Below are positions 1 to 64,000 of a DNA stretch of 64,000 nucleotides, in pieces. The translations under genes and the position numbers were made by a program. Below the pieces are notes generated by a model. The model saw only the letters and a program-made list of their open reading frames with translations. It had not been told where the DNA came from and did no database searches. The DNA is taken from the IMG/VR virus record IMGVR_UViG_3300044701_000569, positions 293,560-357,559 of that record; one strand, given 5' to 3'. This stretch comes from a virus. Each line of letters starts with the position of its first letter. Position 1 is the stretch's first letter.

Positions 1-278
1 CGTTCAATTCGTTCACTAGCCTTAGGCTCTGCATAACTCACAGGCAAGTCGTTTACTTCAACGATACGAGCTTTACGGATTCTACGGAAGGGAAATTCTG
101 GGTTGCCTGTAGTAAGTCCAATTTCATCTTCTGCAAACCACTTATGGCGAATCACAGTGCCTGAGTATACATTAAACTCCTGTGTAACAACGCCCTGTGC
201 ATAGAGGTGTCGTTTGTCCCACAGAATGTTCTGTACACGGATTGTAACAGTATTACCCTCTTTAAGCAGTTCGCTCAT
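1..278 (-). CDS. Hypothetical protein, 3' end outside window
   Basis: Only the first 92 codons are visible; the gene runs off the window at base 1. The ATG at 278 lies about 30 bases downstream of the early-type promoter at 308-335. The protein begins MSELLKEGNTVTIRV and later carries FNVYSGTVIRHKWF. It is basic towards the visible end (FPFRRIRKARIV). I do not recognise a family. The promoter position and open frame support a real early gene. Confidence 0.7.
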   Translation of the reverse strand, partial: MSELLKEGNTVTIRVQNILWDKRHLYAQGVVTQEFNVYSGTVIRHKWFAEDEIGLTTGNPEFPFRRIRKARIVEVNDLPVSYAEPKASERIE

Positions 279-307
279 GATAAACCCTCGTGATTGACTA
301 TATTATT

Positions 308-335
308 AGTATAGCATCACGAGGGCGTTTGTCAA
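308..335 (-). promoter_or_regulatory. Early-type sigma70 promoter
   Basis: On the minus strand the -35 TTGACA (330-335) and -10 TATACT (308-313) are separated by exactly 16 bases, and the -10 is preceded by TGC (extended -10). It fires into the partial gene at 1-278 and follows directly after the stop of the 72-aa gene. Confidence 0.8.
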
Positions 336-550
336 CCAGAAATTTTGGCAAATAATGCTTCTGCGTCTGGATAAGTCTTCATTTTGGACACTTGTTGGTC
401 CCAAACTTCCATCATAATCAGTTCAAAAATTGTTTCAGCTTCTGAACCGTGTTGTTCTATCACTTCGCTTACTTCACTCATAGTATCACAGTTCCAAAGT
501 AGATCTGCTAGTTCTACTTGACGTGGGGACAGTCCGCTAAGAGAAATCAT
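332..550 (-). CDS. Hypothetical protein (72 aa)
   Basis: Small acidic, mostly helical-looking protein beginning MISLSGLSPRQVELADLLWN. Its ATG overlaps the stop of the upstream SH3-like gene in an ATGA junction at 547-550, so translation is probably coupled. No family recognised. The promoter of the next gene overlaps its last codons. Confidence 0.7.
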   Translation of the reverse strand: MISLSGLSPRQVELADLLWNCDTMSEVSEVIEQHGSEAETIFELIMMEVWDQQVSKMKTYPDAEALFAKISG

Positions 551-828
551 AGTTCTACCTTTTGTACACGATCGTATCTAAAGCTGCGCCAAGCACCTGC
601 ATTGGTATCCCAAACATTCACAGTACCAGGCTTACCTTCTTTTTCAGTCTTTGGACGACTGCTTTCTGGAATCACGTCAAATGACTTAGTACAAGTCATT
701 ACTCTCTGTTCACCGTCCAGTTTTAGGAACGTCACTATTAGAGTCTTGCTTCTCAGCATCTCCACTAGTTCCGCTTCCGTTGGAATTCCCTTCATCTCTG
801 CGATCTTTGTTTCCAAAGATTCTGTCAT
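547..828 (-). CDS. SH3 beta-barrel-like phage protein
   Basis: The C-terminal part (LIVTFLKLDGEQRVM, then an IPESSRPK segment and VNVWDTNAGAWRSFR) resembles the SH3-barrel DUF2693-type proteins of T4-like phages, which are about 70-95 aa. The frame is open to 885, but I place the start at 828 (MTESLETK) because the longer version would lie almost wholly inside the 63-aa gene at 710-901. A later start at 795 (MKGIPTEAE) is also possible. Role unknown; the family assignment is from pattern memory. Confidence 0.6.
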   Translation of the reverse strand: MTESLETKIAEMKGIPTEAELVEMLRSKTLIVTFLKLDGEQRVMTCTKSFDVIPESSRPKTEKEGKPGTVNVWDTNAGAWRSFRYDRVQKVEL

Positions 829-901
829 AGTTACTTCTGTATGCATCATCATCTGCGCCTTTTCTTTTTGAACTACCTTTTCCACCGTGCCATTGGCTCA
901 T
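710..901 (-). CDS. Small phage protein of the WHGGKG type
   Basis: It begins MSQWHGGKGSSKRK and then has NYDRIFGNKDRR. This matches the short basic phage proteins with an N-terminal WHGGKG and a WDKIF-like motif that are common in marine T4-like phages. Function is unknown. The C-terminal half is a Gly/Ser/Asn/Asp-rich tail and overlaps the next gene in another frame by about 120 bases. Its start overlaps the stop of the membrane protein upstream (ATGA at 898-901). Confidence 0.7.
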   Translation of the reverse strand: MSQWHGGKGSSKRKGADDDAYRSNYDRIFGNKDRRDEGNSNGSGTSGDAEKQDSNSDVPKTGR

Positions 902-1089
902 ACCAATTCCTCAACAACACCTAAGATTTCTGCTCCAATCAGCAGTACACCACCTGCCACAAGCCAGCCTGCGCCAGGTATGATATATCCTGCGGCAACA
1001 ATACTGCTGCCTGCTATCATTCGTAAACCACTCTTAACAAGGCTAACATAAAAGTGACCTTTACTAGGATCCTTTGGTTGAATTTCCAT
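898..1089 (-). CDS. Small membrane protein (63 aa)
   Basis: A short polar N-terminus (MEIQPKDPSKG) is followed by a hydrophobic, glycine-rich stretch from about residue 24 to 60 that can form one or two membrane helices. No family recognised. It overlaps the upstream Cys-rich gene by 26 bases and the downstream WHGGKG gene by 4 bases, in a tightly packed operon. Confidence 0.7.
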   Translation of the reverse strand: MEIQPKDPSKGHFYVSLVKSGLRMIAGSSIVAAGYIIPGAGWLVAGGVLLIGAEILGVVEELV

Positions 1090-1210
1090 TTTGTTTCTTC
1101 TTTTCTAATTCTCTAGTTAGTTTGCAAGGACCCCAGGTACAATTGGGGTCGTATTTTTGTCTACAGAGTATACATAACTGATCCTTAGGAATATCTTCCT
1201 TTTGGGTCAT
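1064..1210 (-). CDS. Small Cys-rich (zinc-ribbon-like) protein
   Basis: A 48-codon frame starts at an ATG preceded by a strong AAAGGAG site (spacing about 5). The protein has CILC (residues 13-16) and then CTWGPC, a two-knuckle pattern suited to one zinc ion, followed by a lysine-rich tail. It fills the gap between the BI-1 gene and the small membrane gene. Function unknown; it could bind nucleic acid or protein. Confidence 0.65.
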   Translation of the reverse strand: MTQKEDIPKDQLCILCRQKYDPNCTWGPCKLTRELEKKKQNGNSTKGS

Positions 1211-1211
1211 G

Positions 1212-1904
1212 TCACTCCTTTCGACCACCAAACAACTGTAAGAGGTTAATGAACAAGTTAATAAAGTCCATGTATAGAGTTAATGCACCTCGAACTTCTG
1301 CAACACTATTTGCATCCACTGAGAGTTCTTCGCGGATCTTTTGCGTGTCATATGCTGTCAGTCCTAGAAAGATAATAATAGCCAGTGCTGAAATTACCAT
1401 CTGCATAACTGTACTGCCAATAAAAATGTTAACAATACTAGCAATGATAATTGCAATCAATCCCACAAACATAAACTTGCCCATGCTGTCTAGACTCTGT
1501 TTAGTAAAGTAGCCATAACCACTCATAACACCAAACAGAATAGCTGCGCCCATAAAGGCACTAACAATTGAGCCCATAGTAAACACAGCAAAGATTGTAG
1601 CAAAGCTCAATCCCATTAGTGCTGCAAATCCGTGTAAGCATAATTGTGCTACACCCTTGCTAGGATTATTACCTAGGATCATAGCAACCCCAAAGATTGC
1701 CACCAGCGGTGAAAAGATTACAATCCATTTCATCACACCTGTGAAAAAGAATGCCAACAACTCTGGGCTAGTGCCTACAAAGTAACTAACAATCATTGAC
1801 ACTAGAACAGCTAGGCTCATATGTCCGTAGACACGACCCATTGCTGAATTAATTTCATCAGCAGAACGATAGGACATTCCACCTGTATAACTTGTTCCAA
1901 ACAT
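1212..1904 (-). CDS. Bax inhibitor-1/YccA family membrane protein
   Basis: A polytopic protein with about seven hydrophobic segments, ending in LTAYDTQKIREEL followed by LYMDFINLFINLLQLFGGR. That C-terminus is characteristic of the BI-1/YccA (UPF0005) family. In bacteria YccA modulates the FtsH protease and other members conduct calcium. The start is taken at 1904 (MFGTSYTGGM) because AAGGAG lies 7 bases upstream; the longer frame would overlap clpP. It directly follows clpP, which fits a role in membrane protein quality control (inference). Confidence 0.9.
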   Translation of the reverse strand: MFGTSYTGGMSYRSADEINSAMGRVYGHMSLAVLVSMIVSYFVGTSPELLAFFFTGVMKWIVIFSPLVAIFGVAMILGNNPSKGVAQLCLHGFAALMGLSFATIFAVFTMGSIVSAFMGAAILFGVMSGYGYFTKQSLDSMGKFMFVGLIAIIIASIVNIFIGSTVMQMVISALAIIIFLGLTAYDTQKIREELSVDANSVAEVRGALTLYMDFINLFINLLQLFGGRKE

Positions 1905-1914
1905 ATTTGTCTCC

Positions 1915-2502
1915 TTAACGTTGATCAACAATTTTATCCACTAGCCCGTAAGCCAGTGCTTCTTCTGCACTCATAAACGTGTCACGATCCATATCACGTT
2001 CAAAGTCCTCGTAGGTCTTACCTGCTGTGTTGTGCTTAACATACAGCTCAGTAAGACGCTTCTTCCAGTACATGATTTCCTTGTAGGAAATCTCAATGTC
2101 TGAAGCCATACCTCTTGCACCACCCGATGGTTGGTGAATCATGTGTCGTGCATTAGGCAGCATCTTGCGCTTGCCTGGCGCACCTGCCTGTGCTAGGAAT
2201 GAACCCATTGAGCAGGCTTGACCCATGATAATAGTCTGCACATCAGGCTTGATAAACTGCATAGTGTCATAGATAGCCATGCCAGCTGTGATTACTCCGC
2301 CTGGTGAATTAATATAAAAATAAATGTCTTGTTCTGTTGCCTGTGACTCTAAGAAGAGCAACTGTGCGACAATTAAATTTGAGCTGTTGTCGTCTACTGG
2401 ACCGTTTAACATTACGATCCTATCTTTGAGTAAGCGACTGTAAATGTCGTAGGATCGCTCACCGCGAGCTTCCTGTTCAATTACCATAGGTACTAAGGGC
2501 AT
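1915..2502 (-). CDS. clpP: ATP-dependent Clp protease proteolytic subunit
   Basis: Full-length ClpP (195 aa; family about 195-207). The catalytic triad is visible: Ser98 in GQACSMGS, His123 in HMIHQPSGG and Asp172 in RDMDRDTFM. The [12 protein letters not shown] and [10 protein letters not shown] motifs are intact. The subunit forms the tetradecameric protease chamber and needs a Clp ATPase, presumably the host ClpX or ClpA. Its neighbour is a BI-1 family protein, and ClpS, Hsp20 and a tmRNA lie elsewhere in the window. Confidence 0.96.
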
Positions 2503-2505
2503 ATA

Positions 2506-2742
2506 TTATCTTCTTCCTGTATATCTAATTGTTTCTTTAGGACCAGAACTTGTAAATTCTACTCCCGCCATTGCACCAACATAGGTTCTACCATTGTGCT
2601 TTAACATTAGTTTAACACTTTTATTTAAACTTACAACCAGTGACTTGCCTGGTTTGTATTCTAGCACATCAGCATCTACTTCAATGTCATTGTTGGTGTT
2701 TTTTAACTTGCAGGTATCTGCAAATGTAGAATTACTCTGCAT
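2506..2742 (-). CDS. Hypothetical protein (78 aa)
   Basis: Small protein with alternating hydrophobic residues in KSLVVSLNKSVKLMLKHNG and a basic end (IRYTGRR), suggesting a small beta-barrel. It starts inside the end of the upstream gene (11-base overlap) and ends 3 bases before clpP. No family recognised. Confidence 0.65.
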   Translation of the reverse strand: MQSNSTFADTCKLKNTNNDIEVDADVLEYKPGKSLVVSLNKSVKLMLKHNGRTYVGAMAGVEFTSSGPKETIRYTGRR

Positions 2743-2989
2743 CTTGTGAGCCTCTTAATCTTACATTAGCAACATAGTTTTCTACCAATAGTTTGGTTAT
2801 AGTTGCCATAGCCACTGCTGCAAAGTTTTCTTCGGGCACAGTCTGCATCTGATCAATTACATTAGCAGCCATTGTCTTATAGGCCTCATCTCTACTGATG
2901 CCTACAGCTTTCCAGTCAATTGGCTGTGCTAATTGTCCTTCCATAGCTAATGCTGCTAATTGGTTTACTATCTGTTCTTGTTCTTCCAT
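2732..2989 (-). CDS. Hypothetical phage protein, paralogue of the 19791-20033 product
   Basis: It shares with the 80-aa protein at 19791-20033 the pattern PIDW, AY..MA, then KLLVENYV and a closing L-x-G. The two are therefore likely paralogues. Helical and acidic. Such proteins are frequent in T4-like marine phages without known function. Confidence 0.7.
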   Translation of the reverse strand: MEEQEQIVNQLAALAMEGQLAQPIDWKAVGISRDEAYKTMAANVIDQMQTVPEENFAAVAMATITKLLVENYVANVRLRGSQDAE

Positions 2990-2997
2990 AAGTTCTC

Positions 2998-3204
2998 CTA
3001 GTGTACTCTAACCTCTGTTACTTTTTCGTTTGGATCAAAGTGAAAATGCTCAATACACAACTTGGCTATGTTATCCGGAATGACGTTTTGATCCTCACCG
3101 TCTGGTATCCAAATTCCTTTTACTGTTCCATCCTTACCAACAATCAAACCGTAATCGTCTTTGGCTAGGGCATTCTCAAATTCTAATTTTACTCTGTTAG
3201 ACAT
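2998..3204 (-). CDS. Hypothetical protein (68 aa)
   Basis: It begins MSNRVKLEFENAL and has a short core, YGLIVGKDGTVKGIWIPDG, that looks like a beta-hairpin. It starts 8 bases inside the end of the tilS-like gene. No family recognised. Confidence 0.65.
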   Translation of the reverse strand: MSNRVKLEFENALAKDDYGLIVGKDGTVKGIWIPDGEDQNVIPDNIAKLCIEHFHFDPNEKVTEVRVH

Positions 3205-3805
3205 CTTCTTTTACCTTTTTTAGGATTGTTTTGTGAATACCTGGGTTAACACGTAGTACGTGAGGCATCATTTCGTGTCTGATATAGTTTCTAGTATACT
3301 TGATATTTCTGTTACTGTCATCCTCTAAATACTCTACATTATTTAAGTTGGCCCAAAGTTCTAGGTCTCGTTTGCGAGTTAGACGAAAAGGACGAACTAC
3401 ATTCTGCCTAGTGTGAGGAATAAGTTTTGGAGTACCGTGCATTGAGCTCCAAACCCACGTTTCAACTACGTCGTCTAAATGATGACAGGTTACTACAGTG
3501 TGTCCCCGCCAATACGGACCGTTAAACCACTCATAACGTGCTTCACGCCACCATTCTTCCATGCTCATACCTTTGGGACATTCACCCTCTAATACGTGCT
3601 CGCGATAACGAACGTCTGTGTACTTGGTTCTGCACTGTTCACGCAGCCAAGCGGCAGCACGAATGCCGTGATCCGTTCTGTGATTGAAGTGTGCTACAGT
3701 GACACGATGATTTCTGCGCAGGAAGTCTAGAGCTGCCATTGAGTCAACTCCGCCTGAGCAAGCCAGTACAATGTCTCTGGGCAGTTTGCCCTGCATCTTA
3801 ATCAT
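3197..3805 (-). CDS. TilS-like PP-loop ATPase (tRNA(Ile)-lysidine synthetase-like)
   Basis: The PP-loop motif SGGVDS is at residues 17-22, followed by the TilS-like VAHFNHRT, a CHHLDDVVETW segment (the usual HHxDDxxET) and SNRNIKYTRNYIRHEMMP. TilS converts the wobble C of the AUA-reading tRNA(Ile) to lysidine. At 202 aa it has the catalytic domain but lacks the C-terminal domains of long cellular TilS. The start is set at 3805, where the ATG overlaps the stop of the 32-aa membrane ORF; an in-frame TTG at 3829 is the alternative. Confidence 0.85.
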   Translation of the reverse strand: MIKMQGKLPRDIVLACSGGVDSMAALDFLRRNHRVTVAHFNHRTDHGIRAAAWLREQCRTKYTDVRYREHVLEGECPKGMSMEEWWREARYEWFNGPYWRGHTVVTCHHLDDVVETWVWSSMHGTPKLIPHTRQNVVRPFRLTRKRDLELWANLNNVEYLEDDSNRNIKYTRNYIRHEMMPHVLRVNPGIHKTILKKVKEDV

Positions 3806-3900
3806 TGGAACAACAGATGCAGTACCCAAAGGGTACCCACTCCAACAAAAAATCCAACACCAAAAATTACTTTATTAAGTTCTTTTTCATCATCGCTCAT
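3802..3900 (-). CDS. Membrane micro-protein coupled to tilS
   Basis: A 32-codon frame: a charged start (MSDDEKELNK) then a helix-length hydrophobic run rich in Gly, Val, Phe and Leu. Both ends form ATGA overlaps: its start with the stop of the gene at 3897-4229, and its stop with the tilS start. This continuity of overlaps, together with one clear membrane segment, argues it is real although it is short. Confidence 0.6.
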   Translation of the reverse strand: MSDDEKELNKVIFGVGFFVGVGTLWVLHLLFQ

Positions 3901-4229
3901 ACAATTACCTGCTTTTGGGTTGCTGATTTAAAAATACTATTACCTTTTTCTCTAATCAAATCCACTAGATACTGAGGTGTATCCTGTGCAATTTGCATTA
4001 GATCTTCTTGTGTGATTTCACCTGTAGTAGTAAACAACCAAATCTCAGGTGAGCGTTGTGGATTGAACTGTGCTCGCAGAGTCATAGCATGCAGATTGAG
4101 AGGGTGTTCAAATCGCTCGCCCTTAATGTCTGCCAGCAGTTTCTTGTTTTCGTAGCCAGTGATGTCTAGGATAGTTTCAAACCCTAGGCAGTCCCAGTAG
4201 GCAATGAATGTGCGTTCTTTATTTGGCAT
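3897..4229 (-). CDS. Conserved-looking phage hypothetical (110 aa)
   Basis: Starting at MPNKERTFIAYWDCLGFE, it has WDCLGFE, an LNLHAMTLRAQFNPQRSPE stretch and IWLFTTTGEI. I recall similar short proteins in marine T4-like phages but know no function. A GTG start 12 bases upstream is possible; the ATG is preferred because it overlaps the end of the preceding gene. Confidence 0.65.
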   Translation of the reverse strand: MPNKERTFIAYWDCLGFETILDITGYENKKLLADIKGERFEHPLNLHAMTLRAQFNPQRSPEIWLFTTTGEITQEDLMQIAQDTPQYLVDLIREKGNSIFKSATQKQVIV

Positions 4230-4470
4230 TGAGTAGCTCACTGTATTTCATGATAAAGAAAGTGCGTTTCTTTTCTGAGTAAAAATCCAACATTACGCAG
4301 TCTTTGTAATTGTGTGTTTCTGGATCAAACTCTCTGTGATTGCGATTAACAAACCCTAGCCTATCTTTCATCCGTTCACGAATTAATAATACACTTATAG
4401 GATAGTCCTGCAATAGGTGCCAGCAAACACTTTTCCACTGACTGTGAGTTAATTCAATTGGCTTACTCAT
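4219..4470 (-). CDS. Hypothetical protein (83 aa)
   Basis: Begins MSKPIELTHSQWKSVCWHLL and ends KKRTFFIMKYSELLNAK. Mixed alpha/beta composition, basic. It overlaps both neighbours by about 10 bases. No family recognised. Confidence 0.65.
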   Translation of the reverse strand: MSKPIELTHSQWKSVCWHLLQDYPISVLLIRERMKDRLGFVNRNHREFDPETHNYKDCVMLDFYSEKKRTFFIMKYSELLNAK

Positions 4471-4852
4471 AATTACTCTGTACCAGAGCCAGCAGTGTTT
4501 GATACTTTTCGTAGGCAGCTCTTACCGCTGAATTTTCTTGACGTATTCTGCACTCACGTTCGTGTTCCACAATTATGTTACTTACTCTAGACACGTTATT
4601 AGAAAAATGGCGATTGTCATGCAATCCAGCACGTTCTACCCAGTCGCCATGTTCTAGTAGAGCACGGAAGCGATCCTCTGGCATGTGGATTTCCACACAC
4701 TTGACATCTTCAACAGGAATCTCCTGGAAAATATCTGGATCACTTTCGCTCCACAGCTGATAGGGCATACGCCTAACCCTACGTTGCATGCGAGAGCTAG
4801 GCTGCACGTATGCATCGTATTTTCTGCAGAATTCATCCACTTCATGCTTCAT
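4463..4852 (-). CDS. Hypothetical protein (129 aa)
   Basis: Charged, Arg-rich protein (SSRMQRRVRRMPYQLW near residue 20; a helical VRAAYEKYQTLLALV end). No recognised domain. Two other frames of similar length cross it, but this one fits the overlapping gene order (8-base overlap with the next gene). Confidence 0.6.
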   Translation of the reverse strand: MKHEVDEFCRKYDAYVQPSSRMQRRVRRMPYQLWSESDPDIFQEIPVEDVKCVEIHMPEDRFRALLEHGDWVERAGLHDNRHFSNNVSRVSNIIVEHERECRIRQENSAVRAAYEKYQTLLALVQSNYE

Positions 4853-4860
4853 AATTGTGC

Positions 4861-5100
4861 CTATGAATATTTTAGAGCGAAAAAGGTTGCATAGTGTTCT
4901 TTGTAAAATTTAAAAACAGTATGAGAAGGAACGTCTCCTACCATTTCATCCCAGCGTCTTTGATGGAATGCAAAGTCAAAGTCTACACCCTGCACCCAAC
5001 CCTGCTGTCTTAGCTGTCTAACAATGTTCATCACACTGTCAGCTGAACGATTCTCAATCGTTATCTGTACCAAAGCGAGCTCTGAAGCCTTCTGGATCAT
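4861..5100 (-). CDS. Hypothetical phage protein (about 80 aa)
   Basis: The core DSVMNIVRQLRQQGWVQGVDF then HTVFKFYKEHYATFFALKY resembles short phage proteins in which a helix pair precedes a FxFxxxxxAxxFALKY end. The start is uncertain: the ATG at 5100 overlaps the upstream gene by 47 bases, and a later non-ATG start is possible. Function unknown. Confidence 0.6.
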   Translation of the reverse strand: MIQKASELALVQITIENRSADSVMNIVRQLRQQGWVQGVDFDFAFHQRRWDEMVGDVPSHTVFKFYKEHYATFFALKYS

Positions 5101-5566
5101 CTTCGTATTCAGTGATGAAGTTCCGTAACGCTTCTTCAACTAGTTCGTTTAGAGTCATGTCACGTTCATGAGCCAGTGTCATCAATTGAAACAGCTCATC
5201 ACGATCCATGTCCAACGGAACGCTTACTCGTTCATCGTATTCTTCACCTGCGATAATAGCCTGTGCCTTTTGGATGAAGTCATCGTCTGATTCCAAATCA
5301 ATGTAATTTACTTCGTCCCAAGCCTGCTTATCTACCTTTAGCTCTGAATCATAGATACGATAGGCTCTATCATTAGCATAGTCGCAGAGTTCAACGCAAT
5401 ATACTCGTTGGTTGTCTCGCGGGGCAAAAATAATGTTTAACGAGTAACCATCCTGTTTCTCATTCCAGCTGGTTAAACAGTAAAGGTCTGAAATATTACC
5501 AAAATACTCACTGCCTTCAGTGATACGGCAATCTACCAATTCCATCCATTCTTTTAGAGTAAGCAT
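5054..5566 (-). CDS. Hypothetical protein with acidic C-terminus (170 aa)
   Basis: Begins MLTLKEWMELVDCRITEGSE. The N-terminal 90 residues look beta-rich (YSLNIIFAPRDNQRVYCVEL); the C-terminal 60 are helical and acidic (MTLNELVEEALRNFI), resembling a ribbon-helix-helix-like or partner-binding tail. It is the first gene behind the promoter at 5592-5619. No family assigned. Confidence 0.7.
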   Translation of the reverse strand: MLTLKEWMELVDCRITEGSEYFGNISDLYCLTSWNEKQDGYSLNIIFAPRDNQRVYCVELCDYANDRAYRIYDSELKVDKQAWDEVNYIDLESDDDFIQKAQAIIAGEEYDERVSVPLDMDRDELFQLMTLAHERDMTLNELVEEALRNFITEYEDDPEGFRARFGTDND

Positions 5567-5591
5567 TAGAGTTCTCCTGTTGTGATAGTTT

Positions 5592-5619
5592 ATTATACTA
5601 TACTAGTCAAATTTGTCAA
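5592..5619 (-). promoter_or_regulatory. Early-type sigma70 promoter
   Basis: Minus-strand TTGACA (5614-5619), 16-base spacer and a perfect TATAAT (5592-5597). It stands just after a terminator hairpin and 26 bases before the ATG at 5566, so it restarts transcription for the 5.5-1 kb gene block. Confidence 0.88.
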
Positions 5620-5622
5620 GTG

Positions 5623-5649
5623 AAAAAAAATGGAGCTCAGCGGCTCCAT
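5623..5649 (-). terminator. Rho-independent terminator
   Basis: On the minus strand, stem ATGGAGC/GCTCCAT (5630-5649, 6-base loop) is followed by eight Ts. It closes the transcript ending with the SDR gene and insulates it from the promoter immediately downstream. Confidence 0.9.
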
Positions 5650-5658
5650 TTTTCATAA

Positions 5659-6324
5659 TTAATTTAAAATTTGCATTCCCGGATTCTCGTTTATTCTTAC
5701 AATCTTTCCGTTCATGTCAGCTGTATGTGTTAATACATAGTCATAAATTTTGTCTAGTGTAATTTGGCAGTTGTCAGTTTTAGAATAATCAAATCTAGGG
5801 GCAATACTAGATACAATAATTCCATTACTATTGTGATAAGCAAGTCCTAGCATTAAATGGTTTTGATATGCCTTTGATCCTGCATACCCTGCCATTTGTG
5901 TGTTTACAGTTCTGTTAATATCTAAAGACATACTAGTAGTCATAAAAATAATTTTAGATCCAGCTTTCATCTTAGACTGACATTCAAGTGCCAACGCATG
6001 CGGATATACAACATGAACTTTAATTGATCTAAAATAGTCTTTTTCTCTAACAGGTGATTGTAAATCAACTACGTTGTTAGGATAAGATCCTGTATTTGTA
6101 TTATAAATTAAAATATCAATGTTATCAAATCTTTGAGTTGCTTTTTTGAAATCGTTTAGAAAAGTTTCTAATGTTGAAAAGTCTGCAATAAATTGATTTG
6201 GATCATTAGACTGATTTGCTTTATGTGATACAATAATTACATCATGCCCGTTGTGTCTTGCTTTAAGAGCAAAATCATTTCCAAACTTCTTTTCAGTTCC
6301 ACCACCTACAATAACAATATTCAT
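5659..6324 (-). CDS. Short-chain dehydrogenase/reductase-like protein
   Basis: Begins MNIVIVGGGTEKKFGNDFAL, a glycine-rich dinucleotide-binding turn, and has the SDR catalytic set Ser131, Tyr147 and Lys151 (GYAGSK). At 221 aa it is near the normal SDR length. Substrate cannot be told. It lies with the 2OG-oxygenase-like gene between the RIIB gene and a strong terminator. Both genes look more AT-rich than their neighbours, which may mean a later acquisition. Confidence 0.8.
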   Translation of the reverse strand: MNIVIVGGGTEKKFGNDFALKARHNGHDVIIVSHKANQSNDPNQFIADFSTLETFLNDFKKATQRFDNIDILIYNTNTGSYPNNVVDLQSPVREKDYFRSIKVHVVYPHALALECQSKMKAGSKIIFMTTSMSLDINRTVNTQMAGYAGSKAYQNHLMLGLAYHNSNGIIVSSIAPRFDYSKTDNCQITLDKIYDYVLTHTADMNGKIVRINENPGMQILN

Positions 6325-6339
6325 TTAGTATCCCTTTAA

Positions 6340-6960
6340 TTATTTTATATACAAAGAAAGTTGTGTTTGAGCAGTTAATCTTGGAGTGTCTTGCTCTACA
6401 TTTATATCATGTAAAGAACCAGCTGTATTCATAAAGATAACTCCGTGTCCTTTTGTTCCAGGACATGAGTATATAAGTTTGTTGGGGTCTTTATGATCCC
6501 AAAATTTTGTGCCTTCTTTATTTTCTGTTAGATTTAAAATAGCTGCAAAAACAGTTCGTCGATTATCTAGATGCTTACTCATTTTGTGACCGTTTTGATC
6601 ACAGACAATATTTGTAAAAGACGTTACTCCGCCAATATTCCCTGGAAGCATCCAGGGCCAATTATTAGTAAAACTCTTTTGTAAATCTCCGCTGAATCCA
6701 TCTATTAAATTTACAAAAAGAGAGTGAATGGATTTTGTATATTCTTCAACCCACTCACTCTCTTTTTTTAGGAATGAACGATGTTGATGATCATTCCAAT
6801 TTTTTCTAGTAGTATTTGCTGAACCAAAACTGTCAGACTCTTTAAAATCGTTTGGTATCTCTGTATCCAAAAGATTAAAGTTCCAAATCCAGTGCTTATA
6901 ATAACTAAGCACTGGACCTTGGTTTAGATTTACTAGTTCAGGAACAGATAGTTGTATCAC
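6340..6960 (-). CDS. Putative 2OG-Fe(II) oxygenase-like protein
   Basis: A likely double-stranded beta-helix: His130-x-Asp132 in MSKHLDNRR, distal His184 in AGSLHDINV and Arg194 ten residues on, the spacing of the Fe(II) and 2-oxoglutarate ligands. The substrate is unknown; phage members may act on nucleic acids or proteins. It overlaps the end of the rIIB-like gene by 4 bases. Confidence 0.6.
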   Translation of the reverse strand: MIQLSVPELVNLNQGPVLSYYKHWIWNFNLLDTEIPNDFKESDSFGSANTTRKNWNDHQHRSFLKKESEWVEEYTKSIHSLFVNLIDGFSGDLQKSFTNNWPWMLPGNIGGVTSFTNIVCDQNGHKMSKHLDNRRTVFAAILNLTENKEGTKFWDHKDPNKLIYSCPGTKGHGVIFMNTAGSLHDINVEQDTPRLTAQTQLSLYIK

Positions 6961-7784
6961 TTGCCGTCGTCAATTTGAGCGTTCACAGCCTTAACTAATG
7001 CAGCCAAACGCTTGAGGTCATCTTCACTGAGCACACTGGCAGTAGGAGTTGCAGTAGCCTGGACGCTCTGAGCAAAAGCTTCATCGGCCTTTTCCTTGTC
7101 AATTTCATCCACAACTTCGTAACGGCATGCACGACCCTTGGAATCGTTGTAGTCGTTTGGAATGCTCACTACGTCACGTGGATTAATCTTAACGATTACA
7201 ACACGCTCACCACCAAAGTGGTTGAGGTAATCACGTGAGCAGAAGTGCAAGCCAGTTGAGCAGGTACGATTCTGATCGTCGTCTACGCGGTTACGCTCCA
7301 TCTCAACCACACTGCCAACACTGTTGTTCATAGTGCCAGTGTAGCAGTCCTTGTAGTCATTCTTTACCTTCTTGTAGGCAAGGAAGTGTCCATCTGGAGT
7401 GATAGGCAGGCTGTTCTTTTCCAAGAAGCCATACAGTTCAGTTACAGCTCTCTTACTAGGATTCTGCATGAGATTCTCCATGAATTGGATCATAGGCTCA
7501 ATTGGAAATCCATCCTGTAGCATCTGGATCATGCGATTGGAAAGAGCATTGTGCATTTCCTCGCCCTTCCAGAACAGCTTGTCACCCTGTACAGCTACAT
7601 TGCCCTGTCCATAGTCCAGAACAACCTTCTTGGGTTCAATTACGTCTTTAACAGTGTCCCAGTCACTGGCCTTGATAGCATCAACTACTCGCTGATAGGT
7701 GATATGGGTCTTGTTGATGGTGTGTGGCTTGTTGTCAATTACGACAACAATGTTATTGCCTTGGATTAGAAACGGATATGACAT
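6957..7784 (-). CDS. rIIB: RIIB-like protein
   Basis: The 275-aa protein follows an RIIA-like gene in the T4 order. Its core FLEKNSLPITPDGHFLAYKKV and STGLHFCSRDYL match RIIB-like proteins of T4-related phages. T4 rIIB with rIIA affects membrane integrity and exclusion by Rex. The start at 7784 (MSYPFLIQG) is chosen since the rIIA stop is at 7786 and an AGGTG lies upstream. Confidence 0.9.
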   Translation of the reverse strand: MSYPFLIQGNNIVVVIDNKPHTINKTHITYQRVVDAIKASDWDTVKDVIEPKKVVLDYGQGNVAVQGDKLFWKGEEMHNALSNRMIQMLQDGFPIEPMIQFMENLMQNPSKRAVTELYGFLEKNSLPITPDGHFLAYKKVKNDYKDCYTGTMNNSVGSVVEMERNRVDDDQNRTCSTGLHFCSRDYLNHFGGERVVIVKINPRDVVSIPNDYNDSKGRACRYEVVDEIDKEKADEAFAQSVQATATPTASVLSEDDLKRLAALVKAVNAQIDDGK

Positions 7785-7785
7785 G

Positions 7786-9942
7786 TTATTCACCTTTGTT
7801 TGCAGAGTCAATTAGGTTGATGTATTCAGCAATAGCAGTGCTATCGCTACGGTAACCGCTCACAGCCTTTAACAACGGATAACGATTGAGCACTTCGTTA
7901 ACCTGAGTTTGGTACTTTTCAACCAGTGCGTCTGGACTGAAGTTTGCATTGGGTGCAAAACGCATGAACAGTCGCTTTACGTTGAACGTACTACCCCTAA
8001 ACTTTTCAACTTCCAGCAGTTCCTTAACAAACATCTTGTAAGGGCTGTTGTCGCCAATCAATCCAAGGATCGTATTGTTATTATACTCGTAAATGCTGCC
8101 TGTGTCAAGACTAGATTTCACCATTCCCAACATAATTTTGGAAATGTCTTTGCCGTTGAGCACAGTGGCAACATGTTCTTCAAAGTTCACCCAGTTTTTG
8201 CGAGCACGGATGGCTTCAATATCACCCTTGCGAACACCGTAGATTTCACCAGTGAACAAACCAGTGAGTGCGGTTACGTCATCATACAGTTCCTTGCCGC
8301 TGGCATAGCCTTTGGAGCTCTGCATGCTGAAACCGCTCAGTGGAACATAGTAGTAGGTTTGATTGGCATCAAACGAGTCAGCCTTGCCTGCATCGCGCCA
8401 CACCATTTCATCACGACGGCTGTAACCGCCGTTGTCACGACGCTCCAACTTCATAATAGTCACATTGCGAGCTACACCCTGACGATCCTTCTTCTTCAGT
8501 GTGCTGGCTTGAAACTGACGTTCTGCGGGCGGATTATAGATGCTCTTGAAAAATGCCTTAACATTCATAGGCTTAGAGCGATCCGCAGGCTCCAAAATCC
8601 AAATAGTACGGCTGTCGCTGTCAGTTTCGCGATAGTGGAACTTAACACGTTCTGCGGCACCTGTCTTGAGGTCGCTCACAACAAAGTGGCTATAACCGTC
8701 CACAGACAGGTGCCAAGCACGGAAGGTAATGCGATGTCCGTCTTTGTCCAGCTTATCTGAATATTCCAAACTGTCCTTGAGGGTAGTTAAGCCCTTCTTG
8801 CCACGGCTGACTTGTAGTCCCTTGAGTTGGACATTGAACTTGCGAGCCAGTGTCTCAGTGTTTAGGATAAACGTCTGCGGACGCTGATAGCTGTCTGGAT
8901 TATAAGTAGCCAGTTTGGTGTCAACAGCATACTTCTTAACAGCAGCCGTCCAAAGACTGTGATCCTTCTTCTTGTACAAGAAGATAGCACGATCCCAAAG
9001 ATTCTTGATAGCATCTGCTTCATCTGCAAGACGAATGCTCAACTGAGCGTTCAGTGCTTCCAGTTTACGCTTGATACTGTCAATGGTTTGCGGAATATAG
9101 CTCAAACCCTCGCGGCTGGCTTGGAAGTCCAATTCACCAATAGCAAAATGGATTTCAAGTCCACAGCTCAACAGTCCACGGAGTTCTCCCAGTGTAGACT
9201 CAGCGTTGGGCACATCAATTGGATATGCAATATTGCCCATAATAGCGTAACTGTTGCGAGTGTTTGAATACGCATGAATGCCCTGCACAATATCGCGGCT
9301 TTCATACTGCGGATCTTCAAAGGCAAAGTTAGTGCCGTCTACAACAGGACGCAGAGCAAAATACTTGTAGACTGTGCGAGCTTCCTGACGGAACTTGTCA
9401 AAGTCCCAACGATCGTTCACAGCGAACTTGATCTCAACACCGCTAGGCTCATCCGTTTCATCCTGGCTCATCAGTGCAATACTGGGCACACCTTCATTGT
9501 TGATAAAAGCGGTGTAAACACCCTTGATGCCATCACGGATTGCCACCACAGTAAAATTGTCAGTGTAGCTGAACGGGCTCTTAGAACCCAAACCTAACGC
9601 ACCAATAAACTCGTTTGAGTTAGTTTTGGTGCTTTCAAAATAGGTAGTATAGATGTTGGTAACCTGCTCGTGAGTCAAGCCTGTGCCGTAGTCACGAATA
9701 CGGAAGGTAGGATCCAAACTGTTGGGAAGGTGTACATCAAACGGAGTGCCAGTCTTGCCTGCGGCAGCATGACTGTCCACAGCATTACAGGAAAGCTCAC
9801 GGATGATAGCGCGGATCTTGTTAGCATACAAGCCGCTGGAAAGAATGTTGAACGCTTTGGCTGAGTTGCGAATACGGAATTCGCCAATCTGGCCTACGTT
9901 GGAAAGGATAGCTTCGTTTTGGGGAGCAGTATTAAGAATCAT
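7786..9942 (-). CDS. rIIA: RIIA-like protein, GHKL-type ATPase N-terminus
   Basis: The N-terminal region shows the Bergerat ATP-binding signatures: IRELSCNAVDSHAAAG (N box), DYGTGL (G1) and GALGLGSKSPFSY (G2). Length 718 aa is close to T4 RIIA (725). It is first in the transcript from the promoter at 9988-10015. Large plus-strand frames across this gene are shadows. Confidence 0.93.
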   Translation of the reverse strand: MILNTAPQNEAILSNVGQIGEFRIRNSAKAFNILSSGLYANKIRAIIRELSCNAVDSHAAAGKTGTPFDVHLPNSLDPTFRIRDYGTGLTHEQVTNIYTTYFESTKTNSNEFIGALGLGSKSPFSYTDNFTVVAIRDGIKGVYTAFINNEGVPSIALMSQDETDEPSGVEIKFAVNDRWDFDKFRQEARTVYKYFALRPVVDGTNFAFEDPQYESRDIVQGIHAYSNTRNSYAIMGNIAYPIDVPNAESTLGELRGLLSCGLEIHFAIGELDFQASREGLSYIPQTIDSIKRKLEALNAQLSIRLADEADAIKNLWDRAIFLYKKKDHSLWTAAVKKYAVDTKLATYNPDSYQRPQTFILNTETLARKFNVQLKGLQVSRGKKGLTTLKDSLEYSDKLDKDGHRITFRAWHLSVDGYSHFVVSDLKTGAAERVKFHYRETDSDSRTIWILEPADRSKPMNVKAFFKSIYNPPAERQFQASTLKKKDRQGVARNVTIMKLERRDNGGYSRRDEMVWRDAGKADSFDANQTYYYVPLSGFSMQSSKGYASGKELYDDVTALTGLFTGEIYGVRKGDIEAIRARKNWVNFEEHVATVLNGKDISKIMLGMVKSSLDTGSIYEYNNNTILGLIGDNSPYKMFVKELLEVEKFRGSTFNVKRLFMRFAPNANFSPDALVEKYQTQVNEVLNRYPLLKAVSGYRSDSTAIAEYINLIDSANKGE

Positions 9943-9987
9943 TGTGTGCCTTTCGTGTGCCTGTGTGTTTAACTAACCTACATATAT

Positions 9988-10015
9988 AGTATAGCACCGT
10001 AGCGAGATTTGTCAA
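9988..10015 (-). promoter_or_regulatory. Early-type promoter for rIIA
   Basis: TTGACA (10010-10015), 16-base spacer and TATACT (9988-9993) preceded by TGC. The leader to the rIIA ATG at 9942 is about 40 bases and contains GAAAGG. Confidence 0.85.
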
Positions 10016-10266
10016 CCAGAATTCTTAATTAGATAAAGAGTCATGTCTCGTTCATCCAATTTTACCAAATCGTTTGGATACTTATTGGATCCAGAATCCA
10101 AACGCTTGCCTGTGGGCACCTTAATAACCTTAATCATCTTGTTATTAAGTTTGATAACTTTACCAAATTGGAGACTGTTATGACTTGGGTAAGCCACGTA
10201 GTCATCCAATTTGATAGGACGCCCAAGTTTATCCCTGTGATCAGGAACAGTTTTGGGCACCGTCAT
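10012..10266 (-). CDS. Small KOW/SH3-like hypothetical
   Basis: Starts MTVPKTVPDHRDKLGRPIKL at an ATG overlapping the stop of the AAA+ gene (TAATG). A central VAYPSHNSLQFGKVIKLNNK segment looks like a small beta-barrel that could bind nucleic acid. No firm family. Confidence 0.65.
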   Translation of the reverse strand: MTVPKTVPDHRDKLGRPIKLDDYVAYPSHNSLQFGKVIKLNNKMIKVIKVPTGKRLDSGSNKYPNDLVKLDERDMTLYLIKNSG

Positions 10267-11348
10267 TAGAACGCATCCCAATGATAAGAGCGTTCTTTCA
10301 CTTTGCTCAGTGTCACTCTGTCACCCAAATCGTTGATAAAGATGAACTTGCCTGAGCCAGCATCAACCTGCTTTAGGTCTTCTGGTCCAAAACGAGCACA
10401 CTCCCAATCAAAGTCCACTTCGCCATCCTCATCCACAGCTTCTGGATTTGGATTCTTGTAGTCCAGGCTTAGACGCTGTGTCAACGGATTACCGTGCCAT
10501 TCTGTGCTTTCTAGAAGCTCTTCTGAAATGTCCAAACCTTTGGGCTGTAGAGTAACCTTGTAGCGAGTTTCTGAGCTGAACTCTGGACGAGCGTTCAACA
10601 TTTTCATTACCTGCTGAGGAGTCTCATTGTAACGGTTCATTTCTTCAACCATTGCCTTGAGCATGTCAAAGTTGAACTGATCAAACATTGTAGAAATCTT
10701 GCAAACTGTTTGAATGTGTGTCTTGTTCTTGAGATTATCTTCGCAGTACTCTACAATGAAATCCTGTTCAAGACCTTTGAAATCCAACATGTAGTAAATG
10801 CGTCCAGGACGGTTTCGCATGTGTTCATTTACACGCCACTTGTCGTTGCAGGTGATGATAAACATCTTCTTTGAAGGATATACACCGTCAAGAAGAGTCA
10901 GCATCTTTTCCTGGTCATCACGATCGTAGACTTTTTCAAACTCATCAAAGAGAATGACTGTGGGCTGTTCAATCATCTGCATAAAAGCATTAAATCCTTC
11001 GCCGCACCAAGGTTCATTAATTACAATAGTGGGCACACCCTCTGCCTGTGCATCAAGTGACAGCATCTTGGCTAGCAGTGTCTTGCCTGAACCTTTTTCA
11101 CCAGTGAGCATTACACCAGTTGAAGCTGTGCGATCCTTAAAGGTATTAAAAATTCGCTGAGCGTTGCGCTTTGTGTCGCCATAGATCTTGCCCTTGATTT
11201 CAAATCCATCAATCTGCTCAAGATAGAATACTGAGTTCATCTTGTCAAATTTAACTGTATATGTGCCTGCAGGTAGAGCATCATGGAGATCCATGGCTTC
11301 TTTGGTGCTGACATTGAAGCGAGTACCAGATTTTAGAAAGTATGTCAT
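10266..11348 (-). CDS. AAA+ ATPase
   Basis: Walker A GEKGSGKT (residues 83-90) and Walker B VILFDEF (131-137) are clear, with a sensor-like FIITCND and an arginine-rich MRNRPGRIYY. The fold is of the clamp-loader/ClpX-like AAA+ class. The N-terminal 60 residues are a beta-rich adaptor. Such ATPases recur in marine T4-like phages near rII genes; the substrate is unknown. Confidence 0.85.
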   Translation of the reverse strand: MTYFLKSGTRFNVSTKEAMDLHDALPAGTYTVKFDKMNSVFYLEQIDGFEIKGKIYGDTKRNAQRIFNTFKDRTASTGVMLTGEKGSGKTLLAKMLSLDAQAEGVPTIVINEPWCGEGFNAFMQMIEQPTVILFDEFEKVYDRDDQEKMLTLLDGVYPSKKMFIITCNDKWRVNEHMRNRPGRIYYMLDFKGLEQDFIVEYCEDNLKNKTHIQTVCKISTMFDQFNFDMLKAMVEEMNRYNETPQQVMKMLNARPEFSSETRYKVTLQPKGLDISEELLESTEWHGNPLTQRLSLDYKNPNPEAVDEDGEVDFDWECARFGPEDLKQVDAGSGKFIFINDLGDRVTLSKVKERSYHWDAF

Positions 11349-11357
11349 GTCTTGCCC

Positions 11358-11561
11358 TTAATCTTTGTTTGTTACGTGAGTTTTAAACAACAGTCCAGCT
11401 AGGATCAAAATACCCCATGCCTGCATCCAGCCAATTTCGTTGACACCATTAATGGCACCAACTAGACAGTAATTCCAAAGTAGCATTACTGGAAGGCTGA
11501 GAATTAGACCAATCAGAACAACTAGTCCAATTGCGGCTGTTACAAGTCCTAACATTTTCAT
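11358..11561 (-). CDS. Small membrane protein (67 aa)
   Basis: Two hydrophobic helices (residues about 4-30 and 45-60) separated by a short loop with NGVNEIGW, then a basic end. It is the first gene behind the promoter at 11591-11619. Function unknown. Confidence 0.7.
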   Translation of the reverse strand: MKMLGLVTAAIGLVVLIGLILSLPVMLLWNYCLVGAINGVNEIGWMQAWGILILAGLLFKTHVTNKD

Positions 11562-11590
11562 AGAGTTCTTTCTTTGTTGTTTATAGTTTT

Positions 11591-11619
11591 ATTATAGATA
11601 GAAATAGCTGTTTTGTCTA
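11591..11619 (-). promoter_or_regulatory. Probable early-type promoter
   Basis: TAGACA (11614-11619), 17-base spacer and perfect TATAAT (11591-11596) on the minus strand, 30 bases before the small membrane gene. It deviates from the 16-base spacing seen elsewhere. Confidence 0.65.
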
Positions 11620-11631
11620 CCTCTAAATAGC

Positions 11632-12096
11632 TCAGATCTCTTTATTTTTTTCTTTTGTTAGAGCTGCCACCAGCAAGAATCTTTCATATGACTTGCGCAC
11701 AGTTGGATTCTCTAACAATTTTTCTTGTTCTTCCATCATAGCGTTGACTCCTGCTTCAGCAAGGTCGCGAGTGCTGGCGAACTCTAGGCTAAAGAACTCA
11801 TCACCAAAAGCAGCTTTCATTTCTTCCCAGGCAGCACGTTGTCGTGGAGTAATTGGACGTTCTTTTGGTTTGGCTTCACTAGCAGCATATATTGCTTTTG
11901 AAATAGCATCTTCGGCTACTCGGCCTGCGGCAATCATTGGAGCATAAGCAGGATCAATACCATAGCGACGTGAAGAGCCACCAGGATACACACAGACTAG
12001 ATGTGAACCCTTTGGAAAACTATCCATAAGTTCGCTGTCGTATTCAGCTACAGGCTTGTAGCGACGACCTTCTTTAATGTAGTACAGCTTTTTCAT
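11632..12096 (-). CDS. Conserved T4-like marine phage hypothetical
   Basis: Starts MKKLYYIKEGRRYKPVAEYD; the IDPAYAPMIAAGRVAEDAI segment is one I associate with proteins conserved in marine T4-like phages. The C-terminal half is helical. The start at 12096 forms an ATGA overlap with the upstream gene. Function unknown. Confidence 0.75.
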   Translation of the reverse strand: MKKLYYIKEGRRYKPVAEYDSELMDSFPKGSHLVCVYPGGSSRRYGIDPAYAPMIAAGRVAEDAISKAIYAASEAKPKERPITPRQRAAWEEMKAAFGDEFFSLEFASTRDLAEAGVNAMMEEQEKLLENPTVRKSYERFLLVAALTKEKNKEI

Positions 12097-12350
12097 GATG
12101 ACCACTTTAAAATGAACATTGTAGCATCTTTTGACGATTCAAACAACCACACCAAGCCCATTGTTTCAAACGGTCCACTGATATAGTTTGATACCCAATC
12201 ATCAATAGCAGCACCTTGCTCCCATGTCATTGGTTTGAGAACAACACGAGTCCAACCTAACTCGCACAGCATGCTGGCAAGAACTTCGAAGTCAATCTCT
12301 TTGGCAATCTCACTAGCCATTCTTTCAGCTAATTGATCTTGTAAATTCAT
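12093..12350 (-). CDS. Hypothetical protein, tandem paralogue A
   Basis: Starts MNLQDQLAERMASEIAKE (ATG at 12350 in an ATGA overlap; an upstream TTG is less likely). It ends with a IDDWV, then LVWLFESSKDATMFILKW pattern that the next upstream gene also shows (DDWC, then TLTHFIMRW), so the two are probably diverged tandem paralogues. Confidence 0.65.
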   Translation of the reverse strand: MNLQDQLAERMASEIAKEIDFEVLASMLCELGWTRVVLKPMTWEQGAAIDDWVSNYISGPFETMGLVWLFESSKDATMFILKWSS

Positions 12351-12580
12351 GTCCAACGCATTATAAAATGGGTTAGAGTTCTGTCATCATCTATTTCAAC
12401 AGTCATGCCTTGAACTCTAGCCCGTAGGTTTTTCTTGCACCAATCATCTAACTCATCAGTGTGGTTAGCCCAAAACTGGATATCAGTGAGTACAATTAAA
12501 TGCTTTGCATCACTGGTTAATGCATAATCAGCAACTATGAACTTGTTACGTTTCCAGTCTGCAAACAGATCTTCCGTCAT
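12347..12580 (-). CDS. Hypothetical protein, tandem paralogue B
   Basis: 77 aa with ELDDWCKKNL and a final DDRTLTHFIMRWT. The ending pattern of acidic turn, Thr, aromatic and RW resembles the neighbouring gene product. Overlaps the phosphoesterase gene by 4 bases. Function unknown. Confidence 0.65.
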   Translation of the reverse strand: MTEDLFADWKRNKFIVADYALTSDAKHLIVLTDIQFWANHTDELDDWCKKNLRARVQGMTVEIDDDRTLTHFIMRWT

Positions 12581-13413
12581 ACTTCAATACAGATATTTGG
12601 ATTCCACCCTGTTTGCTCATAACCACTATAACCTCTAGGATTACAAACAACTCTAGTCTCGCCAATTACGTAATCAAAGCAGTGATGAGTATGACCGTGT
12701 GTCCACAGTTTAATCTGTGGTCGATCAGCAATAAAATTTCCTAGTTCACTGTGATAGCCACCGTTCATAATTCTGTCATTCTTATATTGTTCGTGACAGC
12801 TTTGGAAACTGGGGCTGTGATGTCCAACAACTACGTACTTTTTTGAGGAGTCACTGTCCACAGTCTTTCTAATAAACTCTAACGTTTCGCGATGACGATG
12901 CACTGTAGTAGCAGGTTTTAGTTTACTGTAGCCCTTAGTGTCATCTCTAATCAAACGAAAGTCATTGATCATATTAGTCAAAGAATGTAACGTTACTGGA
13001 TCACCCCTGTTGCAGTCAGTCCACAGTGTACCTCCCACAAATGTAACATCGTCAATTTCTTTTAGATCTCTTTCTAAGAAGTAGACATTAGGAAACTTAG
13101 AACACTCATCTCTAAGATGCTGAATACTGCCTTCCCATCTACCATGATAGAACTCGTGATTACCAGCAAGATAAATCACATGCGGAAACTGAAACGAGCA
13201 TCGCTTTAAGAAATCACGAAATAACTGTGCTCGTGCCTGACCATGAACCAACTGTCTTAGTTCTAAGTGACTATATTTTGTTTCGGGATGACTGTGTAGA
13301 TCTTCAGCAACCATAATGTCGCCTGAGAGGATTAACACATCACAAGCTTCGTTGTTTGTGATGTTGATATCAGCAAACTCTAAATGAAGGTCTGATACAA
13401 TTTTAATTCTCAT
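12577..13413 (-). CDS. Calcineurin-like metallophosphoesterase
   Basis: All metal-binding blocks are present: SDLHLE (Asp8, His10), LSGDI, LAGNHEFYH, VVGHHSP and THGHTHH. At 278 aa it is a single-domain enzyme that may cleave phosphodi- or monoesters. No regulatory extension is visible. Embedded in an operon of small conserved phage genes. Confidence 0.9.
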   Translation of the reverse strand: MRIKIVSDLHLEFADINITNNEACDVLILSGDIMVAEDLHSHPETKYSHLELRQLVHGQARAQLFRDFLKRCSFQFPHVIYLAGNHEFYHGRWEGSIQHLRDECSKFPNVYFLERDLKEIDDVTFVGGTLWTDCNRGDPVTLHSLTNMINDFRLIRDDTKGYSKLKPATTVHRHRETLEFIRKTVDSDSSKKYVVVGHHSPSFQSCHEQYKNDRIMNGGYHSELGNFIADRPQIKLWTHGHTHHCFDYVIGETRVVCNPRGYSGYEQTGWNPNICIEV

Positions 13414-13703
13414 TATGTTAACATCCTTATTAAGCCGATAGTGTCAATAGTTGTTAGAAGCAGGTAGTTAGCCAGCATGCCAAATGATTTCCTAGTATAA
13501 CTAGCCCAAGCATACATAGCACAACCAAGAATCCAAATAGGATACAACACAAGTAAAGGAGGATTGGGGACGGTGACCGCCATAGTGATTGAACATCCAA
13601 TCGATATAGCCCATGCGACAACCTCCACCATAAAACGGAACGAGTTAGATCTCCAATCATCTTTGATCCATTCAAGAGTAGGTCTAAATATTTCATTAAT
13701 CAT
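13413..13703 (-). CDS. Small membrane protein (96 aa)
   Basis: A soluble start (MINEIFRPTLEWIKDDWRSN) followed by about three hydrophobic segments and a polar YTRKSFGMLANY loop. I recall similar proteins in marine phage genomes. The alternative 80-aa frame at 13454-13696 is a shadow. Overlaps the upstream TM gene by 8 bases. Confidence 0.75.
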   Translation of the reverse strand: MINEIFRPTLEWIKDDWRSNSFRFMVEVVAWAISIGCSITMAVTVPNPPLLVLYPIWILGCAMYAWASYTRKSFGMLANYLLLTTIDTIGLIRMLT

Positions 13704-13899
13704 TGTGATTATACTTTAAAATTTCAATTTCACCATCCGCCTTCTTGCGATGACGTAGGTAACCATCTTCACAGAGGCTGTCGATAGTCTTTTCAATAGA
13801 GTGCAATACAATTGACTTATAAAAAAGAACAAAAGTTGCAATACTTCCAATAATATATGCTAGAAACAAATAGCCCCAGCCTGGCATCATGTCAAACAT
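13696..13899 (-). CDS. Single-pass membrane protein (67 aa)
   Basis: One transmembrane helix near the N-terminus (YLFLAYIIGSIATFVLFY) and a cytoplasmic-looking tail with basic HRKKADGEIEILKY. Second of three consecutive membrane genes at 13.4-14.2 kb. Confidence 0.7.
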   Translation of the reverse strand: MFDMMPGWGYLFLAYIIGSIATFVLFYKSIVLHSIEKTIDSLCEDGYLRHRKKADGEIEILKYNHND

Positions 13900-13900
13900 C

Positions 13901-14164
13901 TTACTTTCCTTTGTCTATAGTGCTGAGCAGTTTAATATTCTCTAGTTCCACTTTACGTTTAGCTTCGTCCCACATGAACCAAACGCCTAATCCGCCAAAA
14001 TAAACTACGAACCAGATTGGTGTGCGCAGTTCCTTATCAACTGTAAAGTAGTCTAGTACTAGATTTAGTACTAACATACTTATGATTACACCGCAAAGAA
14101 AAATCAATCCCTTGCCTATATAAGTCAAAAAGTATCTCCATACTCTTGGAATTTTTAGTAACAT
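13901..14164 (-). CDS. Membrane protein (87 aa)
   Basis: Start set at 14164 (MLLKIPRVWRYFL), just after the upstream stop; a longer reading would overlap that gene. Two hydrophobic helices with a short VDKELRTPIW loop and a charged tail (KRKVELENIK). Function unknown. Confidence 0.65.
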   Translation of the reverse strand: MLLKIPRVWRYFLTYIGKGLIFLCGVIISMLVLNLVLDYFTVDKELRTPIWFVVYFGGLGVWFMWDEAKRKVELENIKLLSTIDKGK

Positions 14165-14165
14165 A

Positions 14166-14849
14166 TTACACCTTAAAAAGTTTAACATAGTTGAGGCGAG
14201 TCTCATTTACGTCAAAGGAACGATTCTTTACCTGAGACTTTATCTTTGCTTTGATCCTCTTGCGCTCACCTACTTCAAGTCGATCCTTAGTCATAAAACT
14301 CACAAGATTACCTGTGAGGTCTGCAACATAGTTATAGCTCTGCCACTGTTCAGAAAAGAAGCGAGAAAGTATTTTAGCAACACCCTCTACATTATCCTTC
14401 TCCTTGCCAATATATTGACTATCTCTGTATTCTGTGCGTAGCAGTTTCTTAAAGGCAGCGTCTTCAACTTCACGACGCACTAGTTCTGGAACATAAGCTA
14501 ATAGGCCTACTTTCTGAAAGTCTACTGTATCGCCACTCACAACCTTGAATACATCCTCTTGAAAGCCTGTAAGTTGACCTCCAATTACTCCTAGGGTATA
14601 ACGACGGAAGTGCTTGAGAGCAACATCCACAGCATCGTAGTCAGCTTCTGTAACTTCTAGCTTGTTATAATCTGATGGCAACCAATTCGCAGCATCTTGG
14701 AAATGATACTTTACCAAATCCTTGTTTGCATGAATGGTTTGATTATTGGTTTCTGAAAATCTTTGAGCAACTTTTACGTAGCCGCCGTTCTTGCGATAGG
14801 CTGCAAATGCTACTGCAAGAACGTCTTGAACGGGGAATGTTGTTTTCAT
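14166..14849 (-). CDS. Conserved phage hypothetical (227 aa)
   Basis: Starts MKTTFPVQDVLAVAFAAYRK. It is helical and basic at the C-terminus (RKRIKAKIKSQVKNRSF). I recall similar proteins in marine phages but no function. First gene after the promoter at 14881-14908. Confidence 0.7.
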   Translation of the reverse strand: MKTTFPVQDVLAVAFAAYRKNGGYVKVAQRFSETNNQTIHANKDLVKYHFQDAANWLPSDYNKLEVTEADYDAVDVALKHFRRYTLGVIGGQLTGFQEDVFKVVSGDTVDFQKVGLLAYVPELVRREVEDAAFKKLLRTEYRDSQYIGKEKDNVEGVAKILSRFFSEQWQSYNYVADLTGNLVSFMTKDRLEVGERKRIKAKIKSQVKNRSFDVNETRLNYVKLFKV

Positions 14850-14880
14850 GTGTGCCTCTGTAAGTGCCTATTACACTGTT

Positions 14881-14908
14881 AGTATAACAGAAAGGCACAA
14901 GTTGTCAA
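14881..14908 (-). promoter_or_regulatory. Early-type sigma70 promoter
   Basis: TTGACA (14903-14908), 16-base spacer and TATACT (14881-14886) on the minus strand, about 30 bases before the ATG at 14849. Confidence 0.83.
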
Positions 14909-14911
14909 CCA

Positions 14912-15421
14912 TTATCCAAAAAACCTATCAAATGTAATATCCTGAACTCTAGTCTTTTTATCCATATGACCTTCATCTTTGATATTTCCAATAGGTTTAA
15001 ATCCGTGTTTCACTATATGTTCTTTTATAAACTGTCGTTCAACTTGATTGATTTCAAACTTGTAATCGTTGATATTTTCTCGAGGATAGTCAGTCATGTC
15101 CCATATTTGGATTTTAACGTCATTTTTATTAATTTCTGGAAAATGCTTTATAATATCCAACATGTCGTTACCGGCAGTCTTTTTACTTGGAACAGTAGGC
15201 CATCCAGGAATATGAAATGCTTGTCGATAAATTCTTTCGCCAAAGGTTTTAGTATTAGAATCGTATTGAACACCAAATTTCATAGTTTTTTCGTAATAAT
15301 AAAATGCATATACATAACTCTGTACACCCATTTTACGCATATCGTCTTTTATCTTATATGCGGTAAGATAGCAGCTCAAATCAAATTCAAATGTTGGCAG
15401 TTTATTTGTATCAATAATCAT
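14912..15421 (-). CDS. Putative GIY-YIG-like nuclease-fold protein
   Basis: A YVYAFYYYEKTMKFGVQYD segment followed by GERIYRQAFHIPGWP resembles the small GIY-YIG-like domain found in T4-like phages (K-x-G-V, then G-E-R-x-Y-R-Q). A catalytic Glu downstream cannot be assigned with certainty. Overlaps the upstream GIY-YIG-like gene by 4 bases, so the two may work together. Confidence 0.45.
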   Translation of the reverse strand: MIIDTNKLPTFEFDLSCYLTAYKIKDDMRKMGVQSYVYAFYYYEKTMKFGVQYDSNTKTFGERIYRQAFHIPGWPTVPSKKTAGNDMLDIIKHFPEINKNDVKIQIWDMTDYPRENINDYKFEINQVERQFIKEHIVKHGFKPIGNIKDEGHMDKKTRVQDITFDRFFG

Positions 15422-15801
15422 TTTGGTAGTTCCTGTTGAATTCTAACAGCAGTCCAAGGTCCTGCGCCATAATCAACGATTGCAATATTATTGTCCTTGC
15501 AAATCATTATAACATAGTCACGCACTTCTTGCCAAGTAGTGTCCATTAGCCATTCAGTCATTCCGGCACCCAGTGTACAGCAACGAAAACGAAAATGACC
15601 TAGAACACTATCCTCAATCCATTTAATGATTGCAGGATCTTCATGATAGCACAGCCAACTATAGCTGGCTTCCCAAAACGGACCGTAAGGAAGCTGATAC
15701 TTGCCTAATCGTCCATTTGGATTACTATTGGTGATACCAGGCTTAGTATGCTGAAGCCCATTAGCCAGAACAATAGGATTGAAAGTATAATACCAAGCCA
15801 T
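15418..15801 (-). CDS. Putative GIY-YIG-like nuclease-fold protein
   Basis: KPGITNSNPNGRLGKYQ fits the second strand and Arg-containing helix of GIY-YIG/T5orf172 domains (KIGxTxxxxxRLxxYQ), and EDSVLGHF may carry the catalytic Glu. The first strand (MAWYYTFNP) has YY rather than a strict YIG. Substrate unknown. Confidence 0.5.
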   Translation of the reverse strand: MAWYYTFNPIVLANGLQHTKPGITNSNPNGRLGKYQLPYGPFWEASYSWLCYHEDPAIIKWIEDSVLGHFRFRCCTLGAGMTEWLMDTTWQEVRDYVIMICKDNNIAIVDYGAGPWTAVRIQQELPK

Positions 15802-15802
15802 G

Positions 15803-16906
15803 TTAGAATCCTTGATCCCATTGTCCTAGTTGATCTCTAACTGTTGGAATGCTGATAGTCTTAGCGATATGCTTGAGACCATTGCTTACAACATAGTTAG
15901 AATCCAAAGGTTGATATCCCGGGCGATTCTTATCCAACAGCAAACACGCTTTCTTGATACCCAACTGTGATGCGTTAGCAGTTCCAAAACGTTTTTGTAG
16001 TTCTTTGGCAAGTTTAACAGTGTCCTTGTCAGATACTGTAATACCCGCTTCTTCATTCTCTTGAATAAAGATAGCAAAACTTGTCAGCATACAACCATCA
16101 ATACTTTGATGCTTAAAGTTATTCACTAACCAGGTAAGGCTCTTTTCAAGAAGTCGCCCGGGCTTCTGCTCGTCCTTGTCAAGGTCAAATGTAAGATATA
16201 CTTCATTCAAGTTGTGAATTGCGTATGCAATACGATTGCCTGCTCGTTTGATTTCAACACTAGGTACACGAGTAACTACAGCATCAATCTGAGGTGCAGG
16301 ATAAATGCCTGTAGCAACTTTAATAAAGTGCTGGTCAAAAATATCAACGCCACGCTTGTTGCGAACATTAATAGCAAGAAACAAGTGTCCTGCCATAAGA
16401 AGGGCAAGAGCAAATGTCTTTTCAAAGTCGCCTTGATCTGGAACGTCAGCTACCCAAAACGGCAACTTCGTTAGACCCTGACGGATGCGGTTAGTGGATG
16501 TGTGTGTACTGTCTGCGTTAAGAACAATGTTACCATACTTGGCAGGCATCTTTAGCCCAAGACTAGTCATTGCAAATTGATCAAACCAATCACGCTCTAG
16601 TTTAGCGCAGTGATTTGGAGACGTATCTCTATTAAATGCTGGGTGACTAAAAACATGTTCGACAGGAACATCTTCGTAATAGGGTGTAAGATTAATTAAT
16701 CCAAAATATTGATTAAGTCTGCCCTGCCAAGGACCAACTACTGCATCAACGCCTTTAGCTAGATCAGTTAGCGGGATAAGTCCGTTGGGGTAATTTTCGC
16801 TCATTGCTCTACAGTCAATGAACGCAGGTTCAACTGTAAAGGGTTTATTGTAACTCTGCATGAATGTTTGCAGAGAATTGTGCGCAACAGCGCGACGTGT
16901 AGCCAT
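15803..16906 (-). CDS. Hypothetical protein, possibly ParB-like
   Basis: A 367-aa protein. The segment IVLNADSTHTSTNRIRQG followed by LPFWVADV resembles the GQHR core of ParB/DUF6551-type proteins, but the key GQHR is replaced by DSTHTSTNR, so the assignment is weak. It is the only gene behind its own promoter and a structured leader (16924-16976). Confidence 0.55.
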   Translation of the reverse strand: MATRRAVAHNSLQTFMQSYNKPFTVEPAFIDCRAMSENYPNGLIPLTDLAKGVDAVVGPWQGRLNQYFGLINLTPYYEDVPVEHVFSHPAFNRDTSPNHCAKLERDWFDQFAMTSLGLKMPAKYGNIVLNADSTHTSTNRIRQGLTKLPFWVADVPDQGDFEKTFALALLMAGHLFLAINVRNKRGVDIFDQHFIKVATGIYPAPQIDAVVTRVPSVEIKRAGNRIAYAIHNLNEVYLTFDLDKDEQKPGRLLEKSLTWLVNNFKHQSIDGCMLTSFAIFIQENEEAGITVSDKDTVKLAKELQKRFGTANASQLGIKKACLLLDKNRPGYQPLDSNYVVSNGLKHIAKTISIPTVRDQLGQWDQGF

Positions 16907-16923
16907 AATAGTTTCCTTTTCTC

Positions 16924-16976
16924 TAACCCTGTGGGTTACTAAAATTCGGTTATTTCAGCGAAATGCTCTCTAACCG
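16924..16976 (-). promoter_or_regulatory. Structured 5' leader with two hairpins
   Basis: Just downstream of the -10 element, the minus-strand leader can form CGGTTA...TAACCG (16947-16976) and TAACCC-ACA-GGGTTA (16924-16938). GGTTAGAGA occurs twice, once at each hairpin's edge, the second followed by AAAAGGAAA, the ribosome site. Whether this is a regulatory RNA or a protein-binding leader cannot be told. Confidence 0.5.
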
Positions 16977-16983
16977 TAGTACT

Positions 16984-17011
16984 ATTATAGCTTGATTTTG
17001 TTTATTGTCAA
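16984..17011 (-). promoter_or_regulatory. Early-type sigma70 promoter
   Basis: TTGACA (17006-17011), 16-base spacer, TATAAT (16984-16989) preceded by GC. The -35 overlaps the stop region of the zincin gene. Confidence 0.87.
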
Positions 17012-17532
17012 CTGTTTAGAAGATCTTTTTCTTCTTTTGTGAGCTTATCTTTGACGTCTCTAGTATCAAATACTTCGTTGCCGGTAAATCCGCGATCATC
17101 AATCCAACGAGTGTATAGTCCAGGTTCACGTCCAAATGCTTCAATTTCCCAAGGAGTGTCCCAATAGTCCATTTCATCCGAGTACAGTTCGCCCTGGAAT
17201 TTAGTGTTACGAGCAGGACGCCACATGTTCTTCATTTCGCCCTTAGCATACTGCTTTACATGCACCATTTCATGACAAAGTGTTCTGAGCTGTTTAGATA
17301 GTTTTTTATCTTCATTACCGATGCGTATGTTAAACTCTTTTGGTCTTCCGCCAAAATCGTTGTCTAGGTATTCGCAGTCACCCTCTAAATCACCCATATC
17401 TGGAACGAAGAATATACTAACAGTAAGAGTATCTGCTAATCGTTTAGTCATCATCTTTTCAGCACAAAAACGAGCTAGGTCTTTGGCTAGCTTCTTCTGC
17501 ATGCTTGTTCCGCCTCGACAGTAGACTTTCAT
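17008..17532 (-). CDS. Zincin-type metallopeptidase
   Basis: The zinc motif HEMVH lies at residues 87-91 (LCHEMVHVKQYAKGE), with a downstream WDTPWEIEAFG that may provide the third ligand (Glu). The layout resembles small SprT-like phage peptidases. Start could also be Met11. Substrate unknown. Confidence 0.75.
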   Translation of the reverse strand: MKVYCRGGTSMQKKLAKDLARFCAEKMMTKRLADTLTVSIFFVPDMGDLEGDCEYLDNDFGGRPKEFNIRIGNEDKKLSKQLRTLCHEMVHVKQYAKGEMKNMWRPARNTKFQGELYSDEMDYWDTPWEIEAFGREPGLYTRWIDDRGFTGNEVFDTRDVKDKLTKEEKDLLNS

Positions 17533-17561
17533 CGTAGCTCTCCCTTGCTATTCGTACTTAT

Positions 17562-17978
17562 CTACATAAACTGCTTATTTAATAGTAGCATATTATTCTC
17601 AGTCCAAAATACATTTTTAAGCCCAAAACTAGTGATTGCCCGCATACAACCTGCACAGGGTTTAGCCAGTCCTTCTACCCAACTGCTTGATCCATTATCT
17701 GGGTGTTTAATTCTTACAATATAGATGTCGCATTTAGCGAGCTGATCTTGAGTGATTAGACGCAGTGCATTTTTAATTGCGTCAATTTCAGCGTGAAGAT
17801 AGATGCTGTCTTGATTTTTACCCCACTCCCACATCAAAGGATGGGTTTTGTAGCTGTTTACACCAGTGGCGATTAGATGCCCTTTGTACACGATCCCTGC
17901 GGCTAGTTTATACCTACCCCGAACACCGGGATTTTCAGCCGCCAGACGCATTAACATCTGTTTAATTTTGGGATTCAT
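17562..17978 (-). CDS. Cytidine/deoxycytidylate deaminase-like protein
   Basis: Zinc deaminase motifs: His62-Ala-Glu64 (LHAEIDAI) and Cys108-x-x-Cys111 (KPCAGC). The likely reaction is deamination of dCMP or a related pyrimidine nucleotide, feeding dTMP synthesis; the exact substrate is not clear. Follows its own promoter at 18008-18035. Confidence 0.8.
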   Translation of the reverse strand: MNPKIKQMLMRLAAENPGVRGRYKLAAGIVYKGHLIATGVNSYKTHPLMWEWGKNQDSIYLHAEIDAIKNALRLITQDQLAKCDIYIVRIKHPDNGSSSWVEGLAKPCAGCMRAITSFGLKNVFWTENNMLLLNKQFM

Positions 17979-18007
17979 TTTAAAGATCCTAATTGCCTAT
18001 ATATTTT

Positions 18008-18035
18008 ATTATAGCGACAATTTTGGATCTGTCAA
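18008..18035 (-). promoter_or_regulatory. Early-type sigma70 promoter
   Basis: TTGACA (18030-18035), 16-base spacer, perfect TATAAT (18008-18013), directly after the IF-1 stop codon at 18036. Confidence 0.87.
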
Positions 18036-18251
18036 TCAGTATCTGTAGACAATTCTGCCTTTGGACAGATCGTATGGACTCATTTCCAATTTAACTCGAT
18101 CGCCCATAATAATACGGATTTTGTTTTGACGCAGTCTTCCGCCTGTATAAGCGATTAACGTGTGTTCGTTGTCTAATTCTACTTTGAACATTTGATTTGG
18201 CAGCACTTCAGTAACAGTGCCGTCAAATTCAATTAACTCATCCTTGGGCAT
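18036..18251 (-). CDS. infA: Translation initiation factor IF-1
   Basis: At 71 aa it matches bacterial IF-1 in length and sequence: [31 protein letters not shown] and the near-invariant [16 protein letters not shown]-1 binds the ribosomal A site with IF-2 and IF-3. A phage copy is unusual and joins bS21, TilS, CspA and tmRNA in this window. Overlaps the AbrB-like gene upstream by 14 bases. Confidence 0.95.
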
Positions 18252-18429
18252 CGGTTACCTTCGCTATGGAGAGGCCTCCATCTTCCAATACCTTAATGTG
18301 TAGCTTGTCGCCTGGCTTCCATCCCATACGTTCTGAAATTTCAGGGGGGATAGTCATTAGTACATTTTTGTCATCGCCGGGGATATCCTTAAAGATTTCT
18401 TCGGCTTTATAAGTCATCTTTTTTGTCAT
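18238..18429 (-). CDS. AbrB/MazE-like small protein
   Basis: [21 protein letters not shown] followed by a final beta strand pattern fits the swapped-hairpin AbrB/MazE fold, here a single 63-aa unit. It may bind DNA as a dimer. Its stop overlaps the start of the IF-1 gene, so it may be co-regulated. Confidence 0.65.
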
Positions 18430-18436
18430 GCTTTAT

Positions 18437-19171
18437 TTACCTTGGTTCATACAGTTCGTAAGAATTTGTCATACTGTAGAGACAGAAATCGTATCCACGT
18501 ACTCGCATTTTAGGCAGTGTGCTTCTAATGCCAATTTCTTTCTTAGAGCTAATATAATTCCAAGCTGAGTTACCCATATCTTTAAAAGGAACAGCAACCT
18601 TTAGAAGATTGTTATTCTTATTACTAAAATAAAAGTTTGCAGACTTTTCATTCTTAGAGTATTTAGAAATTTCTTTTACAAATGTCCAAGCTTCATCAGA
18701 AGTATAAGCACCTCTATCATTTGTTAAACTACTATATTCTTTGAATAGAGAGTCTGTTTCAATACTTTCTTTATAAAAGACCGGAAGTTTGACTAGAATG
18801 GGAAGCCTATCGCTTCTAACTGATCGAGACTCTTCTAGAGTGAGCTCCATCTCTCGCATAAAGTCACTGATGTGTTCGCTCTTAAGTCGACGCATTAGTA
18901 GCTTGTGTTTAAAATACTTGCGTATAAGCTCTGCAGTTCTTAAGGAATCTAGCGACGGATTATGTAGACTAGTATAGTTAACTAAAGCATCATAGATTTC
19001 ATGCGGCTGTTTACCAGCATTAGAATAATCAACCACTACTGCAAGTGAATCAACTGTAAACTCGTGGATACGATAAGATATGTTAGGAATAGAAGTTGTT
19101 GCTTCTTCCTCATCATCAAAAATAAAATTATTACTGTGAGTTGTCGCCAGTATCTGTGCAATGGGTTTCAT
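18437..19171 (-). CDS. Hypothetical protein (244 aa)
   Basis: Begins MKPIAQILATTHSNNFIF; a middle RKYFKHKLLMRRLKSEHIS helix is strongly basic. No recognised motif. Its start overlaps the stop of the next upstream gene by one base. Confidence 0.65.
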   Translation of the reverse strand: MKPIAQILATTHSNNFIFDDEEEATTSIPNISYRIHEFTVDSLAVVVDYSNAGKQPHEIYDALVNYTSLHNPSLDSLRTAELIRKYFKHKLLMRRLKSEHISDFMREMELTLEESRSVRSDRLPILVKLPVFYKESIETDSLFKEYSSLTNDRGAYTSDEAWTFVKEISKYSKNEKSANFYFSNKNNNLLKVAVPFKDMGNSAWNYISSKKEIGIRSTLPKMRVRGYDFCLYSMTNSYELYEPR

Positions 19172-19377
19172 TAAAGATCCTTATCAAACTCTTTTGTTGT
19201 GTAGTAATCTAAAAGTTGACGCTCAATATGTCCTAGAGTAATACCGTAAGATCCCGAAGTAATAAATCTAAAGGGTAGTTTACCCCAACCTCGATTTCTT
19301 AAATATTGCCTGTATGCTTCTCTGTGTTTTTTATTTGTGGCATCAAAATTTACTTCAGGTCGACCTTTATTAAGCAT
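19171..19377 (-). CDS. Hypothetical basic protein (68 aa)
   Basis: Start taken at 19377 (MLNKGRPEVNF), 8 bases inside the upstream gene end. It contains RQYLRNRGWGKLPFRFI, likely helix plus strand. Function unknown. Confidence 0.6.
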   Translation of the reverse strand: MLNKGRPEVNFDATNKKHREAYRQYLRNRGWGKLPFRFITSGSYGITLGHIERQLLDYYTTKEFDKDL

Positions 19378-19789
19378 CGTCTTCGTCTTCATTAGCTTCG
19401 CCAAACGGCAATGGCAAATCTTCTTCGGCTTCGTCTTCTTCCTCTTCTTCTCGCGAAGCTTTCTTAGTCTTTACATAGTCCATAGGAGTGATGCTTAGTG
19501 TGCGTCCATCTACTCGCATCTGTTCTTCTAGTGTAAACAGTTTAGTAAGACTACCCGGACCTTCCCATACTTCATTCATAGCAGCATTAATATCGTTTAA
19601 CGATACTCTGCTTAGGCGCAGTACACCAAAATAACGCTGTAGGTATCCAAGATAGACTTCCGGAATCAACTTGTGATCGGAGAACTTAAAGGTTCCATTG
19701 AACCCAGCTGGATGCATTGGGTTTTCTGCGAACTCGGGCCTATTGTAAAAAGAGATTTTATCTTCACATGCCTTTTGATAATCAAACAT
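19370..19789 (-). CDS. Hypothetical protein with acidic tail (139 aa)
   Basis: The first 100 residues look globular (LGYLQRYFGVLRLSRVSL); the last 35 are almost all Glu and Asp around one LPLPFGE. Acidic tails in phage proteins often imitate nucleic acid or act as interaction segments; here this is only inference. Confidence 0.65.
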   Translation of the reverse strand: MFDYQKACEDKISFYNRPEFAENPMHPAGFNGTFKFSDHKLIPEVYLGYLQRYFGVLRLSRVSLNDINAAMNEVWEGPGSLTKLFTLEEQMRVDGRTLSITPMDYVKTKKASREEEEEDEAEEDLPLPFGEANEDEDDA

Positions 19790-19790
19790 A

Positions 19791-20033
19791 TTAACGTTTT
19801 CCTAGTAGTTTAAGGTTAAGAACAAAGTTTTCTACAAGTAGTTTAACAATGATTGCCTTGTCTGTCAAGAGGTCATTCTTCATTTCCATAACATGACTAG
19901 CCATCATTGCATACGCTTGTTTTTCTGTGATGTTAAGATCCGTCCAATCAATTGGATCTTCCATCTCCATCTCCATTGCTAGTTCAATTAGCAATGCAAG
20001 ATTTGGATCTGTTGGTTCAAAAATGTCACTCAA
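19791..20033 (-). CDS. Hypothetical phage protein, paralogue of the 2732-2989 product
   Basis: Shares PIDW, AYAMMA and KLLVENFVLNLKLLG with the 85-aa protein at 2732-2989. Begins MSDIFEPTDPNLALL. Short, helical, acidic. Function unknown. Confidence 0.7.
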   Translation of the reverse strand: MSDIFEPTDPNLALLIELAMEMEMEDPIDWTDLNITEKQAYAMMASHVMEMKNDLLTDKAIIVKLLVENFVLNLKLLGKR

Positions 20034-20036
20034 TGT

Positions 20037-20774
20037 TTAGTCCCAAAGTGCTTGATAATATTTTCCAAAAAGACGGAAGCCGTTAGTGATACGAGCTTGA
20101 TATTCCTTCATTCCGTCCCAGTCAGTCTCAGCAGTATGGTTTGGTCCGTCTACCATTTGATAAAGTTTGGCAGTACCATCGTCGTTCCACTCAACTACTT
20201 TAGAACGGAGATCGTACTCTCCCTTGCGGAATTGATCTTCCCAGCTTTCATCAAGTTCGGATTCAAATGCAAAAATCATCTGATCCATAACCCAATCCCA
20301 ACGTTTGAAATGATTAGTATCAGTGTCCCATTCGTTTTCTTTTGGAGGAGCACTGGTAGAGCGTAGCTCTTCAGGCACGTCTTCGTCATCAACAAAAGGT
20401 GCGCCGTGCTTAGATGCCTTTAGCTGTTTAAGCATAGGCAGTGCAATAAGAGCAAGAGTATGATCCATGCTCCAGGTATCGTAACGATCAATACGAATCT
20501 TTATCTTGCGCTCACGCTTGCTTTCAACCCACTTTAAAAATTTGTAAAGCCAAGTTTCTGAACGATCATCGCTCCAGCGGTCCACATCAGGATTATCTTT
20601 GGTGGGTCTTGGTACTACATTACCGTGAGCTAACCACTCACCAAAATCATGCACCCAGTTAGGCTTGCTTTCAATGCCAAACTCGTCTTTTACAGGCTTC
20701 GCCCAAAAGCAGAGCAGCTCTGCTAGCTGGTAGGGTCCAAACCAATTCTTGTAGGGTCCAATATAGACTTTCAT
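20037..20774 (-). CDS. Conserved phage hypothetical (245 aa)
   Basis: Begins MKVYIGPYKNWFGPYQLAEL and contains RKIKIRIDRYDTWSMDHTLA and RWDWVMDQMIFAFE. I recognise this as a protein type widespread in tailed phages without a known function. Tryptophan-rich, no membrane segment. Confidence 0.75.
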   Translation of the reverse strand: MKVYIGPYKNWFGPYQLAELLCFWAKPVKDEFGIESKPNWVHDFGEWLAHGNVVPRPTKDNPDVDRWSDDRSETWLYKFLKWVESKRERKIKIRIDRYDTWSMDHTLALIALPMLKQLKASKHGAPFVDDEDVPEELRSTSAPPKENEWDTDTNHFKRWDWVMDQMIFAFESELDESWEDQFRKGEYDLRSKVVEWNDDGTAKLYQMVDGPNHTAETDWDGMKEYQARITNGFRLFGKYYQALWD

Positions 20775-21121
20775 TTTTCCACCTTTGTATTTCGTTTATC
20801 TCTAAAGAGTTTAACATCCTTCATTGCACTTGTCAAGGCCGTAGCATAATTTAAAGCCTGTTGTTCACTCATGCAAATGGTGGTTTCGTGTTCCAAATAT
20901 CCTTTTGTAAGTAGATTCCAAAACTGTCGCCAGCGAGTTATACTCCAAAAAGGACTTTTCACTGTAACGTGTATGTTTACACTAACACCAGTGTCGTCAG
21001 CTTCTACCCAAAGATGATGTGTATGGTCAGGTTGTCCGCAGCCGCAAACAACATCATAAACTTTTGAGTCTCCCCAATCGTTTACTATTAAAATGCCTTC
21101 TGCTGGTTTTTGTATCTTCAT
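20771..21121 (-). CDS. Conserved phage hypothetical (116 aa)
   Basis: CGCGQPDHTHHLWVEAD followed by SVNIHVTVKSPFW suggests a beta-sandwich with a possible metal site (Cys and His cluster). Overlaps both neighbours by 4 bases. Function unknown. Confidence 0.7.
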   Translation of the reverse strand: MKIQKPAEGILIVNDWGDSKVYDVVCGCGQPDHTHHLWVEADDTGVSVNIHVTVKSPFWSITRWRQFWNLLTKGYLEHETTICMSEQQALNYATALTSAMKDVKLFRDKRNTKVEK

Positions 21122-21849
21122 TGTGCTTTTGATTCTATACTGAGATCCTTGCTCTTTAGAGCAAACATATGGTCTCGTAGTTTTTCCATTAGCCCTTGAT
21201 TTCTCAACATTTTAAAAACTAGGTTTTCAACTGAAAACTCTCCGCCTGATTCTAGTCCAGCTTTTCTCATTCTCTTTAAGTCATCCCATTGTTGATTCAC
21301 TTCAACGAGACTGTCTGACTTAAGAACAGTTTTGATTTCGCCACTGTACTGTTTGTATTTTCTTTGTACATCCTGACTGTTAATGTCAACCTGTTCTTTC
21401 TTAGGTTCACTGACCCATTTATCTTTGAGAACACTGTAGATACCTAGACTGTGATGCTCTTGTGCTACATCCTGTACATAGACTTCAACGTCAATGCCTT
21501 TTACTTTGATATCATACTGTGTGTTGTATTGATTCTTCTTAGCATCAAATAATTCTGGAAACTCAGGCTCATTTTCTGGAACTTTAGCTACTATATGTAG
21601 ATCAATGTCACTGTATTTTGTATAGGAATAAGCAGCATTAGATCCGCTCACTGTTATATCAACTAACGATATCTTAACACCTATAAAATCTATAAAGTCT
21701 TTGATTACTTCCAGTAGACCCTTACGTATCGCTGGGTGCATTCTTCCACTGTTATCCCACAGTTTAGGATTTAGATCGTCGTGAAACACTACAGCTGAAT
21801 CCACGCTGACTTCATTTTTTTGCGATACGGTAAACTCTTTAATTAGCAT
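21118..21849 (-). CDS. Pol-beta-like nucleotidyltransferase
   Basis: VSGSNAAYSYTKYSDIDLHI shows the superfamily pattern: Gly69-Ser70 and the metal pair Asp81/Asp83, with a third acidic residue near 120 (KGIDVEVYV). Partner enzymes in phages act on RNA ends or nucleotides. The ATG is only 4 bases after a TAAATA box and no ribosome site is seen, suggesting a leaderless late message. Confidence 0.75.
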   Translation of the reverse strand: MLIKEFTVSQKNEVSVDSAVVFHDDLNPKLWDNSGRMHPAIRKGLLEVIKDFIDFIGVKISLVDITVSGSNAAYSYTKYSDIDLHIVAKVPENEPEFPELFDAKKNQYNTQYDIKVKGIDVEVYVQDVAQEHHSLGIYSVLKDKWVSEPKKEQVDINSQDVQRKYKQYSGEIKTVLKSDSLVEVNQQWDDLKRMRKAGLESGGEFSVENLVFKMLRNQGLMEKLRDHMFALKSKDLSIESKAQ

Positions 21850-21871
21850 ACAGTATTTAGCGCATCAAAAA

Positions 21872-22090
21872 TCAATTCAGCATAGATCCGCCGCTAAACG
21901 GCTTAACATCGTCTCGGCTTTCAGAAATACGATCAATTATTGCTTCAAATCCCTCAGTATCTAAATAGGTTTTATACATGCTGAGAGCAATAACACTCAT
22001 AATAGCGGCTATTTCCATAGGATCGTAATCTTCTAACATTAGATCTGTAAATGTTAAAAATTTACGATACAATTCATCTTGATCATTCAA
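21872..22090 (-). CDS. Hypothetical protein (72 aa)
   Basis: Begins MNDQDELYRKFLTFTDLML; helical, with EIAAIMSVIALSMYKTYL as an amphipathic helix. Overlaps the upstream gene by 8 bases. Similar short proteins are common in T4-like marine phages. Confidence 0.65.
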   Translation of the reverse strand: MNDQDELYRKFLTFTDLMLEDYDPMEIAAIMSVIALSMYKTYLDTEGFEAIIDRISESRDDVKPFSGGSMLN

Positions 22091-22562
22091 TGAAACGCTC
22101 CTTTAGTCTTTGTTGACGCTCAAGTTCATGTTCGTCGCAAAGTGTACGCATCCAACCGCCTGTGCGCCAGCTTCCAGGAGTTCCGCATTCCTCACAGGTT
22201 GTAGCAGCCATAGCTTCTGCCATACGTACCATGCCGTGAATCTGTTCATCGCCGCCACTGTAGTAAAAACGCAGACCGCCAAACTTTTCCTTAACCTGCA
22301 TAGCAACAACCTGCTCTACATGTGGTGTGCGAGGATAACCTGGCTCGCCTGTTTCTACACCCTTTTCAACTTCCCACTGTCTGCGCTTTTCAACCCAATC
22401 AATATGATGTTGAATACAGGCACAAAGATTGTTGATAATATTGTACCAACCTTCTCCACAACTAAAACCCCAGCACATGGCTGTTTCGTTCATTGGTGAG
22501 TTTCTGTCCCTAAAAATCTTAGGGTACTTTTCGCACAACTGTTTATCTAGTTCTTCTCTCAT
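22083..22562 (-). CDS. Conserved phage protein with C-terminal zinc site
   Basis: FGGLRFYYSGGDEQI is followed by CEECGTPGSWRTGGWMRTLC and then a His (DEH), a likely CxxC...CxxH zinc site. The N-terminus has MCWGFSCGEGWYNIINNLC. This protein type is frequent in tailed phages; function unknown. Confidence 0.75.
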   Translation of the reverse strand: MREELDKQLCEKYPKIFRDRNSPMNETAMCWGFSCGEGWYNIINNLCACIQHHIDWVEKRRQWEVEKGVETGEPGYPRTPHVEQVVAMQVKEKFGGLRFYYSGGDEQIHGMVRMAEAMAATTCEECGTPGSWRTGGWMRTLCDEHELERQQRLKERFIE

Positions 22563-22573
22563 AATACAACTCC

Positions 22574-22993
22574 TTAGGATAGTCCTGCTAGTAACTTATA
22601 GTTATTCCATGCCTTTTGTGCTGCTGGATTCTTAGCAACTTCTTCCTCAGGCGCAAATGTGTCAAGCCAGTAGTAGGGCAAGCGACGCGGGTGAGCACCA
22701 AACTTACGAGGCTGATGGAACTTACCTTGATTCCATAATTCAATGCTTACATTACGAAAACGCTCTTCATCTTCGTCTTTGTAACCAGCCCATTCTGGAT
22801 TAGAACCGCCAAAAAATCCACGCATTAGATTAGCATCAGATCCTCCAGCATAACCTTGCCAAATACCTTGCCACTGCTCATCATTATTGGGATCAAAGTC
22901 TGTTCTAGCCACAATAACCAAAACATCATTAATATCTACGATGCCTTCCACAATATCACGAATGCAACGGCTGTAACTCAATCCAATTTTCAT
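22574..22993 (-). CDS. Conserved phage hypothetical (139 aa)
   Basis: Begins MKIGLSYSRCIRDIVEG, with a YAGGSDANLMRGFFGGSNPEW loop region and KFGAHPRRLPYYWLD. No known function. First gene behind the promoter at 23027-23054. Confidence 0.7.
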   Translation of the reverse strand: MKIGLSYSRCIRDIVEGIVDINDVLVIVARTDFDPNNDEQWQGIWQGYAGGSDANLMRGFFGGSNPEWAGYKDEDEERFRNVSIELWNQGKFHQPRKFGAHPRRLPYYWLDTFAPEEEVAKNPAAQKAWNNYKLLAGLS

Positions 22994-23026
22994 TTTAAGG
23001 GCCTCAATAAAAAACTTTATGCTTAT

Positions 23027-23054
23027 ATGATAGCAGATTTAATTTCGTTGTCAA
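23027..23054 (-). promoter_or_regulatory. Early-type sigma70 promoter
   Basis: TTGACA (23049-23054), 16-base spacer and TATCAT (23027-23032) with TGC before it. It lies back to back with the plus-strand gene starting at 23070. Confidence 0.78.
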
Positions 23055-23069
23055 CCACTAAATAATAGT

Positions 23070-23510
23070 ATGGAAGATGCTTACACTACAGCATTTTACG
23101 ATCTAGTCAAGGACACTCAAGAGCGTTCAGGTTTCGAATTGCCAGAACAGATTGAGGCGTATGTAGTCATGCTGTTGGCTAATTTTGTTGATCGTCCAAA
23201 CTTTCTCCCAACTCGATCATTTGCAGAAGCATACTTAAAACTTCATCGTCCTGCAGACCTGTCAGCTAAAGAACTAGGTGATACCTGTCTTTTTGTTACC
23301 GGTGTATTTCCTACCTACGGTTCAAACAGAGGCATGAATAGACGCTACTATCAAACTATTGGTATAGGATCTTATGAAATGGTCGCTGAAGTAATGCACA
23401 GAGATTTGTTTATCAATCTTGCAACCCACTTTGAGTTTATCAGCGACTTTATAGAATTAACTGTAAGGAATAAAAATCTAGGGGCCGTAACCCCTAGATT
23501 TGATTTATGA
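23070..23510 (+). CDS. Hypothetical protein on plus strand (146 aa)
   Basis: One of few plus-strand genes. It begins MEDAYTTAFYDLVKDTQERS and has a LANFVDRPNFLPTRSFAEAY segment. A TAAATA box lies only 5 bases before the ATG and there is no ribosome site, as for other presumed leaderless late genes. Its last codons contain a perfect 11-bp inverted repeat and overlap the ahpD stop tail to tail. Confidence 0.7.
   Translation: MEDAYTTAFYDLVKDTQERSGFELPEQIEAYVVMLLANFVDRPNFLPTRSFAEAYLKLHRPADLSAKELGDTCLFVTGVFPTYGSNRGMNRRYYQTIGIGSYEMVAEVMHRDLFINLATHFEFISDFIELTVRNKNLGAVTPRFDL
23474..23501. terminator. Bidirectional terminator hairpin inside coding end
   Basis: AAATCTAGGGG and CCCCTAGATTT form an 11-bp perfect stem with a 6-base loop between two convergent genes. 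The A- and T-runs flanking it can serve either strand. It lies within the last codons of the plus-strand gene. Confidence 0.65.
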
Positions 23511-24011
23511 ATTTAATACCTTAGCAACTGAATTCATAACACTAGCAATACGTCCAATGTCACGAAGCTGTTCAACTGTATAGCCTTCTGTCTTCAGTGT
23601 TTCATAATGTGCCTTAACACAGAAATGACACTTGCCTACAATACTGGCAGCAAGACTAAACGCTTCAAAGTTTGACTTAGTAGTTCCGCCATGACTAGCA
23701 ATAGCGTTCATGCGTAACTGTGCTGGCAATCCTTTCAGCGCAGGATCATCAGCCATCTCAACATAGGGGTACCAGGTATTGTTTTGGGCCATAGTTGATG
23801 CGGCTGTCATTGCTGACTCTGCGTATACTGGAGCATCTGCTAATAGTACAGCAAGTACTTTACCGTTGCCTGTTGAGGCAAGTGCGGCTACAGCACAACC
23901 CATAGCTACATCTGCATCTAGTGTACTACGCAATAGAACAGCGTCAAGATTTAACTTGGTGTCCTTTGCGTAGTCTGGCAACGCAGTTTTAATTGCGTCA
24001 ATGAATGCCAT
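23505..24011 (-). CDS. ahpD: AhpD-like alkylhydroperoxidase
   Basis: The AhpD active site CxxC is visible at Cys128 and Cys131 (GKCHFCVKAHYE), and the helical 168-aa length matches AhpD. AhpD recycles AhpC in some bacteria. The gene starts one base overlapping the AhpC stop, forming a two-gene peroxidase cassette. Confidence 0.88.
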   Translation of the reverse strand: MAFIDAIKTALPDYAKDTKLNLDAVLLRSTLDADVAMGCAVAALASTGNGKVLAVLLADAPVYAESAMTAASTMAQNNTWYPYVEMADDPALKGLPAQLRMNAIASHGGTTKSNFEAFSLAASIVGKCHFCVKAHYETLKTEGYTVEQLRDIGRIASVMNSVAKVLNS

Positions 24012-24544
24012 TACAGTGTCTCTCCGCCTACTGCACGATTACATGCACAAAGTTCACCAGTTTGTAGAGCGTCTAGTACACGCAGAGTTTCTTCTGGGCT
24101 ACGACCTACGTTCAAGTTGTTGACAGTAACGTGCTGGATAACATTGTTTGGGTCAACGATGAATGTAGCACGAAGTGCTGCGCCTGCTGGAGCGTAGAAT
24201 ACACCAAGTTGATTGATTAGGCTTAGTTCACCACGCTGTGTGTCTGCGAACTGTGTATGTGTAATCTTAGCAAGATCAGGATGTGCCTTCTGCCATGCTA
24301 GCTTGCAGAACTCATTGTCTGTGCTTCCTGTGAGCAATACTGCATCACGATCCTTAAAGTCGCCTGTTAGCTTGTCGTAAGCAACGATTTCTGTTGGGCA
24401 AACGAATGTAAAGTCCTTAGGGTAATATACAATTACCTTCCACTTGCCTTCAAATGACTCGTCTGTAATGTCAAAGAATTGATCACTACCTGGGTTTACG
24501 CCTGTAACGGCAAATGCTTCTAGCTTATCGCCAACTGTTTTCAT
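24011..24544 (-). CDS. ahpC: Alkyl hydroperoxide reductase AhpC (2-Cys peroxiredoxin)
   Basis: Peroxidatic Cys49 in DFTFVCPTE and resolving cysteines near the end (Cys166/Cys168 in GELCACNRAV) are present. The partner AhpD follows directly. It would remove peroxides during infection. It has its own promoter (24602-24630) and an AAGGAG ribosome site. Confidence 0.93.
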   Translation of the reverse strand: MKTVGDKLEAFAVTGVNPGSDQFFDITDESFEGKWKVIVYYPKDFTFVCPTEIVAYDKLTGDFKDRDAVLLTGSTDNEFCKLAWQKAHPDLAKITHTQFADTQRGELSLINQLGVFYAPAGAALRATFIVDPNNVIQHVTVNNLNVGRSPEETLRVLDALQTGELCACNRAVGGETL

Positions 24545-24601
24545 GTGTGTCTCCTTATGTTATGAAAAATACTCAGTAGAAGTTTGCTACTTCATTCATT
24601 A

Positions 24602-24630
24602 AGTATACATTTATTTACAATTAAAATCAA
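24602..24630 (-). promoter_or_regulatory. Probable promoter for ahpC-ahpD
   Basis: TTGATT (24625-24630), 17-base spacer, TATACT (24602-24607) preceded by ATG. The leader is about 50 bases. A nearby GTAAATAAATG could also act as a late-type box. Confidence 0.55.
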
Positions 24631-24667
24631 CTATTATTTGTGGATTTTTTATTGTATTTTTCTATTA

Positions 24668-24692
24668 CTGTAATTGATTAAACCAATTACAG
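24668..24692 (-). terminator. Hairpin at the end of the oxygenase gene
   Basis: CTGTAATTG and CAATTACAG (9 bp, 7-base loop) overlap the stop codon of the oxygenase gene. The following bases are A/T mixed rather than a clean T-run, so it may be a weak terminator or a message-stabilising hairpin. Confidence 0.45.
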
Positions 24693-25292
24693 ACTTAGAT
24701 CTAAAAGATGACGGCCTTCTCGTATTTCGCCTCTTACAAAAGAGTTGAAAGCCAATGTTGTTCGTGTATAATTGTTTCTTGTTGGTGCTACAGAATGTGT
24801 GATCTTGCTAGGAAATAAAACTATGTCTCCTGTATTTACAGGACAAGTTGCCATAGTAGTGTTCCATTGATTATCAGAACCTGCAGGTATATAAATCTGT
24901 TGAAACTCTTTCTTATGAAAGATTATTGCATCATAGTTTCTATTAGCATTTATATATAGACACCCAGATACTAAACTATTTTGATGCTGATGTTCGTGAA
25001 AATACTGTCCTGGGTCTAACCAACTTAACCAGCTTTGAGTAATTTCTATAGTTAAATTATTCTTTGGGGAATAAACCTTCTTAAGATAATTGTCTAGTTC
25101 ATTTTGAACTATGGTCCTAATATTAGTCATCTCTGGTCTATCCAAAACATATTGATCATCGCCCATAAGATTACCTATGTTCTGCATAGCAGTCGTTTTT
25201 TCATTATCAAAGAATTCGAGTTCGCCCTGATGGAAGTTTCTAGGCATTTGACTGATAGAAACAGCGGTTGGGAATATATCTACAATAGGCAT
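24687..25292 (-). CDS. 2OG-Fe(II) oxygenase
   Basis: SWLSWLDPGQYFHEHQHQNS, then GDIVLFPSKITHSVAP and TRTTLAFNSF give the His/Asp-His-Arg arrangement of the putative 2OG-Fe(II) oxygenases common in marine phages. The protein has about 200 aa as usual. Substrate unknown. Confidence 0.78.
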   Translation of the reverse strand: MPIVDIFPTAVSISQMPRNFHQGELEFFDNEKTTAMQNIGNLMGDDQYVLDRPEMTNIRTIVQNELDNYLKKVYSPKNNLTIEITQSWLSWLDPGQYFHEHQHQNSLVSGCLYINANRNYDAIIFHKKEFQQIYIPAGSDNQWNTTMATCPVNTGDIVLFPSKITHSVAPTRNNYTRTTLAFNSFVRGEIREGRHLLDLSL

Positions 25293-25304
25293 GGTGTTCC
25301 TTAC

Positions 25305-25334
25305 ATTATAGTAGTAGTTATTGTTAACTGTCAG
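25305..25334 (-). promoter_or_regulatory. Possible promoter for the oxygenase gene
   Basis: CTGACA (25329-25334), 18-base spacer and TATAAT (25305-25310) on the minus strand, in the divergent region shared with the plus-strand gene at 25392. Confidence 0.5.
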
Positions 25335-25391
25335 AATTTAAAGGTAAAAGTGGTAAATACATGTAGCGCAGAGCGTGAGGGGCATACAAAT

Positions 25392-25670
25392 ATGGAATTT
25401 CTAAAACTCGTGGGCGAGGTAGGGTTTCCGATTGCTGCTGCTATAGCAGCCGGTTATTTCGTCTTTTTAACAGTAAAATTTATTCTGCAGGGCGTAAACA
25501 GCAGTGTAAACGGATTAAAAAACATTATTAGTGCTCTGGACAATCGTGTCCAGACTATGAACAACGACCTAGTTAAGATTGATGCGCTGTTAAGCTACGT
25601 TATTGGTGTTAGACCTAACGTTGACAGACTAGCAGCTAACGAAGGCAAAGAGGATGCTAGGAGAGATTAA
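25392..25670 (+). CDS. Small membrane protein with coiled-coil tail, paralogue 1
   Basis: Starts MEFLKLVGEVGFPIAAAIAA; one transmembrane helix (residues about 10-35) and a polar helical tail containing LDNRVQTMNNDLVKIDALL. It is paralogous to the next gene (VGFPIAAA and GFPIIAAM; DNRVQTMNNDLVKID and VDRIRMLDNDMIRL). The topology suits a holin-like or membrane-anchored protein, but this is inference. The frame continues upstream without a better start. Confidence 0.7.
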   Translation: MEFLKLVGEVGFPIAAAIAAGYFVFLTVKFILQGVNSSVNGLKNIISALDNRVQTMNNDLVKIDALLSYVIGVRPNVDRLAANEGKEDARRD

Positions 25671-26014
25671 TGAATACCAATGAATTAGTACAAGCAATTA
25701 ATCAATACGGATTTCCTATTATAGCTGCAATGGGCTTAGGATACTTTGTATATTACATCTGGCAGTGGGCAACACAGGAAATTAAACCAGTGCTTGGGGA
25801 CGCAAGCTCAACCCTAATTAAACTTGTGGATCGTATTCGCATGTTAGACAATGACATGATACGTCTCAACACAAAACTATCAATGGTGCTAGAGTATCGT
25901 CAAGAAATTGAAGCCGCTGCTACACAAAAAGAAAAAGAAGACCTAGAAGAGCTATTGCACAAGTATAAGAGCTTCAGCAAAGGTTTTGATTCTACAGGTG
26001 ATGCTAAAAAATGA
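25670..26014 (+). CDS. Small membrane protein with coiled-coil tail, paralogue 2
   Basis: Starts MNTNELVQAINQYGFPIIAA, one base overlapping the previous stop. One transmembrane helix, then a long charged coiled coil (EAAATQKEKEDLEELLHKYK). It is the second copy of the same module as the gene before it. Confidence 0.72.
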   Translation: MNTNELVQAINQYGFPIIAAMGLGYFVYYIWQWATQEIKPVLGDASSTLIKLVDRIRMLDNDMIRLNTKLSMVLEYRQEIEAAATQKEKEDLEELLHKYKSFSKGFDSTGDAKK

Positions 26015-26154
26015 CAGGACTGTTAAATGCTATAAGCGGTAAAGTTTTTACTGAATGCGACCTAGTCGCAGCACTAGGGGTAGGATTCTTAATTGGAACG
26101 CTCTACACACTTACTGTTTTAATGTTGTTACACAAGCTTCAAGGCGTGTTTTAA
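26011..26154 (+). CDS. Small membrane protein (47 aa)
   Basis: The ATG overlaps the previous stop (ATGA). The protein has one long hydrophobic helix (VAALGVGFLIGTLYTLTVLM) and a short end. It runs 44 bases antisense into the 3' end of the hydrolase gene on the other strand. The overlap chain and membrane helix support it. Confidence 0.62.
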   Translation: MTGLLNAISGKVFTECDLVAALGVGFLIGTLYTLTVLMLLHKLQGVF

Positions 26155-26698
26155 TAATATCAATCACTGAATCACTGAGTACTACTTCATAGTGATTTAG
26201 CTCTACTTCTACCAGTTCCATATCTTCATGATGCTTCATGCTGTCAATAGTAACTACACCGTCGTTGGGTGCTATCATAAAAGGGCTTTGTCCTCGTAAC
26301 GTAACTACGTTAGTCCACGGATGTTGTATCTTAATTTTATCTGCTTGCCTCATGGGCCAACTGTTGGGACCTATGTCTCTCATTAGTCTAGAGAACGGTA
26401 AAAAATACTGTACATAATTTGCTACTTCTGCTCCGCCGTAGGGCGTACTAAGAGTCACAGCACCCAGCACTTGTTTAGGCATATGATTGGCTAGATGTAG
26501 AGAGTATATACCGCCTAAACTATGTGCTATAAAAAATATATCTTTTGTATTCATTAACGACAGTTTCATTGCAGCTAGATTATTTTCAAATCCGTCTCTA
26601 CTGTCGTAGTCAATGTCTATGCCCCTGCCTAGCTTGCTTCTAATATAATTAAAACTTTCGCTAGTAGCACTAGCACCATGTATGTAAACTAGGTTCAT
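26111..26698 (-). CDS. Alpha/beta hydrolase (lipase/esterase-like)
   Basis: Begins MNLVYIHGASATSESFNYI with the HG oxyanion motif; nucleophile Ser60 in AHSLGG, probable Asp146 (PNDGVV) and His169 (NHYEVV) complete a triad. No signal peptide. It shares a 4-base overlap with the cyclase gene and is the last gene of the curli-like operon, so it may modify lipids or esters at the cell envelope. Confidence 0.82.
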   Translation of the reverse strand: MNLVYIHGASATSESFNYIRSKLGRGIDIDYDSRDGFENNLAAMKLSLMNTKDIFFIAHSLGGIYSLHLANHMPKQVLGAVTLSTPYGGAEVANYVQYFLPFSRLMRDIGPNSWPMRQADKIKIQHPWTNVVTLRGQSPFMIAPNDGVVTIDSMKHHEDMELVEVELNHYEVVLSDSVIDIIKTRLEACVTTLKQ

Positions 26699-28740
26699 TT
26701 CTCAGTTGCAATCCATTCGCCTTGCCAATCGTCACCTAGGTTCTGCTGTTTCATGAACTGGCAACGTTCAAACCAAATTTCGTAATACTTGTCCATTTGT
26801 CCATTAAATGTTCCCTTCATCATAGCACACATTTCAGCAGCTTCGTCAAACTTTTTCTGTTTGTACCAAGCATGCATGGCATTATGGGTATCACGATCCA
26901 TAATATATTCACGTTCGTTGCCCTTTATTCTCAGCACTGTGTATATGTTGTCAGCAACAGTTTTTCCTTTGGGCTGTAGGTTGTCTAGGTATAGATAGAA
27001 AAAGTCATCTTTGGTTCTGTTGTAGGTTTCAGCACCAATGATAGCCAACACACCATAGGCTTTGCAACGTGCTTCTAGTCGTGCAGCAGTACTAACCATG
27101 TCACCTAGTATGTCATAGCCGTGGCGTTCAGTTGATCCCATCTCACCTATAAATCCAGTGCCTGTGTTACAACCCCATCCCATAGCAGCAGGAGGTAAGC
27201 CCTGTGCTTCCATGTCTGCTGTATAACGATCCACAGCATCCAACATTTCTAGTCCTACCTTAACAATGGTGCGAGCATGATTAGGATCATCAATTGGAGC
27301 ACCATGCATGTGCATGCTAGCGTCACCTACATACTTAATAACCATACCTTTGTTGTTCATGATAGGTATAGTAATAGCATCCATATAGCCATTCATATAC
27401 TTGGCTAAGCCACCTACATCATCTCCATAGTGTTCACCAATTGGTGTGAAGCCACGTAGGTCTGAGAACATAACTGATACATCTTTACGCACACCTCGCT
27501 TGATAAGTTCTGGATCTTTCTGTAGCATCTCTACTACTTCCTTAGAGCAGTAGCCTGCAAACTGTTTCTTGATTGCCTGCTTCTGTAGGAATTCACTTAC
27601 AAACTTAATGCCATAAGTATGCAGAGCCACGAGTACAAAAGTAATCGTGCTTGCCGTCGCGTCTCCCAGGAAGGCTCCGTTATGGAAATAGTAATAAGAA
27701 GCAGCCACAGGGGTAATGATCCCCACAACAGTTGTAACGAGTCCGACATAAGTCCACCTTGATAGTAAAATTATTAGGGCACCTACTACAAGTATAAACA
27801 TGTATTCTGCGCTCTGTGCCCAGTCAGGACGCTGAATATTGCTGCCATTAAACATTGTTCCCAGCAGTGCTGCCTGCACATCTTGGGGATACACTGAACC
27901 CTTTGCTGTGGGTACAGGATTAGATAAGCCTGCGGCACTTACACCTACTATAACCACAGCACCATTAAAATCTTTGGGCAAATCAGCTGCACTAACACTC
28001 TTGTTAGTCTGACTCCAATCAACCCATACTCTACCATCTTGTTCTGTAGAGATAATACCAAATTTAGGTATTCTCAATTTTTCTACACCGTACTCGTTCA
28101 GTTTAATTTGAAAATTAGGATCACCTGCAATTACTCGTAGAGCTTCTAATGAAAGGCTGGGATACAGTACACCATCCACTGCTACCACAAGAGGTAATCT
28201 TCTGGTAACTCCGTCTATCTCAGTCATGGTGCTGACTATACCTACGCCCGCTGCATTCTTTTCCAGTGAAGGAACGTTTGCAATTATACCTTCTGCTGTG
28301 GGTATCTTGTGCAGGTACTCACTGCCCACAATAGCAGCGCCAGGATTCTTAGGTTGATTCTTTGTCTTATCGCTGGGTTGATTAGGTAGTATTACTGGTA
28401 GCTGTGCCAGTGTATTGGCTAAGAAAGCATCTCCGTTGAATCTGTCTTTCTCTGGCATCATCACGTTGAATATTACTAGTCCTGCGTTTCTAGCATACAG
28501 GTTGTGTATTAGTTCTGCATACACAGTTCTAGGAAAAGGCCACTGTCCCCATTTATCAAGTGATGCTTCATCTATGTTTACTGTATAGATATTGTTCTCT
28601 GTAGGTTCCTTAGAAGTAATAAGCCTGTCAAAGTAGTTTAACTTAACAGCTTCTAAGAATACAGGCTGCGACATAAACGTTGCCAGCAGTACGAATAGGG
28701 TTACAAATGCCCATAGTGGGTTGACAAATAGTTTCTTCAT
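26695..28740 (-). CDS. CHASE2-domain adenylate cyclase
   Basis: An N-terminal membrane anchor (residues about 9-30) is followed by an extracytoplasmic CHASE2 sensor (FDRLITSKEP to the VIVGVSAAGLSNP region), about three membrane helices (roughly 310-380) and a class III cyclase domain. Metal-binding Asp is in MFSDLRGFT and YVGDASM. The Lys of VIKYVGD and the Asp of GYDILGD suit ATP over GTP; SxxAARLE stands where NxxAARLE is usual. A CHASE2 cyclase beside a FecR gene is a known bacterial neighbourhood. The start codon sits inside a 9-bp inverted repeat. This is a remarkable gene for a phage. Confidence 0.9.
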   Translation of the reverse strand: MKKLFVNPLWAFVTLFVLLATFMSQPVFLEAVKLNYFDRLITSKEPTENNIYTVNIDEASLDKWGQWPFPRTVYAELIHNLYARNAGLVIFNVMMPEKDRFNGDAFLANTLAQLPVILPNQPSDKTKNQPKNPGAAIVGSEYLHKIPTAEGIIANVPSLEKNAAGVGIVSTMTEIDGVTRRLPLVVAVDGVLYPSLSLEALRVIAGDPNFQIKLNEYGVEKLRIPKFGIISTEQDGRVWVDWSQTNKSVSAADLPKDFNGAVVIVGVSAAGLSNPVPTAKGSVYPQDVQAALLGTMFNGSNIQRPDWAQSAEYMFILVVGALIILLSRWTYVGLVTTVVGIITPVAASYYYFHNGAFLGDATASTITFVLVALHTYGIKFVSEFLQKQAIKKQFAGYCSKEVVEMLQKDPELIKRGVRKDVSVMFSDLRGFTPIGEHYGDDVGGLAKYMNGYMDAITIPIMNNKGMVIKYVGDASMHMHGAPIDDPNHARTIVKVGLEMLDAVDRYTADMEAQGLPPAAMGWGCNTGTGFIGEMGSTERHGYDILGDMVSTAARLEARCKAYGVLAIIGAETYNRTKDDFFYLYLDNLQPKGKTVADNIYTVLRIKGNEREYIMDRDTHNAMHAWYKQKKFDEAAEMCAMMKGTFNGQMDKYYEIWFERCQFMKQQNLGDDWQGEWIATEK

Positions 28741-28755
28741 AAAGTATTTATGAAG
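28735..28755 (-). repeat. Inverted repeat spanning the cyclase start codon
   Basis: CTTCATAAA and TTTATGAAG are a perfect 9-bp inverted repeat with 3-base spacer. It includes the ATG and a CATAAATA late-type box 4 bases before it. It could be an operator, a promoter element or a start-occluding hairpin. Confidence 0.55.
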
Positions 28756-28776
28756 AAAAAGATTCTAAAAAGGTTT

Positions 28777-30450
28777 TTATTGTCCCTGTGTTACAGTTAT
28801 AGGACCACAGCTTATGTTAGCACACGAATGTGTGATTGAATAGTGCTGCTGTGTTGGTCCTGACTGTGTTACAGTAATACCTGTAGCGCCGCCACTTAGT
28901 GTTATGTTGCTCATGTGTGCTGCACTACCTTGTTGCAGCACATTTACTGTCTTGTTGCCGCCACTAAGAGCTAGTTCAAGGTAATGATTACCACTGTCTT
29001 TCTGTTCAACTGTTACACTGTTATTATTGCTACTAACATTAGCACTAATACCTTTAGTACCACCCGTGCTCTGTTGCGTAATATTCAGTGTATTATTGCT
29101 GCCTGATAAGAACAGTTCACTATAGTTTGTAGCAGATCCTGATGTAGAAGTTTGATTCACTGTTACGTTGTTAAACGAACCTGTACTGCGCACTTCAGCA
29201 TAATTATTTTTAGTACCTAACTGTGTAATGTTAATAGTACTCGAATTACCTATTTGTTCAACAATTACTCTTGTGTCCTGTGAAGCTCTACCTTGAAAAC
29301 CTGTAACTCTATTCACTACACCTGAGTTAGCATTGAATGGTGCGGAACTTCCACCGCAGCAAAGTGTACTAGGATTAGCTACACTACCACTACCTACATC
29401 TGTCGCTGTAGTTGCATTGTTGCTGTCATAATAAAAGGTGATCTCAGCTATCTGCATACTGTCGCAGTTTAGGCCGCACCCGTCGCCAGCTTTGGTTGTT
29501 GGAAAGAAAATGTAATAATAAACATAAGCGGTAGAGTTAGTAACAGTAATCATTGCACTAGTGTCAAACCTATTATTGCTTAGATTTAGATTACCATCCT
29601 GTATCAGTGTCCATGTAGTGCCATTATTTGAGCCGTACAGTTTGTAACTGGTGGGATCTCTACCAGGAAAGTCGTTGGCTGTGGTTAATGTAAAACCCGT
29701 AACTACTCGACCCGTATTTAATTTAACGGTAACTCCCGCATTGTATTTGTCAAAGTTTAGATATTTAGTATAGGGATTATTATCAAAAGCATTAGCTGCG
29801 CCTTCATTTGGCGGACTGTTGTTGCTGGTAGGATAATGATTAGTGATATAAACATTACTACTGTTGTTATAGATAGCTGTTGGTACAGGACTAGGTGCAG
29901 GTGCTGTACTACTAGGTGTTTGTGTAGCAGTTTGTCCCTGTGTTAACGGAACCGTAGAATAATTAGCATCAGCATAAGTGTTTGCTTGTTGTATAGTAGG
30001 ATTAAGTGTACCAGTCCACGATACTCCGCTGGTGTCACTCATGCCTGATGATCCGCTGAATAACTGTCCTGTGTTATTATCATTACCTACAAAGAAGAAA
30101 TAATCAGGACCTATATTAACAATCTTACCAGTGCCTAGTGTACCTGCTACAGTTCCGTTACTGTTGTAAACTTTAGCTTCATAAGGATAACTGGCATTAC
30201 CAGTTAAACTAAATTTAACGTACTGCCCTGTCTGCCAACTCCACTGTCCTGATGTCCAGGGAATTTTGTAAGCTGTACCTGGCTGTTTACTGTAGATTTC
30301 GCAGGTAGTTGTATACAAGCAGGCGCTTACGTTCCATTGGCTGTCAGCAATTTGATATCTGCCAAACTGAATGTCAGTGAGATCAGCCCGTGCTGCCGTT
30401 GACAGGAATAATAGTGCTATAGCAAATAAAAATTTTTTTATCTGTTCCAT
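28777..30450 (-). CDS. Secreted discoidin-curlin fusion protein
   Basis: Signal peptide (residues 1-22, cut after ARA). The middle carries a galactose-binding-like F5/8 type C domain (AANAFDNNPYTKYLNF, VTGFTLTTANDFPGRDP, SYKLYGSNNGTTWTLI). The last 150 residues are curlin-like repeats (VEQIGNSSTINITQLG, VEQKDSGNHYLELALSG, VTQSG). It would be a fibre subunit tipped with a sugar-binding domain and exported with the CsgG pore. The SD GGTGAG lies in the end of fecR, with a 13-base overlap. Confidence 0.82.
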   Translation of the reverse strand: MEQIKKFLFAIALLFLSTAARADLTDIQFGRYQIADSQWNVSACLYTTTCEIYSKQPGTAYKIPWTSGQWSWQTGQYVKFSLTGNASYPYEAKVYNSNGTVAGTLGTGKIVNIGPDYFFFVGNDNNTGQLFSGSSGMSDTSGVSWTGTLNPTIQQANTYADANYSTVPLTQGQTATQTPSSTAPAPSPVPTAIYNNSSNVYITNHYPTSNNSPPNEGAANAFDNNPYTKYLNFDKYNAGVTVKLNTGRVVTGFTLTTANDFPGRDPTSYKLYGSNNGTTWTLIQDGNLNLSNNRFDTSAMITVTNSTAYVYYYIFFPTTKAGDGCGLNCDSMQIAEITFYYDSNNATTATDVGSGSVANPSTLCCGGSSAPFNANSGVVNRVTGFQGRASQDTRVIVEQIGNSSTINITQLGTKNNYAEVRSTGSFNNVTVNQTSTSGSATNYSELFLSGSNNTLNITQQSTGGTKGISANVSSNNNSVTVEQKDSGNHYLELALSGGNKTVNVLQQGSAAHMSNITLSGGATGITVTQSGPTQQHYSITHSCANISCGPITVTQGQ

Positions 30451-31520
30451 TGTCTCACCGTTACAACTGTGCTGCCGTTGCCCACTGTGCGTGTTTCAAT
30501 ATCATTAGAGTTTACGCTAACATTGTAGGTAACATTATCAAACTTTTCGCCTGTTCTAATACTAATGATATTGCCTCGCAACTCATCCTGTTTGTAATAA
30601 TAGTTACGTCCTTTTTCATTTCCACATTCATTGAAGGGATAACAGGTATTGCCTCCTAGTGTGCCGTCTTCAACTTTGCCTGCTGTGGCTGCGGCAATTA
30701 TCTTTGTTTCAGCAGCTTCCTGTGCTCTCAATGCTGCTAGTCCGCTAGCTCCCTGTTGGTGGGAATTTTTTTCCTCTTGTGTTTCTTTAACTGCGGGGCG
30801 TTTTCTTTCTTCTTGTTCTGTTCTAGCTTCTACTATAGCACCAGGCATTTTAAGGATACTGTCATTACGTGCTACTTGAGATAGATCCATAGGAACCTGC
30901 ACAGGTGGCAGTGGAGGTTGATTAGAATCTACAACGTAAGTAGCCGTGAATGCTTGGTTAAGCACTACACTGCCCAATGCTGTCATAACTTCAATAGAAC
31001 CTGTTATGCAATTTCCTGCAATCTCATATTTCTTCAGTGCTTCTTCAGTTGTACAGCTGGGCAGTAGAACCACCATGCTTCTACCTGCTTCGTCAACTGT
31101 CATTGAAAAATCTGTGCCGCGCACAGCAATAGTGGCTGTGGGAGTTTTTATGTTTACCTGCTGAGGATTATTTTTAGCAATCTGTCCTGAAGCGTATCTC
31201 ACAGAACCCAGTGCTACTTTGATTCCCAGTTTACCTGCGTCTGCATTTTTAGGATCGTACACGAAGTCATCAATAACCAAGCGACTGTTTGCTGTAATCT
31301 TTACATTGGTATTATCTATAAATTTTAACTCAGCACTGGTGTTGGAACCAACTATGATTAAATCGTCACTGAGAATGCCTGTGCTTCTGGTTAGAGCAGA
31401 TTTTTTCTTTGCTCGTTCCAGTTGGGCATGTTCCCCAGTCAGTGAAGTCACACTTCCAATGTTTGCTTCAGCGATACTGGGGATTGATAAACACGCCAAC
31501 AACAACCATAATAGTTTCAT
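30438..31520 (-). CDS. Secreted FecR-domain protein
   Basis: Signal peptide (1-19). A FecR core: ILSDDLIIVGSNTSAELKF, ITANSRLVIDD, GSVRYASGQIAK and TPTATIAVRGTDF. The C-terminal 130 residues are charged then beta-rich (EERKRPAVKETQEEK; VTYNVSVNSNDIETRTV). FecR domains without a sigma/anti-sigma pair are common next to CHASE2 cyclases and surface proteins. It probably sits in the periplasm. One-base overlap with the curlin gene. Confidence 0.85.
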   Translation of the reverse strand: MKLLWLLLACLSIPSIAEANIGSVTSLTGEHAQLERAKKKSALTRSTGILSDDLIIVGSNTSAELKFIDNTNVKITANSRLVIDDFVYDPKNADAGKLGIKVALGSVRYASGQIAKNNPQQVNIKTPTATIAVRGTDFSMTVDEAGRSMVVLLPSCTTEEALKKYEIAGNCITGSIEVMTALGSVVLNQAFTATYVVDSNQPPLPPVQVPMDLSQVARNDSILKMPGAIVEARTEQEERKRPAVKETQEEKNSHQQGASGLAALRAQEAAETKIIAAATAGKVEDGTLGGNTCYPFNECGNEKGRNYYYKQDELRGNIISIRTGEKFDNVTYNVSVNSNDIETRTVGNGSTVVTVRQWNR

Positions 31521-32194
31521 TACTTCCCTGTTGACACAATTACTGTGTTAGAGTTACCGTTGGTGTTGATTGAAACAGTGGTATCAACTATACCATGCTG
31601 TGTAACTGTATGTGTGTTACTGGTGCCTAGAACTGTAGCTAACAAGTGATGTCCGCCGCCTGCACTAGGACCACTCATGGTATTAGTAAAGGTATTGGAA
31701 TCGCCTGTTATAGATATGTTAGCAGTACTGTTACTGGTTTGGATATTTTGTGTAACTGTATTGCTATTGCCTGTAATACCCAAGGTGTTGGTAATGTTAG
31801 CACCTTTGATAGTCTGAGTCACTGTATTCATGTTACCGCTAATGGTTGTAGTAGAAGTAACTGAAGTACAGGCAGTTGTGCCATCACCGCAATTCATTGT
31901 TACGGTGTTGTTGTTTCCAGTGATATTTTTAATTATTGTGTTTGAATCACCTACGACTGTGTAGTCAAGAATGTTTCCATCACCGGTCTGTGTTGCTGTC
32001 ATTGAGTTGTTATTTCCAGTGATAGTAGAATGAGTTGCAACTGATCCTACCTTATTTAGAGCACCAACCTGAGTAATAGTCACAGTGTTACTATTACCGA
32101 TCTGTTCAATATAAACAGCATTGTTTGCGAATGCAGCCTGAGTAAACATCACACTCACTACTGCTGCCGCACTAGCCATTAATATTTTTTTCAT
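31520..32194 (-). CDS. Curlin-like fibre subunit (CsgA/CsgB type)
   Basis: Signal peptide 1-23 (AAFA). The mature part is built of curlin-like units such as YIEQIGNSNTVTITQVG, MTATQTGDGN, VTQTIKGAN and ITGNSNTVTQNI, rich in Asn, Thr, Gly and Gln; the strands alternate as in an amyloid beta-solenoid. It could be the major fibre subunit for the CsgG/CsgF pore. A hairpin (GACATA-GGGC-TATGTC) and GAGGG ribosome site precede it. Confidence 0.87.
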   Translation of the reverse strand: MKKILMASAAAVVSVMFTQAAFANNAVYIEQIGNSNTVTITQVGALNKVGSVATHSTITGNNNSMTATQTGDGNILDYTVVGDSNTIIKNITGNNNTVTMNCGDGTTACTSVTSTTTISGNMNTVTQTIKGANITNTLGITGNSNTVTQNIQTSNSTANISITGDSNTFTNTMSGPSAGGGHHLLATVLGTSNTHTVTQHGIVDTTVSINTNGNSNTVIVSTGK

Positions 32195-32268
32195 AATTAT
32201 TGCCCTCTTTGATCCCGTTACTGTTGATAGGACGGATCTTCCTTATATGACATAGCCCTATGTCTATT

Positions 32269-33165
32269 TTATTTTTTTTCTTCTGCCTTTTCTTCTGCCT
32301 TGGTTTCTGCCTTGTTTTGCGCTGCAGGTTGTGTGACTGCTGCATCACCTGGTTGAGGCCAAGGTGCTGCAACTGGTTTAGAAAATGCCCAGTGTCCTTT
32401 ACGAGCACCATCATTGATTAGCTCAATCACTGCCCCGTGAACTGCTAACTGTGTTGCTCTGTTAATGCTTTCATTTGCAGCTACACCTGATTCTAGCTCA
32501 AATGCTTTCTGTCCCAGTTCATAGAATTTGATTACACCCACTCTATCCTGAACTGAAGCTACAGTTTTCTTAACCATTACAGATGAAAGAACTTCACCGC
32601 TGGACACACTAACTGCTCGTAGACTGATAACTACTTCATCCTGTCTGTATTCTGTTGAAGCACCAATGCCCAACAGTCTAGCACCATTACCGCCACTTAC
32701 TGTGTTTGAGTCATAGCCCACAATACCGCCTTCCAGCAGTATTCCTGCGAACACCATTGGAGGTAAAGGCTGTGCTTTATCTCCTTGATAGAGTTCTCTC
32801 ATCTGACGTATAAGTTGACGCTCTTTGATAATGTTGTCTAGTCCCCCACGCTCTACTACTTTGAACCATTGTCCGCCGCCTATGGTTTGTAGGCTTTGAA
32901 TTAGATAGTTGTCTGCGCCCTGTGTTACAGCAGAACTTAGACTGGCTATGTTCTGTACTGATTTTCTTTGTCCTGTTAGGTCTCTAAAGTTGTAGACAGC
33001 CACAGTCAATGCTCCCTGTGCAGGAGGTGCTAGTTGTGGTTCTTTCTTTAGCTCAGGAACAGTTACAACAGGATCATCCCAAGTTCTTAATTTAGCTGTG
33101 TTTATACTGGCACAACCTGAAAGCACTGTTGCTGCTAAAAGTGTTGAAATTAATTTTAGTTTCAT
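32269..33165 (-). CDS. csgG: Curli secretion lipoprotein CsgG
   Basis: Lipobox LSGC with Cys18 after a signal peptide, then CsgG features: LTVAVYNFRDLTGQRK, FKVVERGGLDNIIKERQLI, and GGIVGYDSNTVSGGNGARLL (the transmembrane hairpin region), plus VSSGEVLSSVMVKKTV. CsgG forms the nonameric outer-membrane curli export pore. An Ala/Lys/Glu-rich tail (about 20 aa) is extra. The start at 33165 overlaps the csgF stop in an ATGA. No csgE was seen. Confidence 0.93.
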   Translation of the reverse strand: MKLKLISTLLAATVLSGCASINTAKLRTWDDPVVTVPELKKEPQLAPPAQGALTVAVYNFRDLTGQRKSVQNIASLSSAVTQGADNYLIQSLQTIGGGQWFKVVERGGLDNIIKERQLIRQMRELYQGDKAQPLPPMVFAGILLEGGIVGYDSNTVSGGNGARLLGIGASTEYRQDEVVISLRAVSVSSGEVLSSVMVKKTVASVQDRVGVIKFYELGQKAFELESGVAANESINRATQLAVHGAVIELINDGARKGHWAFSKPVAAPWPQPGDAAVTQPAAQNKAETKAEEKAEEKK

Positions 33166-33617
33166 GGTGCGATCCATCCAAAGTCCCCGATCGGAACTGT
33201 CATTGTTGTAACATTGCCCTGTGCATCTCTAATTGTAATTTCAATTAGATTGCCTGTCTTTGTATATGTTATTGTTCCACCATTAAACGCAAAGGTGCCC
33301 ATTACCTGTGAGCCAGTACCTTCAAATAGCTTTTCAGTAATCTGTCTTGCTAGTTCATTATACACACGACTTTCTAGGTTAGCTATAAATCTAGCCATAG
33401 TTGTGTTTTTAGCATCTAGTTCTTCTTTTAATTGTTCTGCTTTCTTTTCAGCTGTTATAGCTAGTCTTCTACTTAATTCTTGATTGTAAACAGACAGTAC
33501 GTGACTGCTGTAGCCTATGCCTGAAAAGGAAGGATTGTTAAATTGAAATACTATTTCACTTGCATTTGCAGATGATGCAAGAATGGCAAATGTTGCCGCG
33601 GTTATTATTTTCTTCAT
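33162..33617 (-). CDS. csgF: Curli assembly protein CsgF
   Basis: Signal peptide 1-19 and then the CsgF hallmark VFQFNNPSFSGIGYSSHVL, which inserts into the CsgG pore, followed by a helical middle and a beta C-terminus (IEITIRDAQGNVTTM). The start at 33617 is preceded by GGAGGG. It normally anchors the nucleating subunit at the cell surface. Confidence 0.9.
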   Translation of the reverse strand: MKKIITAATFAILASSANASEIVFQFNNPSFSGIGYSSHVLSVYNQELSRRLAITAEKKAEQLKEELDAKNTTMARFIANLESRVYNELARQITEKLFEGTGSQVMGTFAFNGGTITYTKTGNLIEITIRDAQGNVTTMTVPIGDFGWIAP

Positions 33618-33655
33618 CGTGCCCTCCAGAAGAATAGAGATTTCTTCTACAGTAT

Positions 33656-33662
33656 TATTTAA
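33656..33662 (-). promoter_or_regulatory. Candidate late-type box for csgF
   Basis: CTTAAATAATAC on the minus strand contains TTAAATA, 39 bases before the csgF start. It deviates by one base from TATAAATA and may start the curli operon transcript. Confidence 0.35.
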
Positions 33663-33692
33663 GCACAACTATGAGAAAGTTTAGTATGTAGA

Positions 33693-35333
33693 TTATTTGG
33701 AAGCAATGTATCCAGGAGTAGGAGTCTGCTGGTCATCATTCCAGTTAAATCCTGCACCCATTACTACTGTTTTACCTAGCTTTTTAACTAGGTCACTACC
33801 ATCTTTAATTATTGTATAATCAAGTGTGTCTGTTCTCAAGAACATGATAGTAGTTATACCATCTGCTAGATGATAGCTTTCATAGGCTATTCTTGCATAG
33901 ACCTTGTTCATTTTTTCTACGTCAACTGTGCCATCCTGATTAATTGCTGTAGCAATCAACTTGTCAGAGTTTTTAATCTTGTCAAGATTTAGCACAAGTG
34001 CCTTTATGGTGTTATAGAAAAGTTCATAAGTTTTATTGAAGTCACTAAATGGTTCAAGAATTTCTTCGTTTAGTGCTTGAAAACCTTTTGGATTCCAGTT
34101 GTACTTGTTGCCTAACTTAGCTTTGCCTTTTATTACGTTGTATTGATTACCATCAAATTTATTAAGAGGAACCTTGATTCGATTTCCCTTCTTATCAGTA
34201 CTATAAATTGTAGCGTTATCAGGAGCAGCTGATAAAATAGCATTAATGCCTTTTCTCCATGGTTCCCAACCAGCAGTAGCTTTTGCAATACTCTTACTGT
34301 TTAGTCGACCACCCGTTGACGCACTAGCTTTAATCTCAAGTTCAGTGTCGCCAACCTTGAGATCGCCTTTCTTTGCTTTCTCCGCAGGATTGCCCATCAT
34401 TGATAGTGCCATCTCTCCTGGTCCAATTGCTCCAGAAGTCTTACCAGGACTATAACTAAAAATGTTTTGTTCTACAAAGATGTCAAAAAGTTTCTTGTAC
34501 TTAGGATTAACATTGTCTTTGATGTTACCTCTGTCTGTACCTATCACAGACAACATATTGATAACATCGCCCTTAACACAAGCAGCTAAGAAATCTTTAA
34601 TTTCTTTAGGGTCTACGTCTGCTTCAGATTGAATGTCAACAATTTTACCAAATAGTGCCTGCTTTAAGGTTTTAGTAAATTCCGCTGCGTTAACAGCTCG
34701 TTTAGTTGCTAGTGTTCTTTCTTTAGAAGTCATTGCGCCGAGGTCTTCTTCTTGGTAGCCTTGAACTTTATTGCCAAGTGCTACTAGATAGCTACTAACT
34801 TCTCTTACAAAACTTTCAGCTTCTTTTTGTTTTCCAACAGCAATATCTTTTGCTGATTTAAGTTCCTCAACCTGTTTAGTCAACTGATCAAGATTCTTAC
34901 GCATAGGGGTAATAAATTGCTTCTTAACCTTTTCGTCAATATTTGAAGCTTCAATAGCTTTGATCTGATCCTTTAAAGTTGCAATAGTGCTTAGAATTGA
35001 AGAATCTACTTCTTCAGACTCTCTAATGCTCTCAACAGGTGCAGGTTGTGGTGTAGCTGGTTGTGGCTGTGCAGGTTTAGCAACAGGTGCAGGCTGCGGC
35101 GTAGCTGGTTGTGGTTTTTCTTGTTGTTGTATGTTTGCTTTAGACAAGAAAGCAGCAATACTATCTGACATCTGTTTAAGTTTATTTGCAACAGATGTTT
35201 TAACATTTTGTTTTTCTGGCGGTAGTTGTGAAAGTGCAGATCCAATTACATCAAGATCGTGAATTGCTTTTTGAGCTTCAAGGTCTGATTGCTCAACAGC
35301 TTCTTTAATAACTAATAACTCTCTAAATTTCAT
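33693..35333 (-). CDS. Putative virion protein with PD-(D/E)XK-like motif
   Basis: Begins MKFRELLVIKEAVEQSD; the end of this peptide (VIKE/A) fits the T4 prohead protease consensus I/L-x-E. A Pro/Ala/Gln-rich linker lies near residues 75-105. GPGEMALSMM followed by KKGDLKVGDTELEIKAS fits a nuclease-like core (D, E-x-K). The start at ATG 35333 is preferred over the in-frame TTG. A perfect TATAAATA late box (35357-35364) lies just upstream. Confidence 0.65.
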   Translation of the reverse strand: MKFRELLVIKEAVEQSDLEAQKAIHDLDVIGSALSQLPPEKQNVKTSVANKLKQMSDSIAAFLSKANIQQQEKPQPATPQPAPVAKPAQPQPATPQPAPVESIRESEEVDSSILSTIATLKDQIKAIEASNIDEKVKKQFITPMRKNLDQLTKQVEELKSAKDIAVGKQKEAESFVREVSSYLVALGNKVQGYQEEDLGAMTSKERTLATKRAVNAAEFTKTLKQALFGKIVDIQSEADVDPKEIKDFLAACVKGDVINMLSVIGTDRGNIKDNVNPKYKKLFDIFVEQNIFSYSPGKTSGAIGPGEMALSMMGNPAEKAKKGDLKVGDTELEIKASASTGGRLNSKSIAKATAGWEPWRKGINAILSAAPDNATIYSTDKKGNRIKVPLNKFDGNQYNVIKGKAKLGNKYNWNPKGFQALNEEILEPFSDFNKTYELFYNTIKALVLNLDKIKNSDKLIATAINQDGTVDVEKMNKVYARIAYESYHLADGITTIMFLRTDTLDYTIIKDGSDLVKKLGKTVVMGAGFNWNDDQQTPTPGYIASK

Positions 35334-35356
35334 GGGCAACCCTAAATCTTATAATA

Positions 35357-35364
35357 TATTTATA
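35357..35364 (-). promoter_or_regulatory. T4-type late promoter box
   Basis: Minus-strand TATAAATA, identical to the T4 late consensus, 24 bases before the ATG at 35333. Confidence 0.7.
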
Positions 35365-36055
35365 CTATTTTAGGGAACAGCATGTCTGTACAAAACAGAT
35401 CCACTTCTGCTTCGTTAAGCCCTAGACTTTTCATTACATTAGGTGTATGGGGGTTTTGACGCTGATTGTCACAGTACCAGTTCTGTGCCTTAACAGTATC
35501 TTCTAAGGCTGCTGAATCAGCATAGTCACTGATCTCGTCAAAATAGGCTCGTAGGTTATTAAGTGCTATGTTTATAATTGCTACAGCTTCTTCTTCTGTG
35601 TTGACATTTCCAGCAGCCAACATCTTATCTGTAAAAATATTCTTAGCCCACTGTGGCAGTTCTCTCTGCTTCTTAGGTATAAAATCTTCTACACTATCCT
35701 TGTAGCCTAGAATCATAGGATGATTCGCGCCACCACTCGAAGGACTAAAATCGTGAAACGCACCTGTTATCTTATTCTTACCAGCAATAACATCAAAGCC
35801 GTAGATAGGTCCGCCGTTGGTAAGGCTAGGAAACACACAGACGTGCATCATCCAAAGACCTTTGCTTTCTCTAGCATCTACAACATCAATATGAGCCCTA
35901 CGCACATGTAGATTAGCCCATACACGATTAACCCAGCCCCCGTCGCTCTTATTAAATTGCGACATTCCCGGTTCGTTAATTTCAACTGCGTGTTCTTCAA
36001 ATATCTTGATAATCTCGTCTTTGCAATCAATTAGCTTTTCCCAAATTACACTCAC
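35360..36055 (-). CDS. Ferredoxin-dependent bilin reductase (PcyX/PebS-like)
   Basis: The bilin reductase pattern is clear: HVRRAHIDVVDA, MMHVCVFPSL, PIYGFDVIAG and HDFSP, with His71 and Asp88 spaced as PcyA His88 and Asp105, and a C-terminal WYCDNQRQNPHTPNVM segment. These enzymes reduce biliverdin with ferredoxin. PcyX enzymes of ocean viruses make phycoerythrobilin; the exact product cannot be told here. It is coupled (ATGA) to the heme oxygenase gene. Confidence 0.85.
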   Translation of the reverse strand: MSVIWEKLIDCKDEIIKIFEEHAVEINEPGMSQFNKSDGGWVNRVWANLHVRRAHIDVVDARESKGLWMMHVCVFPSLTNGGPIYGFDVIAGKNKITGAFHDFSPSSGGANHPMILGYKDSVEDFIPKKQRELPQWAKNIFTDKMLAAGNVNTEEEAVAIINIALNNLRAYFDEISDYADSAALEDTVKAQNWYCDNQRQNPHTPNVMKSLGLNEAEVDLFCTDMLFPKIV

Positions 36056-36585
36056 TCTTTAATCTCCGACATCTGTTGGAATAACTTAGTTGCAAAGTCA
36101 AAACAAATCTTAGCTTCTTCAGCCATGCTATCGTTTAGTCTAGCACGTATTCTTTCTTTCAGTTCTTCAACTGGTTCATTGAATTGATACATCTTTCCTG
36201 AACCCGGTACTCGCTTTGCTAACATCTGTCCACCACTCAAGTCGCCCATATGTCGAACATAAATGTGTGCCATTAACTTGTCCGGATCATCCTGTATCTT
36301 AACTAGATGATCCATGTATTCTTTTACTACGGGCAGCAACGGTGGTTGCTTATTAGTATCTGTCCATAGTTCTTGATAATCTTCGTGTATTGCAGGAGCA
36401 CGTCTTACATCAAGTATACCGTGTACCATTGCAAATACTTCTAGAAGATTATACTGAGGGTGCTGATTAAAAAGGAACGTTGCATAACGTTCCTTTGATA
36501 GGTTACTAGAAAACATCTCACGGACAAATTCTTGCCGTTCAGCAGCTTTATGATGTTCCCAAGTTAGTTCTTTTAAGTTGCTCAT
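36052..36585 (-). CDS. ho: Heme oxygenase
   Basis: Proximal His region TWEHHKAAE (His11/His12) and the distal-helix GDLSGGQ (114-120) are intact; 177 aa is a short phage-type length. It cleaves heme to biliverdin, CO and iron and supplies the bilin reductase encoded next. There is no SD; the ATG is 5 bases after a TATATA-type box. Confidence 0.93.
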   Translation of the reverse strand: MSNLKELTWEHHKAAERQEFVREMFSSNLSKERYATFLFNQHPQYNLLEVFAMVHGILDVRRAPAIHEDYQELWTDTNKQPPLLPVVKEYMDHLVKIQDDPDKLMAHIYVRHMGDLSGGQMLAKRVPGSGKMYQFNEPVEELKERIRARLNDSMAEEAKICFDFATKLFQQMSEIKE

Positions 36586-36599
36586 ATTATTATATAGCG

Positions 36600-36911
36600 T
36601 TACTCTTGTTCTACTTTCACTTGAAGTGGAAATCCGTGATTCCTACTTGCAGTAATTGTTTCAGCACTCTTCTGTTCTGCTATTTCAAAAAAGTATGTAC
36701 CCACTACAGCTTTACCTTCTGTATGTATGGTCATTGTAATGTGTTCAGCACTTTTCTCAGAATGCTTGTAAATCTGTTTTAGAATTTCTACTACCCAATT
36801 CATTGGGGTAATTTCGTCATTGAACATAATAACATTAAACTTTTTAGGTTCAACTGTCTGCTTCTTAATCTTTTCGTCAATTTTAATATCGATATCTGTT
36901 GCTATACTCAT
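36600..36911 (-). CDS. clpS: Clp protease adaptor ClpS
   Basis: The N-degron binding fold is visible: FNVIMFNDEITPMNWVVEIL, HITMTIHTEGKAVVGTYFFE and a final LQVKVEQE. At 103 aa it has normal length. ClpS brings N-end-rule substrates to ClpA-ClpP; the phage encodes ClpP at 1915-2502. It stands in the same operon as Hsp20. Confidence 0.92.
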   Translation of the reverse strand: MSIATDIDIKIDEKIKKQTVEPKKFNVIMFNDEITPMNWVVEILKQIYKHSEKSAEHITMTIHTEGKAVVGTYFFEIAEQKSAETITASRNHGFPLQVKVEQE

Positions 36912-36934
36912 TTTGTTCTCCTGGTAAGGTGGGG

Positions 36935-36955
36935 GGATTTCTCCCCCCTAGACTA
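36935..36955 (-). other. G6/C6 hairpin between hsp20 and clpS
   Basis: A six-GC stem (GGGGGG, loop AGAAAT, CCCCCC) lies in the 46-base gap. No T-run follows, so it is more likely an RNA processing or stabilising hairpin than a terminator. The ribosome site for clpS follows. Confidence 0.4.
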
Positions 36956-36957
36956 GA

Positions 36958-37422
36958 TTACTCGCTGTCTATTGTTAATGCTTCAGCTTTTGAAGGTGCT
37001 GTAATAGCAATCTTCTTAGGCTGTAGCTCTTCTGGTACACGGCGCTTGAGATGAATGTTTAACATTCCTAGCTCAAGTGTTGCACCATCCACTTCAACGT
37101 GGTCGGCGAGAGTGAACTCTCTACGGAAATTGCGTCCGCCGATTCCCTTGTGTAGATATGTCACACTGTCATCTCCTTTTGGAGAAATCCCTTCAATACG
37201 AAGAACATTCTTGTCCTTTGTAATTTCCAAGTTATCCATAGCAAAGCCAGCCACGGCAACGCTGATAATATACTCGTCGTCGTTTAGCTGTACAATATTA
37301 TATGGAGGGTATCCACCGCTTGAATTAGCTGAGTACTGTCGTTCAATTTCGTTAAACAGTCTATCAAAACCAATTGTGGCTCTGTGGAATGAAGGTAAGT
37401 CTAGAGTTGTAAGTCTTGTCAT
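36958..37422 (-). CDS. Small heat-shock protein Hsp20
   Basis: The alpha-crystallin domain is evident: DDEYIISVAVAGFAMDNLEI, GGRNFRREFTLADHVEV and GMLNIHLKRRVPEELQPKKI (with the IxI-like IAI). 154 aa resembles IbpA. It would hold misfolded proteins during infection. Strong ribosome site AAAGGAG. Confidence 0.93.
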   Translation of the reverse strand: MTRLTTLDLPSFHRATIGFDRLFNEIERQYSANSSGGYPPYNIVQLNDDEYIISVAVAGFAMDNLEITKDKNVLRIEGISPKGDDSVTYLHKGIGGRNFRREFTLADHVEVDGATLELGMLNIHLKRRVPEELQPKKIAITAPSKAEALTIDSE

Positions 37423-37477
37423 GTTTTTCTCCTTTAATAAGCAAGAACTTTATAATGAGCCCTAACGGCGCTCATTT

Positions 37478-38587
37478 TTATTTACCAATTGTAGATGACT
37501 CAAAAACACTGTTATGAGTTTGAGTACAGCGTACAAAGGTAGTGCATTTGCTAAGTTGCTTCAGCGTCTTAGCGCCTGCGTATGTACAGGTACTGCGCAA
37601 TCCGCCCAGTATATCCTGCACAGTATTTAGTACCGCTCCTTTGTAGGGTACTAAAACAGTACGGCCTTCTGAAGACCTGTAGTCCTTCAGTCCGCCAAAA
37701 TGTTTGTTGTTGGCACTTTCTGAACTCATACCGTAAAACTGTACAAATTTCTTTTCTTGAATTTTACGTTTACGAGCTGTTAGATGGTCTCCAACTTCGT
37801 ATTCTAATTCATTAGTTTCGTAAAACTTAGAGATAACTTCGCCCCCGCCTTCGTCGTGTCCTGCCAGCATACCACCAAGCATTACAAAGTCGGCACCGGC
37901 AGCAAATGCTTTAGCAACATCACCAGGACAAGTGCATCCACCATCAGCAATAATATGACCGCCCAGACCGTGAGCTGCGTCGGCACATTCAATAACTGCA
38001 CTAAGTTGTGGGTACCCAACGCCAGTCTGGATACGAGTAGTACAGACACTACCAGGACCAATACCAACTTTAACAATATCTGCACCTCGCAGTATTAACT
38101 CCTGTGTCATGTCACCAGTAACAACGTTGCCGGCAATAATTGTATGTAGTGGAAATTCTTTACGAATCTTTGAAACATAGTCAGCAAAGTGTTCGCTATA
38201 ACCGTTAGCAATGTCAATACAGATAAACTTAATATCAGTAAAGTGGGCGCATAAGTCAACTAACTTATCAAAGTCGGCAGCACCTGTTCCGGTAGAAATA
38301 GCAAGATGATTACCGCTAAATGGATAACCCTTACTCCAATCATTATAGTCGTAGTTTTTAACTAAACATGTAAACATTTTATGCTTTGCTAATGCATCAG
38401 CTATAGCAAATGTACCAACACCATCCATGTTAGCGGCCATAATAGGTATGCCAGTCCATGTTTGTTCACTGTGCTTGAACGTATATGTGCGCTCAAGGGT
38501 TACTTCTTTACGACTAGATAGAGTTGACCGCTTAGGACGAATTAATACGTCCTTGTAATCAAGTTTAACGTCTTGATCGATTCTCAT
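37478..38587 (-). CDS. guaC: GMP reductase (IMPDH/GMPR family)
   Basis: Catalytic Cys182 in [11 protein letters not shown], phosphate-binding [10 protein letters not shown] and [16 protein letters not shown], and the YGMSSESA segment all fit GMP reductase. Length 369 aa is near E. coli GuaC (347). It turns GMP into IMP with NADPH and would help convert guanine to adenine nucleotides from degraded host nucleic acid. Its ATG touches the bS21 stop. Confidence 0.93.
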
Positions 38588-38841
38588 TACTTCCTCTTAT
38601 TTGAGTATGGATTGGGGAAATTATCTTCATTTCTTGCCTGCTTTTTAAGCCATCTTGATCTAGCAGCAGCCTTGGCCTTCTTACGTCTTATACTGGGCTT
38701 TTCGTAAAATTCTTTTTCTCTGAGTTCTTGAAGAATTCCAGAATCTTGTACCTTCTTCTTGAATCTTCTAATGGCTCCATTAATGTCTCCATTACGGACT
38801 TCAACTACAAGTCCTCTAAACTCATCATTCACCTTCTTCAC
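38587..38841 (-). CDS. rpsU: Ribosomal protein bS21-like
   Basis: The bS21 signature [20 protein letters not shown] then [19 protein letters not shown] is complete. The start is GTG with a perfect AGGAGG 5 bases before it. bS21 helps 30S initiation. Phage copies are known in SAR11 myophages. Overlaps the upstream gene by 17 bases. Confidence 0.93.
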
Positions 38842-39229
38842 TGATACCTCCTAGAGCTGATGAAAGAATACTGATGTTGTATATTCTGTTGCTACTTATA
38901 TGATTATAAACAGAGTCTACAGCATTTGTCAACCAATAAGTTTTTGGTTTGGCAATCATAAAACTGAGTAAGTCTTTTATATAAGGTGGACATTGGTCTA
39001 CGTCCACTATAACAATCTGACAAAGATTAAACACAGACAATAACCAATCTATATCGGCAGAAGCATACTGTTGCTTATCATAAAGATATACATTGATGCT
39101 TTCTTTTGTGTTTGGAAAGACTTCATTTTGTATTTGTTGTTGTAAATCTGCACTAGGAAAAATCACTAGCACACCAACAGCATCACTGAATACCTTGTCA
39201 GGCGGTGTAATTAAATTAATGTTTGTCAC
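38825..39229 (-). CDS. Conserved phage hypothetical (134 aa)
   Basis: Begins MTNINLITPPDKVFSDAVGV and has alternating LVIFPSAD and CQIVIVDVDQCPPY strands like a Rossmann-type fold. I recall similar proteins in marine T4-like phages. The downstream bS21 promoter may lie inside its coding region (38903-38932). Confidence 0.65.
   Translation of the reverse strand: MTNINLITPPDKVFSDAVGVLVIFPSADLQQQIQNEVFPNTKESINVYLYDKQQYASADIDWLLSVFNLCQIVIVDVDQCPPYIKDLLSFMIAKPKTYWLTNAVDSVYNHISSNRIYNISILSSALGGISEEGE
38903..38932 (-). promoter_or_regulatory. Possible internal promoter for rpsU
   Basis: TTGACA (38927-38932) and TATAAT (38903-38908) are perfect, but the spacer is 18 bases and the site lies in a coding region, 62 bases before the bS21 start. 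Confidence 0.5.
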
Positions 39230-40554
39230 TTGTCTCTACGTAGCTTATTAAAGAGTGTGTTTTCATCTTGTTCAGAATTTTGTTTGTAACCAATTTCTTC
39301 TTCCCAAGGTAATTTATCAATCTTCCCTTTTATATATAGAGTCTTGTACATCTTTAGAGTTTGATCTGGATGAGCAGCCTTCCAAGAAGTTTTAGAATTT
39401 TGAAATTCGCTATCTAATTCTTTTGCATCGTATTCTGCAGAGCGACGCAGTTCATCTTCACTCAACGTTTCGCTGTCTGACAGTTCCAAGGACTTTAAAG
39501 GTTTTTTTTTGAGCTCGGTGTCTACTGGGGATTCTTCTTGTTGTGCGACTGGAGTTTCAACTCGTGGTGGCTCTGGGTCTCTTTCAACCACTTCTCTGAC
39601 ATCTGGCTCAGCTTCTTTGGCGGGTTCTTGTGCTGTGTTGACTTGTGGGGTTTGTGTTTGAACCAACTCATTTTGTGTCTCCTTTACAGGGAATGGCCAG
39701 GGAGAAGTAGTTACTGTTGGTTCCTGTTTTAGATTAAGCTCGTATAGATCACTTGCCATTTCTTTTTCAGATTCTTCTTCCTGTCTACGTTTCTTTTCAG
39801 CCTTATGGTAGTCCCAGGTATATTGACTTGCAATTAGTAGTAGAACTGCTAATGGATCAAATACAAAGATTAAAATAACAATGACCCAACGCACTGCTTC
39901 TTCAAGCATATTTTCGTTTGCACGATCACCGTATATAAACTCAGCAATGTATTTGATTGGGCCAACTTCTGCTTCAATTTTACGAATATTTGCTGCAATA
40001 GGCGCACGTTGCTCGTTTATAGATGCTATCTCTTTTTGTGCAGCAGCGATTTCATCAACCAATCGTTTTCTGTCTGCAGCCTGACTTCTACGTATTTGCA
40101 GAGCACGTTCTGCTCCACTTTGAGCAGTTGTGCGACTCATTGTTTGGTTAACTACGTCGTCCAGTTGTTGTATTAGTTTTTGGTTAGCTTCAATAATAGT
40201 TCTTTGATTTCGAATTCTTTCGTCATAGACTACAATGCTTGCTTGTGCGTCACTGCCTACTAGTGTTTGATCAAGGTGCGCTTTTGATAAGAATCCAAAA
40301 ATGCCCATAGAAGTAATAAACATAAGAACAAACACTGCAACGGCTAGATAGGTCTTTAGCCACCATGCTGCAATGCTCCAATATCTATGTAGCCATACTG
40401 CGGTTACTAGCTTACCAACTTCTAGTGCTACGCCCATAACCACAATTGGTACTACAGCGGCAGCGAAAATGGCTGCAAGGCCAGCTACGCTGTAATATAT
40501 TGCTATCACACTAATGCTCAGTGCAGATAGAAAGGTAATTAAGGTCATGAACAT
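39226..40554 (-). CDS. Membrane protein with coiled coil (442 aa)
   Basis: Three N-terminal membrane helices (within residues 5-95), a long coiled coil (about 110-205), one or two more helices (EAVRWVIVILIFVFDPLAVL), then a charged, Pro/Glu-rich tail. The end (MYKTLYIKGKIDKLPWEEE) looks folded. I recall homologues annotated as structural or membrane proteins in marine myophages. Role unknown. Confidence 0.7.
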   Translation of the reverse strand: MFMTLITFLSALSISVIAIYYSVAGLAAIFAAAVVPIVVMGVALEVGKLVTAVWLHRYWSIAAWWLKTYLAVAVFVLMFITSMGIFGFLSKAHLDQTLVGSDAQASIVVYDERIRNQRTIIEANQKLIQQLDDVVNQTMSRTTAQSGAERALQIRRSQAADRKRLVDEIAAAQKEIASINEQRAPIAANIRKIEAEVGPIKYIAEFIYGDRANENMLEEAVRWVIVILIFVFDPLAVLLLIASQYTWDYHKAEKKRRQEEESEKEMASDLYELNLKQEPTVTTSPWPFPVKETQNELVQTQTPQVNTAQEPAKEAEPDVREVVERDPEPPRVETPVAQQEESPVDTELKKKPLKSLELSDSETLSEDELRRSAEYDAKELDSEFQNSKTSWKAAHPDQTLKMYKTLYIKGKIDKLPWEEEIGYKQNSEQDENTLFNKLRRDK

Positions 40555-40615
40555 CTAGTGATTTCTCCTCAGTTAACTATTTAAACTCTTTTCGTATGTC
40601 ATTTATCTACGCAGT

Positions 40616-41047
40616 TTAGTTTCTTCTCATTTGGCTAATTTCTTTAGCCTGTTCATCATTAATAATTGGTACTGCATTGCTCTTGTGCATAGTAGCAATA
40701 CCCTTAATAAGAGTACCAGTATAGCGATTTGGTTCTTTCTTAGCACAAGCATGTTGTAAATCTTTAATCTCAGAATTTAAACTAGGAATACGAGGACCTG
40801 TATCTCTGCGGTATGCAGGTGTTTCTAAAAGTTTAGGAGTAGCTTCTACGGGTTTTTTGCTACGTTTTCCATTAAGATAGTCCGTAAACTCTTCTAGGGT
40901 CATTGGACTTAGACGGATGCTCTTTAAGAATTTATTATGTTCGCGCCAACGTAATTCTAATGCGGCTTGTTTGGCCTTGGTTAGTTTAGTCTTGCGTTTC
41001 TTGTAATTAGTTGTGGTAAGATATGGCCCAACCAAATGCATTGTCAT
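40616..41047 (-). CDS. Conserved phage hypothetical (143 aa)
   Basis: Begins MTMHLVGPYLTTTNYKKRKT, a start I recall from many tailed phages. A basic region precedes LEEFTDYLNGKRSKKPV; the rest is loop-rich with TPAYRRDTGPRIPSLNS. Sole gene behind the promoter at 41079-41106. Function unknown. Confidence 0.72.
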   Translation of the reverse strand: MTMHLVGPYLTTTNYKKRKTKLTKAKQAALELRWREHNKFLKSIRLSPMTLEEFTDYLNGKRSKKPVEATPKLLETPAYRRDTGPRIPSLNSEIKDLQHACAKKEPNRYTGTLIKGIATMHKSNAVPIINDEQAKEISQMRRN

Positions 41048-41078
41048 AAAAATCTCCGCTATAGTGACACGTTGTATT

Positions 41079-41106
41079 ACTATAGCAGAGTTTTGTAATC
41101 TGTCAA
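41079..41106 (-). promoter_or_regulatory. Early-type sigma70 promoter
   Basis: TTGACA (41101-41106), 16-base spacer, TATAGT (41079-41084) preceded by TGC, minus strand. Confidence 0.8.
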
Positions 41107-41112
41107 GTATGT

Positions 41113-41556
41113 TTAGTTACACCAACTAGTTTTGGCTTCACCGTAATACTCGCGAGCAAATCCATTTTCTATCAGCATTGCTCTCAAACTCTTGCCGTCC
41201 AAAAGAACATCACCTAACACACGCCCGCCGTACTTGTCCCAATCCATAAGAACAACTTGACGTTTGGTAGCCTGAGCGATCATTTTCTTTGTGAAAGCTG
41301 ATGCATTCTGTCCTCGTTGATCTTCTTGAGGACATTTAGCTCTAAATCCCTTTTCTGGAGTATCAACTCCAAAAACTCTAACTGAAAGTTCCTTTTTAAG
41401 AGGATCTGGAAGGAAGGGTGCTTCAAACGCAACTGTATCTCCGTCAATTACTCGCGTGATGTTTGCATCGTATGTTACGCCTGCTTTTTGCTTTTGCGCT
41501 AACACTGGTGTAACTAAAACTAGTGATAAAACTAGAGTTGTTAAAAACTTCATCAT
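41113..41556 (-). CDS. Secreted thermonuclease (SNase family)
   Basis: A signal peptide (to about VLA) precedes the staphylococcal-nuclease fold: ITRVIDGDTVAF (Asp), VRVFGVDTPE (Arg, Asp), QRGQNASAFTKKMI and DKYGGRVLGDV (Arg). It would act in the periplasm or outside. Three near ATGs exist; 41556 gives the best distance to AAGGA. A CATAAATA late box (41603-41610) precedes it. Confidence 0.9.
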   Translation of the reverse strand: MMKFLTTLVLSLVLVTPVLAQKQKAGVTYDANITRVIDGDTVAFEAPFLPDPLKKELSVRVFGVDTPEKGFRAKCPQEDQRGQNASAFTKKMIAQATKRQVVLMDWDKYGGRVLGDVLLDGKSLRAMLIENGFAREYYGEAKTSWCN

Positions 41557-41602
41557 ATACATATTTCCTTATAACCTTTTTAGGTTTATCATAATGTATG
41601 TA

Positions 41603-41610
41603 TATTTATG
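41603..41610 (-). promoter_or_regulatory. T4-type late promoter box
   Basis: CATAAATA on the minus strand about 47 bases before the thermonuclease start, placed right after the tmRNA terminator. Confidence 0.55.
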
Positions 41611-41620
41611 ATATGCAGAT

Positions 41621-41647
41621 AAAAAGAAAGGCGCCCTAGAGCGCCTT
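41621..41647 (-). terminator. Rho-independent terminator of the tmRNA gene
   Basis: AAGGCGC/GCGCCTT stem with loop TCTAGG (41628-41647), followed by TTCTTTTT on the minus strand. Confidence 0.9.
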
Positions 41648-41694
41648 CCTCACTGTTCTGTTGCCCGGTAAGTGAACCGCGAACCTGCTGTTTC

Positions 41695-41730
41695 TTAGGC
41701 AGCTAGCGCAAAGTTGTTGTCATTGACAGC
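41695..41730 (-). other. tmRNA tag-peptide reading frame
   Basis: Eleven codons encode AVNDNNFALAA, followed by TAA. The ALAA end is the usual ClpXP degron. The resume codon is taken as GCU at 41730; one codon earlier (GUU) is possible. Confidence 0.9.
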
Positions 41731-41856
41731 AACGTTTACGAATAGTTCAGGAGTAAAGGTTTTTGTGCCGTTTACTTGATTTTGCTTCTTTTACGGAGAT
41801 CGCCTACCGTGTTGCCGTCTCTACTATCTCACCCAATCGATCCTAGTTCAGCCCCA

Positions 41857-41931
41857 TCATAAAAGGACAATTAGCATGACAGTTACAATGACTGTAAATC
41901 CTACTAAAAATCTTACTAGATCGTCTTCCAT
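41857..41931 (-). CDS. 24-aa membrane micro-ORF inside the tmRNA intervening segment
   Basis: ATG at 41931 with an AAGGA ribosome site 5 bases upstream and TGA at 41857-41859 gives 24 codons. A charged start (MEDDLVRF) leads into an uninterrupted run of Leu, Val, Ile, Thr, Phe and Met, enough for one membrane helix. It fills almost the whole intervening segment between the two mature tmRNA pieces. The ribosome site lies in a 10-bp inverted repeat (CATAAAAGGA/TCCTTTTATG). The frame could be chance, but site, length and composition together suggest a real peptide. Confidence 0.55.
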   Translation of the reverse strand: MEDDLVRFLVGFTVIVTVMLIVLL

Positions 41932-41946
41932 AACTATCCTTTTATG
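41857..41946 (-). repeat. Inverted repeat closing the tmRNA intervening segment
   Basis: CATAAAAGGA at the 5' end of the intervening segment and TCCTTTTATG at its 3' end are perfectly complementary over 10 bases. Pairing would stack next to the acceptor stem, hold both pieces together before processing and hide the micro-ORF ribosome site. Confidence 0.7.
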
Positions 41947-42012
41947 GTGGAGCTGGCGGGAGTTGCACCCGCGTCTTGAATGCCTTCGCTTTGAAGGGAT
42001 TACAACAATTTC

Positions 42013-42216
42013 TTAAACAGGCTGAATGTTACTTGCCTGTTGTCCTTTTGGACCCATTGTGATTTCAAATCTTACACTCTGTCCTTCTTGTAGGCTTTTG
42101 TAGCCACTAGAAGAAATTTGTGAAAAATGAGCAAACACATCTGCGCCGCCATTGTCTGGAGTAATGAAACCAAAACCTTTAGCTTCGTTAAACCATTTTA
42201 CTTTACCTGTTACCAT
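42013..42216 (-). CDS. cspA: Cold-shock protein CspA family
   Basis: 67 aa with [17 protein letters not shown] (RNP1) and DVFAHFSQI (RNP2), then [20 protein letters not shown]. It is a single-stranded RNA/DNA chaperone. The acceptor piece of the tmRNA begins within about 30 bases of its stop, so both probably share one transcript from 42332-42359. Confidence 0.95.
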
Positions 42217-42228
42217 TTTATTTTCCTA

Positions 42229-42281
42229 TGTGTTATATATTACTAATATTTGTTCAGTTCATCTAACTCTTATATAACACA
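42229..42281 (-). promoter_or_regulatory. Stem-loop in the cspA leader
   Basis: TGTGTTATAT (42272-42281 on the minus strand) and ATATAACACA (42229-42238) form a 10-bp stem just before the AGGA ribosome site. An AT-rich leader hairpin in a cold-shock mRNA fits temperature-dependent control, by analogy with cspA leaders. Confidence 0.55.
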
Positions 42282-42331
42282 CAGGTTACTAACTAGTCTC
42301 AATTTATCTTACTAAAATTTTCGTATAGTGC

Positions 42332-42359
42332 ATTATTGCACAGTTTGTAGATTTGTCAA
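42332..42359 (-). promoter_or_regulatory. Early-type promoter for cspA-ssrA
   Basis: TTGACA (42354-42359), 16-base spacer, AATAAT (42332-42337) preceded by TGC. The leader to the cspA ATG is about 110 bases, the longest in the window. Confidence 0.75.
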
Positions 42360-42379
42360 CCTACATTCTATTTAGCTGG

Positions 42380-42511
42380 TTAATCATATGGCTTTAAAAA
42401 ATCATCATTTTTTGAATCTTCTTCAAAATTGCTCCAATCATAGGTTGCTAACTTATAAATCCAAAAAGCATGTAATCCTATTACAAAAGTCAAAAGAAAT
42501 AGATTTGTCAT
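42380..42511 (-). CDS. Small membrane protein (43 aa)
   Basis: ATG overlaps the stop of the upstream gene (ATGA at 42508-42511). One hydrophobic N-terminal helix (LFLLTFVIGLHAFWIYKL) and an acidic tail (NFEEDSKNDDF). It fills the region before the cspA promoter. Confidence 0.62.
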   Translation of the reverse strand: MTNLFLLTFVIGLHAFWIYKLATYDWSNFEEDSKNDDFLKPYD

Positions 42512-42729
42512 ATTTTTTTATTCTCATATGTATAAACGAGTTTAGTTACATCATCAACCTTGACTAACCATCCGTCTTTGTTTACTATGTATACATCGCC
42601 AGGTTTGTAGAGTGCGCTTTTTCCGCCTTCTACTCCTTCTCTAGTTACACCCATAACTTCTCCAGGCCATTCGCCTTCAACTCTCCAGCTGGTCCCAGCT
42701 TGTGATATGTTATAATCTACCCACAGCAT
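42508..42729 (-). CDS. Hypothetical protein (73 aa)
   Basis: Begins MLWVDYNISQAGTSWRVEGE and has KPGDVYIVNKDGWLVKVDD, a beta-rich small barrel. Its start follows the aldolase stop by a single base. No family recognised. Confidence 0.65.
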   Translation of the reverse strand: MLWVDYNISQAGTSWRVEGEWPGEVMGVTREGVEGGKSALYKPGDVYIVNKDGWLVKVDDVTKLVYTYENKKI

Positions 42730-43383
42730 TTAGACTCCACTGGCTAAAACAATCTTACAGATATGTTCTAACCGTTCAATGTGTTCAAAAGTACGCCACG
42801 GGCTTGTATCTATAGCAACAACCCCATGTCCTTTAATACCTATAATATCATGAGCTATGACACCATTCTTGTCAACACCTAATCTATCAATTGTTTCATC
42901 TGCCAGCTTTTGACTGATAGGCGGCACATCTGGTACATTTGGTGCTACCTTTGTGTAACGTCCTAGTTCTGGAAAGTCCTTTACCAGTTTGTCTAGTTCA
43001 ATGCCCTTGTGCATTGCTGCTACACAATATGTTGGATGAAAGTGCATTACTACTCTAACATCGTTGCTGTGTTGTCCCATTTCTTTTTGCAGTCCAAAAT
43101 GCAACGGAATCTCTCCGCTGGGCTTTAGATTTGCACTGATGTCAGTGTATTCCATTTCCTCCCAAGCATAATTAAACGCTGCTGAACCAACACCACTATT
43201 AATAGTTCTCCAGATTCTAATTTTCTTAAACAGCTCTGGTTGCATTGTTTGCTTACGAATGCCGCTGGGAGTGATATAGAAATGATCTCTATCATGATGT
43301 CGGATACTAACATTGCCGTCGCGGCTAGTAATCCAGTTTCTATTATAAGCCGAAACCATTGTTTCGCATATTGTTTCTAACAT
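42730..43383 (-). CDS. Class II aldolase/adducin-like protein
   Basis: Zinc-site motifs VVMHFHPTYCVAAMH and IKGHGVVAID, the N-terminal SRDGNVSIRHHDRD (usual TxGNxSxR) and YITPSG show the aldolase II/adducin fold, 217 aa as in FucA. These enzymes act on sugar phosphates or related carbonyls. It overlaps the DadA-like gene by one base; the joint substrate is unclear. Confidence 0.85.
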   Translation of the reverse strand: MLETICETMVSAYNRNWITSRDGNVSIRHHDRDHFYITPSGIRKQTMQPELFKKIRIWRTINSGVGSAAFNYAWEEMEYTDISANLKPSGEIPLHFGLQKEMGQHSNDVRVVMHFHPTYCVAAMHKGIELDKLVKDFPELGRYTKVAPNVPDVPPISQKLADETIDRLGVDKNGVIAHDIIGIKGHGVVAIDTSPWRTFEHIERLEHICKIVLASGV

Positions 43384-44549
43384 TAATGTTTACCTATTAA
43401 ACTTGCTATTTCACGAGCTGTGTATGCGCTTAATGTCCATCCTAGGTGCCCGTGACCTGTGTTATACCACACACCTAGGTTTCTTGTGCTTCTAGTAACT
43501 ATGGGCATCATATTAGGAGTCATTGGCCTTAGACCTGCCCAAGGAGTAATTGATTCCATGTTTACTTCAGGAAACAGTCTCTCTGTCCATTCTTTCAAAG
43601 GCCTTATGCGGTCCTGGATAATGTCTGTGTTATATCCATTTAATTCCGCTGTTCCTGCTACCCGTAAACGTCCTTCACCTAGACGAGCAGTAACAATTTT
43701 TGCTTCATCATCTAATAAACTTACCCAGGGTGCTGGTCCTGGATCGTTAATTGTGATGCTGTATCCTTTAACAGGATAGATAGGCAAATCGTCGCCTACT
43801 CTTTTAGCAATGGCTCTGCTGCCTGCGCCTGCACAAACTACAACAGGCCCTGTTTCTAAGAACTGGTAAATGTCATAGTTTTTTATTGTCTTTTGTTTAA
43901 ATTTTACATTGTACTTCGTTTCAAGTACCTTTGATAATTCAACGCAGAACTTGTGTATGTCGCCGGTGAAGTCTTGTTCATTATAAAAACCGCCAACAAC
44001 AGTATCAATGCTGTTCTTTAGAGCAGGCTCAATTGAAAGTATTTCGTCCTTGCCTACTTCCCAACGATTCAATCCTGCTTCTTTGTAAAGTCTGTTTGTA
44101 TCTCTTGCAAACTCTAGTTCTTTTTCTGAACGATAGATATGTAGGATACCTTTTTCAACTTTATCAAATTCAATACCTTCTTCTAGTGCAATCTGTTTAT
44201 AGAGTGCGTGTGCCTCTATAGCCATCTCACAGGTCTTTCTAGTATTGTTTTCTCTATTTTTGATGTGTGTTAAAAACTGAGCAAGCCAGCGATACTTCTC
44301 TAGGCTAGGCTTAGGATTAATCAGTAGTGGTGCATCTTTCTTAAAGAGCCACTTAACACCCTTGTGTACGCTGCGCCAACTATTCCAAACTTCAGCATTA
44401 CTTGCACTGAGCTGTCCGCCATTAGCAAAAGAGGTAGCCATTGCTGGATACCTCTTTTCGTCAACGACAGTAACTTGGCAACGTGACTTTGCCAAATAGT
44501 AAGCGGTGGTGATGCCTGTGATTCCGGCGCCGATTACTGTTACTTGCAT
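43383..44549 (-). CDS. DadA-like FAD-dependent amino-acid oxidoreductase
   Basis: N-terminal FAD site VIGAGITGITTAYYLAK with Asp/Glu of TVVDEK; then MATSFANGGQLSASNAEVW, PVKGYSITI and a C-terminal GLRPMTPNMMPIV and NTGHGHLGWTLS, all DadA-type motifs. 388 aa from the ATG at 44549; the longer frame has no better start. It oxidises a D-amino acid or a related amine in the host cytoplasm or at its membrane. Rare in phages. Confidence 0.88.
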   Translation of the reverse strand: MQVTVIGAGITGITTAYYLAKSRCQVTVVDEKRYPAMATSFANGGQLSASNAEVWNSWRSVHKGVKWLFKKDAPLLINPKPSLEKYRWLAQFLTHIKNRENNTRKTCEMAIEAHALYKQIALEEGIEFDKVEKGILHIYRSEKELEFARDTNRLYKEAGLNRWEVGKDEILSIEPALKNSIDTVVGGFYNEQDFTGDIHKFCVELSKVLETKYNVKFKQKTIKNYDIYQFLETGPVVVCAGAGSRAIAKRVGDDLPIYPVKGYSITINDPGPAPWVSLLDDEAKIVTARLGEGRLRVAGTAELNGYNTDIIQDRIRPLKEWTERLFPEVNMESITPWAGLRPMTPNMMPIVTRSTRNLGVWYNTGHGHLGWTLSAYTAREIASLIGKH

Positions 44550-44553
44550 TAAT

Positions 44554-44751
44554 TTACATAGTGTTCTTTTTGTCCTGGATTTCTCCACGACGGGCCTTGG
44601 ATAGCTTACCAAGCTCACCTAGTGCCTTGCGAGCGCGAGCGGCTGCTGCCTTAACGCCCTTACCTTCAAATGCTTCTGATTCCTTAAGATAATTGTTAAA
44701 TGCTAGAACAATTTCTTCGTGTACGGAATTTGTTGTGGTTGTATCAGTCAT
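44554..44751 (-). CDS. Histone H1-like (Hc1-type) small protein
   Basis: The C-terminal half GVKAAAARARKALGELGKLS followed by KARRGEIQDKK resembles Hc1-type chromatin proteins (Lys/Ala-rich helix with KAAAxRxR). 65 aa. It could bind DNA. The N-terminus (TDTTTTNSVHEEIVLAF) is acidic. Confidence 0.6.
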   Translation of the reverse strand: MTDTTTTNSVHEEIVLAFNNYLKESEAFEGKGVKAAAARARKALGELGKLSKARRGEIQDKKNTM

Positions 44752-45341
44752 GTGTTTTCTCCTGTAATGATATTATATATTTCTTTCCAACTCTTCACCC
44801 TAGGAATCATGGCATCAACATAATCCATGTTATGTCCATGTTCCACAAGCAACGGTTTAAGTCCAACATTGAGTCCTGCTTTACAGTTGTCAATCTTGTC
44901 TTCGATCCACCAGCATTGGGTATCACGATACTGTTCAAGAACCTTGTCCTTGTCTGCACCTGTGTCTAGAAAGATAAAGTGATCAAAAGCTGTCTCACCA
45001 AATAGTTTGCGCACATTCATCTTGCGCAATCGTTGAGCGTTTCGATCTTTGCTTAGGCTGGTGATGCAATGAAAAACATAACCATATTCTTCATGCAATC
45101 TCTTAACGTAATGCTGTGCATCACGTAGTGCAGGAAGGAAACCAATGCTTGCTGATTCGTTAAAAATCTTAATCAGCTTCCTACCCTGTTCGTCATCGAT
45201 GCCATAACGTTTACCAATAGAGTAAACGAATTGTCCACCGTCTTGTTTTCTAAATCCGTGTTCTTCCATCCAACAGTGGAAGGCCCATTCCCAATCAAGA
45301 ATGACACCGTCTGCGTCTGTAAGTATTACTCTGTCTTTCAT
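44748..45341 (-). CDS. HAD-superfamily phosphatase-like protein
   Basis: Motif I DADGVILDWE (Asp nucleophile and acid-base Asp), motif II in FHCITSLSKDR and motif IV in CWWIEDKIDN fit a HAD hydrolase of the 5'(3')-nucleotidase type. 197 aa. Its own promoter lies at 45373-45400. Confidence 0.78.
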   Translation of the reverse strand: MKDRVILTDADGVILDWEWAFHCWMEEHGFRKQDGGQFVYSIGKRYGIDDEQGRKLIKIFNESASIGFLPALRDAQHYVKRLHEEYGYVFHCITSLSKDRNAQRLRKMNVRKLFGETAFDHFIFLDTGADKDKVLEQYRDTQCWWIEDKIDNCKAGLNVGLKPLLVEHGHNMDYVDAMIPRVKSWKEIYNIITGENT

Positions 45342-45372
45342 CTGTTCTCTCTTTGGCTATTACTACTTTTAA

Positions 45373-45400
45373 AGTATAGCACAAAGTTTGGATTTGTCAA
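45373..45400 (-). promoter_or_regulatory. Early-type sigma70 promoter
   Basis: TTGACA (45395-45400), 16-base spacer and TATACT (45373-45378) preceded by TGC; minus strand, 32 bases before the HAD gene. Confidence 0.85.
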
Positions 45401-46446
45401 GAGTAATATAACTTGAGTCCAGACTCGTAGTTACCTTTATACATTGTGGTAACCTTGCCTCTTTGTTTGGATTTATTTCTATCGTAGCTGAGATGAATCC
45501 AAATTGTGTTGCCGTGCTCAAAAATAATTTGATCGTAATCTATGTTATCTCTTATCCACTGCGCTCTCGGCAAGTAGTCACGTGGTGCTAATCCAGGCCA
45601 CTGTATGTCCATAGCCATTCCGTTGCAGTGTTGGCTTCCGCTTGAACCTTGTCTAAATCCACTATTAATTCTAATTCCGGGATATTTTCGGTTTACTGGT
45701 TCTGCTACATTTTCTGCTAGATATTTTAAGTTACCCATTAGATCCTGTATTGAATAGCCCTTTTGTGACTGCAATTGATGTTTGAAAACACAGTTAAGAG
45801 TAAAGTCTTTTACGGTGTAGTTAGTTGAGAGCCTATAATTGTAATCAATACTTGAGGGTAGATTAGATGTATCTACATCTCTACGCTCAGGAGCATCACC
45901 TTGTCTTCCGCTGTTATCCACTGTAGAGGGAGAAGTTGGAGCACCTGGTTGTGTGCTTCTATCGTTAGGCGAACTATATGCACTAAATCTAGGATTTGAT
46001 CCCCCGCCGCTTGTTGGTGCACCGTCTTCGCCGCCTTCATCATCTTCAGCGGCACCAGCACCTTCATTGACAATGGCATTTGAACCTGCTGCTGAATAGG
46101 GATCAGTAGCTACTAATACTCCTTCTACAAGTACAGCACTACCGTTGCTTACTGAAAGGTCTCCAACAAAAACTGTAGACTGAAGTTCAACCACAGTAGT
46201 TGCGCCACAGATTCTATCATCGTCATGCCTGTGTACAGGGTTGCTATAGACAAAAACAGATGGGGCGCCTTCAGCAGTTTTAGGATTACAATGCGGGCTA
46301 GCAGGGCACAAACTATCCGGCTGGGCGGGATCCTCGTGTTCTATTACAGGGATACTATTAACAAATACTGTTTGGGGATTTTCAGCAATTAACTGACCCC
46401 CACTGTGTGTATTGGGATCTCCTTGTACTGCCCACAACTTGCTCAT
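45397..46446 (-). CDS. PAAR-repeat spike protein with M15 peptidase domain
   Basis: Residues 1-130 hold PAAR-type units (GDPNTHSGGQLIAENPQTVF, SVFVYSNPVHRHDDDRICG, VFVGDLSVSNGSAVLVEGV), the sharp tip of tail spikes. A Gly/Ser/Pro linker follows. The C-terminal region has INSGFRQGSSGSQHCNGMA, AMDIQW and IWIHLSYD, the zinc and catalytic residues of M15 peptidases. It would pierce the outer membrane and cut peptidoglycan cross-links at DNA entry. Confidence 0.82.
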   Translation of the reverse strand: MSKLWAVQGDPNTHSGGQLIAENPQTVFVNSIPVIEHEDPAQPDSLCPASPHCNPKTAEGAPSVFVYSNPVHRHDDDRICGATTVVELQSTVFVGDLSVSNGSAVLVEGVLVATDPYSAAGSNAIVNEGAGAAEDDEGGEDGAPTSGGGSNPRFSAYSSPNDRSTQPGAPTSPSTVDNSGRQGDAPERRDVDTSNLPSSIDYNYRLSTNYTVKDFTLNCVFKHQLQSQKGYSIQDLMGNLKYLAENVAEPVNRKYPGIRINSGFRQGSSGSQHCNGMAMDIQWPGLAPRDYLPRAQWIRDNIDYDQIIFEHGNTIWIHLSYDRNKSKQRGKVTTMYKGNYESGLKLYYS

Positions 46447-46455
46447 TTCAACACC

Positions 46456-46746
46456 TTAAACCATTTGGATTCCGCTGGTACTTGAAATGTATTGCTTGGC
46501 CATTTCGCCATCGGTCTTGTGTACAAAAACTAAAGTGTTCTTGTTTATTTTAATTCTAGCACTAGGATTAATAGTAAAACTAAAAGGTCCTAGGCCCAGT
46601 CCTTGGTGTGTTGCCATTACAACCATTGGTTTTTCAATCGTAATAGTAGTTGAGTCTTCCTCTACGAAGCGAGCAACAAGTTCCTCTCCTCCAGTAGTTT
46701 TCATAGATACTGCGTCTTGTGATTTGTATGGTGCTTCTATTAACAT
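46456..46746 (-). CDS. Small beta-barrel protein, possibly Sm-like (96 aa)
   Basis: VSMKTTGGEELVARFVEED, TTITIEKPMVVMATHQGLG and KINKNTLVFVHKTDG look like an Sm/LSm-type strand order. I recall similar proteins in marine T4-like phages next to baseplate genes. Function unknown. Confidence 0.55.
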   Translation of the reverse strand: MLIEAPYKSQDAVSMKTTGGEELVARFVEEDSTTITIEKPMVVMATHQGLGLGPFSFTINPSARIKINKNTLVFVHKTDGEMAKQYISSTSGIQMV

Positions 46747-46749
46747 AAA

Positions 46750-47010
46750 TTAAGTTCCTATTGTGTGTCCAGTTCCGTTAAATCCGGTTTCATCTATATA
46801 CTTGGCTAGCTGATCGTAGCCACCAATATACTTTTCTCCTAAGAAAATTTGTGGCACTGAACGTGCATCAGGAACTGCTTCAAGTAGTTCTTCCTTAGTG
46901 TATCCGTCGCCAATTTTCTTTTCTTCAAACGGGATATTTCTTGCCTTTAATAGGGCCTTGGCTCTATCACAGTATGAGCAGTTATATTTGCTCCAAATAG
47001 TTGCTAGCAT
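46750..47010 (-). CDS. grx: Glutaredoxin
   Basis: Active site CSYC (residues 11-14), cis-Pro region RSVPQIFLGEKYIGGYDQL and 86-aa length are typical. It probably supplies electrons to the ribonucleotide reductase encoded just upstream on the same strand. Confidence 0.93.
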   Translation of the reverse strand: MLATIWSKYNCSYCDRAKALLKARNIPFEEKKIGDGYTKEELLEAVPDARSVPQIFLGEKYIGGYDQLAKYIDETGFNGTGHTIGT

Positions 47011-47037
47011 TTATATGTTTCCTTTATTAACAATTAA

Positions 47038-48138
47038 TTATAGCGCAGGTAGTTCGTCGTAGTCAATAGCATCACTCATAACACCAATGACATAATTAGT
47101 TGACTCATTTTCTTGCAGTGCTGTCTGCTTCTTGCTGGTATCGCTGTGCTTGTTGAACCAAGGAATAGGAGTAGACTTAGGAGCAGGGTTCCAATACTTA
47201 ATACCTATCTGCTTCAGCGCATCAGTTGCAGTGAAGTCTACAAAGTCTTTTAAGATACCTGCATTCAAACCAATAACTGGTCCCTTCTGGAATAGATAGT
47301 CTGCCCATTCTTTTTCTTCTCTAATAACATCCTTGTAAATCTGTATTACTTCTGATTCACAATCTTTAGCGGCTTGAGCAAAGCGATTGTCTTCTTTAAC
47401 TACTTGATTAATCAAGTAGGCAGTCCAACCTTTGTGTAGCAACTCGTCTTGTAGGATCAAGCTAATGATGTTACCATTACCAATAAAGATCTTATTCTCT
47501 ACCATAGCAAGGCTTGTTGCAAATGATACCATAAAGCGGAATGCTTCCAATCCATAACTAGCATGTAGAGCTAGATAGATTGCTTTAACGTGTTCGTACT
47601 CATCAACTGCTTCGCCTAGTTCTTTGCGACAGTTAATAAGATGTAGCTTATCATAATACAAACCAATGCTTGATGCCATGTCTACAATTTCTTGTGTGTC
47701 GTGAATGGTGTTGAACACATCCTTAGGTACATTGTAGATGTTGCGGATGATATGACTGTAGCTCTTACTGTGAATGTTAGTTTCAAAGAAGCCCCAGTTA
47801 TACATCAGTGCTTCTACTTCTGGAAGACTGCACACAGGCGTAAACACCTGCGTTGGACCTCTACCCTGAAGGCTATCCAAAGCAGTTTGGCGAAGTAGGT
47901 TACTAGTAAAAATATGCTTGACAGCATCACTGGCCTCTTTAAAGTCGTTTGCATCTTTGGTTAATGAGATTTCTTCAGGTTGCCAAAAGAATCCACGTGC
48001 AGTGCTATCATAGTCTGCAATCTTTTTGTACTTGACTTCTTCAAAACGCTGAATCGTTACTGGACCTTCGGGATCCAAAAACATTTTACGTGATAGATAA
48101 TCTGTCTTTGTGCTTAGATTATATTGCTGTTTGCTCAT
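47038..48138 (-). CDS. nrdB: Ribonucleoside-diphosphate reductase beta subunit
   Basis: A class I ferritin-like subunit of 366 aa; metal ligands appear in VCSLPEVEALMYNWGFFE (Glu), FETNIHSKSYSHI (Glu, His), and LILQDELLHKGW (Glu, His). A Tyr-radical region is at DKLHLINC. Partner of NrdA at 48374-50716. Confidence 0.93.
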   Translation of the reverse strand: MSKQQYNLSTKTDYLSRKMFLDPEGPVTIQRFEEVKYKKIADYDSTARGFFWQPEEISLTKDANDFKEASDAVKHIFTSNLLRQTALDSLQGRGPTQVFTPVCSLPEVEALMYNWGFFETNIHSKSYSHIIRNIYNVPKDVFNTIHDTQEIVDMASSIGLYYDKLHLINCRKELGEAVDEYEHVKAIYLALHASYGLEAFRFMVSFATSLAMVENKIFIGNGNIISLILQDELLHKGWTAYLINQVVKEDNRFAQAAKDCESEVIQIYKDVIREEKEWADYLFQKGPVIGLNAGILKDFVDFTATDALKQIGIKYWNPAPKSTPIPWFNKHSDTSKKQTALQENESTNYVIGVMSDAIDYDELPAL

Positions 48139-48377
48139 TTATGATTTCCTGTTATTTTTTCAATTTCATTTACTATAGTCTTAAGCGTAGTCATTCTCCA
48201 CTGCCTAGATTCAGGAATTTCAATTTTAAATTCCTGTTCAATTGATATCATTATTTCAGCTAGATCAAGACTATCTGCACCTAATTCATTTATTAAATTA
48301 GAGTGCGGTTTAATGTCACTGATATTAACTCCTAATTGGTCAACTAGAAGAGTTTTAATTCTACTTTCTATGTTCAT
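48135..48377 (-). CDS. acpP: Acyl carrier protein
   Basis: 80 aa from the ATG at 48377. The phosphopantetheine site Ser36 is in ELGADSLDLAEIMI, and the acidic helical frame is typical of ACP. It sits between nrdA and nrdB, with ATGA overlaps on both sides. A phage ACP may redirect lipid synthesis or have a separate role. Confidence 0.9.
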   Translation of the reverse strand: MNIESRIKTLLVDQLGVNISDIKPHSNLINELGADSLDLAEIMISIEQEFKIEIPESRQWRMTTLKTIVNEIEKITGNHK

Positions 48378-50716
48378 AGTTTGCAGGATTCGCAATCGTC
48401 GTCTTCAAAATTGACTTCTTGTTGAGGTTGAAACTCTACTTCAGGATGGAATCCATTTATCTTTTCTTCTACTGCTTTACTGCCTGCTTTGTTAATCAGA
48501 CTGTAGTAGAAAGTTTTAATTCCCCATAGTTGACTCTGCATCAAGTTCTTAGCAATTAGTGTTGTAGGAACTTTGCGTTCAGTAAAGTGTGCAGGATTAT
48601 AGAAAGTATTAGTTGAAATACTTTGATCTACATATGCCTGTAGTACAGCCGCTGTCTTTAGATAGCCAGCACAGTCTTTTTGTTCCCACATGAGCTGATA
48701 CTTATTCTTCAACTTTTGATACTCAGGAACAACTTGTGTAAATGAGCCTGCCTTTGATTCTTTAGTACTGATAAGACTCATTGGCATTTCAATACCGTTA
48801 GTGCTGTTAATAACAACACTACTCGATTCTACAGGAGCAATAGCCATTTGAGTTGCATTTCTAACTCCGTACTGTTTCATATCTGCTCGCAGAGTTTCCC
48901 AGTCTAGTTCTGGAGTAAAGTCTGCTAATTCATTAACACCTTGGGCTCTAAGTTCCCAGGGAAACTGTCCCTTACCATAACGTGTCTTGTCGCTATTCAA
49001 ACAGGGGCCGCGCTCTTTGGCTAATTCAACCGTTGCTTCAGTTAGATAGTATGCTTGATGTTCCATCCAAGTCTTAACTTCTTGTAGTGCATCCTTCTCG
49101 CCATACTTAAGGCTGCGCTTTGCATGCCAGTAGGCTAGGTTAGTAACACCAATACCTAATGGACGAATTTCATCATTACTTAATTTACTTTGTATACTCA
49201 AAAAGTCCTGATAGTCAAGAATATTATTAAGGCTGCGATGTAAAATTCTACAGGCTCTGCGCATGTCTTCTGGATTGCGGAATGCTCCCCAATTGATGCT
49301 GCCTAGTGTGCATAGGGCAATACGACCTGCATCGTCATCTAAACGCTTGAAGGGCTTAGTTGGCAGTAGGATTTCGCAACAGAGGTTGCTCTGATAAATG
49401 GTATCGTACTCAGGATCAAACGGACCTTGATTCATAACATTGTCAATAAACACAAGATAGATACGTCCTGTGTCTGTGCGCTCTTTGAGTATGCCACCTT
49501 TGAAAACATCTTCAGCATTCATAGTCTTCTTGCGCAGATCCTTACGCTTCTCATACTTTACATAGAGTTCTTCAAATAGCTTTGCATCTTTATAAAAAGC
49601 CTCGTACAAATCAGGTACTTCGTTTGGATCAAAGAAAGTTATGTTTTCTTTATTTTTAAATCTTCTCCAGAAGAAGGCACTAAGCACAACCCCATAATCC
49701 ATATGACGGACTCTTGTTTCTTCCGTTCCTTGGTTGTTTTTAAGTACGATGAGATCATCAAACTGATGATGCCAAATAGGATAGAATACAGTAGCACTTG
49801 CATTGCGGATACCTCCTTGTGAGCATGAGCGCAGATCACCAAACCATTTCTTCAAGAAGGGTATCATGCCAGTGTGCATAATTTCTCCGCCGCGGATGGG
49901 CGAACCTAGAGGCCTAAGACGACCAATTTCAAGACCAATGCCAGCACGTTTGCTGGCATACTTGGCCATCATCTCCCCACTAGCAAATATGCTATCCAAA
50001 TCGTCGTCACTGCGGATAAGAACACAACTAGAAAACTGTTTAGTAGGAGTCCCAAGCCCAGCCAACACAGGAGTAGCAAGAGTAAACAAACCATCTGAAG
50101 CACAGTTGTAGTACTCTTTGATGAGACGCATACGGGCCGTGTTAGGTTCTTCTTTATGAAATACAGTTGCGGCAGCAACCATATAACGAACTTGTGGTGT
50201 TTCATAGATTTCCTTTGTCGCACGATTGCGTACCAAATATTTTTCAATTAATTGTTCAATGGCAGCATACGAATACATTTCGTCTTTTTCGTGATCTATG
50301 ATCTCGTCCATTTTGTTCCAATCATCTTCCGAATACCATGTAAGAAGATCAGCTGTATATAATCCAACTTCAACATTTCTCTTTACAATGTCGTAGAGGC
50401 GGGGAGGCTCGTATGAGCCATAAACATCCTTTCTCAACATAGAGAGTCTTTGATTACCTGCTACGTATTGATAGTTAACATGACCAATGTCTGGGTTAGT
50501 TTCAACATCAATGAGGTCTACTACTGCTCGAAGTGTTATACCGTCAATCTCTTGTGTAGTAATACCGTCGTAGAAATGAGGTTGTGCTTTGATTTCAATC
50601 ATTGACTGACTAACATCTGCTATTCCGCTACAAACCTTAGCAACCTGTGCCTGCCACTTTTCAATTGTAAGTGGCTCAATTGTGCCGTTTCTTTTAGTTA
50701 CACTTATCTTGTTCAT
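48374..50716 (-). CDS. nrdA: Ribonucleoside-diphosphate reductase alpha subunit
   Basis: An N-terminal ATP-cone-like region (VTKRNGTIEPLTIEKWQAQV), active-site blocks SSCVLIRSDDDLDSI, NQGTEETRVRHMDYG, SNLCCEILLPTKPF and YQTIYQSN-like DTIYQSN, and the C-terminal redox pair CESC are present. 780 aa matches NrdA. It reduces NDPs for phage DNA synthesis. A late-type AATAAATA lies 31 bases before the ATG. Confidence 0.95.
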   Translation of the reverse strand: MNKISVTKRNGTIEPLTIEKWQAQVAKVCSGIADVSQSMIEIKAQPHFYDGITTQEIDGITLRAVVDLIDVETNPDIGHVNYQYVAGNQRLSMLRKDVYGSYEPPRLYDIVKRNVEVGLYTADLLTWYSEDDWNKMDEIIDHEKDEMYSYAAIEQLIEKYLVRNRATKEIYETPQVRYMVAAATVFHKEEPNTARMRLIKEYYNCASDGLFTLATPVLAGLGTPTKQFSSCVLIRSDDDLDSIFASGEMMAKYASKRAGIGLEIGRLRPLGSPIRGGEIMHTGMIPFLKKWFGDLRSCSQGGIRNASATVFYPIWHHQFDDLIVLKNNQGTEETRVRHMDYGVVLSAFFWRRFKNKENITFFDPNEVPDLYEAFYKDAKLFEELYVKYEKRKDLRKKTMNAEDVFKGGILKERTDTGRIYLVFIDNVMNQGPFDPEYDTIYQSNLCCEILLPTKPFKRLDDDAGRIALCTLGSINWGAFRNPEDMRRACRILHRSLNNILDYQDFLSIQSKLSNDEIRPLGIGVTNLAYWHAKRSLKYGEKDALQEVKTWMEHQAYYLTEATVELAKERGPCLNSDKTRYGKGQFPWELRAQGVNELADFTPELDWETLRADMKQYGVRNATQMAIAPVESSSVVINSTNGIEMPMSLISTKESKAGSFTQVVPEYQKLKNKYQLMWEQKDCAGYLKTAAVLQAYVDQSISTNTFYNPAHFTERKVPTTLIAKNLMQSQLWGIKTFYYSLINKAGSKAVEEKINGFHPEVEFQPQQEVNFEDDDCESCKL

Positions 50717-50746
50717 TTTTGTTTGCCAGTACTTTCTTATGTGTGA

Positions 50747-50754
50747 TATTTATT
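50747..50754 (-). promoter_or_regulatory. Candidate late-type box before nrdA
   Basis: AATAAATATC on the minus strand, one base from TATAAATA, overlapping the end of the upstream gene. Confidence 0.4.
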
Positions 50755-51175
50755 GAAGTGACGGCATAGAGAACTTCTGTTGCGAAACAAGTCCATTAGG
50801 TAACTCTCGTTTGTGTACATGTGTGTCCTCTAAGTATCCGATTACTCTATCATCTACATGGAGTAGATAATATATTTTTGATTCAGCAGGGCTGTATTTT
50901 ATATGTATCTCAAAGGTACTCTTTGAAAACATATCTGTTAATTGCAAAGTATAACAAATCGCCAGAATTTTTACGAATGCGCAGTAAGTGTTTTCCTGGA
51001 TAAGTTCCCAAGGTGAAGGCCATGTGCTCCTGTCATAAGGATCACATTGATATCGTACTATAGGAACTGGCTTGAAAAAATTAATAACAGCTTGTAGAGG
51101 ATCCGTATGATCCTCTAATGTGTTTCTAAAACTTCTCCAGGCTGCTAGTCGCTGTTCGTAATTCTTGCTAAACAT
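50750..51175 (-). CDS. Conserved phage hypothetical (141 aa)
   Basis: CDPYDRSTWPSPWELIQEN and FVKILAICYTLQLTDMF are motifs I associate with proteins conserved in T4-like marine phages, often near tail fibre genes. Function unknown. Its start overlaps the tail fibre stop by one base. Confidence 0.72.
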   Translation of the reverse strand: MFSKNYEQRLAAWRSFRNTLEDHTDPLQAVINFFKPVPIVRYQCDPYDRSTWPSPWELIQENTYCAFVKILAICYTLQLTDMFSKSTFEIHIKYSPAESKIYYLLHVDDRVIGYLEDTHVHKRELPNGLVSQQKFSMPSLQ

Positions 51176-52797
51176 TAACCCTTGGTTCTTACTCTGTAAT
51201 AGAAATCTGCATCATCACTACTAGTAGAGTTTAACACCATCAGAGCTACTGTGTCAAGTATAGTATCGCCATCTTCGTCAAAATTCTGCGCACTAAATTT
51301 TAAGTTTTCTGCAAAATTAACGTCACCGACATAGTCATAATCATCCGAAAGAGTTTGGATGTCGCTGTATGGATCAACTACAATTTTAATTACGCCTGAA
51401 CGATGTGCCTGGACTTGATTACTTCTATAAACATAATCAATTTCTATGCCTTTGATTGAATTGGCTGGGAATTTGGCTATCTTAGTAGTTTCGTTAAATT
51501 CAACCAATCTTACATATTCTGTAAATGAATGCTGTACCACAGCAGGTGTGTCTACTTCTGGTAAGAAAGGAACGTTGAAAAGGAATTCTAGATTGGTACC
51601 TAATTCTTCTGAACGTTGAAACCAATCTCCTTCGCTTACATTGGTATGTTTTAGGAAAGTTACAACAGGGTGTTGGGGGTTTATAGATGATCCGCCTTCA
51701 TTACCTACATTGAAAAACTTGTTGTTTATACTCTTGTTGTAAACACCGTTCGTTATGCGAATAGCTTCGTTGTCAATGTCATCAAACACACAGTTTGTAA
51801 TTAAATTATGTAGTGGTCCTGTTAGCTGTCCGCTAGTGCCAAGTACTGTTGTTTCGCCAAAGCCAAACCCTTCTAGCATATTAGTAAATTTACTGTCTTT
51901 GAATGTGTTATGTTTGACGTCAAATCTAGAAGACACACCGTATGCAAAACCATTAATGTTAACATTCTCAAAGGTGTTATATGATGTTGTTACAGCAGTG
52001 CTCAGAGCGTTCATCTGTATAGCAATGCTGTTGGCTGTAAAGTCAACGCCTGTTAACCAAACACCATTAATATTAATGTCTTTGAACATGCTCTGTGTGC
52101 AGTTTTCTAATCTAAATGCAGGAACATTATCATACACAATGTCAATAGTAAATCTACTCATTGAAATATGTTTAGCTTGATTAGTTTCTGTAGTTATACT
52201 GTCACTAGCAACAGTTGTTATTGTAGTTGCACCATTTACAGTTCTAAATGCAGGTGTAGTTCCTGTGATTCTAAACACAGTCTTTTCAGGTCCTGCCCCT
52301 TCAATAGTTACATAAGGTGGAATATAGATAGTAGAGGATAGTTCATATACACCAGGTTCTACATAAAGAACAACTCTGCTCTGAGGATTAGTTCTATTAG
52401 CATCATTAATGAACAGCTGATATATAGCACGTTGGAAAGCTGCGGTTTGATCAGTGCCGTCGCCTGGACAACCAAACGCTCTGACACTTACTCTGTCATC
52501 TAATCTTGCCTGTAACGTTCTAGATACAGGACTGTTTACAGTAGCACCTGTTTGAATATAAGGAGCATCGTCTCTGTAAGTATAGGTGCTAGCGTATTCA
52601 AAAAGATTTGTATGTTGTGTAAGAACTTCTGTATTTCCTACATAAGGCGAACCTTCGGAAACAGCGCCGTTTCCTATATAAAGTTTTTGTGAATCTACAG
52701 CCCAGCCAAACTCGCCGCTAGCTAGCTGCGGTACGCCCGAACCTTCATTTTCTCGACCTCTACGGATCTGAATACGGCTTATCTGAATAACTGCCAC
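51175..52797 (-). CDS. Tail fibre/spike with pectate-lyase-like beta-helix
   Basis: The N-terminus IQIRRG...PQLASGEFGWAVDSQKLYI is the common phage fibre module with GExGWA and KLYIGNG. From RVSVRAFGCPGDGTDQT onward it follows the pectate-lyase superfamily beta-helix (VYVEPGVYELSSTIYIPP-like strands). Start is GTG with AGGAGA. It probably binds or degrades host surface sugars. Confidence 0.85.
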   Translation of the reverse strand: MAVIQISRIQIRRGRENEGSGVPQLASGEFGWAVDSQKLYIGNGAVSEGSPYVGNTEVLTQHTNLFEYASTYTYRDDAPYIQTGATVNSPVSRTLQARLDDRVSVRAFGCPGDGTDQTAAFQRAIYQLFINDANRTNPQSRVVLYVEPGVYELSSTIYIPPYVTIEGAGPEKTVFRITGTTPAFRTVNGATTITTVASDSITTETNQAKHISMSRFTIDIVYDNVPAFRLENCTQSMFKDININGVWLTGVDFTANSIAIQMNALSTAVTTSYNTFENVNINGFAYGVSSRFDVKHNTFKDSKFTNMLEGFGFGETTVLGTSGQLTGPLHNLITNCVFDDIDNEAIRITNGVYNKSINNKFFNVGNEGGSSINPQHPVVTFLKHTNVSEGDWFQRSEELGTNLEFLFNVPFLPEVDTPAVVQHSFTEYVRLVEFNETTKIAKFPANSIKGIEIDYVYRSNQVQAHRSGVIKIVVDPYSDIQTLSDDYDYVGDVNFAENLKFSAQNFDEDGDTILDTVALMVLNSTSSDDADFYYRVRTKG

Positions 52798-52821
52798 GAG
52801 TCTCTCCTACGCATTATTTTA

Positions 52822-52829
52822 TATATTTA
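52822..52829 (-). promoter_or_regulatory. T4-type late promoter box
   Basis: CATAAATATATAA on the minus strand, 25 bases before the GTG start of the tail fibre gene. Confidence 0.6.
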
Positions 52830-53507
52830 TGCGTACTTCTCGTAATAGTCGTATACCCTATTCCACCATTTTTGTTCCCATTCTTCAAATTCATCGGGCC
52901 ACAAATCAAACTGCTGATATTCTTCGTCTCGTGTACACATAAAAACATGTCCTTCACGTATGTTTGTGCCGTGAATTTCATTGTGCGCTAGAGCATAAGC
53001 AGTCATTTGAAGATAGTAATCCTCAATCCACTCTTTCTTTTTAGGCTTGTTGCTCTGCTTAAAGTCCATAATGCAGGCTTGCCCTTTGTAGATACCTACT
53101 AGGTCTGTTGTACCTGCATAAAGTTGCGGGATATACAGAGGAACTTCGCTGCCCCAGATTTCCGTTACATCGTCTAGTGCATGTACTTTAACCCGAGTAG
53201 CCATTGCGTGAGCTTTTTGTGCATAGGGATTGCTGCCGGGAGTAGGCCATACACCTGAAGCAATGTAGTCTTCTAGGTATTTGTGCATGCGAGTTCCAAC
53301 GCCCGCAGCTTCTGTTGTTATCTCTTGAGCTTTGGCTTCACCTACACGTTTGCGCCATTCTATTAGGTGCGTCATGTCCTTGGTAGCTCCAAGGATTGTT
53401 GTAACGCTGGCTACGGGTGTTCCGTTTGGTGTTAGGTATCTTCTCTTGCCGTTTACTTCTGTACGCTGTAGAGGTTCGTAGGTATACTTGTTAGTTATTA
53501 GTGACAT
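52827..53507 (-). CDS. PD-(D/E)XK exonuclease (RecB/Cas4-like)
   Basis: VGTRMHKYLEDY (His), GTTDLVGIYKGQACIMDFKQ (Asp, Asp-x-Lys) and YYLQMTAYALA (Gln) match the RecB-like nuclease motifs. 226 aa, single domain. Such enzymes in phages take part in recombination or DNA turnover. Own promoter at 53514-53542. Confidence 0.82.
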   Translation of the reverse strand: MSLITNKYTYEPLQRTEVNGKRRYLTPNGTPVASVTTILGATKDMTHLIEWRKRVGEAKAQEITTEAAGVGTRMHKYLEDYIASGVWPTPGSNPYAQKAHAMATRVKVHALDDVTEIWGSEVPLYIPQLYAGTTDLVGIYKGQACIMDFKQSNKPKKKEWIEDYYLQMTAYALAHNEIHGTNIREGHVFMCTRDEEYQQFDLWPDEFEEWEQKWWNRVYDYYEKYA

Positions 53508-53513
53508 AATAAC

Positions 53514-53542
53514 AATATAGCATCAAAGCGATTTTAAGTCAA
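53514..53542 (-). promoter_or_regulatory. Probable sigma70 promoter for the exonuclease gene
   Basis: TTGACT (53537-53542), 17-base spacer, TATATT (53514-53519) preceded by TGC. The initiation point is close to the ATG at 53507. Confidence 0.6.
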
Positions 53543-53860
53543 CCGCATTCTTTGCCATATTACCTACAGTGTCTCCTGGCCTGCCAGGATTGCCAGGTAG
53601 GTTAGCAAGGTCGTCAGTTTCGCTTGATTTTAATTCTATATTGAGTTTGTCAAAGTTTGTGACTAGCTTCTGTAGTCTAGGATCTGCATCGTATGCAGCT
53701 TTGAAGAGATCATAGGTAAAGTTTCCTTTACCCATGTTCTGCATTAGTTTGTCTAGTTTTTCTATTGACAGTTTAAACTTGCCGCCATCTTTCAAATGCT
53801 TAAGAACTTGAAAGATTGTGTTTGCGTCAGTTGTTTCTGTTACTTTTTTTTTGAACCTGT
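53523..53860 (-). CDS. Downstream frame, probably read by -1 frameshifting
   Basis: The frame is open from a TGA at about 53861-53863 to the stop at 53523, with no ATG or GTG before residue TTG 53795. Sequence upstream of that TTG still looks coding (TTDANTIFQVLKHLKDGGKF). It starts in the A9 tract at the end of the 246-aa gene, as an extension after a -1 shift on A-AAA-AAG. The rest (LSIEKLDKLMQNMGKGNFTY, FKAAYDADPRLQKL) resembles endings of virion proteins in marine T4-like phages. Alternatives are a TTG start or a one-base homopolymer error. Confidence 0.6.
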
Positions 53861-54580
53861 GCGCTCTACGCTTTCACGTCTCGCACGGCCCATTTCTTCG
53901 TCACCACCAGCTGCTGGTTCAGCAGCATCAGTTGAAGGTGCAACTTCTTCTTCGTCACCTGCAGGTGCTAACTCGTCATCAACTGTAGGTTCCATTTCTG
54001 GTTCTGCGCCCATAGGCTCTACTGGTTCTGCTTCGCCTGTTAGCATGCCTACACCCTGTGTTAGTGTAGAACGTGTTGACTCCATTGCAGCATACATAGC
54101 TTCTAGTGCAGGCTTAACTGTTGATGTAAACTGTTCTGCTTGTGCAGAACCCATTTCATCACGAATAGCGTCGGCTAGTTCAAGCATAGACTCTGTCTGC
54201 ATTTCAGCAGTGTCTTCCATCCAACCAGTAACACGATCAACCATATCCTTAGCTGCCATTACTAGTTCGGCCTTGTCTTCTTCGCCTTCGTTTAGTCTGC
54301 TGATTGCTTCGTCAATTGCTTCTGCTACAGATCCGCGTTCTGATAGTGCAGCATTTAGAACATCTAGGAAGAGCTTGTTCTTTTGGTAATCTTCTTTCTG
54401 TACAGCGTCAAAACTTTCTGTAGTTTGTACCTGTGATAGCTTGGTGCGTATCTTATTGCGAACATCCTGAAGCTGTTCAGTTGTGAACTTGTCAAGATCA
54501 ATTCTAGCTCCAAAACGTTGAGCTAGGCTCTCGTTGAGCTTCTTTGCGGATACTGGTTTTGTAAATTCTCTAATGTTCAT
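53840..54580 (-). CDS. Putative prohead/virion protein with slippery end
   Basis: 246 aa starting MNIREFTKPVSAKKLNESLA, where LNE/S fits the T4 prohead protease consensus. Helical middle (VMAAKDMVDRVTGWMED) followed by a Glu/Pro/Ala-rich acidic tail and basic ERTGSKKK end. I recall homologues among marine T4-like phage structural proteins. The last codons are TCA AAA AAA AAG TAA, a classic -1 slippery site directly before the stop. Confidence 0.72.
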   Translation of the reverse strand: MNIREFTKPVSAKKLNESLAQRFGARIDLDKFTTEQLQDVRNKIRTKLSQVQTTESFDAVQKEDYQKNKLFLDVLNAALSERGSVAEAIDEAISRLNEGEEDKAELVMAAKDMVDRVTGWMEDTAEMQTESMLELADAIRDEMGSAQAEQFTSTVKPALEAMYAAMESTRSTLTQGVGMLTGEAEPVEPMGAEPEMEPTVDDELAPAGDEEEVAPSTDAAEPAAGGDEEMGRARRESVERTGSKKK

Positions 54581-54608
54581 TGTCTCTTCCCAAATGACTT
54601 GTATGTTT

Positions 54609-54616
54609 TATTTATG
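54609..54616 (-). promoter_or_regulatory. T4-type late promoter box
   Basis: CATAAATA on the minus strand, 29 bases before the ATG at 54580. Confidence 0.6.
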
Positions 54617-54619
54617 CGA

Positions 54620-55042
54620 TCAGAATATAAATTTATCTAAATCCTGTTTTAAGGCCTTGGATTTAGCTATGGAAATGTCTAACCTGTGTAGTCTAGATTC
54701 TACTACACTTATATCGTCTGTTCTACGGATACGGTTTCTATAGTAAAGAGCATCATTATAGTGCTTTAGTAGCTCTAGATCTACATTCATGATACGATCA
54801 ACGTGATTCCTACCCTCAGCTAGGCTTTTAGCCAGCGCAATAGCAGAGATCTTAAAATTAGTTACTCCAACTCGTGCGTTCTTAGCACAGTCATATACTT
54901 GGTAACCTTTAGAATTCTTACGGATAGCATAACTACCAATACGAATACTGTTACCTCGCTGATAGGGCATAATTATACTGGAGTTTTCAAGCCCAGTTTC
55001 AATTAGTTCCATAAGTTCATCTGCGACAGAGTCAAAGTTCAT
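54620..55042 (-). CDS. Conserved virion-region hypothetical (140 aa)
   Basis: Begins MNFDSVADELMELIETGLEN; GSYAIRKNSKGYQVYD and FKISAIALAKSLAEGR suggest a small alpha/beta domain with a charged helical tail. Known to me only as a conserved phage protein. Confidence 0.68.
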   Translation of the reverse strand: MNFDSVADELMELIETGLENSSIIMPYQRGNSIRIGSYAIRKNSKGYQVYDCAKNARVGVTNFKISAIALAKSLAEGRNHVDRIMNVDLELLKHYNDALYYRNRIRRTDDISVVESRLHRLDISIAKSKALKQDLDKFIF

Positions 55043-55235
55043 TTTTCTTCACCATGATTTGATTGTTATAAACAATCTTAGTTATAAGACTTTTCCTAAC
55101 TAGATCGATAATAATGACTCGCTCTCTTTCGTTAAAGCTGGACAAGGGAGCAATGTCATTCATGTTCTCTAATATAGCACGTTCTTCGTTAGTTGTAAAG
55201 ACACTAAATCCCTTGATCAGCTCATTTATTTTCAT
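55032..55235 (-). CDS. Hypothetical protein with MKINEL start (67 aa)
   Basis: Begins MKINELIKGFSVFTTNEERA. The MKINEL opening resembles that of the next upstream gene (MKINEIVLE) and other virion-region genes. Helical, with FNERERVIIIDLVRKSLI. Function unknown. Confidence 0.65.
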   Translation of the reverse strand: MKINELIKGFSVFTTNEERAILENMNDIAPLSSFNERERVIIIDLVRKSLITKIVYNNQIMVKKNEL

Positions 55236-55474
55236 ATGTTCTTAACCATTACCTTGTCGCCAGGTTTGATACCTCTATCTACTGTTCCTTTGACCTGTGT
55301 GTCCAATGTTAGGTTGCCGCGGTCGTCTTTGGTTATAGCGCCGGGCTTGCTAGGATCTTTAGGCACTACGGTCTTGACCTGTGTCTTTGGATCTACAAGG
55401 ACTGTTTCCTTATCATCATCGCTCATGATTTGAAGGATTGGACTTTGTTCTAATACAATTTCATTTATTTTCAT
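55232..55474 (-). CDS. Hypothetical protein with MKINEI start (80 aa)
   Basis: Begins MKINEIVLEQSPILQIMSDD; the remainder is polar with VDPKTQVKTVVPKDPSKPG and ends KPGDKVMVKNI. It may be an internal virion protein whose N-terminal peptide is a capsid-targeting signal (inference). Confidence 0.62.
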   Translation of the reverse strand: MKINEIVLEQSPILQIMSDDDKETVLVDPKTQVKTVVPKDPSKPGAITKDDRGNLTLDTQVKGTVDRGIKPGDKVMVKNI

Positions 55475-55554
55475 TTTTCTGTCCTTGAAAGACTCTATTT
55501 GAATTTTTCGACAGATGGTGAGTCCGTAAAAAAATCCACGTAATAATATAATAT

Positions 55555-55561
55555 TATTTAG
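55555..55561 (-). promoter_or_regulatory. Candidate late-type box
   Basis: CTAAATAATATTATATTATT on the minus strand, 80 bases before the gene at 55474. The intervening bases contain an A/T-rich leader with no other element. Confidence 0.35.
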
Positions 55562-55569
55562 CGTGAATT

Positions 55570-55806
55570 TTAGAACTTCATTAATATTGTAACGACTGTG
55601 GTTAAGAGTCCAGCGACTATTGTTGTAGCTGCGCCAACTATAACTTTGACTAGGCTGTTTTGGCCCTGACGCATGTCTTCATGTATGGTAGATATCTTTT
55701 GTTCTACGCTGGTTAGTCTATCGTCTAGCTGCTGGTAGCGAAGTGCGCACAAGTCAACGTGTGCTTCTAAACTTTGCTTTTCTAAACTTGTGGGTGCAGA
55801 TGACAT
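55570..55806 (-). CDS. XhlA/holin-like membrane protein (78 aa)
   Basis: A soluble helical N-terminus (APTSLEKQSLEAHVDLCALR and a LDDRLTSVEQKISTI coiled coil) and one C-terminal membrane helix (VIVGAATTIVAGLLTTVVTIL). The layout resembles XhlA-type hemolysin/holin accessory proteins. A holin role is plausible but unproved. Confidence 0.65.
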   Translation of the reverse strand: MSSAPTSLEKQSLEAHVDLCALRYQQLDDRLTSVEQKISTIHEDMRQGQNSLVKVIVGAATTIVAGLLTTVVTILMKF

Positions 55807-55876
55807 CTACTTTAATCTCCGTAATAACACAAAAAAGGTTAGTGTGCCTAGAAAATAGATGCCTGAGTGGATTTGT

Positions 55877-56272
55877 TTAACTGATAGTATTTAGTTCAAA
55901 CACTATATTTTTTGTCTGTTTGTTCTTGCTATCAAATACACAATCTTTTAGTTTAATAGTTTCTTGTAGTCCGTTTATTATAGGAACTAAATGAAAATCA
56001 CTGTCCAGCATTTCAACTGTAAGACCACCTTCGTACTCAACATTAAACTCCCCACTCCATACAGTGTGTTCGCCCTTGTAACTTGATCCAAACCTAAAAT
56101 CTTTTACACTAACAGTTTCTGTTTTTAGATTTTCTAAATCAATGTTTACCCGCAGTGTGAGCGTTTGTAGAAATGTTAGATAGTTCTGTTGCTGATGCCA
56201 AACAGGATCAGATTTGTTAAAACGTGCATCCGTTTTGGTTATATCAACTAGGGTATAGAACTTAAATCTCAT
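55877..56272 (-). CDS. Conserved T4-like phage hypothetical (131 aa)
   Basis: MRFKFYTLVDITKTDARFNK, HQQQNYLTFLQTLTLRVNI, KGEHTVWSGEFNVEY and DFHLVPIINGLQET are motifs I associate with a protein conserved in marine T4-like phages. The ATG lies 5 bases after TAAATA with no ribosome site. Function unknown. Confidence 0.75.
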   Translation of the reverse strand: MRFKFYTLVDITKTDARFNKSDPVWHQQQNYLTFLQTLTLRVNIDLENLKTETVSVKDFRFGSSYKGEHTVWSGEFNVEYEGGLTVEMLDSDFHLVPIINGLQETIKLKDCVFDSKNKQTKNIVFELNTIS

Positions 56273-56277
56273 GTAGT

Positions 56278-56284
56278 TATTTAC
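56278..56284 (-). promoter_or_regulatory. Late-type box immediately before an ATG
   Basis: GTAAATAACTAC runs into ATG at 56272, so the -10-like box is 5 bases from the start codon. Confidence 0.5.
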
Positions 56285-56290
56285 AGAGAT

Positions 56291-56318
56291 AAAAAAAACG
56301 CCACTATAAAAGTGGCGT
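56291..56318 (-). terminator. Rho-independent terminator
   Basis: ACGCCAC/GTGGCGT stem with 7-base loop (56298-56318) then seven Ts on the minus strand, after the 123-aa gene. Strong insulation suggests that gene is highly expressed. Confidence 0.92.
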
Positions 56319-56348
56319 TTCCCTTCCCATCCCTAGGAATATTAGCTA

Positions 56349-56720
56349 TTAAGCTAGTGTGATGCTTGAAGCTTCTGCAACAGTTGTGTCGTTAGCTGCT
56401 ACTGCTGTACCTAGTCCTAGTGCTACTACTAGGTGACGTAGACGAACCTGTAGGCTTGCTGCACTCTGAGCATGACCGTCCATAATCACGTGGATTGTGC
56501 CGCTGTTGTCATTGGTTACGAAAACCATCTGTCCGCCAATTTCACGTAGGATTAGGTCTAGTTCTGAACCGTATGCTGCGTCATAGCTGCGTAGGTCAAT
56601 AGCTGTGTTGCTGTCGTCCTTGATTGTGATCAAGAAAGCCTTGAGCTGAACTGTGCTGTAAATTGTACCAGCTGAAGGTACTGTATTAGCTTTTGGTGTA
56701 AAATCAAAAGTCGCTGCCAT
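56349..56720 (-). CDS. Putative small virion protein (123 aa)
   Basis: Begins MAATFDFTPKANTVPSAGTI; GSELDLILREIGGQMVFVTN and IHVIMDGHAQSAASLQVRL are beta/alpha-like. It has a strong AAGGAG site, its own late-type box (CTAAATA, 56780-56786) and a strong terminator, as expected for an abundant virion or decoration protein (inference). Confidence 0.68.
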   Translation of the reverse strand: MAATFDFTPKANTVPSAGTIYSTVQLKAFLITIKDDSNTAIDLRSYDAAYGSELDLILREIGGQMVFVTNDNSGTIHVIMDGHAQSAASLQVRLRHLVVALGLGTAVAANDTTVAEASSITLA

Positions 56721-56779
56721 TTTATATCTCCTTAAATGTCTCTAATGGCAAACTCACTACTCTGTGAGCTTGATATAAT

Positions 56780-56786
56780 TATTTAG
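56780..56786 (-). promoter_or_regulatory. Candidate late promoter box
   Basis: GACTAAATAATTATATC on the minus strand, about 60 bases before the ATG at 56720; a minor match to TATAAATA. Confidence 0.45.
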
Positions 56787-56809
56787 TCAAACGGAGAAAA
56801 ATTGGGTTG

Positions 56810-57754
56810 TTATTGCTTATTTTTGGCTCTTTTGTGAAGAGCTCTTAGATTCTGTATATAACCAGGGCCAGCCTGTACTATATCGTCTATCATGTCAATA
56901 ATAGGCATATAAGCTTCTACGTAGGCTGCAGGTATAGTTCTACCTTCTATTGCACTAATTAAAAACTGTCTAGTTAACATGAGTTTATCAGCGCCTACAA
57001 GATATCTATACATTGCGATATCTTTATTAATAATGCTTATATCTGGTTTGCTTACTGTAGGTTCAGGATCAGTAGCAAACTCTTTCTCCATGTTGTTGTT
57101 TGCAGCCCAGTGTTCAAAATCTGTAATGATATCCGAACTGCGTAGTTTTGCTCTAACAGCAAATATTAATCGTGTAGCAACAACTCGCTTGTCCTGTCGT
57201 GTAATATGCTGCCAGTTACCAAGCTCTCTACGTATTTCTTTATAGTCTTTATTTGTTATTCTAAGTATAGTTTCAAGTTTAATGAACAATGCAGTTGGCA
57301 GTGTTGGCTCTTTTCCCTGTGCTAGATCTCTAATGTATCTATTGAGATCTAGCATAGGTATTTTAGTTTTCTTTTTAAGAGCTATAGCAGCATCAGGGTC
57401 TTTTAGTTTTTCTTGAGCACTATCGCTGCCTACTAAGAAATAGATAAAATTGTAGAGGTCGGTACCCATAATACGATAGAACTTGTACAGTTCAAAACCT
57501 GCTGTTTTCTTTGCGTAGTCTCTTACTGTGGCTGCATAAGAAGGATAGCGGCGTAGTGTTTCTAATACCAACAGCATTAGGTATAGTCGTTCACAGCAAT
57601 CTGAATAGGTCAGTTTCTGTGAACTACCGTCGTCTTTGGTCATCCTTGACTCAAAGATATCTTGTAGGAAAGAAAATGGTTTATCTTTGGAAGGTGTAAT
57701 TTCGTGACCCCCTTCCATCAATGCCCACTCTAGTGCTGTGTATCGCTTTTCCAT
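56810..57754 (-). CDS. Conserved virion-region hypothetical (314 aa)
   Basis: Helical protein: ERLYLMLLVLETLRRYPSYA, YKFYRIMGTDLYNFIYFLVG and RRELGNWQHITRQDKRVVAT. I recall similar proteins in the virion gene cluster of marine myophages. No catalytic motif. Confidence 0.7.
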   Translation of the reverse strand: MEKRYTALEWALMEGGHEITPSKDKPFSFLQDIFESRMTKDDGSSQKLTYSDCCERLYLMLLVLETLRRYPSYAATVRDYAKKTAGFELYKFYRIMGTDLYNFIYFLVGSDSAQEKLKDPDAAIALKKKTKIPMLDLNRYIRDLAQGKEPTLPTALFIKLETILRITNKDYKEIRRELGNWQHITRQDKRVVATRLIFAVRAKLRSSDIITDFEHWAANNNMEKEFATDPEPTVSKPDISIINKDIAMYRYLVGADKLMLTRQFLISAIEGRTIPAAYVEAYMPIIDMIDDIVQAGPGYIQNLRALHKRAKNKQ

Positions 57755-57758
57755 TTAA

Positions 57759-58247
57759 TTACTTTGCGTTGTTCTCAATCCAAGTCATTACATCATAGAG
57801 ATCGTTTACAAGTTGATTAGGACCAACTGGTTCACCTTGTCCTAGTTCTGCTTGCTTGCTCTGCTTGCGAATAGCTGCTAAAACATTAATAGCATCGTCA
57901 GCGGTCTTGATGTAGGCTTCACGAATTGTGCTTTCCTGCTCAACAGGATCTTTAGCTTTACGCACAGGACCTGCACTCTTTAATTGTGCCTGCGCCATGC
58001 CCATTAACTTTTGTATTGCCTTTGGATCTAAGCCAGTGCGCTTAACAACATCCATTAGACTATTAGGACCAAATGGTGTACCAAATTCTGTCATTGCACT
58101 GCCTAAGCTGGCCATTTGATTTGATTCAACATCATCTTTGTGACTTGCTGCCATGTCCATTAGAGTGCGACCTAGCTCTGCTAGTTTTGCTTGCTGCGGA
58201 TCAATGCTAGTTTTTTGCATCTCAACCATTACATCTTTAATTTTCAT
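57759..58247 (-). CDS. Hypothetical virion-region protein (162 aa)
   Basis: Begins MKIKDVMVEMQKTSIDPQQA; helical, Met/Ala/Lys-rich, ending NDLYDVMTWIENNAK. The N-terminal ten residues resemble the MKxxEL-type peptides of neighbouring genes. Confidence 0.65.
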   Translation of the reverse strand: MKIKDVMVEMQKTSIDPQQAKLAELGRTLMDMAASHKDDVESNQMASLGSAMTEFGTPFGPNSLMDVVKRTGLDPKAIQKLMGMAQAQLKSAGPVRKAKDPVEQESTIREAYIKTADDAINVLAAIRKQSKQAELGQGEPVGPNQLVNDLYDVMTWIENNAK

Positions 58248-58259
58248 TTTATGTTTCCT

Positions 58260-59354
58260 TTAGTTTGGTGTCCAACGATGACGTGGAACTAATTTTGTTT
58301 TAGAGCCTAGAGCCATATAGCCTTCGCCACCTTGCTCTCCGCCTGTTGATGCTTTTACATCCGCATCAGCTGCATCCAACTGATCAATTAGATCGTTTTT
58401 TACGCTCATAATCTTATTTACTAATTCAAATACAGCAGGCAGTGCGTTAGGATTAGCTTTGTTTAGCTCTGCTATCTTTGCCTGCTTGCCTGCGCTTACT
58501 GTTGATGCCTGTAACCAATTAAAGAATCCATCAGCAGATAAATTGTCTAACTGTTTTGCCTTTGCTGTTTGATTCACAAAGGTATAGATAATGTTCTTCA
58601 TGTCACTCAGCCCTGCCACGGGTGCTAGGAATTGATCAATAGCTTTACCATTCTTAGCTGCTAAAGATCTAATCTCTTTTACGTGGCTGGTGTCAACCTT
58701 AGGCGTGTGAGTTACATAGGTTTGTCCTAGTACTACTGCTTCTGGACTGTTTAGTTCAGCAATGTTCTCAATTGGAGTTCCGTTCTTGCTGCCAAACTCA
58801 TCATACTTCATGTGTACAACCACACCAACCTTGGCTCTTGCTGAACGCTTGCCTAGGTCACTGCTTGGGTCAACTGTATAGGTTACCTTGTTAGGAGTAA
58901 ATTGAATACCTTCTTTGGTAGACTGAAATGGTTTGCCTGGATGCCACAGTAGGTCTCCGTAGACATATCCTCTAAAGTCTGGTGGTGTACTCTTTTCCAT
59001 GATAGTGAAGATGCCGGCCATGTCATTACCAAACTTTTCTCTCCAGTCTTCGCCTTTGCCAGAGCTTTTAATAAAGTTAGCCAGGTCTTCTGGGTTTGTG
59101 CTTTTGTTTCTTCCCCAGCCATTCTTGCCAACAAGAACAAACTTGCCGTCTTCTTCTCTACCCCAATACACAGTAGGATTACCGTCCCACTTGATACTAA
59201 CATCACTGGTGTCTTTGCCTAGCTTGTCTAATACATCTGCTGCTTCGTTAGCACCTGCGGCACCATCAACAAAAACTAAATCTTCAAGGTGCTGATAGTC
59301 TCTACCAACCTTGGCAGCTTCTGTTAACAATGTTTTAAATTCTTGAAATCTCAT
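58260..59354 (-). CDS. Putative nucleotidyltransferase/ligase-like protein with KxDG motif
   Basis: Lys55-Trp-Asp57-Gly58 in VSIKWDGNPTVYWG is the adenylation motif of the DNA/RNA ligase and capping superfamily; FVLVGKNGWGRNKS, GYVYGDLLWHP and a VVVHMKYDEFG segment may be motifs III-IV. It begins MRFQEFKTLLTEA, where LTE/A fits the T4 prohead protease cleavage site, so it may be packaged inside the capsid. A ligase function is not proved. It overlaps the nucleotidyltransferase gene by 4 bases. Confidence 0.65.
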   Translation of the reverse strand: MRFQEFKTLLTEAAKVGRDYQHLEDLVFVDGAAGANEAADVLDKLGKDTSDVSIKWDGNPTVYWGREEDGKFVLVGKNGWGRNKSTNPEDLANFIKSSGKGEDWREKFGNDMAGIFTIMEKSTPPDFRGYVYGDLLWHPGKPFQSTKEGIQFTPNKVTYTVDPSSDLGKRSARAKVGVVVHMKYDEFGSKNGTPIENIAELNSPEAVVLGQTYVTHTPKVDTSHVKEIRSLAAKNGKAIDQFLAPVAGLSDMKNIIYTFVNQTAKAKQLDNLSADGFFNWLQASTVSAGKQAKIAELNKANPNALPAVFELVNKIMSVKNDLIDQLDAADADVKASTGGEQGGEGYMALGSKTKLVPRHRWTPN

Positions 59355-60133
59355 CTGTTGAATGCTCCAGAACTCATAGAGCTGTGATTGAGCAGAGCAC
59401 CACTTAGTTCTCTAATACGATTTAGGTGCTTGTCAGCTAGTGTTTCTTTCTGTGGATACTCTTTCCAAGCAGGATCTGCTTTTAGGTCTGCTAGGAACTG
59501 CTGTCCTCTAGTGCCTAATGCTGCAACAATAGATTCTACTGATCCTAGATCCTTTGCGCCTGCGTTTGGTCCTATCAGTGTCTTAGCTATTTCATCTAAG
59601 TCTGTTGATACTATACTATCATCAGCTCTGTTTAGCAAGCCTTTAAACGCACTCCACTTCATATCTTTTTCTTTAGCAAGTTTAGCCATTGCTAACTGTT
59701 TGTTTAATCCCTTATAGGGACTGCCTTTGGGTATATCATGAATGTGAAACTTGCTTACCACTTCACTGTTTGGCACCAGCATTAAATCCACCTGGTGTGA
59801 CTGATCACCTACAGGAACTTTAACGTGTACATTGATACCAATTACCTTAGTTTCAAAGCCTGCTTTCTTAAAGAGATCTTCAAGTGCTTTCTTAGTTGGC
59901 AGTGGCTTGTCTGTGCCCAGTGCTGCCATTACGGCATCTTGGTCTACAATTACATCCAAGTCGCCGCTCTTTTTACCTGGTGTAGGGGTTGCGCCTGAAC
60001 CAATTGGAAAGCCTTTAATCTTGATGTTATCAAGTACTGAATTAATAGACTTTGTTAGTTGAGGAATAACAGCATGATCAAAATCGCTGGTTCCATCAAA
60101 TACATTGCCACCTTCTTTAAGAATTGCCTTCAT
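59351..60133 (-). CDS. Pol-beta-like nucleotidyltransferase
   Basis: GFPIGSGATPTPGKKSGDLD gives Gly-Ser and the metal pair D-x-D (residues 45-60) of the superfamily, with a third acidic residue likely at VDLMLV. It starts MKAILKEGGNVF at 60133 with AAGGA 5 bases upstream; a TTG start at 60151 is less likely. Directly coupled to the KxDG gene, suggesting a joint nucleic-acid end repair or modification role. Confidence 0.78.
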   Translation of the reverse strand: MKAILKEGGNVFDGTSDFDHAVIPQLTKSINSVLDNIKIKGFPIGSGATPTPGKKSGDLDVIVDQDAVMAALGTDKPLPTKKALEDLFKKAGFETKVIGINVHVKVPVGDQSHQVDLMLVPNSEVVSKFHIHDIPKGSPYKGLNKQLAMAKLAKEKDMKWSAFKGLLNRADDSIVSTDLDEIAKTLIGPNAGAKDLGSVESIVAALGTRGQQFLADLKADPAWKEYPQKETLADKHLNRIRELSGALLNHSSMSSGAFNR

Positions 60134-60386
60134 TTCTTTCCTTAGATTCAATTATTTTAGTTATAGCTCTGCGAAACTTACGTGGATCTCCGCTTTTAAT
60201 TGAATTTAAAAAGCGACGCTCAAGCTCTGAAGCAGTTTCTACATCATATGTTGAATGTATTCTGCTCAGTAAATTAATGGAACTTTCAATAATGTTGTTG
60301 GCTGTGGTATCGATAAAACGATCCGCATCACGCTTTCCATAAACACTGTTCAGCTCTTCTAATATACTTCTAGTACGTTTTCTCAT
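60117..60386 (-). CDS. Hypothetical basic protein (89 aa)
   Basis: Begins MRKRTRSILEELNSVYGKRD; helical throughout with ERRFLNSIKSGDPRKFRRAI. It has a GGAAAG ribosome site and a CTAAATA late-type box (60405-60411). Function unknown. Confidence 0.65.
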   Translation of the reverse strand: MRKRTRSILEELNSVYGKRDADRFIDTTANNIIESSINLLSRIHSTYDVETASELERRFLNSIKSGDPRKFRRAITKIIESKERNEGNS

Positions 60387-60404
60387 TGCACTTTCCTATA
60401 TTAT

Positions 60405-60411
60405 TATTTAG
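60405..60411 (-). promoter_or_regulatory. Candidate late promoter box
   Basis: CACTAAATAATAATATAGG on the minus strand before the 89-aa gene. On the other side starts the plus-strand cassette. Confidence 0.45.
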
Positions 60412-60447
60412 TGTAATATAAAGAGATTAAATCTTTTTAGTAAATCC

Positions 60448-60476
60448 TTGACTTTTATCATGGTTTACACTATATA
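60448..60476 (+). promoter_or_regulatory. Plus-strand promoter
   Basis: TTGACT (60448-60453), 17-base spacer and TATATA (60471-60476), 56 bases before the ATG at 60532. ACTAAATA also overlaps it, so early and late reading are both possible. Confidence 0.65.
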
Positions 60477-60531
60477 CTAAATACGTAGCTGATGTTATCA
60501 GCAACACAACACACACATATAGAGGAAAAAC

Positions 60532-60675
60532 ATGTTAAGTAAACTATTCAGACGACTGTTTTGTCAGCCGTCAGATCTCGAAGCTTTTATTCTAAGCAAG
60601 CGTCCAACTAATGCAGCCGAAGTAGACTATTGGACAATCCAGTACAATCATACTAACAAGGGAGCATGGTTATGA
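60532..60675 (+). CDS. Small phage protein (47 aa)
   Basis: ATG with GAGG ribosome site. Sequence MLSKLFRRLFCQPSDLEAFI then SKRPTNAAEVDYW and IQYN; the NPTxxAEVxYW-like part is frequent in small proteins of marine phages. Function unknown. Its stop overlaps the next start (ATGA). Confidence 0.72.
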   Translation: MLSKLFRRLFCQPSDLEAFILSKRPTNAAEVDYWTIQYNHTNKGAWL

Positions 60676-60806
60676 AGACGCTCACACACAGATTTTTCAG
60701 CGGACTCTTTTTCTTTTTTGAAGCAATGGGCAAGGCTCGAGCTGCTGCAGAACTTTCACGTATGGGCAAGTACGAAGAAGCTAAACGTATAGTATCTCGA
60801 GATTAA
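60672..60806 (+). CDS. Small phage protein (44 aa)
   Basis: MKTLTHRFFSGLFFFFEAMG followed by KARAAAELSRMGKYEEAKR. An amphipathic or short membrane N-terminus with a basic tail. Coupled to the previous gene by a 4-base overlap. Confidence 0.68.
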   Translation: MKTLTHRFFSGLFFFFEAMGKARAAAELSRMGKYEEAKRIVSRD

Positions 60807-60807
60807 A

Positions 60808-61017
60808 ATGTTCCATGAATTCAAAACAGTTGATCATAACATATTGGGTTCATGGTGCAATCGTTGGGGCTACGTCACAACTATAGCAACGTTTAACAAC
60901 AACGATATTGTTGTTAAAACCATAACACCATATAAAACCAAATTGATTAGACACTTTGATGATTGGGAAACCTGCGAAGAGTTTATTGATTTGATAGAAG
61001 AAGATAGGAGATATTAA
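60808..61017 (+). CDS. Hypothetical protein (69 aa)
   Basis: Begins MFHEFKTVDHNILGSWCNRW; a beta-rich middle and an acidic end (WETCEEFIDLIEEDRRY). It follows the previous stop by one base, so coupled re-initiation is likely. Confidence 0.68.
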   Translation: MFHEFKTVDHNILGSWCNRWGYVTTIATFNNNDIVVKTITPYKTKLIRHFDDWETCEEFIDLIEEDRRY

Positions 61018-61112
61018 TGCCAAAAACTGAAACAGTATCCAGAATTGGATTCGTTACAAGTCTTTCGCTGATGATAACACTGTATTACAGTTTTCTAATC
61101 AGTGTATTTTAA
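61017..61112 (+). CDS. Membrane micro-protein (31 aa)
   Basis: ATG overlaps the previous stop by one base (TAATG). One hydrophobic helix (IGFVTSLSLMITLYYSFLI). The last gene of a four-gene plus-strand operon. Confidence 0.6.
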   Translation: MPKTETVSRIGFVTSLSLMITLYYSFLISVF

Positions 61113-61115
61113 CAC

Positions 61116-61143
61116 TTGACAGAACTAAATAAACTGCTATTAT
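61116..61143 (+). promoter_or_regulatory. Early-type sigma70 promoter, plus strand
   Basis: TTGACA (61116-61121), 16-base spacer ending TGC, TATTAT (61138-61143). It has the same architecture as the minus-strand early promoters and drives the 103-aa gene. Confidence 0.85.
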
Positions 61144-61197
61144 TAGCACTGTAATAGAAATATTACAAGTCATACACACACATACAGGAGAAATATA

Positions 61198-61509
61198 ATG
61201 ACTACAGATTTTACAAAGCAAGCACAAGAAATGGCAACTCAGTTTGCCGATCAGATCAAGGCAGCAGTGCCTCAGGTCAAGTTTAATAAGAATGGATATG
61301 AGATCCGCACACAGATGCTAGAAATGGCACAGAATCAAGTGTGGCAGGACTTTCATGCTCGTTGGGGACAGTTTGAGTCTTCAGTTAGCAAGGATGGTAA
61401 GGAAGTGGTAACAAAGGTAGAAATGCCCGCAGTTCCTGGTGCTGACAAGGTGCTAGAAGCTGCTGAAAAGTTCTACAATTTTGTAAATAACACTAACACA
61501 AATAAGTGA
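61198..61509 (+). CDS. Conserved helical protein (103 aa), strongly expressed
   Basis: AGGAGAAATATA ribosome site. The protein MTTDFTKQAQEMATQFADQI then KFNKNGYEIRTQMLEMAQNQ and VPGADKVLEAAEKFYNFV is mostly helical, phasin-like in look but not proved. Strong promoter, strong ribosome site and terminator indicate abundant expression. I recall related proteins in marine T4-like phages. Confidence 0.75.
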   Translation: MTTDFTKQAQEMATQFADQIKAAVPQVKFNKNGYEIRTQMLEMAQNQVWQDFHARWGQFESSVSKDGKEVVTKVEMPAVPGADKVLEAAEKFYNFVNNTNTNK

Positions 61510-61527
61510 TGTTAAAAGTATATTAGT

Positions 61528-61550
61528 AATAAGGGCATAGCCCGTTATTT
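61528..61550 (+). terminator. Weak hairpin after the 103-aa gene
   Basis: AATAAGGGC-ATA-GCCC(G)TTATT forms a 9-bp stem with one bulge, then TT. It may be a first terminator before the stronger one at 61575. Confidence 0.45.
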
Positions 61551-61574
61551 AAGATGTAATTATATACAGAGCAG

Positions 61575-61612
61575 CCCCTGGAGTAGCAGTACTTCAGGGG
61601 TTAATCTTTTTT
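61575..61612 (+). terminator. Rho-independent terminator between convergent genes
   Basis: CCCCTGGAGTA and TACTTCAGGGG (11 bp with one G-T pair, loop GCAG) then TTAATCTTTTTT on the plus strand. Confidence 0.85.
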
Positions 61613-63170
61613 AGAATATTAAAGCGTAGACGAAAAGATCATCTTGACTTATATTAGAAGCTAGGCGATTGTTTATATCTGTGAGATCACTAATATCTAC
61701 TGGAATAGTTGGCTTGTTTGTTAAGTCTGCGTAACTGCCAGAAAACAGTGTAGGCGTATCGCTAAGGTCGTTGTAACTTGTAACTAGTGTTGGTTTATTA
61801 GTTAGGTCTTCGTAGCTTCCTGAAAACAATGTTGGAAGTCCAGTTAAGTCGTCATAGCTGCCGCTGAACAATGTAGGAAGATCTGTTAAATCATTATAGC
61901 TGACAGTTGTTAAGTAACCTTGAGTTGTTACATAAGTTTCAGTAGCATATCCTGTTAGAGCAGAAATAGTAATAAATCCTGCGTTATTTGTTAAATCTCC
62001 GGTGTCCGAAGGTATTGTTGGTTTATTAGTTAGATCGTTGTAACTGCCGCTGAACAGAGTTGGTTTACCGCTCAACTGGTCATAAGTGATGTTAGGAATA
62101 TCTCTGCCATCAAAATTCAATCGTTTGCCTGTGCCAATGTTTGTCCAGTATTGAGTATTGCTTGTTGGCAAACTTTCGTTATCAAAGTTTGCAACATATA
62201 TGCTGCCATTATCATACACAGCATCCCCTGCAAGATAGCGTGTATTTTCTCCGCCAGGTAACAGTGTATGATTAGCGGTCCATTGCGGGGCAACTGCTAA
62301 CGAAGTTGGTTTATCAGTTAAGTCATTATAGCTGCCGCTGAACAGTGAAGGTAGGTCAGTCAACTGATTATAGCTAGTAACTCCTCCTGAAACTGTTACA
62401 CTTACAATTCCATCAGCATCAATTGTTAGACCAGAACCTATTTTAATTCCGCCCAGTATGCTGTTGGATGCTTTTGGTAAGCTATATCCTGCACCACTGG
62501 AAGAAAGAACATTGTTGTTATCACTAAGTTGGCTGATGTCAGTTGGTATAGTGGGTTTATCAGTCAGTTGAGTGTAACTTGTAATTAGGGTAGGTTTATT
62601 AGTTAGATCGTTGTAGCTTCCGCTGAATCCGTCTACAGTACCATCTGCATTTTTTGTTAGGCCTCGACCAATTTTAATTCCGCCTTTTACAGATCCACTA
62701 GCTTCCGGAACGTCAGTGATAAAACCTCTACCGTTTACAAATGATTCAGTAGCATATCCGGTTAATGCTGTATTTGTAATAAAACCAGCACTGTTTGTAA
62801 GCTGGCTGGTATTTGTTGGTACAGTTGGTTTATTTGTTAAGTCGTCGTAGTTGCCGCTGAATAGGGTTGGCTTGTTTGTTAAATCTGCGTAACTGCCGCT
62901 AAATCCGCTTATAACCTGATTGTTAATTCTAATAGTAGTGCCATCAACTTTAACACCACCTTTGGTTGTTGCCGATGCAGTGGGTAGTGTATAAGTTACT
63001 CCACCGCCTCCATCAGTGCCGCCTGTTGATAACGGAACACCACCAGGAGTTTCACCGTCAGACAGTCTTAGTACGCCGTCTGAAATATCAAAGAAAAGGT
63101 TTCCAACTTCGCCTACGAAAACGTCAATATCAGCATTGACCAAACCGGCTTTAATTTTACGAAACGCCAT
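61611..63170 (-). CDS. Repetitive tail fibre protein
   Basis: A 519-aa protein built of about ten degenerate repeats of the SYNDLTNKPTLFSG type, with interspersed GYATESFVNGRGFIT-like units and GGIKIGRGLT segments typical of phage fibre shafts. The N-terminus (FRKIKAGLVNADIDVFVGE, RLSDGETPGGVPL) is the usual fibre attachment domain with its LRLSDGxTPGG motif. A GATAAATA late box precedes it. Confidence 0.87.
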   Translation of the reverse strand: MAFRKIKAGLVNADIDVFVGEVGNLFFDISDGVLRLSDGETPGGVPLSTGGTDGGGGVTYTLPTASATTKGGVKVDGTTIRINNQVISGFSGSYADLTNKPTLFSGNYDDLTNKPTVPTNTSQLTNSAGFITNTALTGYATESFVNGRGFITDVPEASGSVKGGIKIGRGLTKNADGTVDGFSGSYNDLTNKPTLITSYTQLTDKPTIPTDISQLSDNNNVLSSSGAGYSLPKASNSILGGIKIGSGLTIDADGIVSVTVSGGVTSYNQLTDLPSLFSGSYNDLTDKPTSLAVAPQWTANHTLLPGGENTRYLAGDAVYDNGSIYVANFDNESLPTSNTQYWTNIGTGKRLNFDGRDIPNITYDQLSGKPTLFSGSYNDLTNKPTIPSDTGDLTNNAGFITISALTGYATETYVTTQGYLTTVSYNDLTDLPTLFSGSYDDLTGLPTLFSGSYEDLTNKPTLVTSYNDLSDTPTLFSGSYADLTNKPTIPVDISDLTDINNRLASNISQDDLFVYALIF

Positions 63171-63189
63171 CCCTTAGCCCCCTATACGA

Positions 63190-63197
63190 TATTTATC
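63190..63197 (-). promoter_or_regulatory. T4-type late promoter box
   Basis: GATAAATATCG on the minus strand, 20 bases before the tail fibre ATG at 63170. Confidence 0.55.
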
Positions 63198-63199
63198 GG

Positions 63200-63424
63200 T
63201 TACTGTTTAGGAATTGGTTTCTCGTCTTGTGTTAGTTTTTGTATTACAGGACTGATTTTGCCTTGATCAGCTTTCTTTAATTCAATGTCTTGCTGAAGTG
63301 GAGGAACAAACACTGGATTCTGATCAAAGTCTTTTGGATCTTTTGGTGGCAGTTCGTTAGAAGACTCGCCGTCTAGCTTGTCAATAATATCGGCCAAAGC
63401 CCTCATAAATTCTGCTGCTCTCAT
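63200..63424 (-). CDS. Conserved virion-region protein (74 aa)
   Basis: MRAAEFMRALADIIDKLDGE and PVFVPPLQQDIELKKA are a conserved opening and PPLQQ segment I recall from marine T4-like phages. The rest is proline-rich. The ATG lies 5 bases after TAAATA with no ribosome site. Confidence 0.72.
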   Translation of the reverse strand: MRAAEFMRALADIIDKLDGESSNELPPKDPKDFDQNPVFVPPLQQDIELKKADQGKISPVIQKLTQDEKPIPKQ

Positions 63425-63429
63425 ACTAT

Positions 63430-63436
63430 TATTTAC
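63430..63436 (-). promoter_or_regulatory. Late-type box immediately before an ATG
   Basis: GGTAAATAATAGT leads straight to ATG at 63424; the box is 5 bases from the start. The same TAAATAATAGTATG string precedes the plus-strand gene at 23070. Confidence 0.5.
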
Positions 63437-63438
63437 CG

Positions 63439-63861
63439 TTATTCTGTTCTGTCTTTGTTATCTATGGCTCCGCCTGTTACCCAGGCACTACAAGAACGTG
63501 TTCCAGCGCATTTGAAATGGAGGAAATTGCAGTATCCTAAATCTGCTTTGTGTATTGTAGCCATTCCGTCAACATTTGCGTCATCACCTTTGATGCCGTC
63601 TTCCATGCACTTCCACATCTTGTCTGATACATCAAAAGCTGCACAATTACCACATTTCATAGTCTTAGCAGTCTTTTCTGTGATGTTCCAACGACGGGCA
63701 GCATCCTTCCAATATGATTCTGGCTCTTCAGGATTAGCAGGACCGTAGTGATAATCATCTATGGCCTTTTGACGATTCTTTAAGTTAACATCTATGTCGT
63801 AGGTTGCTATAGGACAGCCCTTGTTAGCTGCTTCTACAATGTTGATATACTTGCGATACAT
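63439..63861 (-). CDS. Cys-rich virion-region protein (140 aa)
   Basis: The start at 63861 (MYRKYINIVEAANKG) forms TAATG with the previous stop. Cysteine pairs KCGNC, WKC, GYC and KC-CSAW (about nine Cys) suggest a metal or FeS site. The N-terminal MYRKYINIVE/A resembles a T4 capsid-targeting peptide. I recall similar Cys-rich proteins in marine myophages. Confidence 0.7.
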   Translation of the reverse strand: MYRKYINIVEAANKGCPIATYDIDVNLKNRQKAIDDYHYGPANPEEPESYWKDAARRWNITEKTAKTMKCGNCAAFDVSDKMWKCMEDGIKGDDANVDGMATIHKADLGYCNFLHFKCAGTRSCSAWVTGGAIDNKDRTE

Positions 63862-64000
63862 TAATAAATCTCCCGCCATTGTAGACTAACTCTAGCAGTA
63901 CCATCTGCTGATCCAATATTAGTTACTGCTATCACATAGATTTCGCTGTCTGTGCTGTCATAGTTCTGTACAATGTAGTTCTTTTTAGCACTACTGGGAA
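63861..64000 (-). CDS. 3' part of a virion-region gene, 5' end outside window
   Basis: The frame is open from the window edge to TAA at 63861. The 45 visible residues end with IYVIAVTNIGSADGTARVSL then QWREIY, a beta-rich ending of the kind seen in phage structural proteins. The stop overlaps the next ATG. No family can be named from this part. Confidence 0.6.
   Translation of the reverse strand, partial: PSSAKKNYIVQNYDSTDSEIYVIAVTNIGSADGTARVSLQWREIY

Follow-up and report, generated by a model that had tools for sequence, protein, structure and literature searches.

An open reading frame in the spacer of a permuted phage tmRNA

Ordinary two-piece tmRNAs are processed by RNase P and tRNA 3′ enzymes (PMC3985003), and such two-piece RNAs have been reported in phages (PMC9004378); the locus considered here raises the question of whether the intervening segment that is expected to be cut out of such an RNA can itself be a gene. 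The stretch of DNA that we analyzed (the window, 64,000 nucleotides) is the end of an IMG/VR virus record of 357,559 bp (positions 293,560 to 357,559) and carries a permuted tmRNA on its minus strand, immediately following a cold-shock gene (PF00313); this tmRNA scores 127.4 bits against the Rfam covariance model RF04321 (gathering cutoff, 47) and 108 bits against the Rfam beta_tmRNA model. The acceptor piece lies 5′ of the coding piece, the acceptor pairing comprises 7 bp, and the tag ends in ALAA. The features of the locus, from 5′ to 3′, are as follows.

42380..42511, minus strand: free-standing 43-aa membrane protein with homologues inside the tmRNA spacers of loci L213, L214, L225, and L247
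42332..42359, minus strand: sigma-70-like promoter TTGACA-16-AATAAT, matching at 11 of 12 positions and preceding both the cold-shock gene and the tmRNA (promoter-like sites are no more numerous in the region than expected by chance)
42013..42216, minus strand: cold-shock protein (PF00313), with its stop codon ∼6 nt 5′ of the tmRNA acceptor piece
42037-41604, minus strand: circularly permuted tmRNA (ARAGORN; tag VAVNDNNFALAA)
41945..42007, minus strand: tmRNA acceptor piece, i.e., T-arm, 3′ acceptor strand, and CCA (RF04321; CCACCA end at 41945)
41856..41944, minus strand: intervening spacer of 89 nt, expected to be excised, between CCACCA and GGGGCTG (sequence, RF04321)
41931..41944, minus strand: 5′ strand of the helix extending the acceptor stem, containing the Shine-Dalgarno site (folding, −41 kcal/mol, z of −5.8)
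41937..41941, minus strand: Shine-Dalgarno (SD) site AAGGA, 5 nt 5′ of the ATG (sequence; accessibility computed across alleles)
41857..41931, minus strand: ORF of a 24-aa putative membrane micropeptide, MEDDLVRFLVGFTVIVTVMLIVLL followed by a stop (translation, homologues, selection)
41856..41872, minus strand: 3′ strand of the extending helix, including the stop TGA at 41859-41857 (folding)
41695..41855, minus strand: coding piece of the tmRNA, bounded by the predicted RNase P cut (before GGGG) and the stop codon of the tag (RF04321; GGGGCTG start at 41855)
41695..41733, minus strand: proteolysis tag VAVNDNNFALAA followed by a stop (ARAGORN)
41624..41651, minus strand: predicted intrinsic terminator

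The first-pass annotation of this DNA had described an 89-nt tmRNA spacer containing a 24-codon ORF with an AAGGA site at 5 nt, and every one of these details proved exact against ARAGORN, Rfam, and the translation. The ORF was also said to stop one nucleotide short of the mature coding piece, as it does: the stop TGA is followed by a single T and then by the GGGG of that piece. Excision of the spacer in vivo would be expected by analogy with known two-piece tmRNAs (PMC3985003). An Rfam scan of the window returned tmRNA models only, with no group I intron. The phage record encodes no SmpB, and this partner is presumed to be supplied by the host.

Overlap of the Shine-Dalgarno site with the processing stem

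When the stem and the SD site were kept and the interior of the spacer was shuffled, an SD-led ORF of at least 24 codons arose 1.1% of the time, and the hydrophobicity of the window ORF was not reached in any of the 20,000 shuffles; shuffling of the whole spacer gave an SD-led ORF of this length in 0.1%. The AAGGA also forms the 5′ strand of a long helix by which the acceptor stem is prolonged (UAAAAGGAUAGUU / AAUUGUCCUUUUAUGAU; z = −5.8), and helices of this kind are found in ordinary viral permuted tmRNAs that have no spacer ORF. Because the site is a helix strand, and because that helix also occurs in spacers that lack an ORF, the SD alone is weak evidence of translation, and comparison with other phages had to decide.

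Homologues of the window peptide

A phmmer search with the window peptide against the approximately 29,000 small ORFs of the loci then collected matched only L133 (E = 2.8e-7) and L126/L134 (E = 3.5e-5), whose copies (MDDDLTRFVIGFVVIVTVMLLILL and MDDLTRFLIGFAVVVIVVLLVL, respectively) each lie directly upstream of a permuted tmRNA. A profile built from the upstream copies alone, with the window sequence left out, recovered the window ORF among 42,330 small ORFs at E = 3.4e-12, and the same profile matched in-spacer ORFs in L221 (9e-4) and, weakly, in L258 and L175 (E about 0.4). In the reverse direction, a profile of the in-spacer ORFs found the upstream copies, that of L126 at 1.1e-4, with further ones in L165 and L178. 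We define these peptides here as family A. When 2.9 million viral contigs were scanned for this family, it turned up at four loci, in each case directly upstream of an RF04321 tmRNA. L175 has the arrangement of the window, with the tmRNA after the cold-shock gene and a window-type peptide within the spacer, and in L165 the peptide lies between the cold-shock gene and the tmRNA. Family A thus defined appears to occur only beside or inside tmRNAs, upstream in most relatives and within the spacer in the window, the window allele itself being found in a single genome.

The pattern of substitution in this family indicates that the protein is under purifying selection. The window and L133 sequences differ at 22 nucleotides, distributed 9/2/11 over the codon positions, and share 16 of 23 residues. 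When these substitutions were scattered at random, fewer than 1 in 1,000 trials left the two proteins at least as alike. For family A, dN/dS is 0.27, and substitution placement gives a P value of 0.0002 for the window versus L155.

The flanks of some upstream copies have features of their own. In L126, two basic micro-ORFs (MAYKAKKNSVKAAARRAMRRRK and MAKWKAHHPRSIKATARRVLKKRK) precede the family A peptide, which is followed by the tmRNA. In L133, at about 1380-1421 (plus strand), a promoter-like TTGACA-17-TTAAAT ends just 5′ of the ATG of the upstream micropeptide, so that the transcript of that micropeptide may be leaderless.

Spacer exchange between close relatives

Conservation of the ORF in place among relatives was expected, and frame conservation in their spacers had been put forward in the first-pass annotation as the check on coding, but a spacer swap rules this out: in the closest relatives, both the spacer and the ORF within it are different ones. 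The mature tmRNA pieces of L036 and L039, a lineage represented by two assemblies, differ from those of the window at two bases, and their 135-nt spacer contains an ORF unlike that of the window (MVVCSCRDIRDSHFNN...). In L045, whose neighboring proteins are 57 to 76% identical to those of the window and whose tmRNA is nearly identical, the 178-nt spacer has a third kind of content, two overlapping ORFs. Since near-identical phages have swapped their spacers, the proposed spacer comparison, read literally, would have misled. A suggested comparison with SAR11 gave no support either, the spacer of the SAR11 phage Mosig being an ordinary hairpin. The broader proposal, that one precursor could give both a rescue RNA and a membrane peptide, is supported: homologous peptides, purifying selection, and the existence of a class of SD-led spacer ORFs all argue for coding, with the correction that the ORF is not kept in the same spacer.

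The overlapping arrangement seen in L045 recurs in the spacers of L179, L180, L181, L184, and L191, each with two conserved ORFs in different frames, one acidic (..GDSDEEPSS..) and one of membrane type (..WSICAD..). The L036 locus also has a membrane micro-ORF, MKAYQPIVAVLIVIFVLIHVFM, between the cold-shock gene and the tmRNA (6430-6498, plus strand) that the window lacks. We considered the L036 spacer ORF as a bacterioferritin-associated ferredoxin and dropped this assignment: the likeness is limited to a CxC...CGKC motif, and Pfam and PHROG searches gave no match at E up to 1 except one unrelated weak PHROG hit. Matches of this protein in the PDB are at the level of chance, and the window's own genome has no other copy of it.

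Spacer ORFs as a class

Relatives of the window were gathered through a neighboring gene, A1, and their records were then searched with RF04321, so that spacer content was not a criterion. Within this sample, a spacer ORF is present in 6 of 27 tmRNA-bearing relatives (L045, L126, L134, L129, L131, and L133), and the others have ordinary spacers. A second search was deliberately biased, looking for the pattern CCACCA-AAAGGA-ATG in viral contigs; it gave at least 119 stretches, and about 70 of the matches listed are genuine tmRNA spacers. There are at least 58 distinct spacers with an SD, an ATG, and at least 18 codons, and at least 62 distinct ORF-bearing spacers after correction of L178 and addition of L126, L156, and L195. 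The SD and ATG were required by the search pattern for most alleles, and the frequency of the SD is therefore not independent evidence.

The spacer ORFs fall into at least about 20 protein families. Ten of these have at least two members, and dN/dS in them ranges from 0.11 to 0.50. In each family, one to three pairs were tested by substitution placement; their differences at the three codon positions number 106/66/169, and the combined (Fisher) P value is about 4e-23 with the pairs treated as independent. An 86-aa spacer protein in L174 matches PF03692 above the curated cutoff, the spacer ORF of L156 extends to 84 codons, spacer family E has a free-standing homologue in the window (42380-42511), and the spacer of the L135 tmRNA contains a tRNA-Arg(CCG) (1694-1767, minus strand). 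Recurring unrelated ORF families, a Pfam match, a free-standing homologue, and a spacer tRNA together suggest that small genes recurrently use the spacer as a slot, which would hold one of them at a time, usually for a small protein and often for a single membrane helix. The membrane character that had been assigned to the window peptide fits this allele, which is hydrophobic, and fails as a general rule: by a simple hydropathy cut, 8 of 20 representative spacer proteins are membrane-helix-like, and the remaining ∼12 are soluble, cysteine-rich, coiled, or borderline.

The trait appears to belong to a group of uncultured, mostly jumbo phages. The spacer proteins tested had no tblastn match in isolated phages, and no near relative of the window was found among isolated phages. 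A first spacer pattern (CCGCCANCTCCACCATNAAANG...) had no match in viral contigs, and a pattern scan of bacterial genomes gave no genuine tmRNA spacer among the matches listed.

Layout of the spacers and a model for their expression

ORF-bearing spacers open with (U)AAAGGA(G) and close with (U)CUUUUUUGAU, after which GGG follows. Pairing between the two ends of one spacer is stronger than between ends exchanged among spacers (−8.1 versus −5.6 kcal/mol), and ordinary spacers behave likewise. The SD is predicted to be unpaired with a probability of 0.03 in the precursor, rising to 0.09 for the excised spacer and to 0.51 for nascent RNA that still lacks the last 14 nt. Two stop positions recur, a TGA one nucleotide before the cut (the window; families B, E, G, H, and others) and a stop 12 to 13 nt before it (six families); in six further families the ORF runs up to the cut with no stop.

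We consider it very probable, from the homology and selection described above, that the window ORF is a real gene and that the spacer acts as a small-gene slot in these mostly jumbo phages, one that would be translated from the nascent transcript before the tmRNA matures. The gene with its homologues, the purifying selection on it, and the common arrangement of SD, stem, and stop are seen in the sequences, whereas translation, its timing, and the membrane location of the peptide are what we infer; in particular, the SD is predicted to be closed in the precursor and more open in nascent RNA, which points to a nascent transcript that is translated first, its stem closing and its processing taking place afterwards. 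In this model, the SD has a second role as one strand (the 5′ one) of the acceptor-stem extension. As long as the polymerase is still in the spacer, the SD would be partly open, and ribosomes could initiate there and synthesize the peptide cotranscriptionally. With the last 12 to 15 nt of the spacer transcribed, the helix would close over the SD and the acceptor stem would form, after which RNase P and the tRNA 3′ enzymes would excise the spacer to leave a two-piece tmRNA. A single transcript would in this way serve first as mRNA and afterwards as rescue RNA, with translation competing with maturation. The peptide would most likely act in trans in the host membrane.

How far such a slot is tied to ribosome rescue is a separate matter. 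Small genes may sit in the spacer merely because insertions are tolerated there, with no functional tie to rescue, and we put this only slightly short of an even chance. The wholesale swaps of spacer content between near-identical phages fit such neutrality, as does the fact that the families, and even a tRNA, are unrelated to one another, and the upstream flank of the tmRNA likewise gains micro-ORFs (L036 and L126); yet family A has been found nowhere but within or next to tmRNAs, and the inserts retain one fixed layout of SD, stem, and stop. Neutral insertion agrees with our preferred explanation on the gene itself and differs from it only on the link to the tmRNA.

The spacer ORFs that lack a stop make self-tagging possible. 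Translation of the nascent spacer would delay maturation, cleavage by RNase P would turn a stop-less allele into a non-stop mRNA, and the released tmRNA would tag its product, so that the peptide level would report processing and the level of the effector would be coupled to ribosome rescue. Families C, D, and J and alleles L036, L195, and L212 have no stop before the cut and reach a codon boundary exactly there, and only L203 exits in the other open frame; the read-through tails of family C in the tmRNA, which vary in length within the family, consequently look unselected. This frame bias is small (6 versus 1), however, and the window allele and several families stop one nucleotide before the cut, with six stopping 12 to 13 nt before it, and we regard a circuit of this kind as unlikely.

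Less probable still is a leader-type ORF, in which translation of the spacer would control maturation of the tmRNA in cis and the peptide itself would be irrelevant. That the SD and the stop codon are part of the processing helix is in keeping with such control, and in many alleles, including that of the window, a terminating ribosome would cover the RNase P site. The amino acids are nevertheless conserved, the same peptides occur upstream of tmRNAs or as free-standing genes, and the slot is shared by proteins with no relation to one another (soluble, cysteine-rich, and membrane types) and by a tRNA.

Scarcely credible, finally, is a chance ORF in a noncoding processing hairpin, in which the AAGGA would be stem sequence and nothing more and the AT-rich composition of the DNA would account for the hydrophobic frame: the SD does sit in the acceptor-stem extension, the 43 non-ORF viral spacers compared share the same kind of paired ends, and the nearest relatives lack the window ORF, but the homologous peptide outside the spacer (E = 3.4e-12), the selection on amino acids, the shuffles, and at least about 20 spacer ORF families, one with a Pfam domain, argue against it, and the hairpin as sole explanation of the SD was rejected because it leaves the conservation of the protein unexplained.

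Relation to known systems

Dual-function RNAs such as SgrS/SgrT and RNAIII provide a structured RNA and a small protein from one transcript. The window tmRNA would resemble them in this dual use and differ in that its coding part is expected to be physically excised. In the full-text literature searched, no protein gene is described in a tmRNA intervening segment. The permuted tmRNAs of RF04321 in phages Melnitz and Mosig are like that of the window in gene order, T-arm, acceptor pairing, tag, and extended processing stem (PMC9004378, PMC11915505); the window spacer, as we read it, encodes a protein, whereas those of Mosig and the other ordinary viral tmRNAs compared do not. A tmRNA catalogue describes intervening segments, one of which contains a tRNA-Ala, and group I introns with homing endonucleases (PMC11915505). 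These introns and the nested tRNA likewise place a gene within a removed part of the tmRNA, but the window has no group I intron, and the spacer ORFs described here encode tiny proteins of many families, have the SD in the processing stem, and occur in many phages. A 23-aa sORF lies over the tag of the Sinorhizobium split tmRNA, where mutation of its start had no effect on tag translation (PMC10117765); it too is a small ORF on a split tmRNA, but its frame is that of the tag, within the mature coding piece.

If the preferred explanation is correct, the intervening segment of permuted tmRNAs, so far treated as processing waste, would be a reusable gene slot in many phages. About twenty spacer protein families are likely missed by standard annotation because they lie inside a tmRNA gene, and tmRNA spacers point to where further hidden genes may be sought. 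The locus offers a testable case of one transcript that would act as an mRNA before becoming a structured RNA, and would place small membrane proteins of phages beside ribosome rescue.

Elsewhere in the window, genes related to proteostasis and translation lie near the tmRNA, namely, a ClpS adaptor, Hsp20, and ribosomal protein S21 (36600-38841, minus strand; Pfam). A phage bilin pathway of heme oxygenase and then ferredoxin-dependent bilin reductase is encoded at 35360-36585 (minus strand). A CsgG curli secretion pore is encoded at 32269-33177 (minus strand) and a CHASE2-cyclase gene at 26695-28740.
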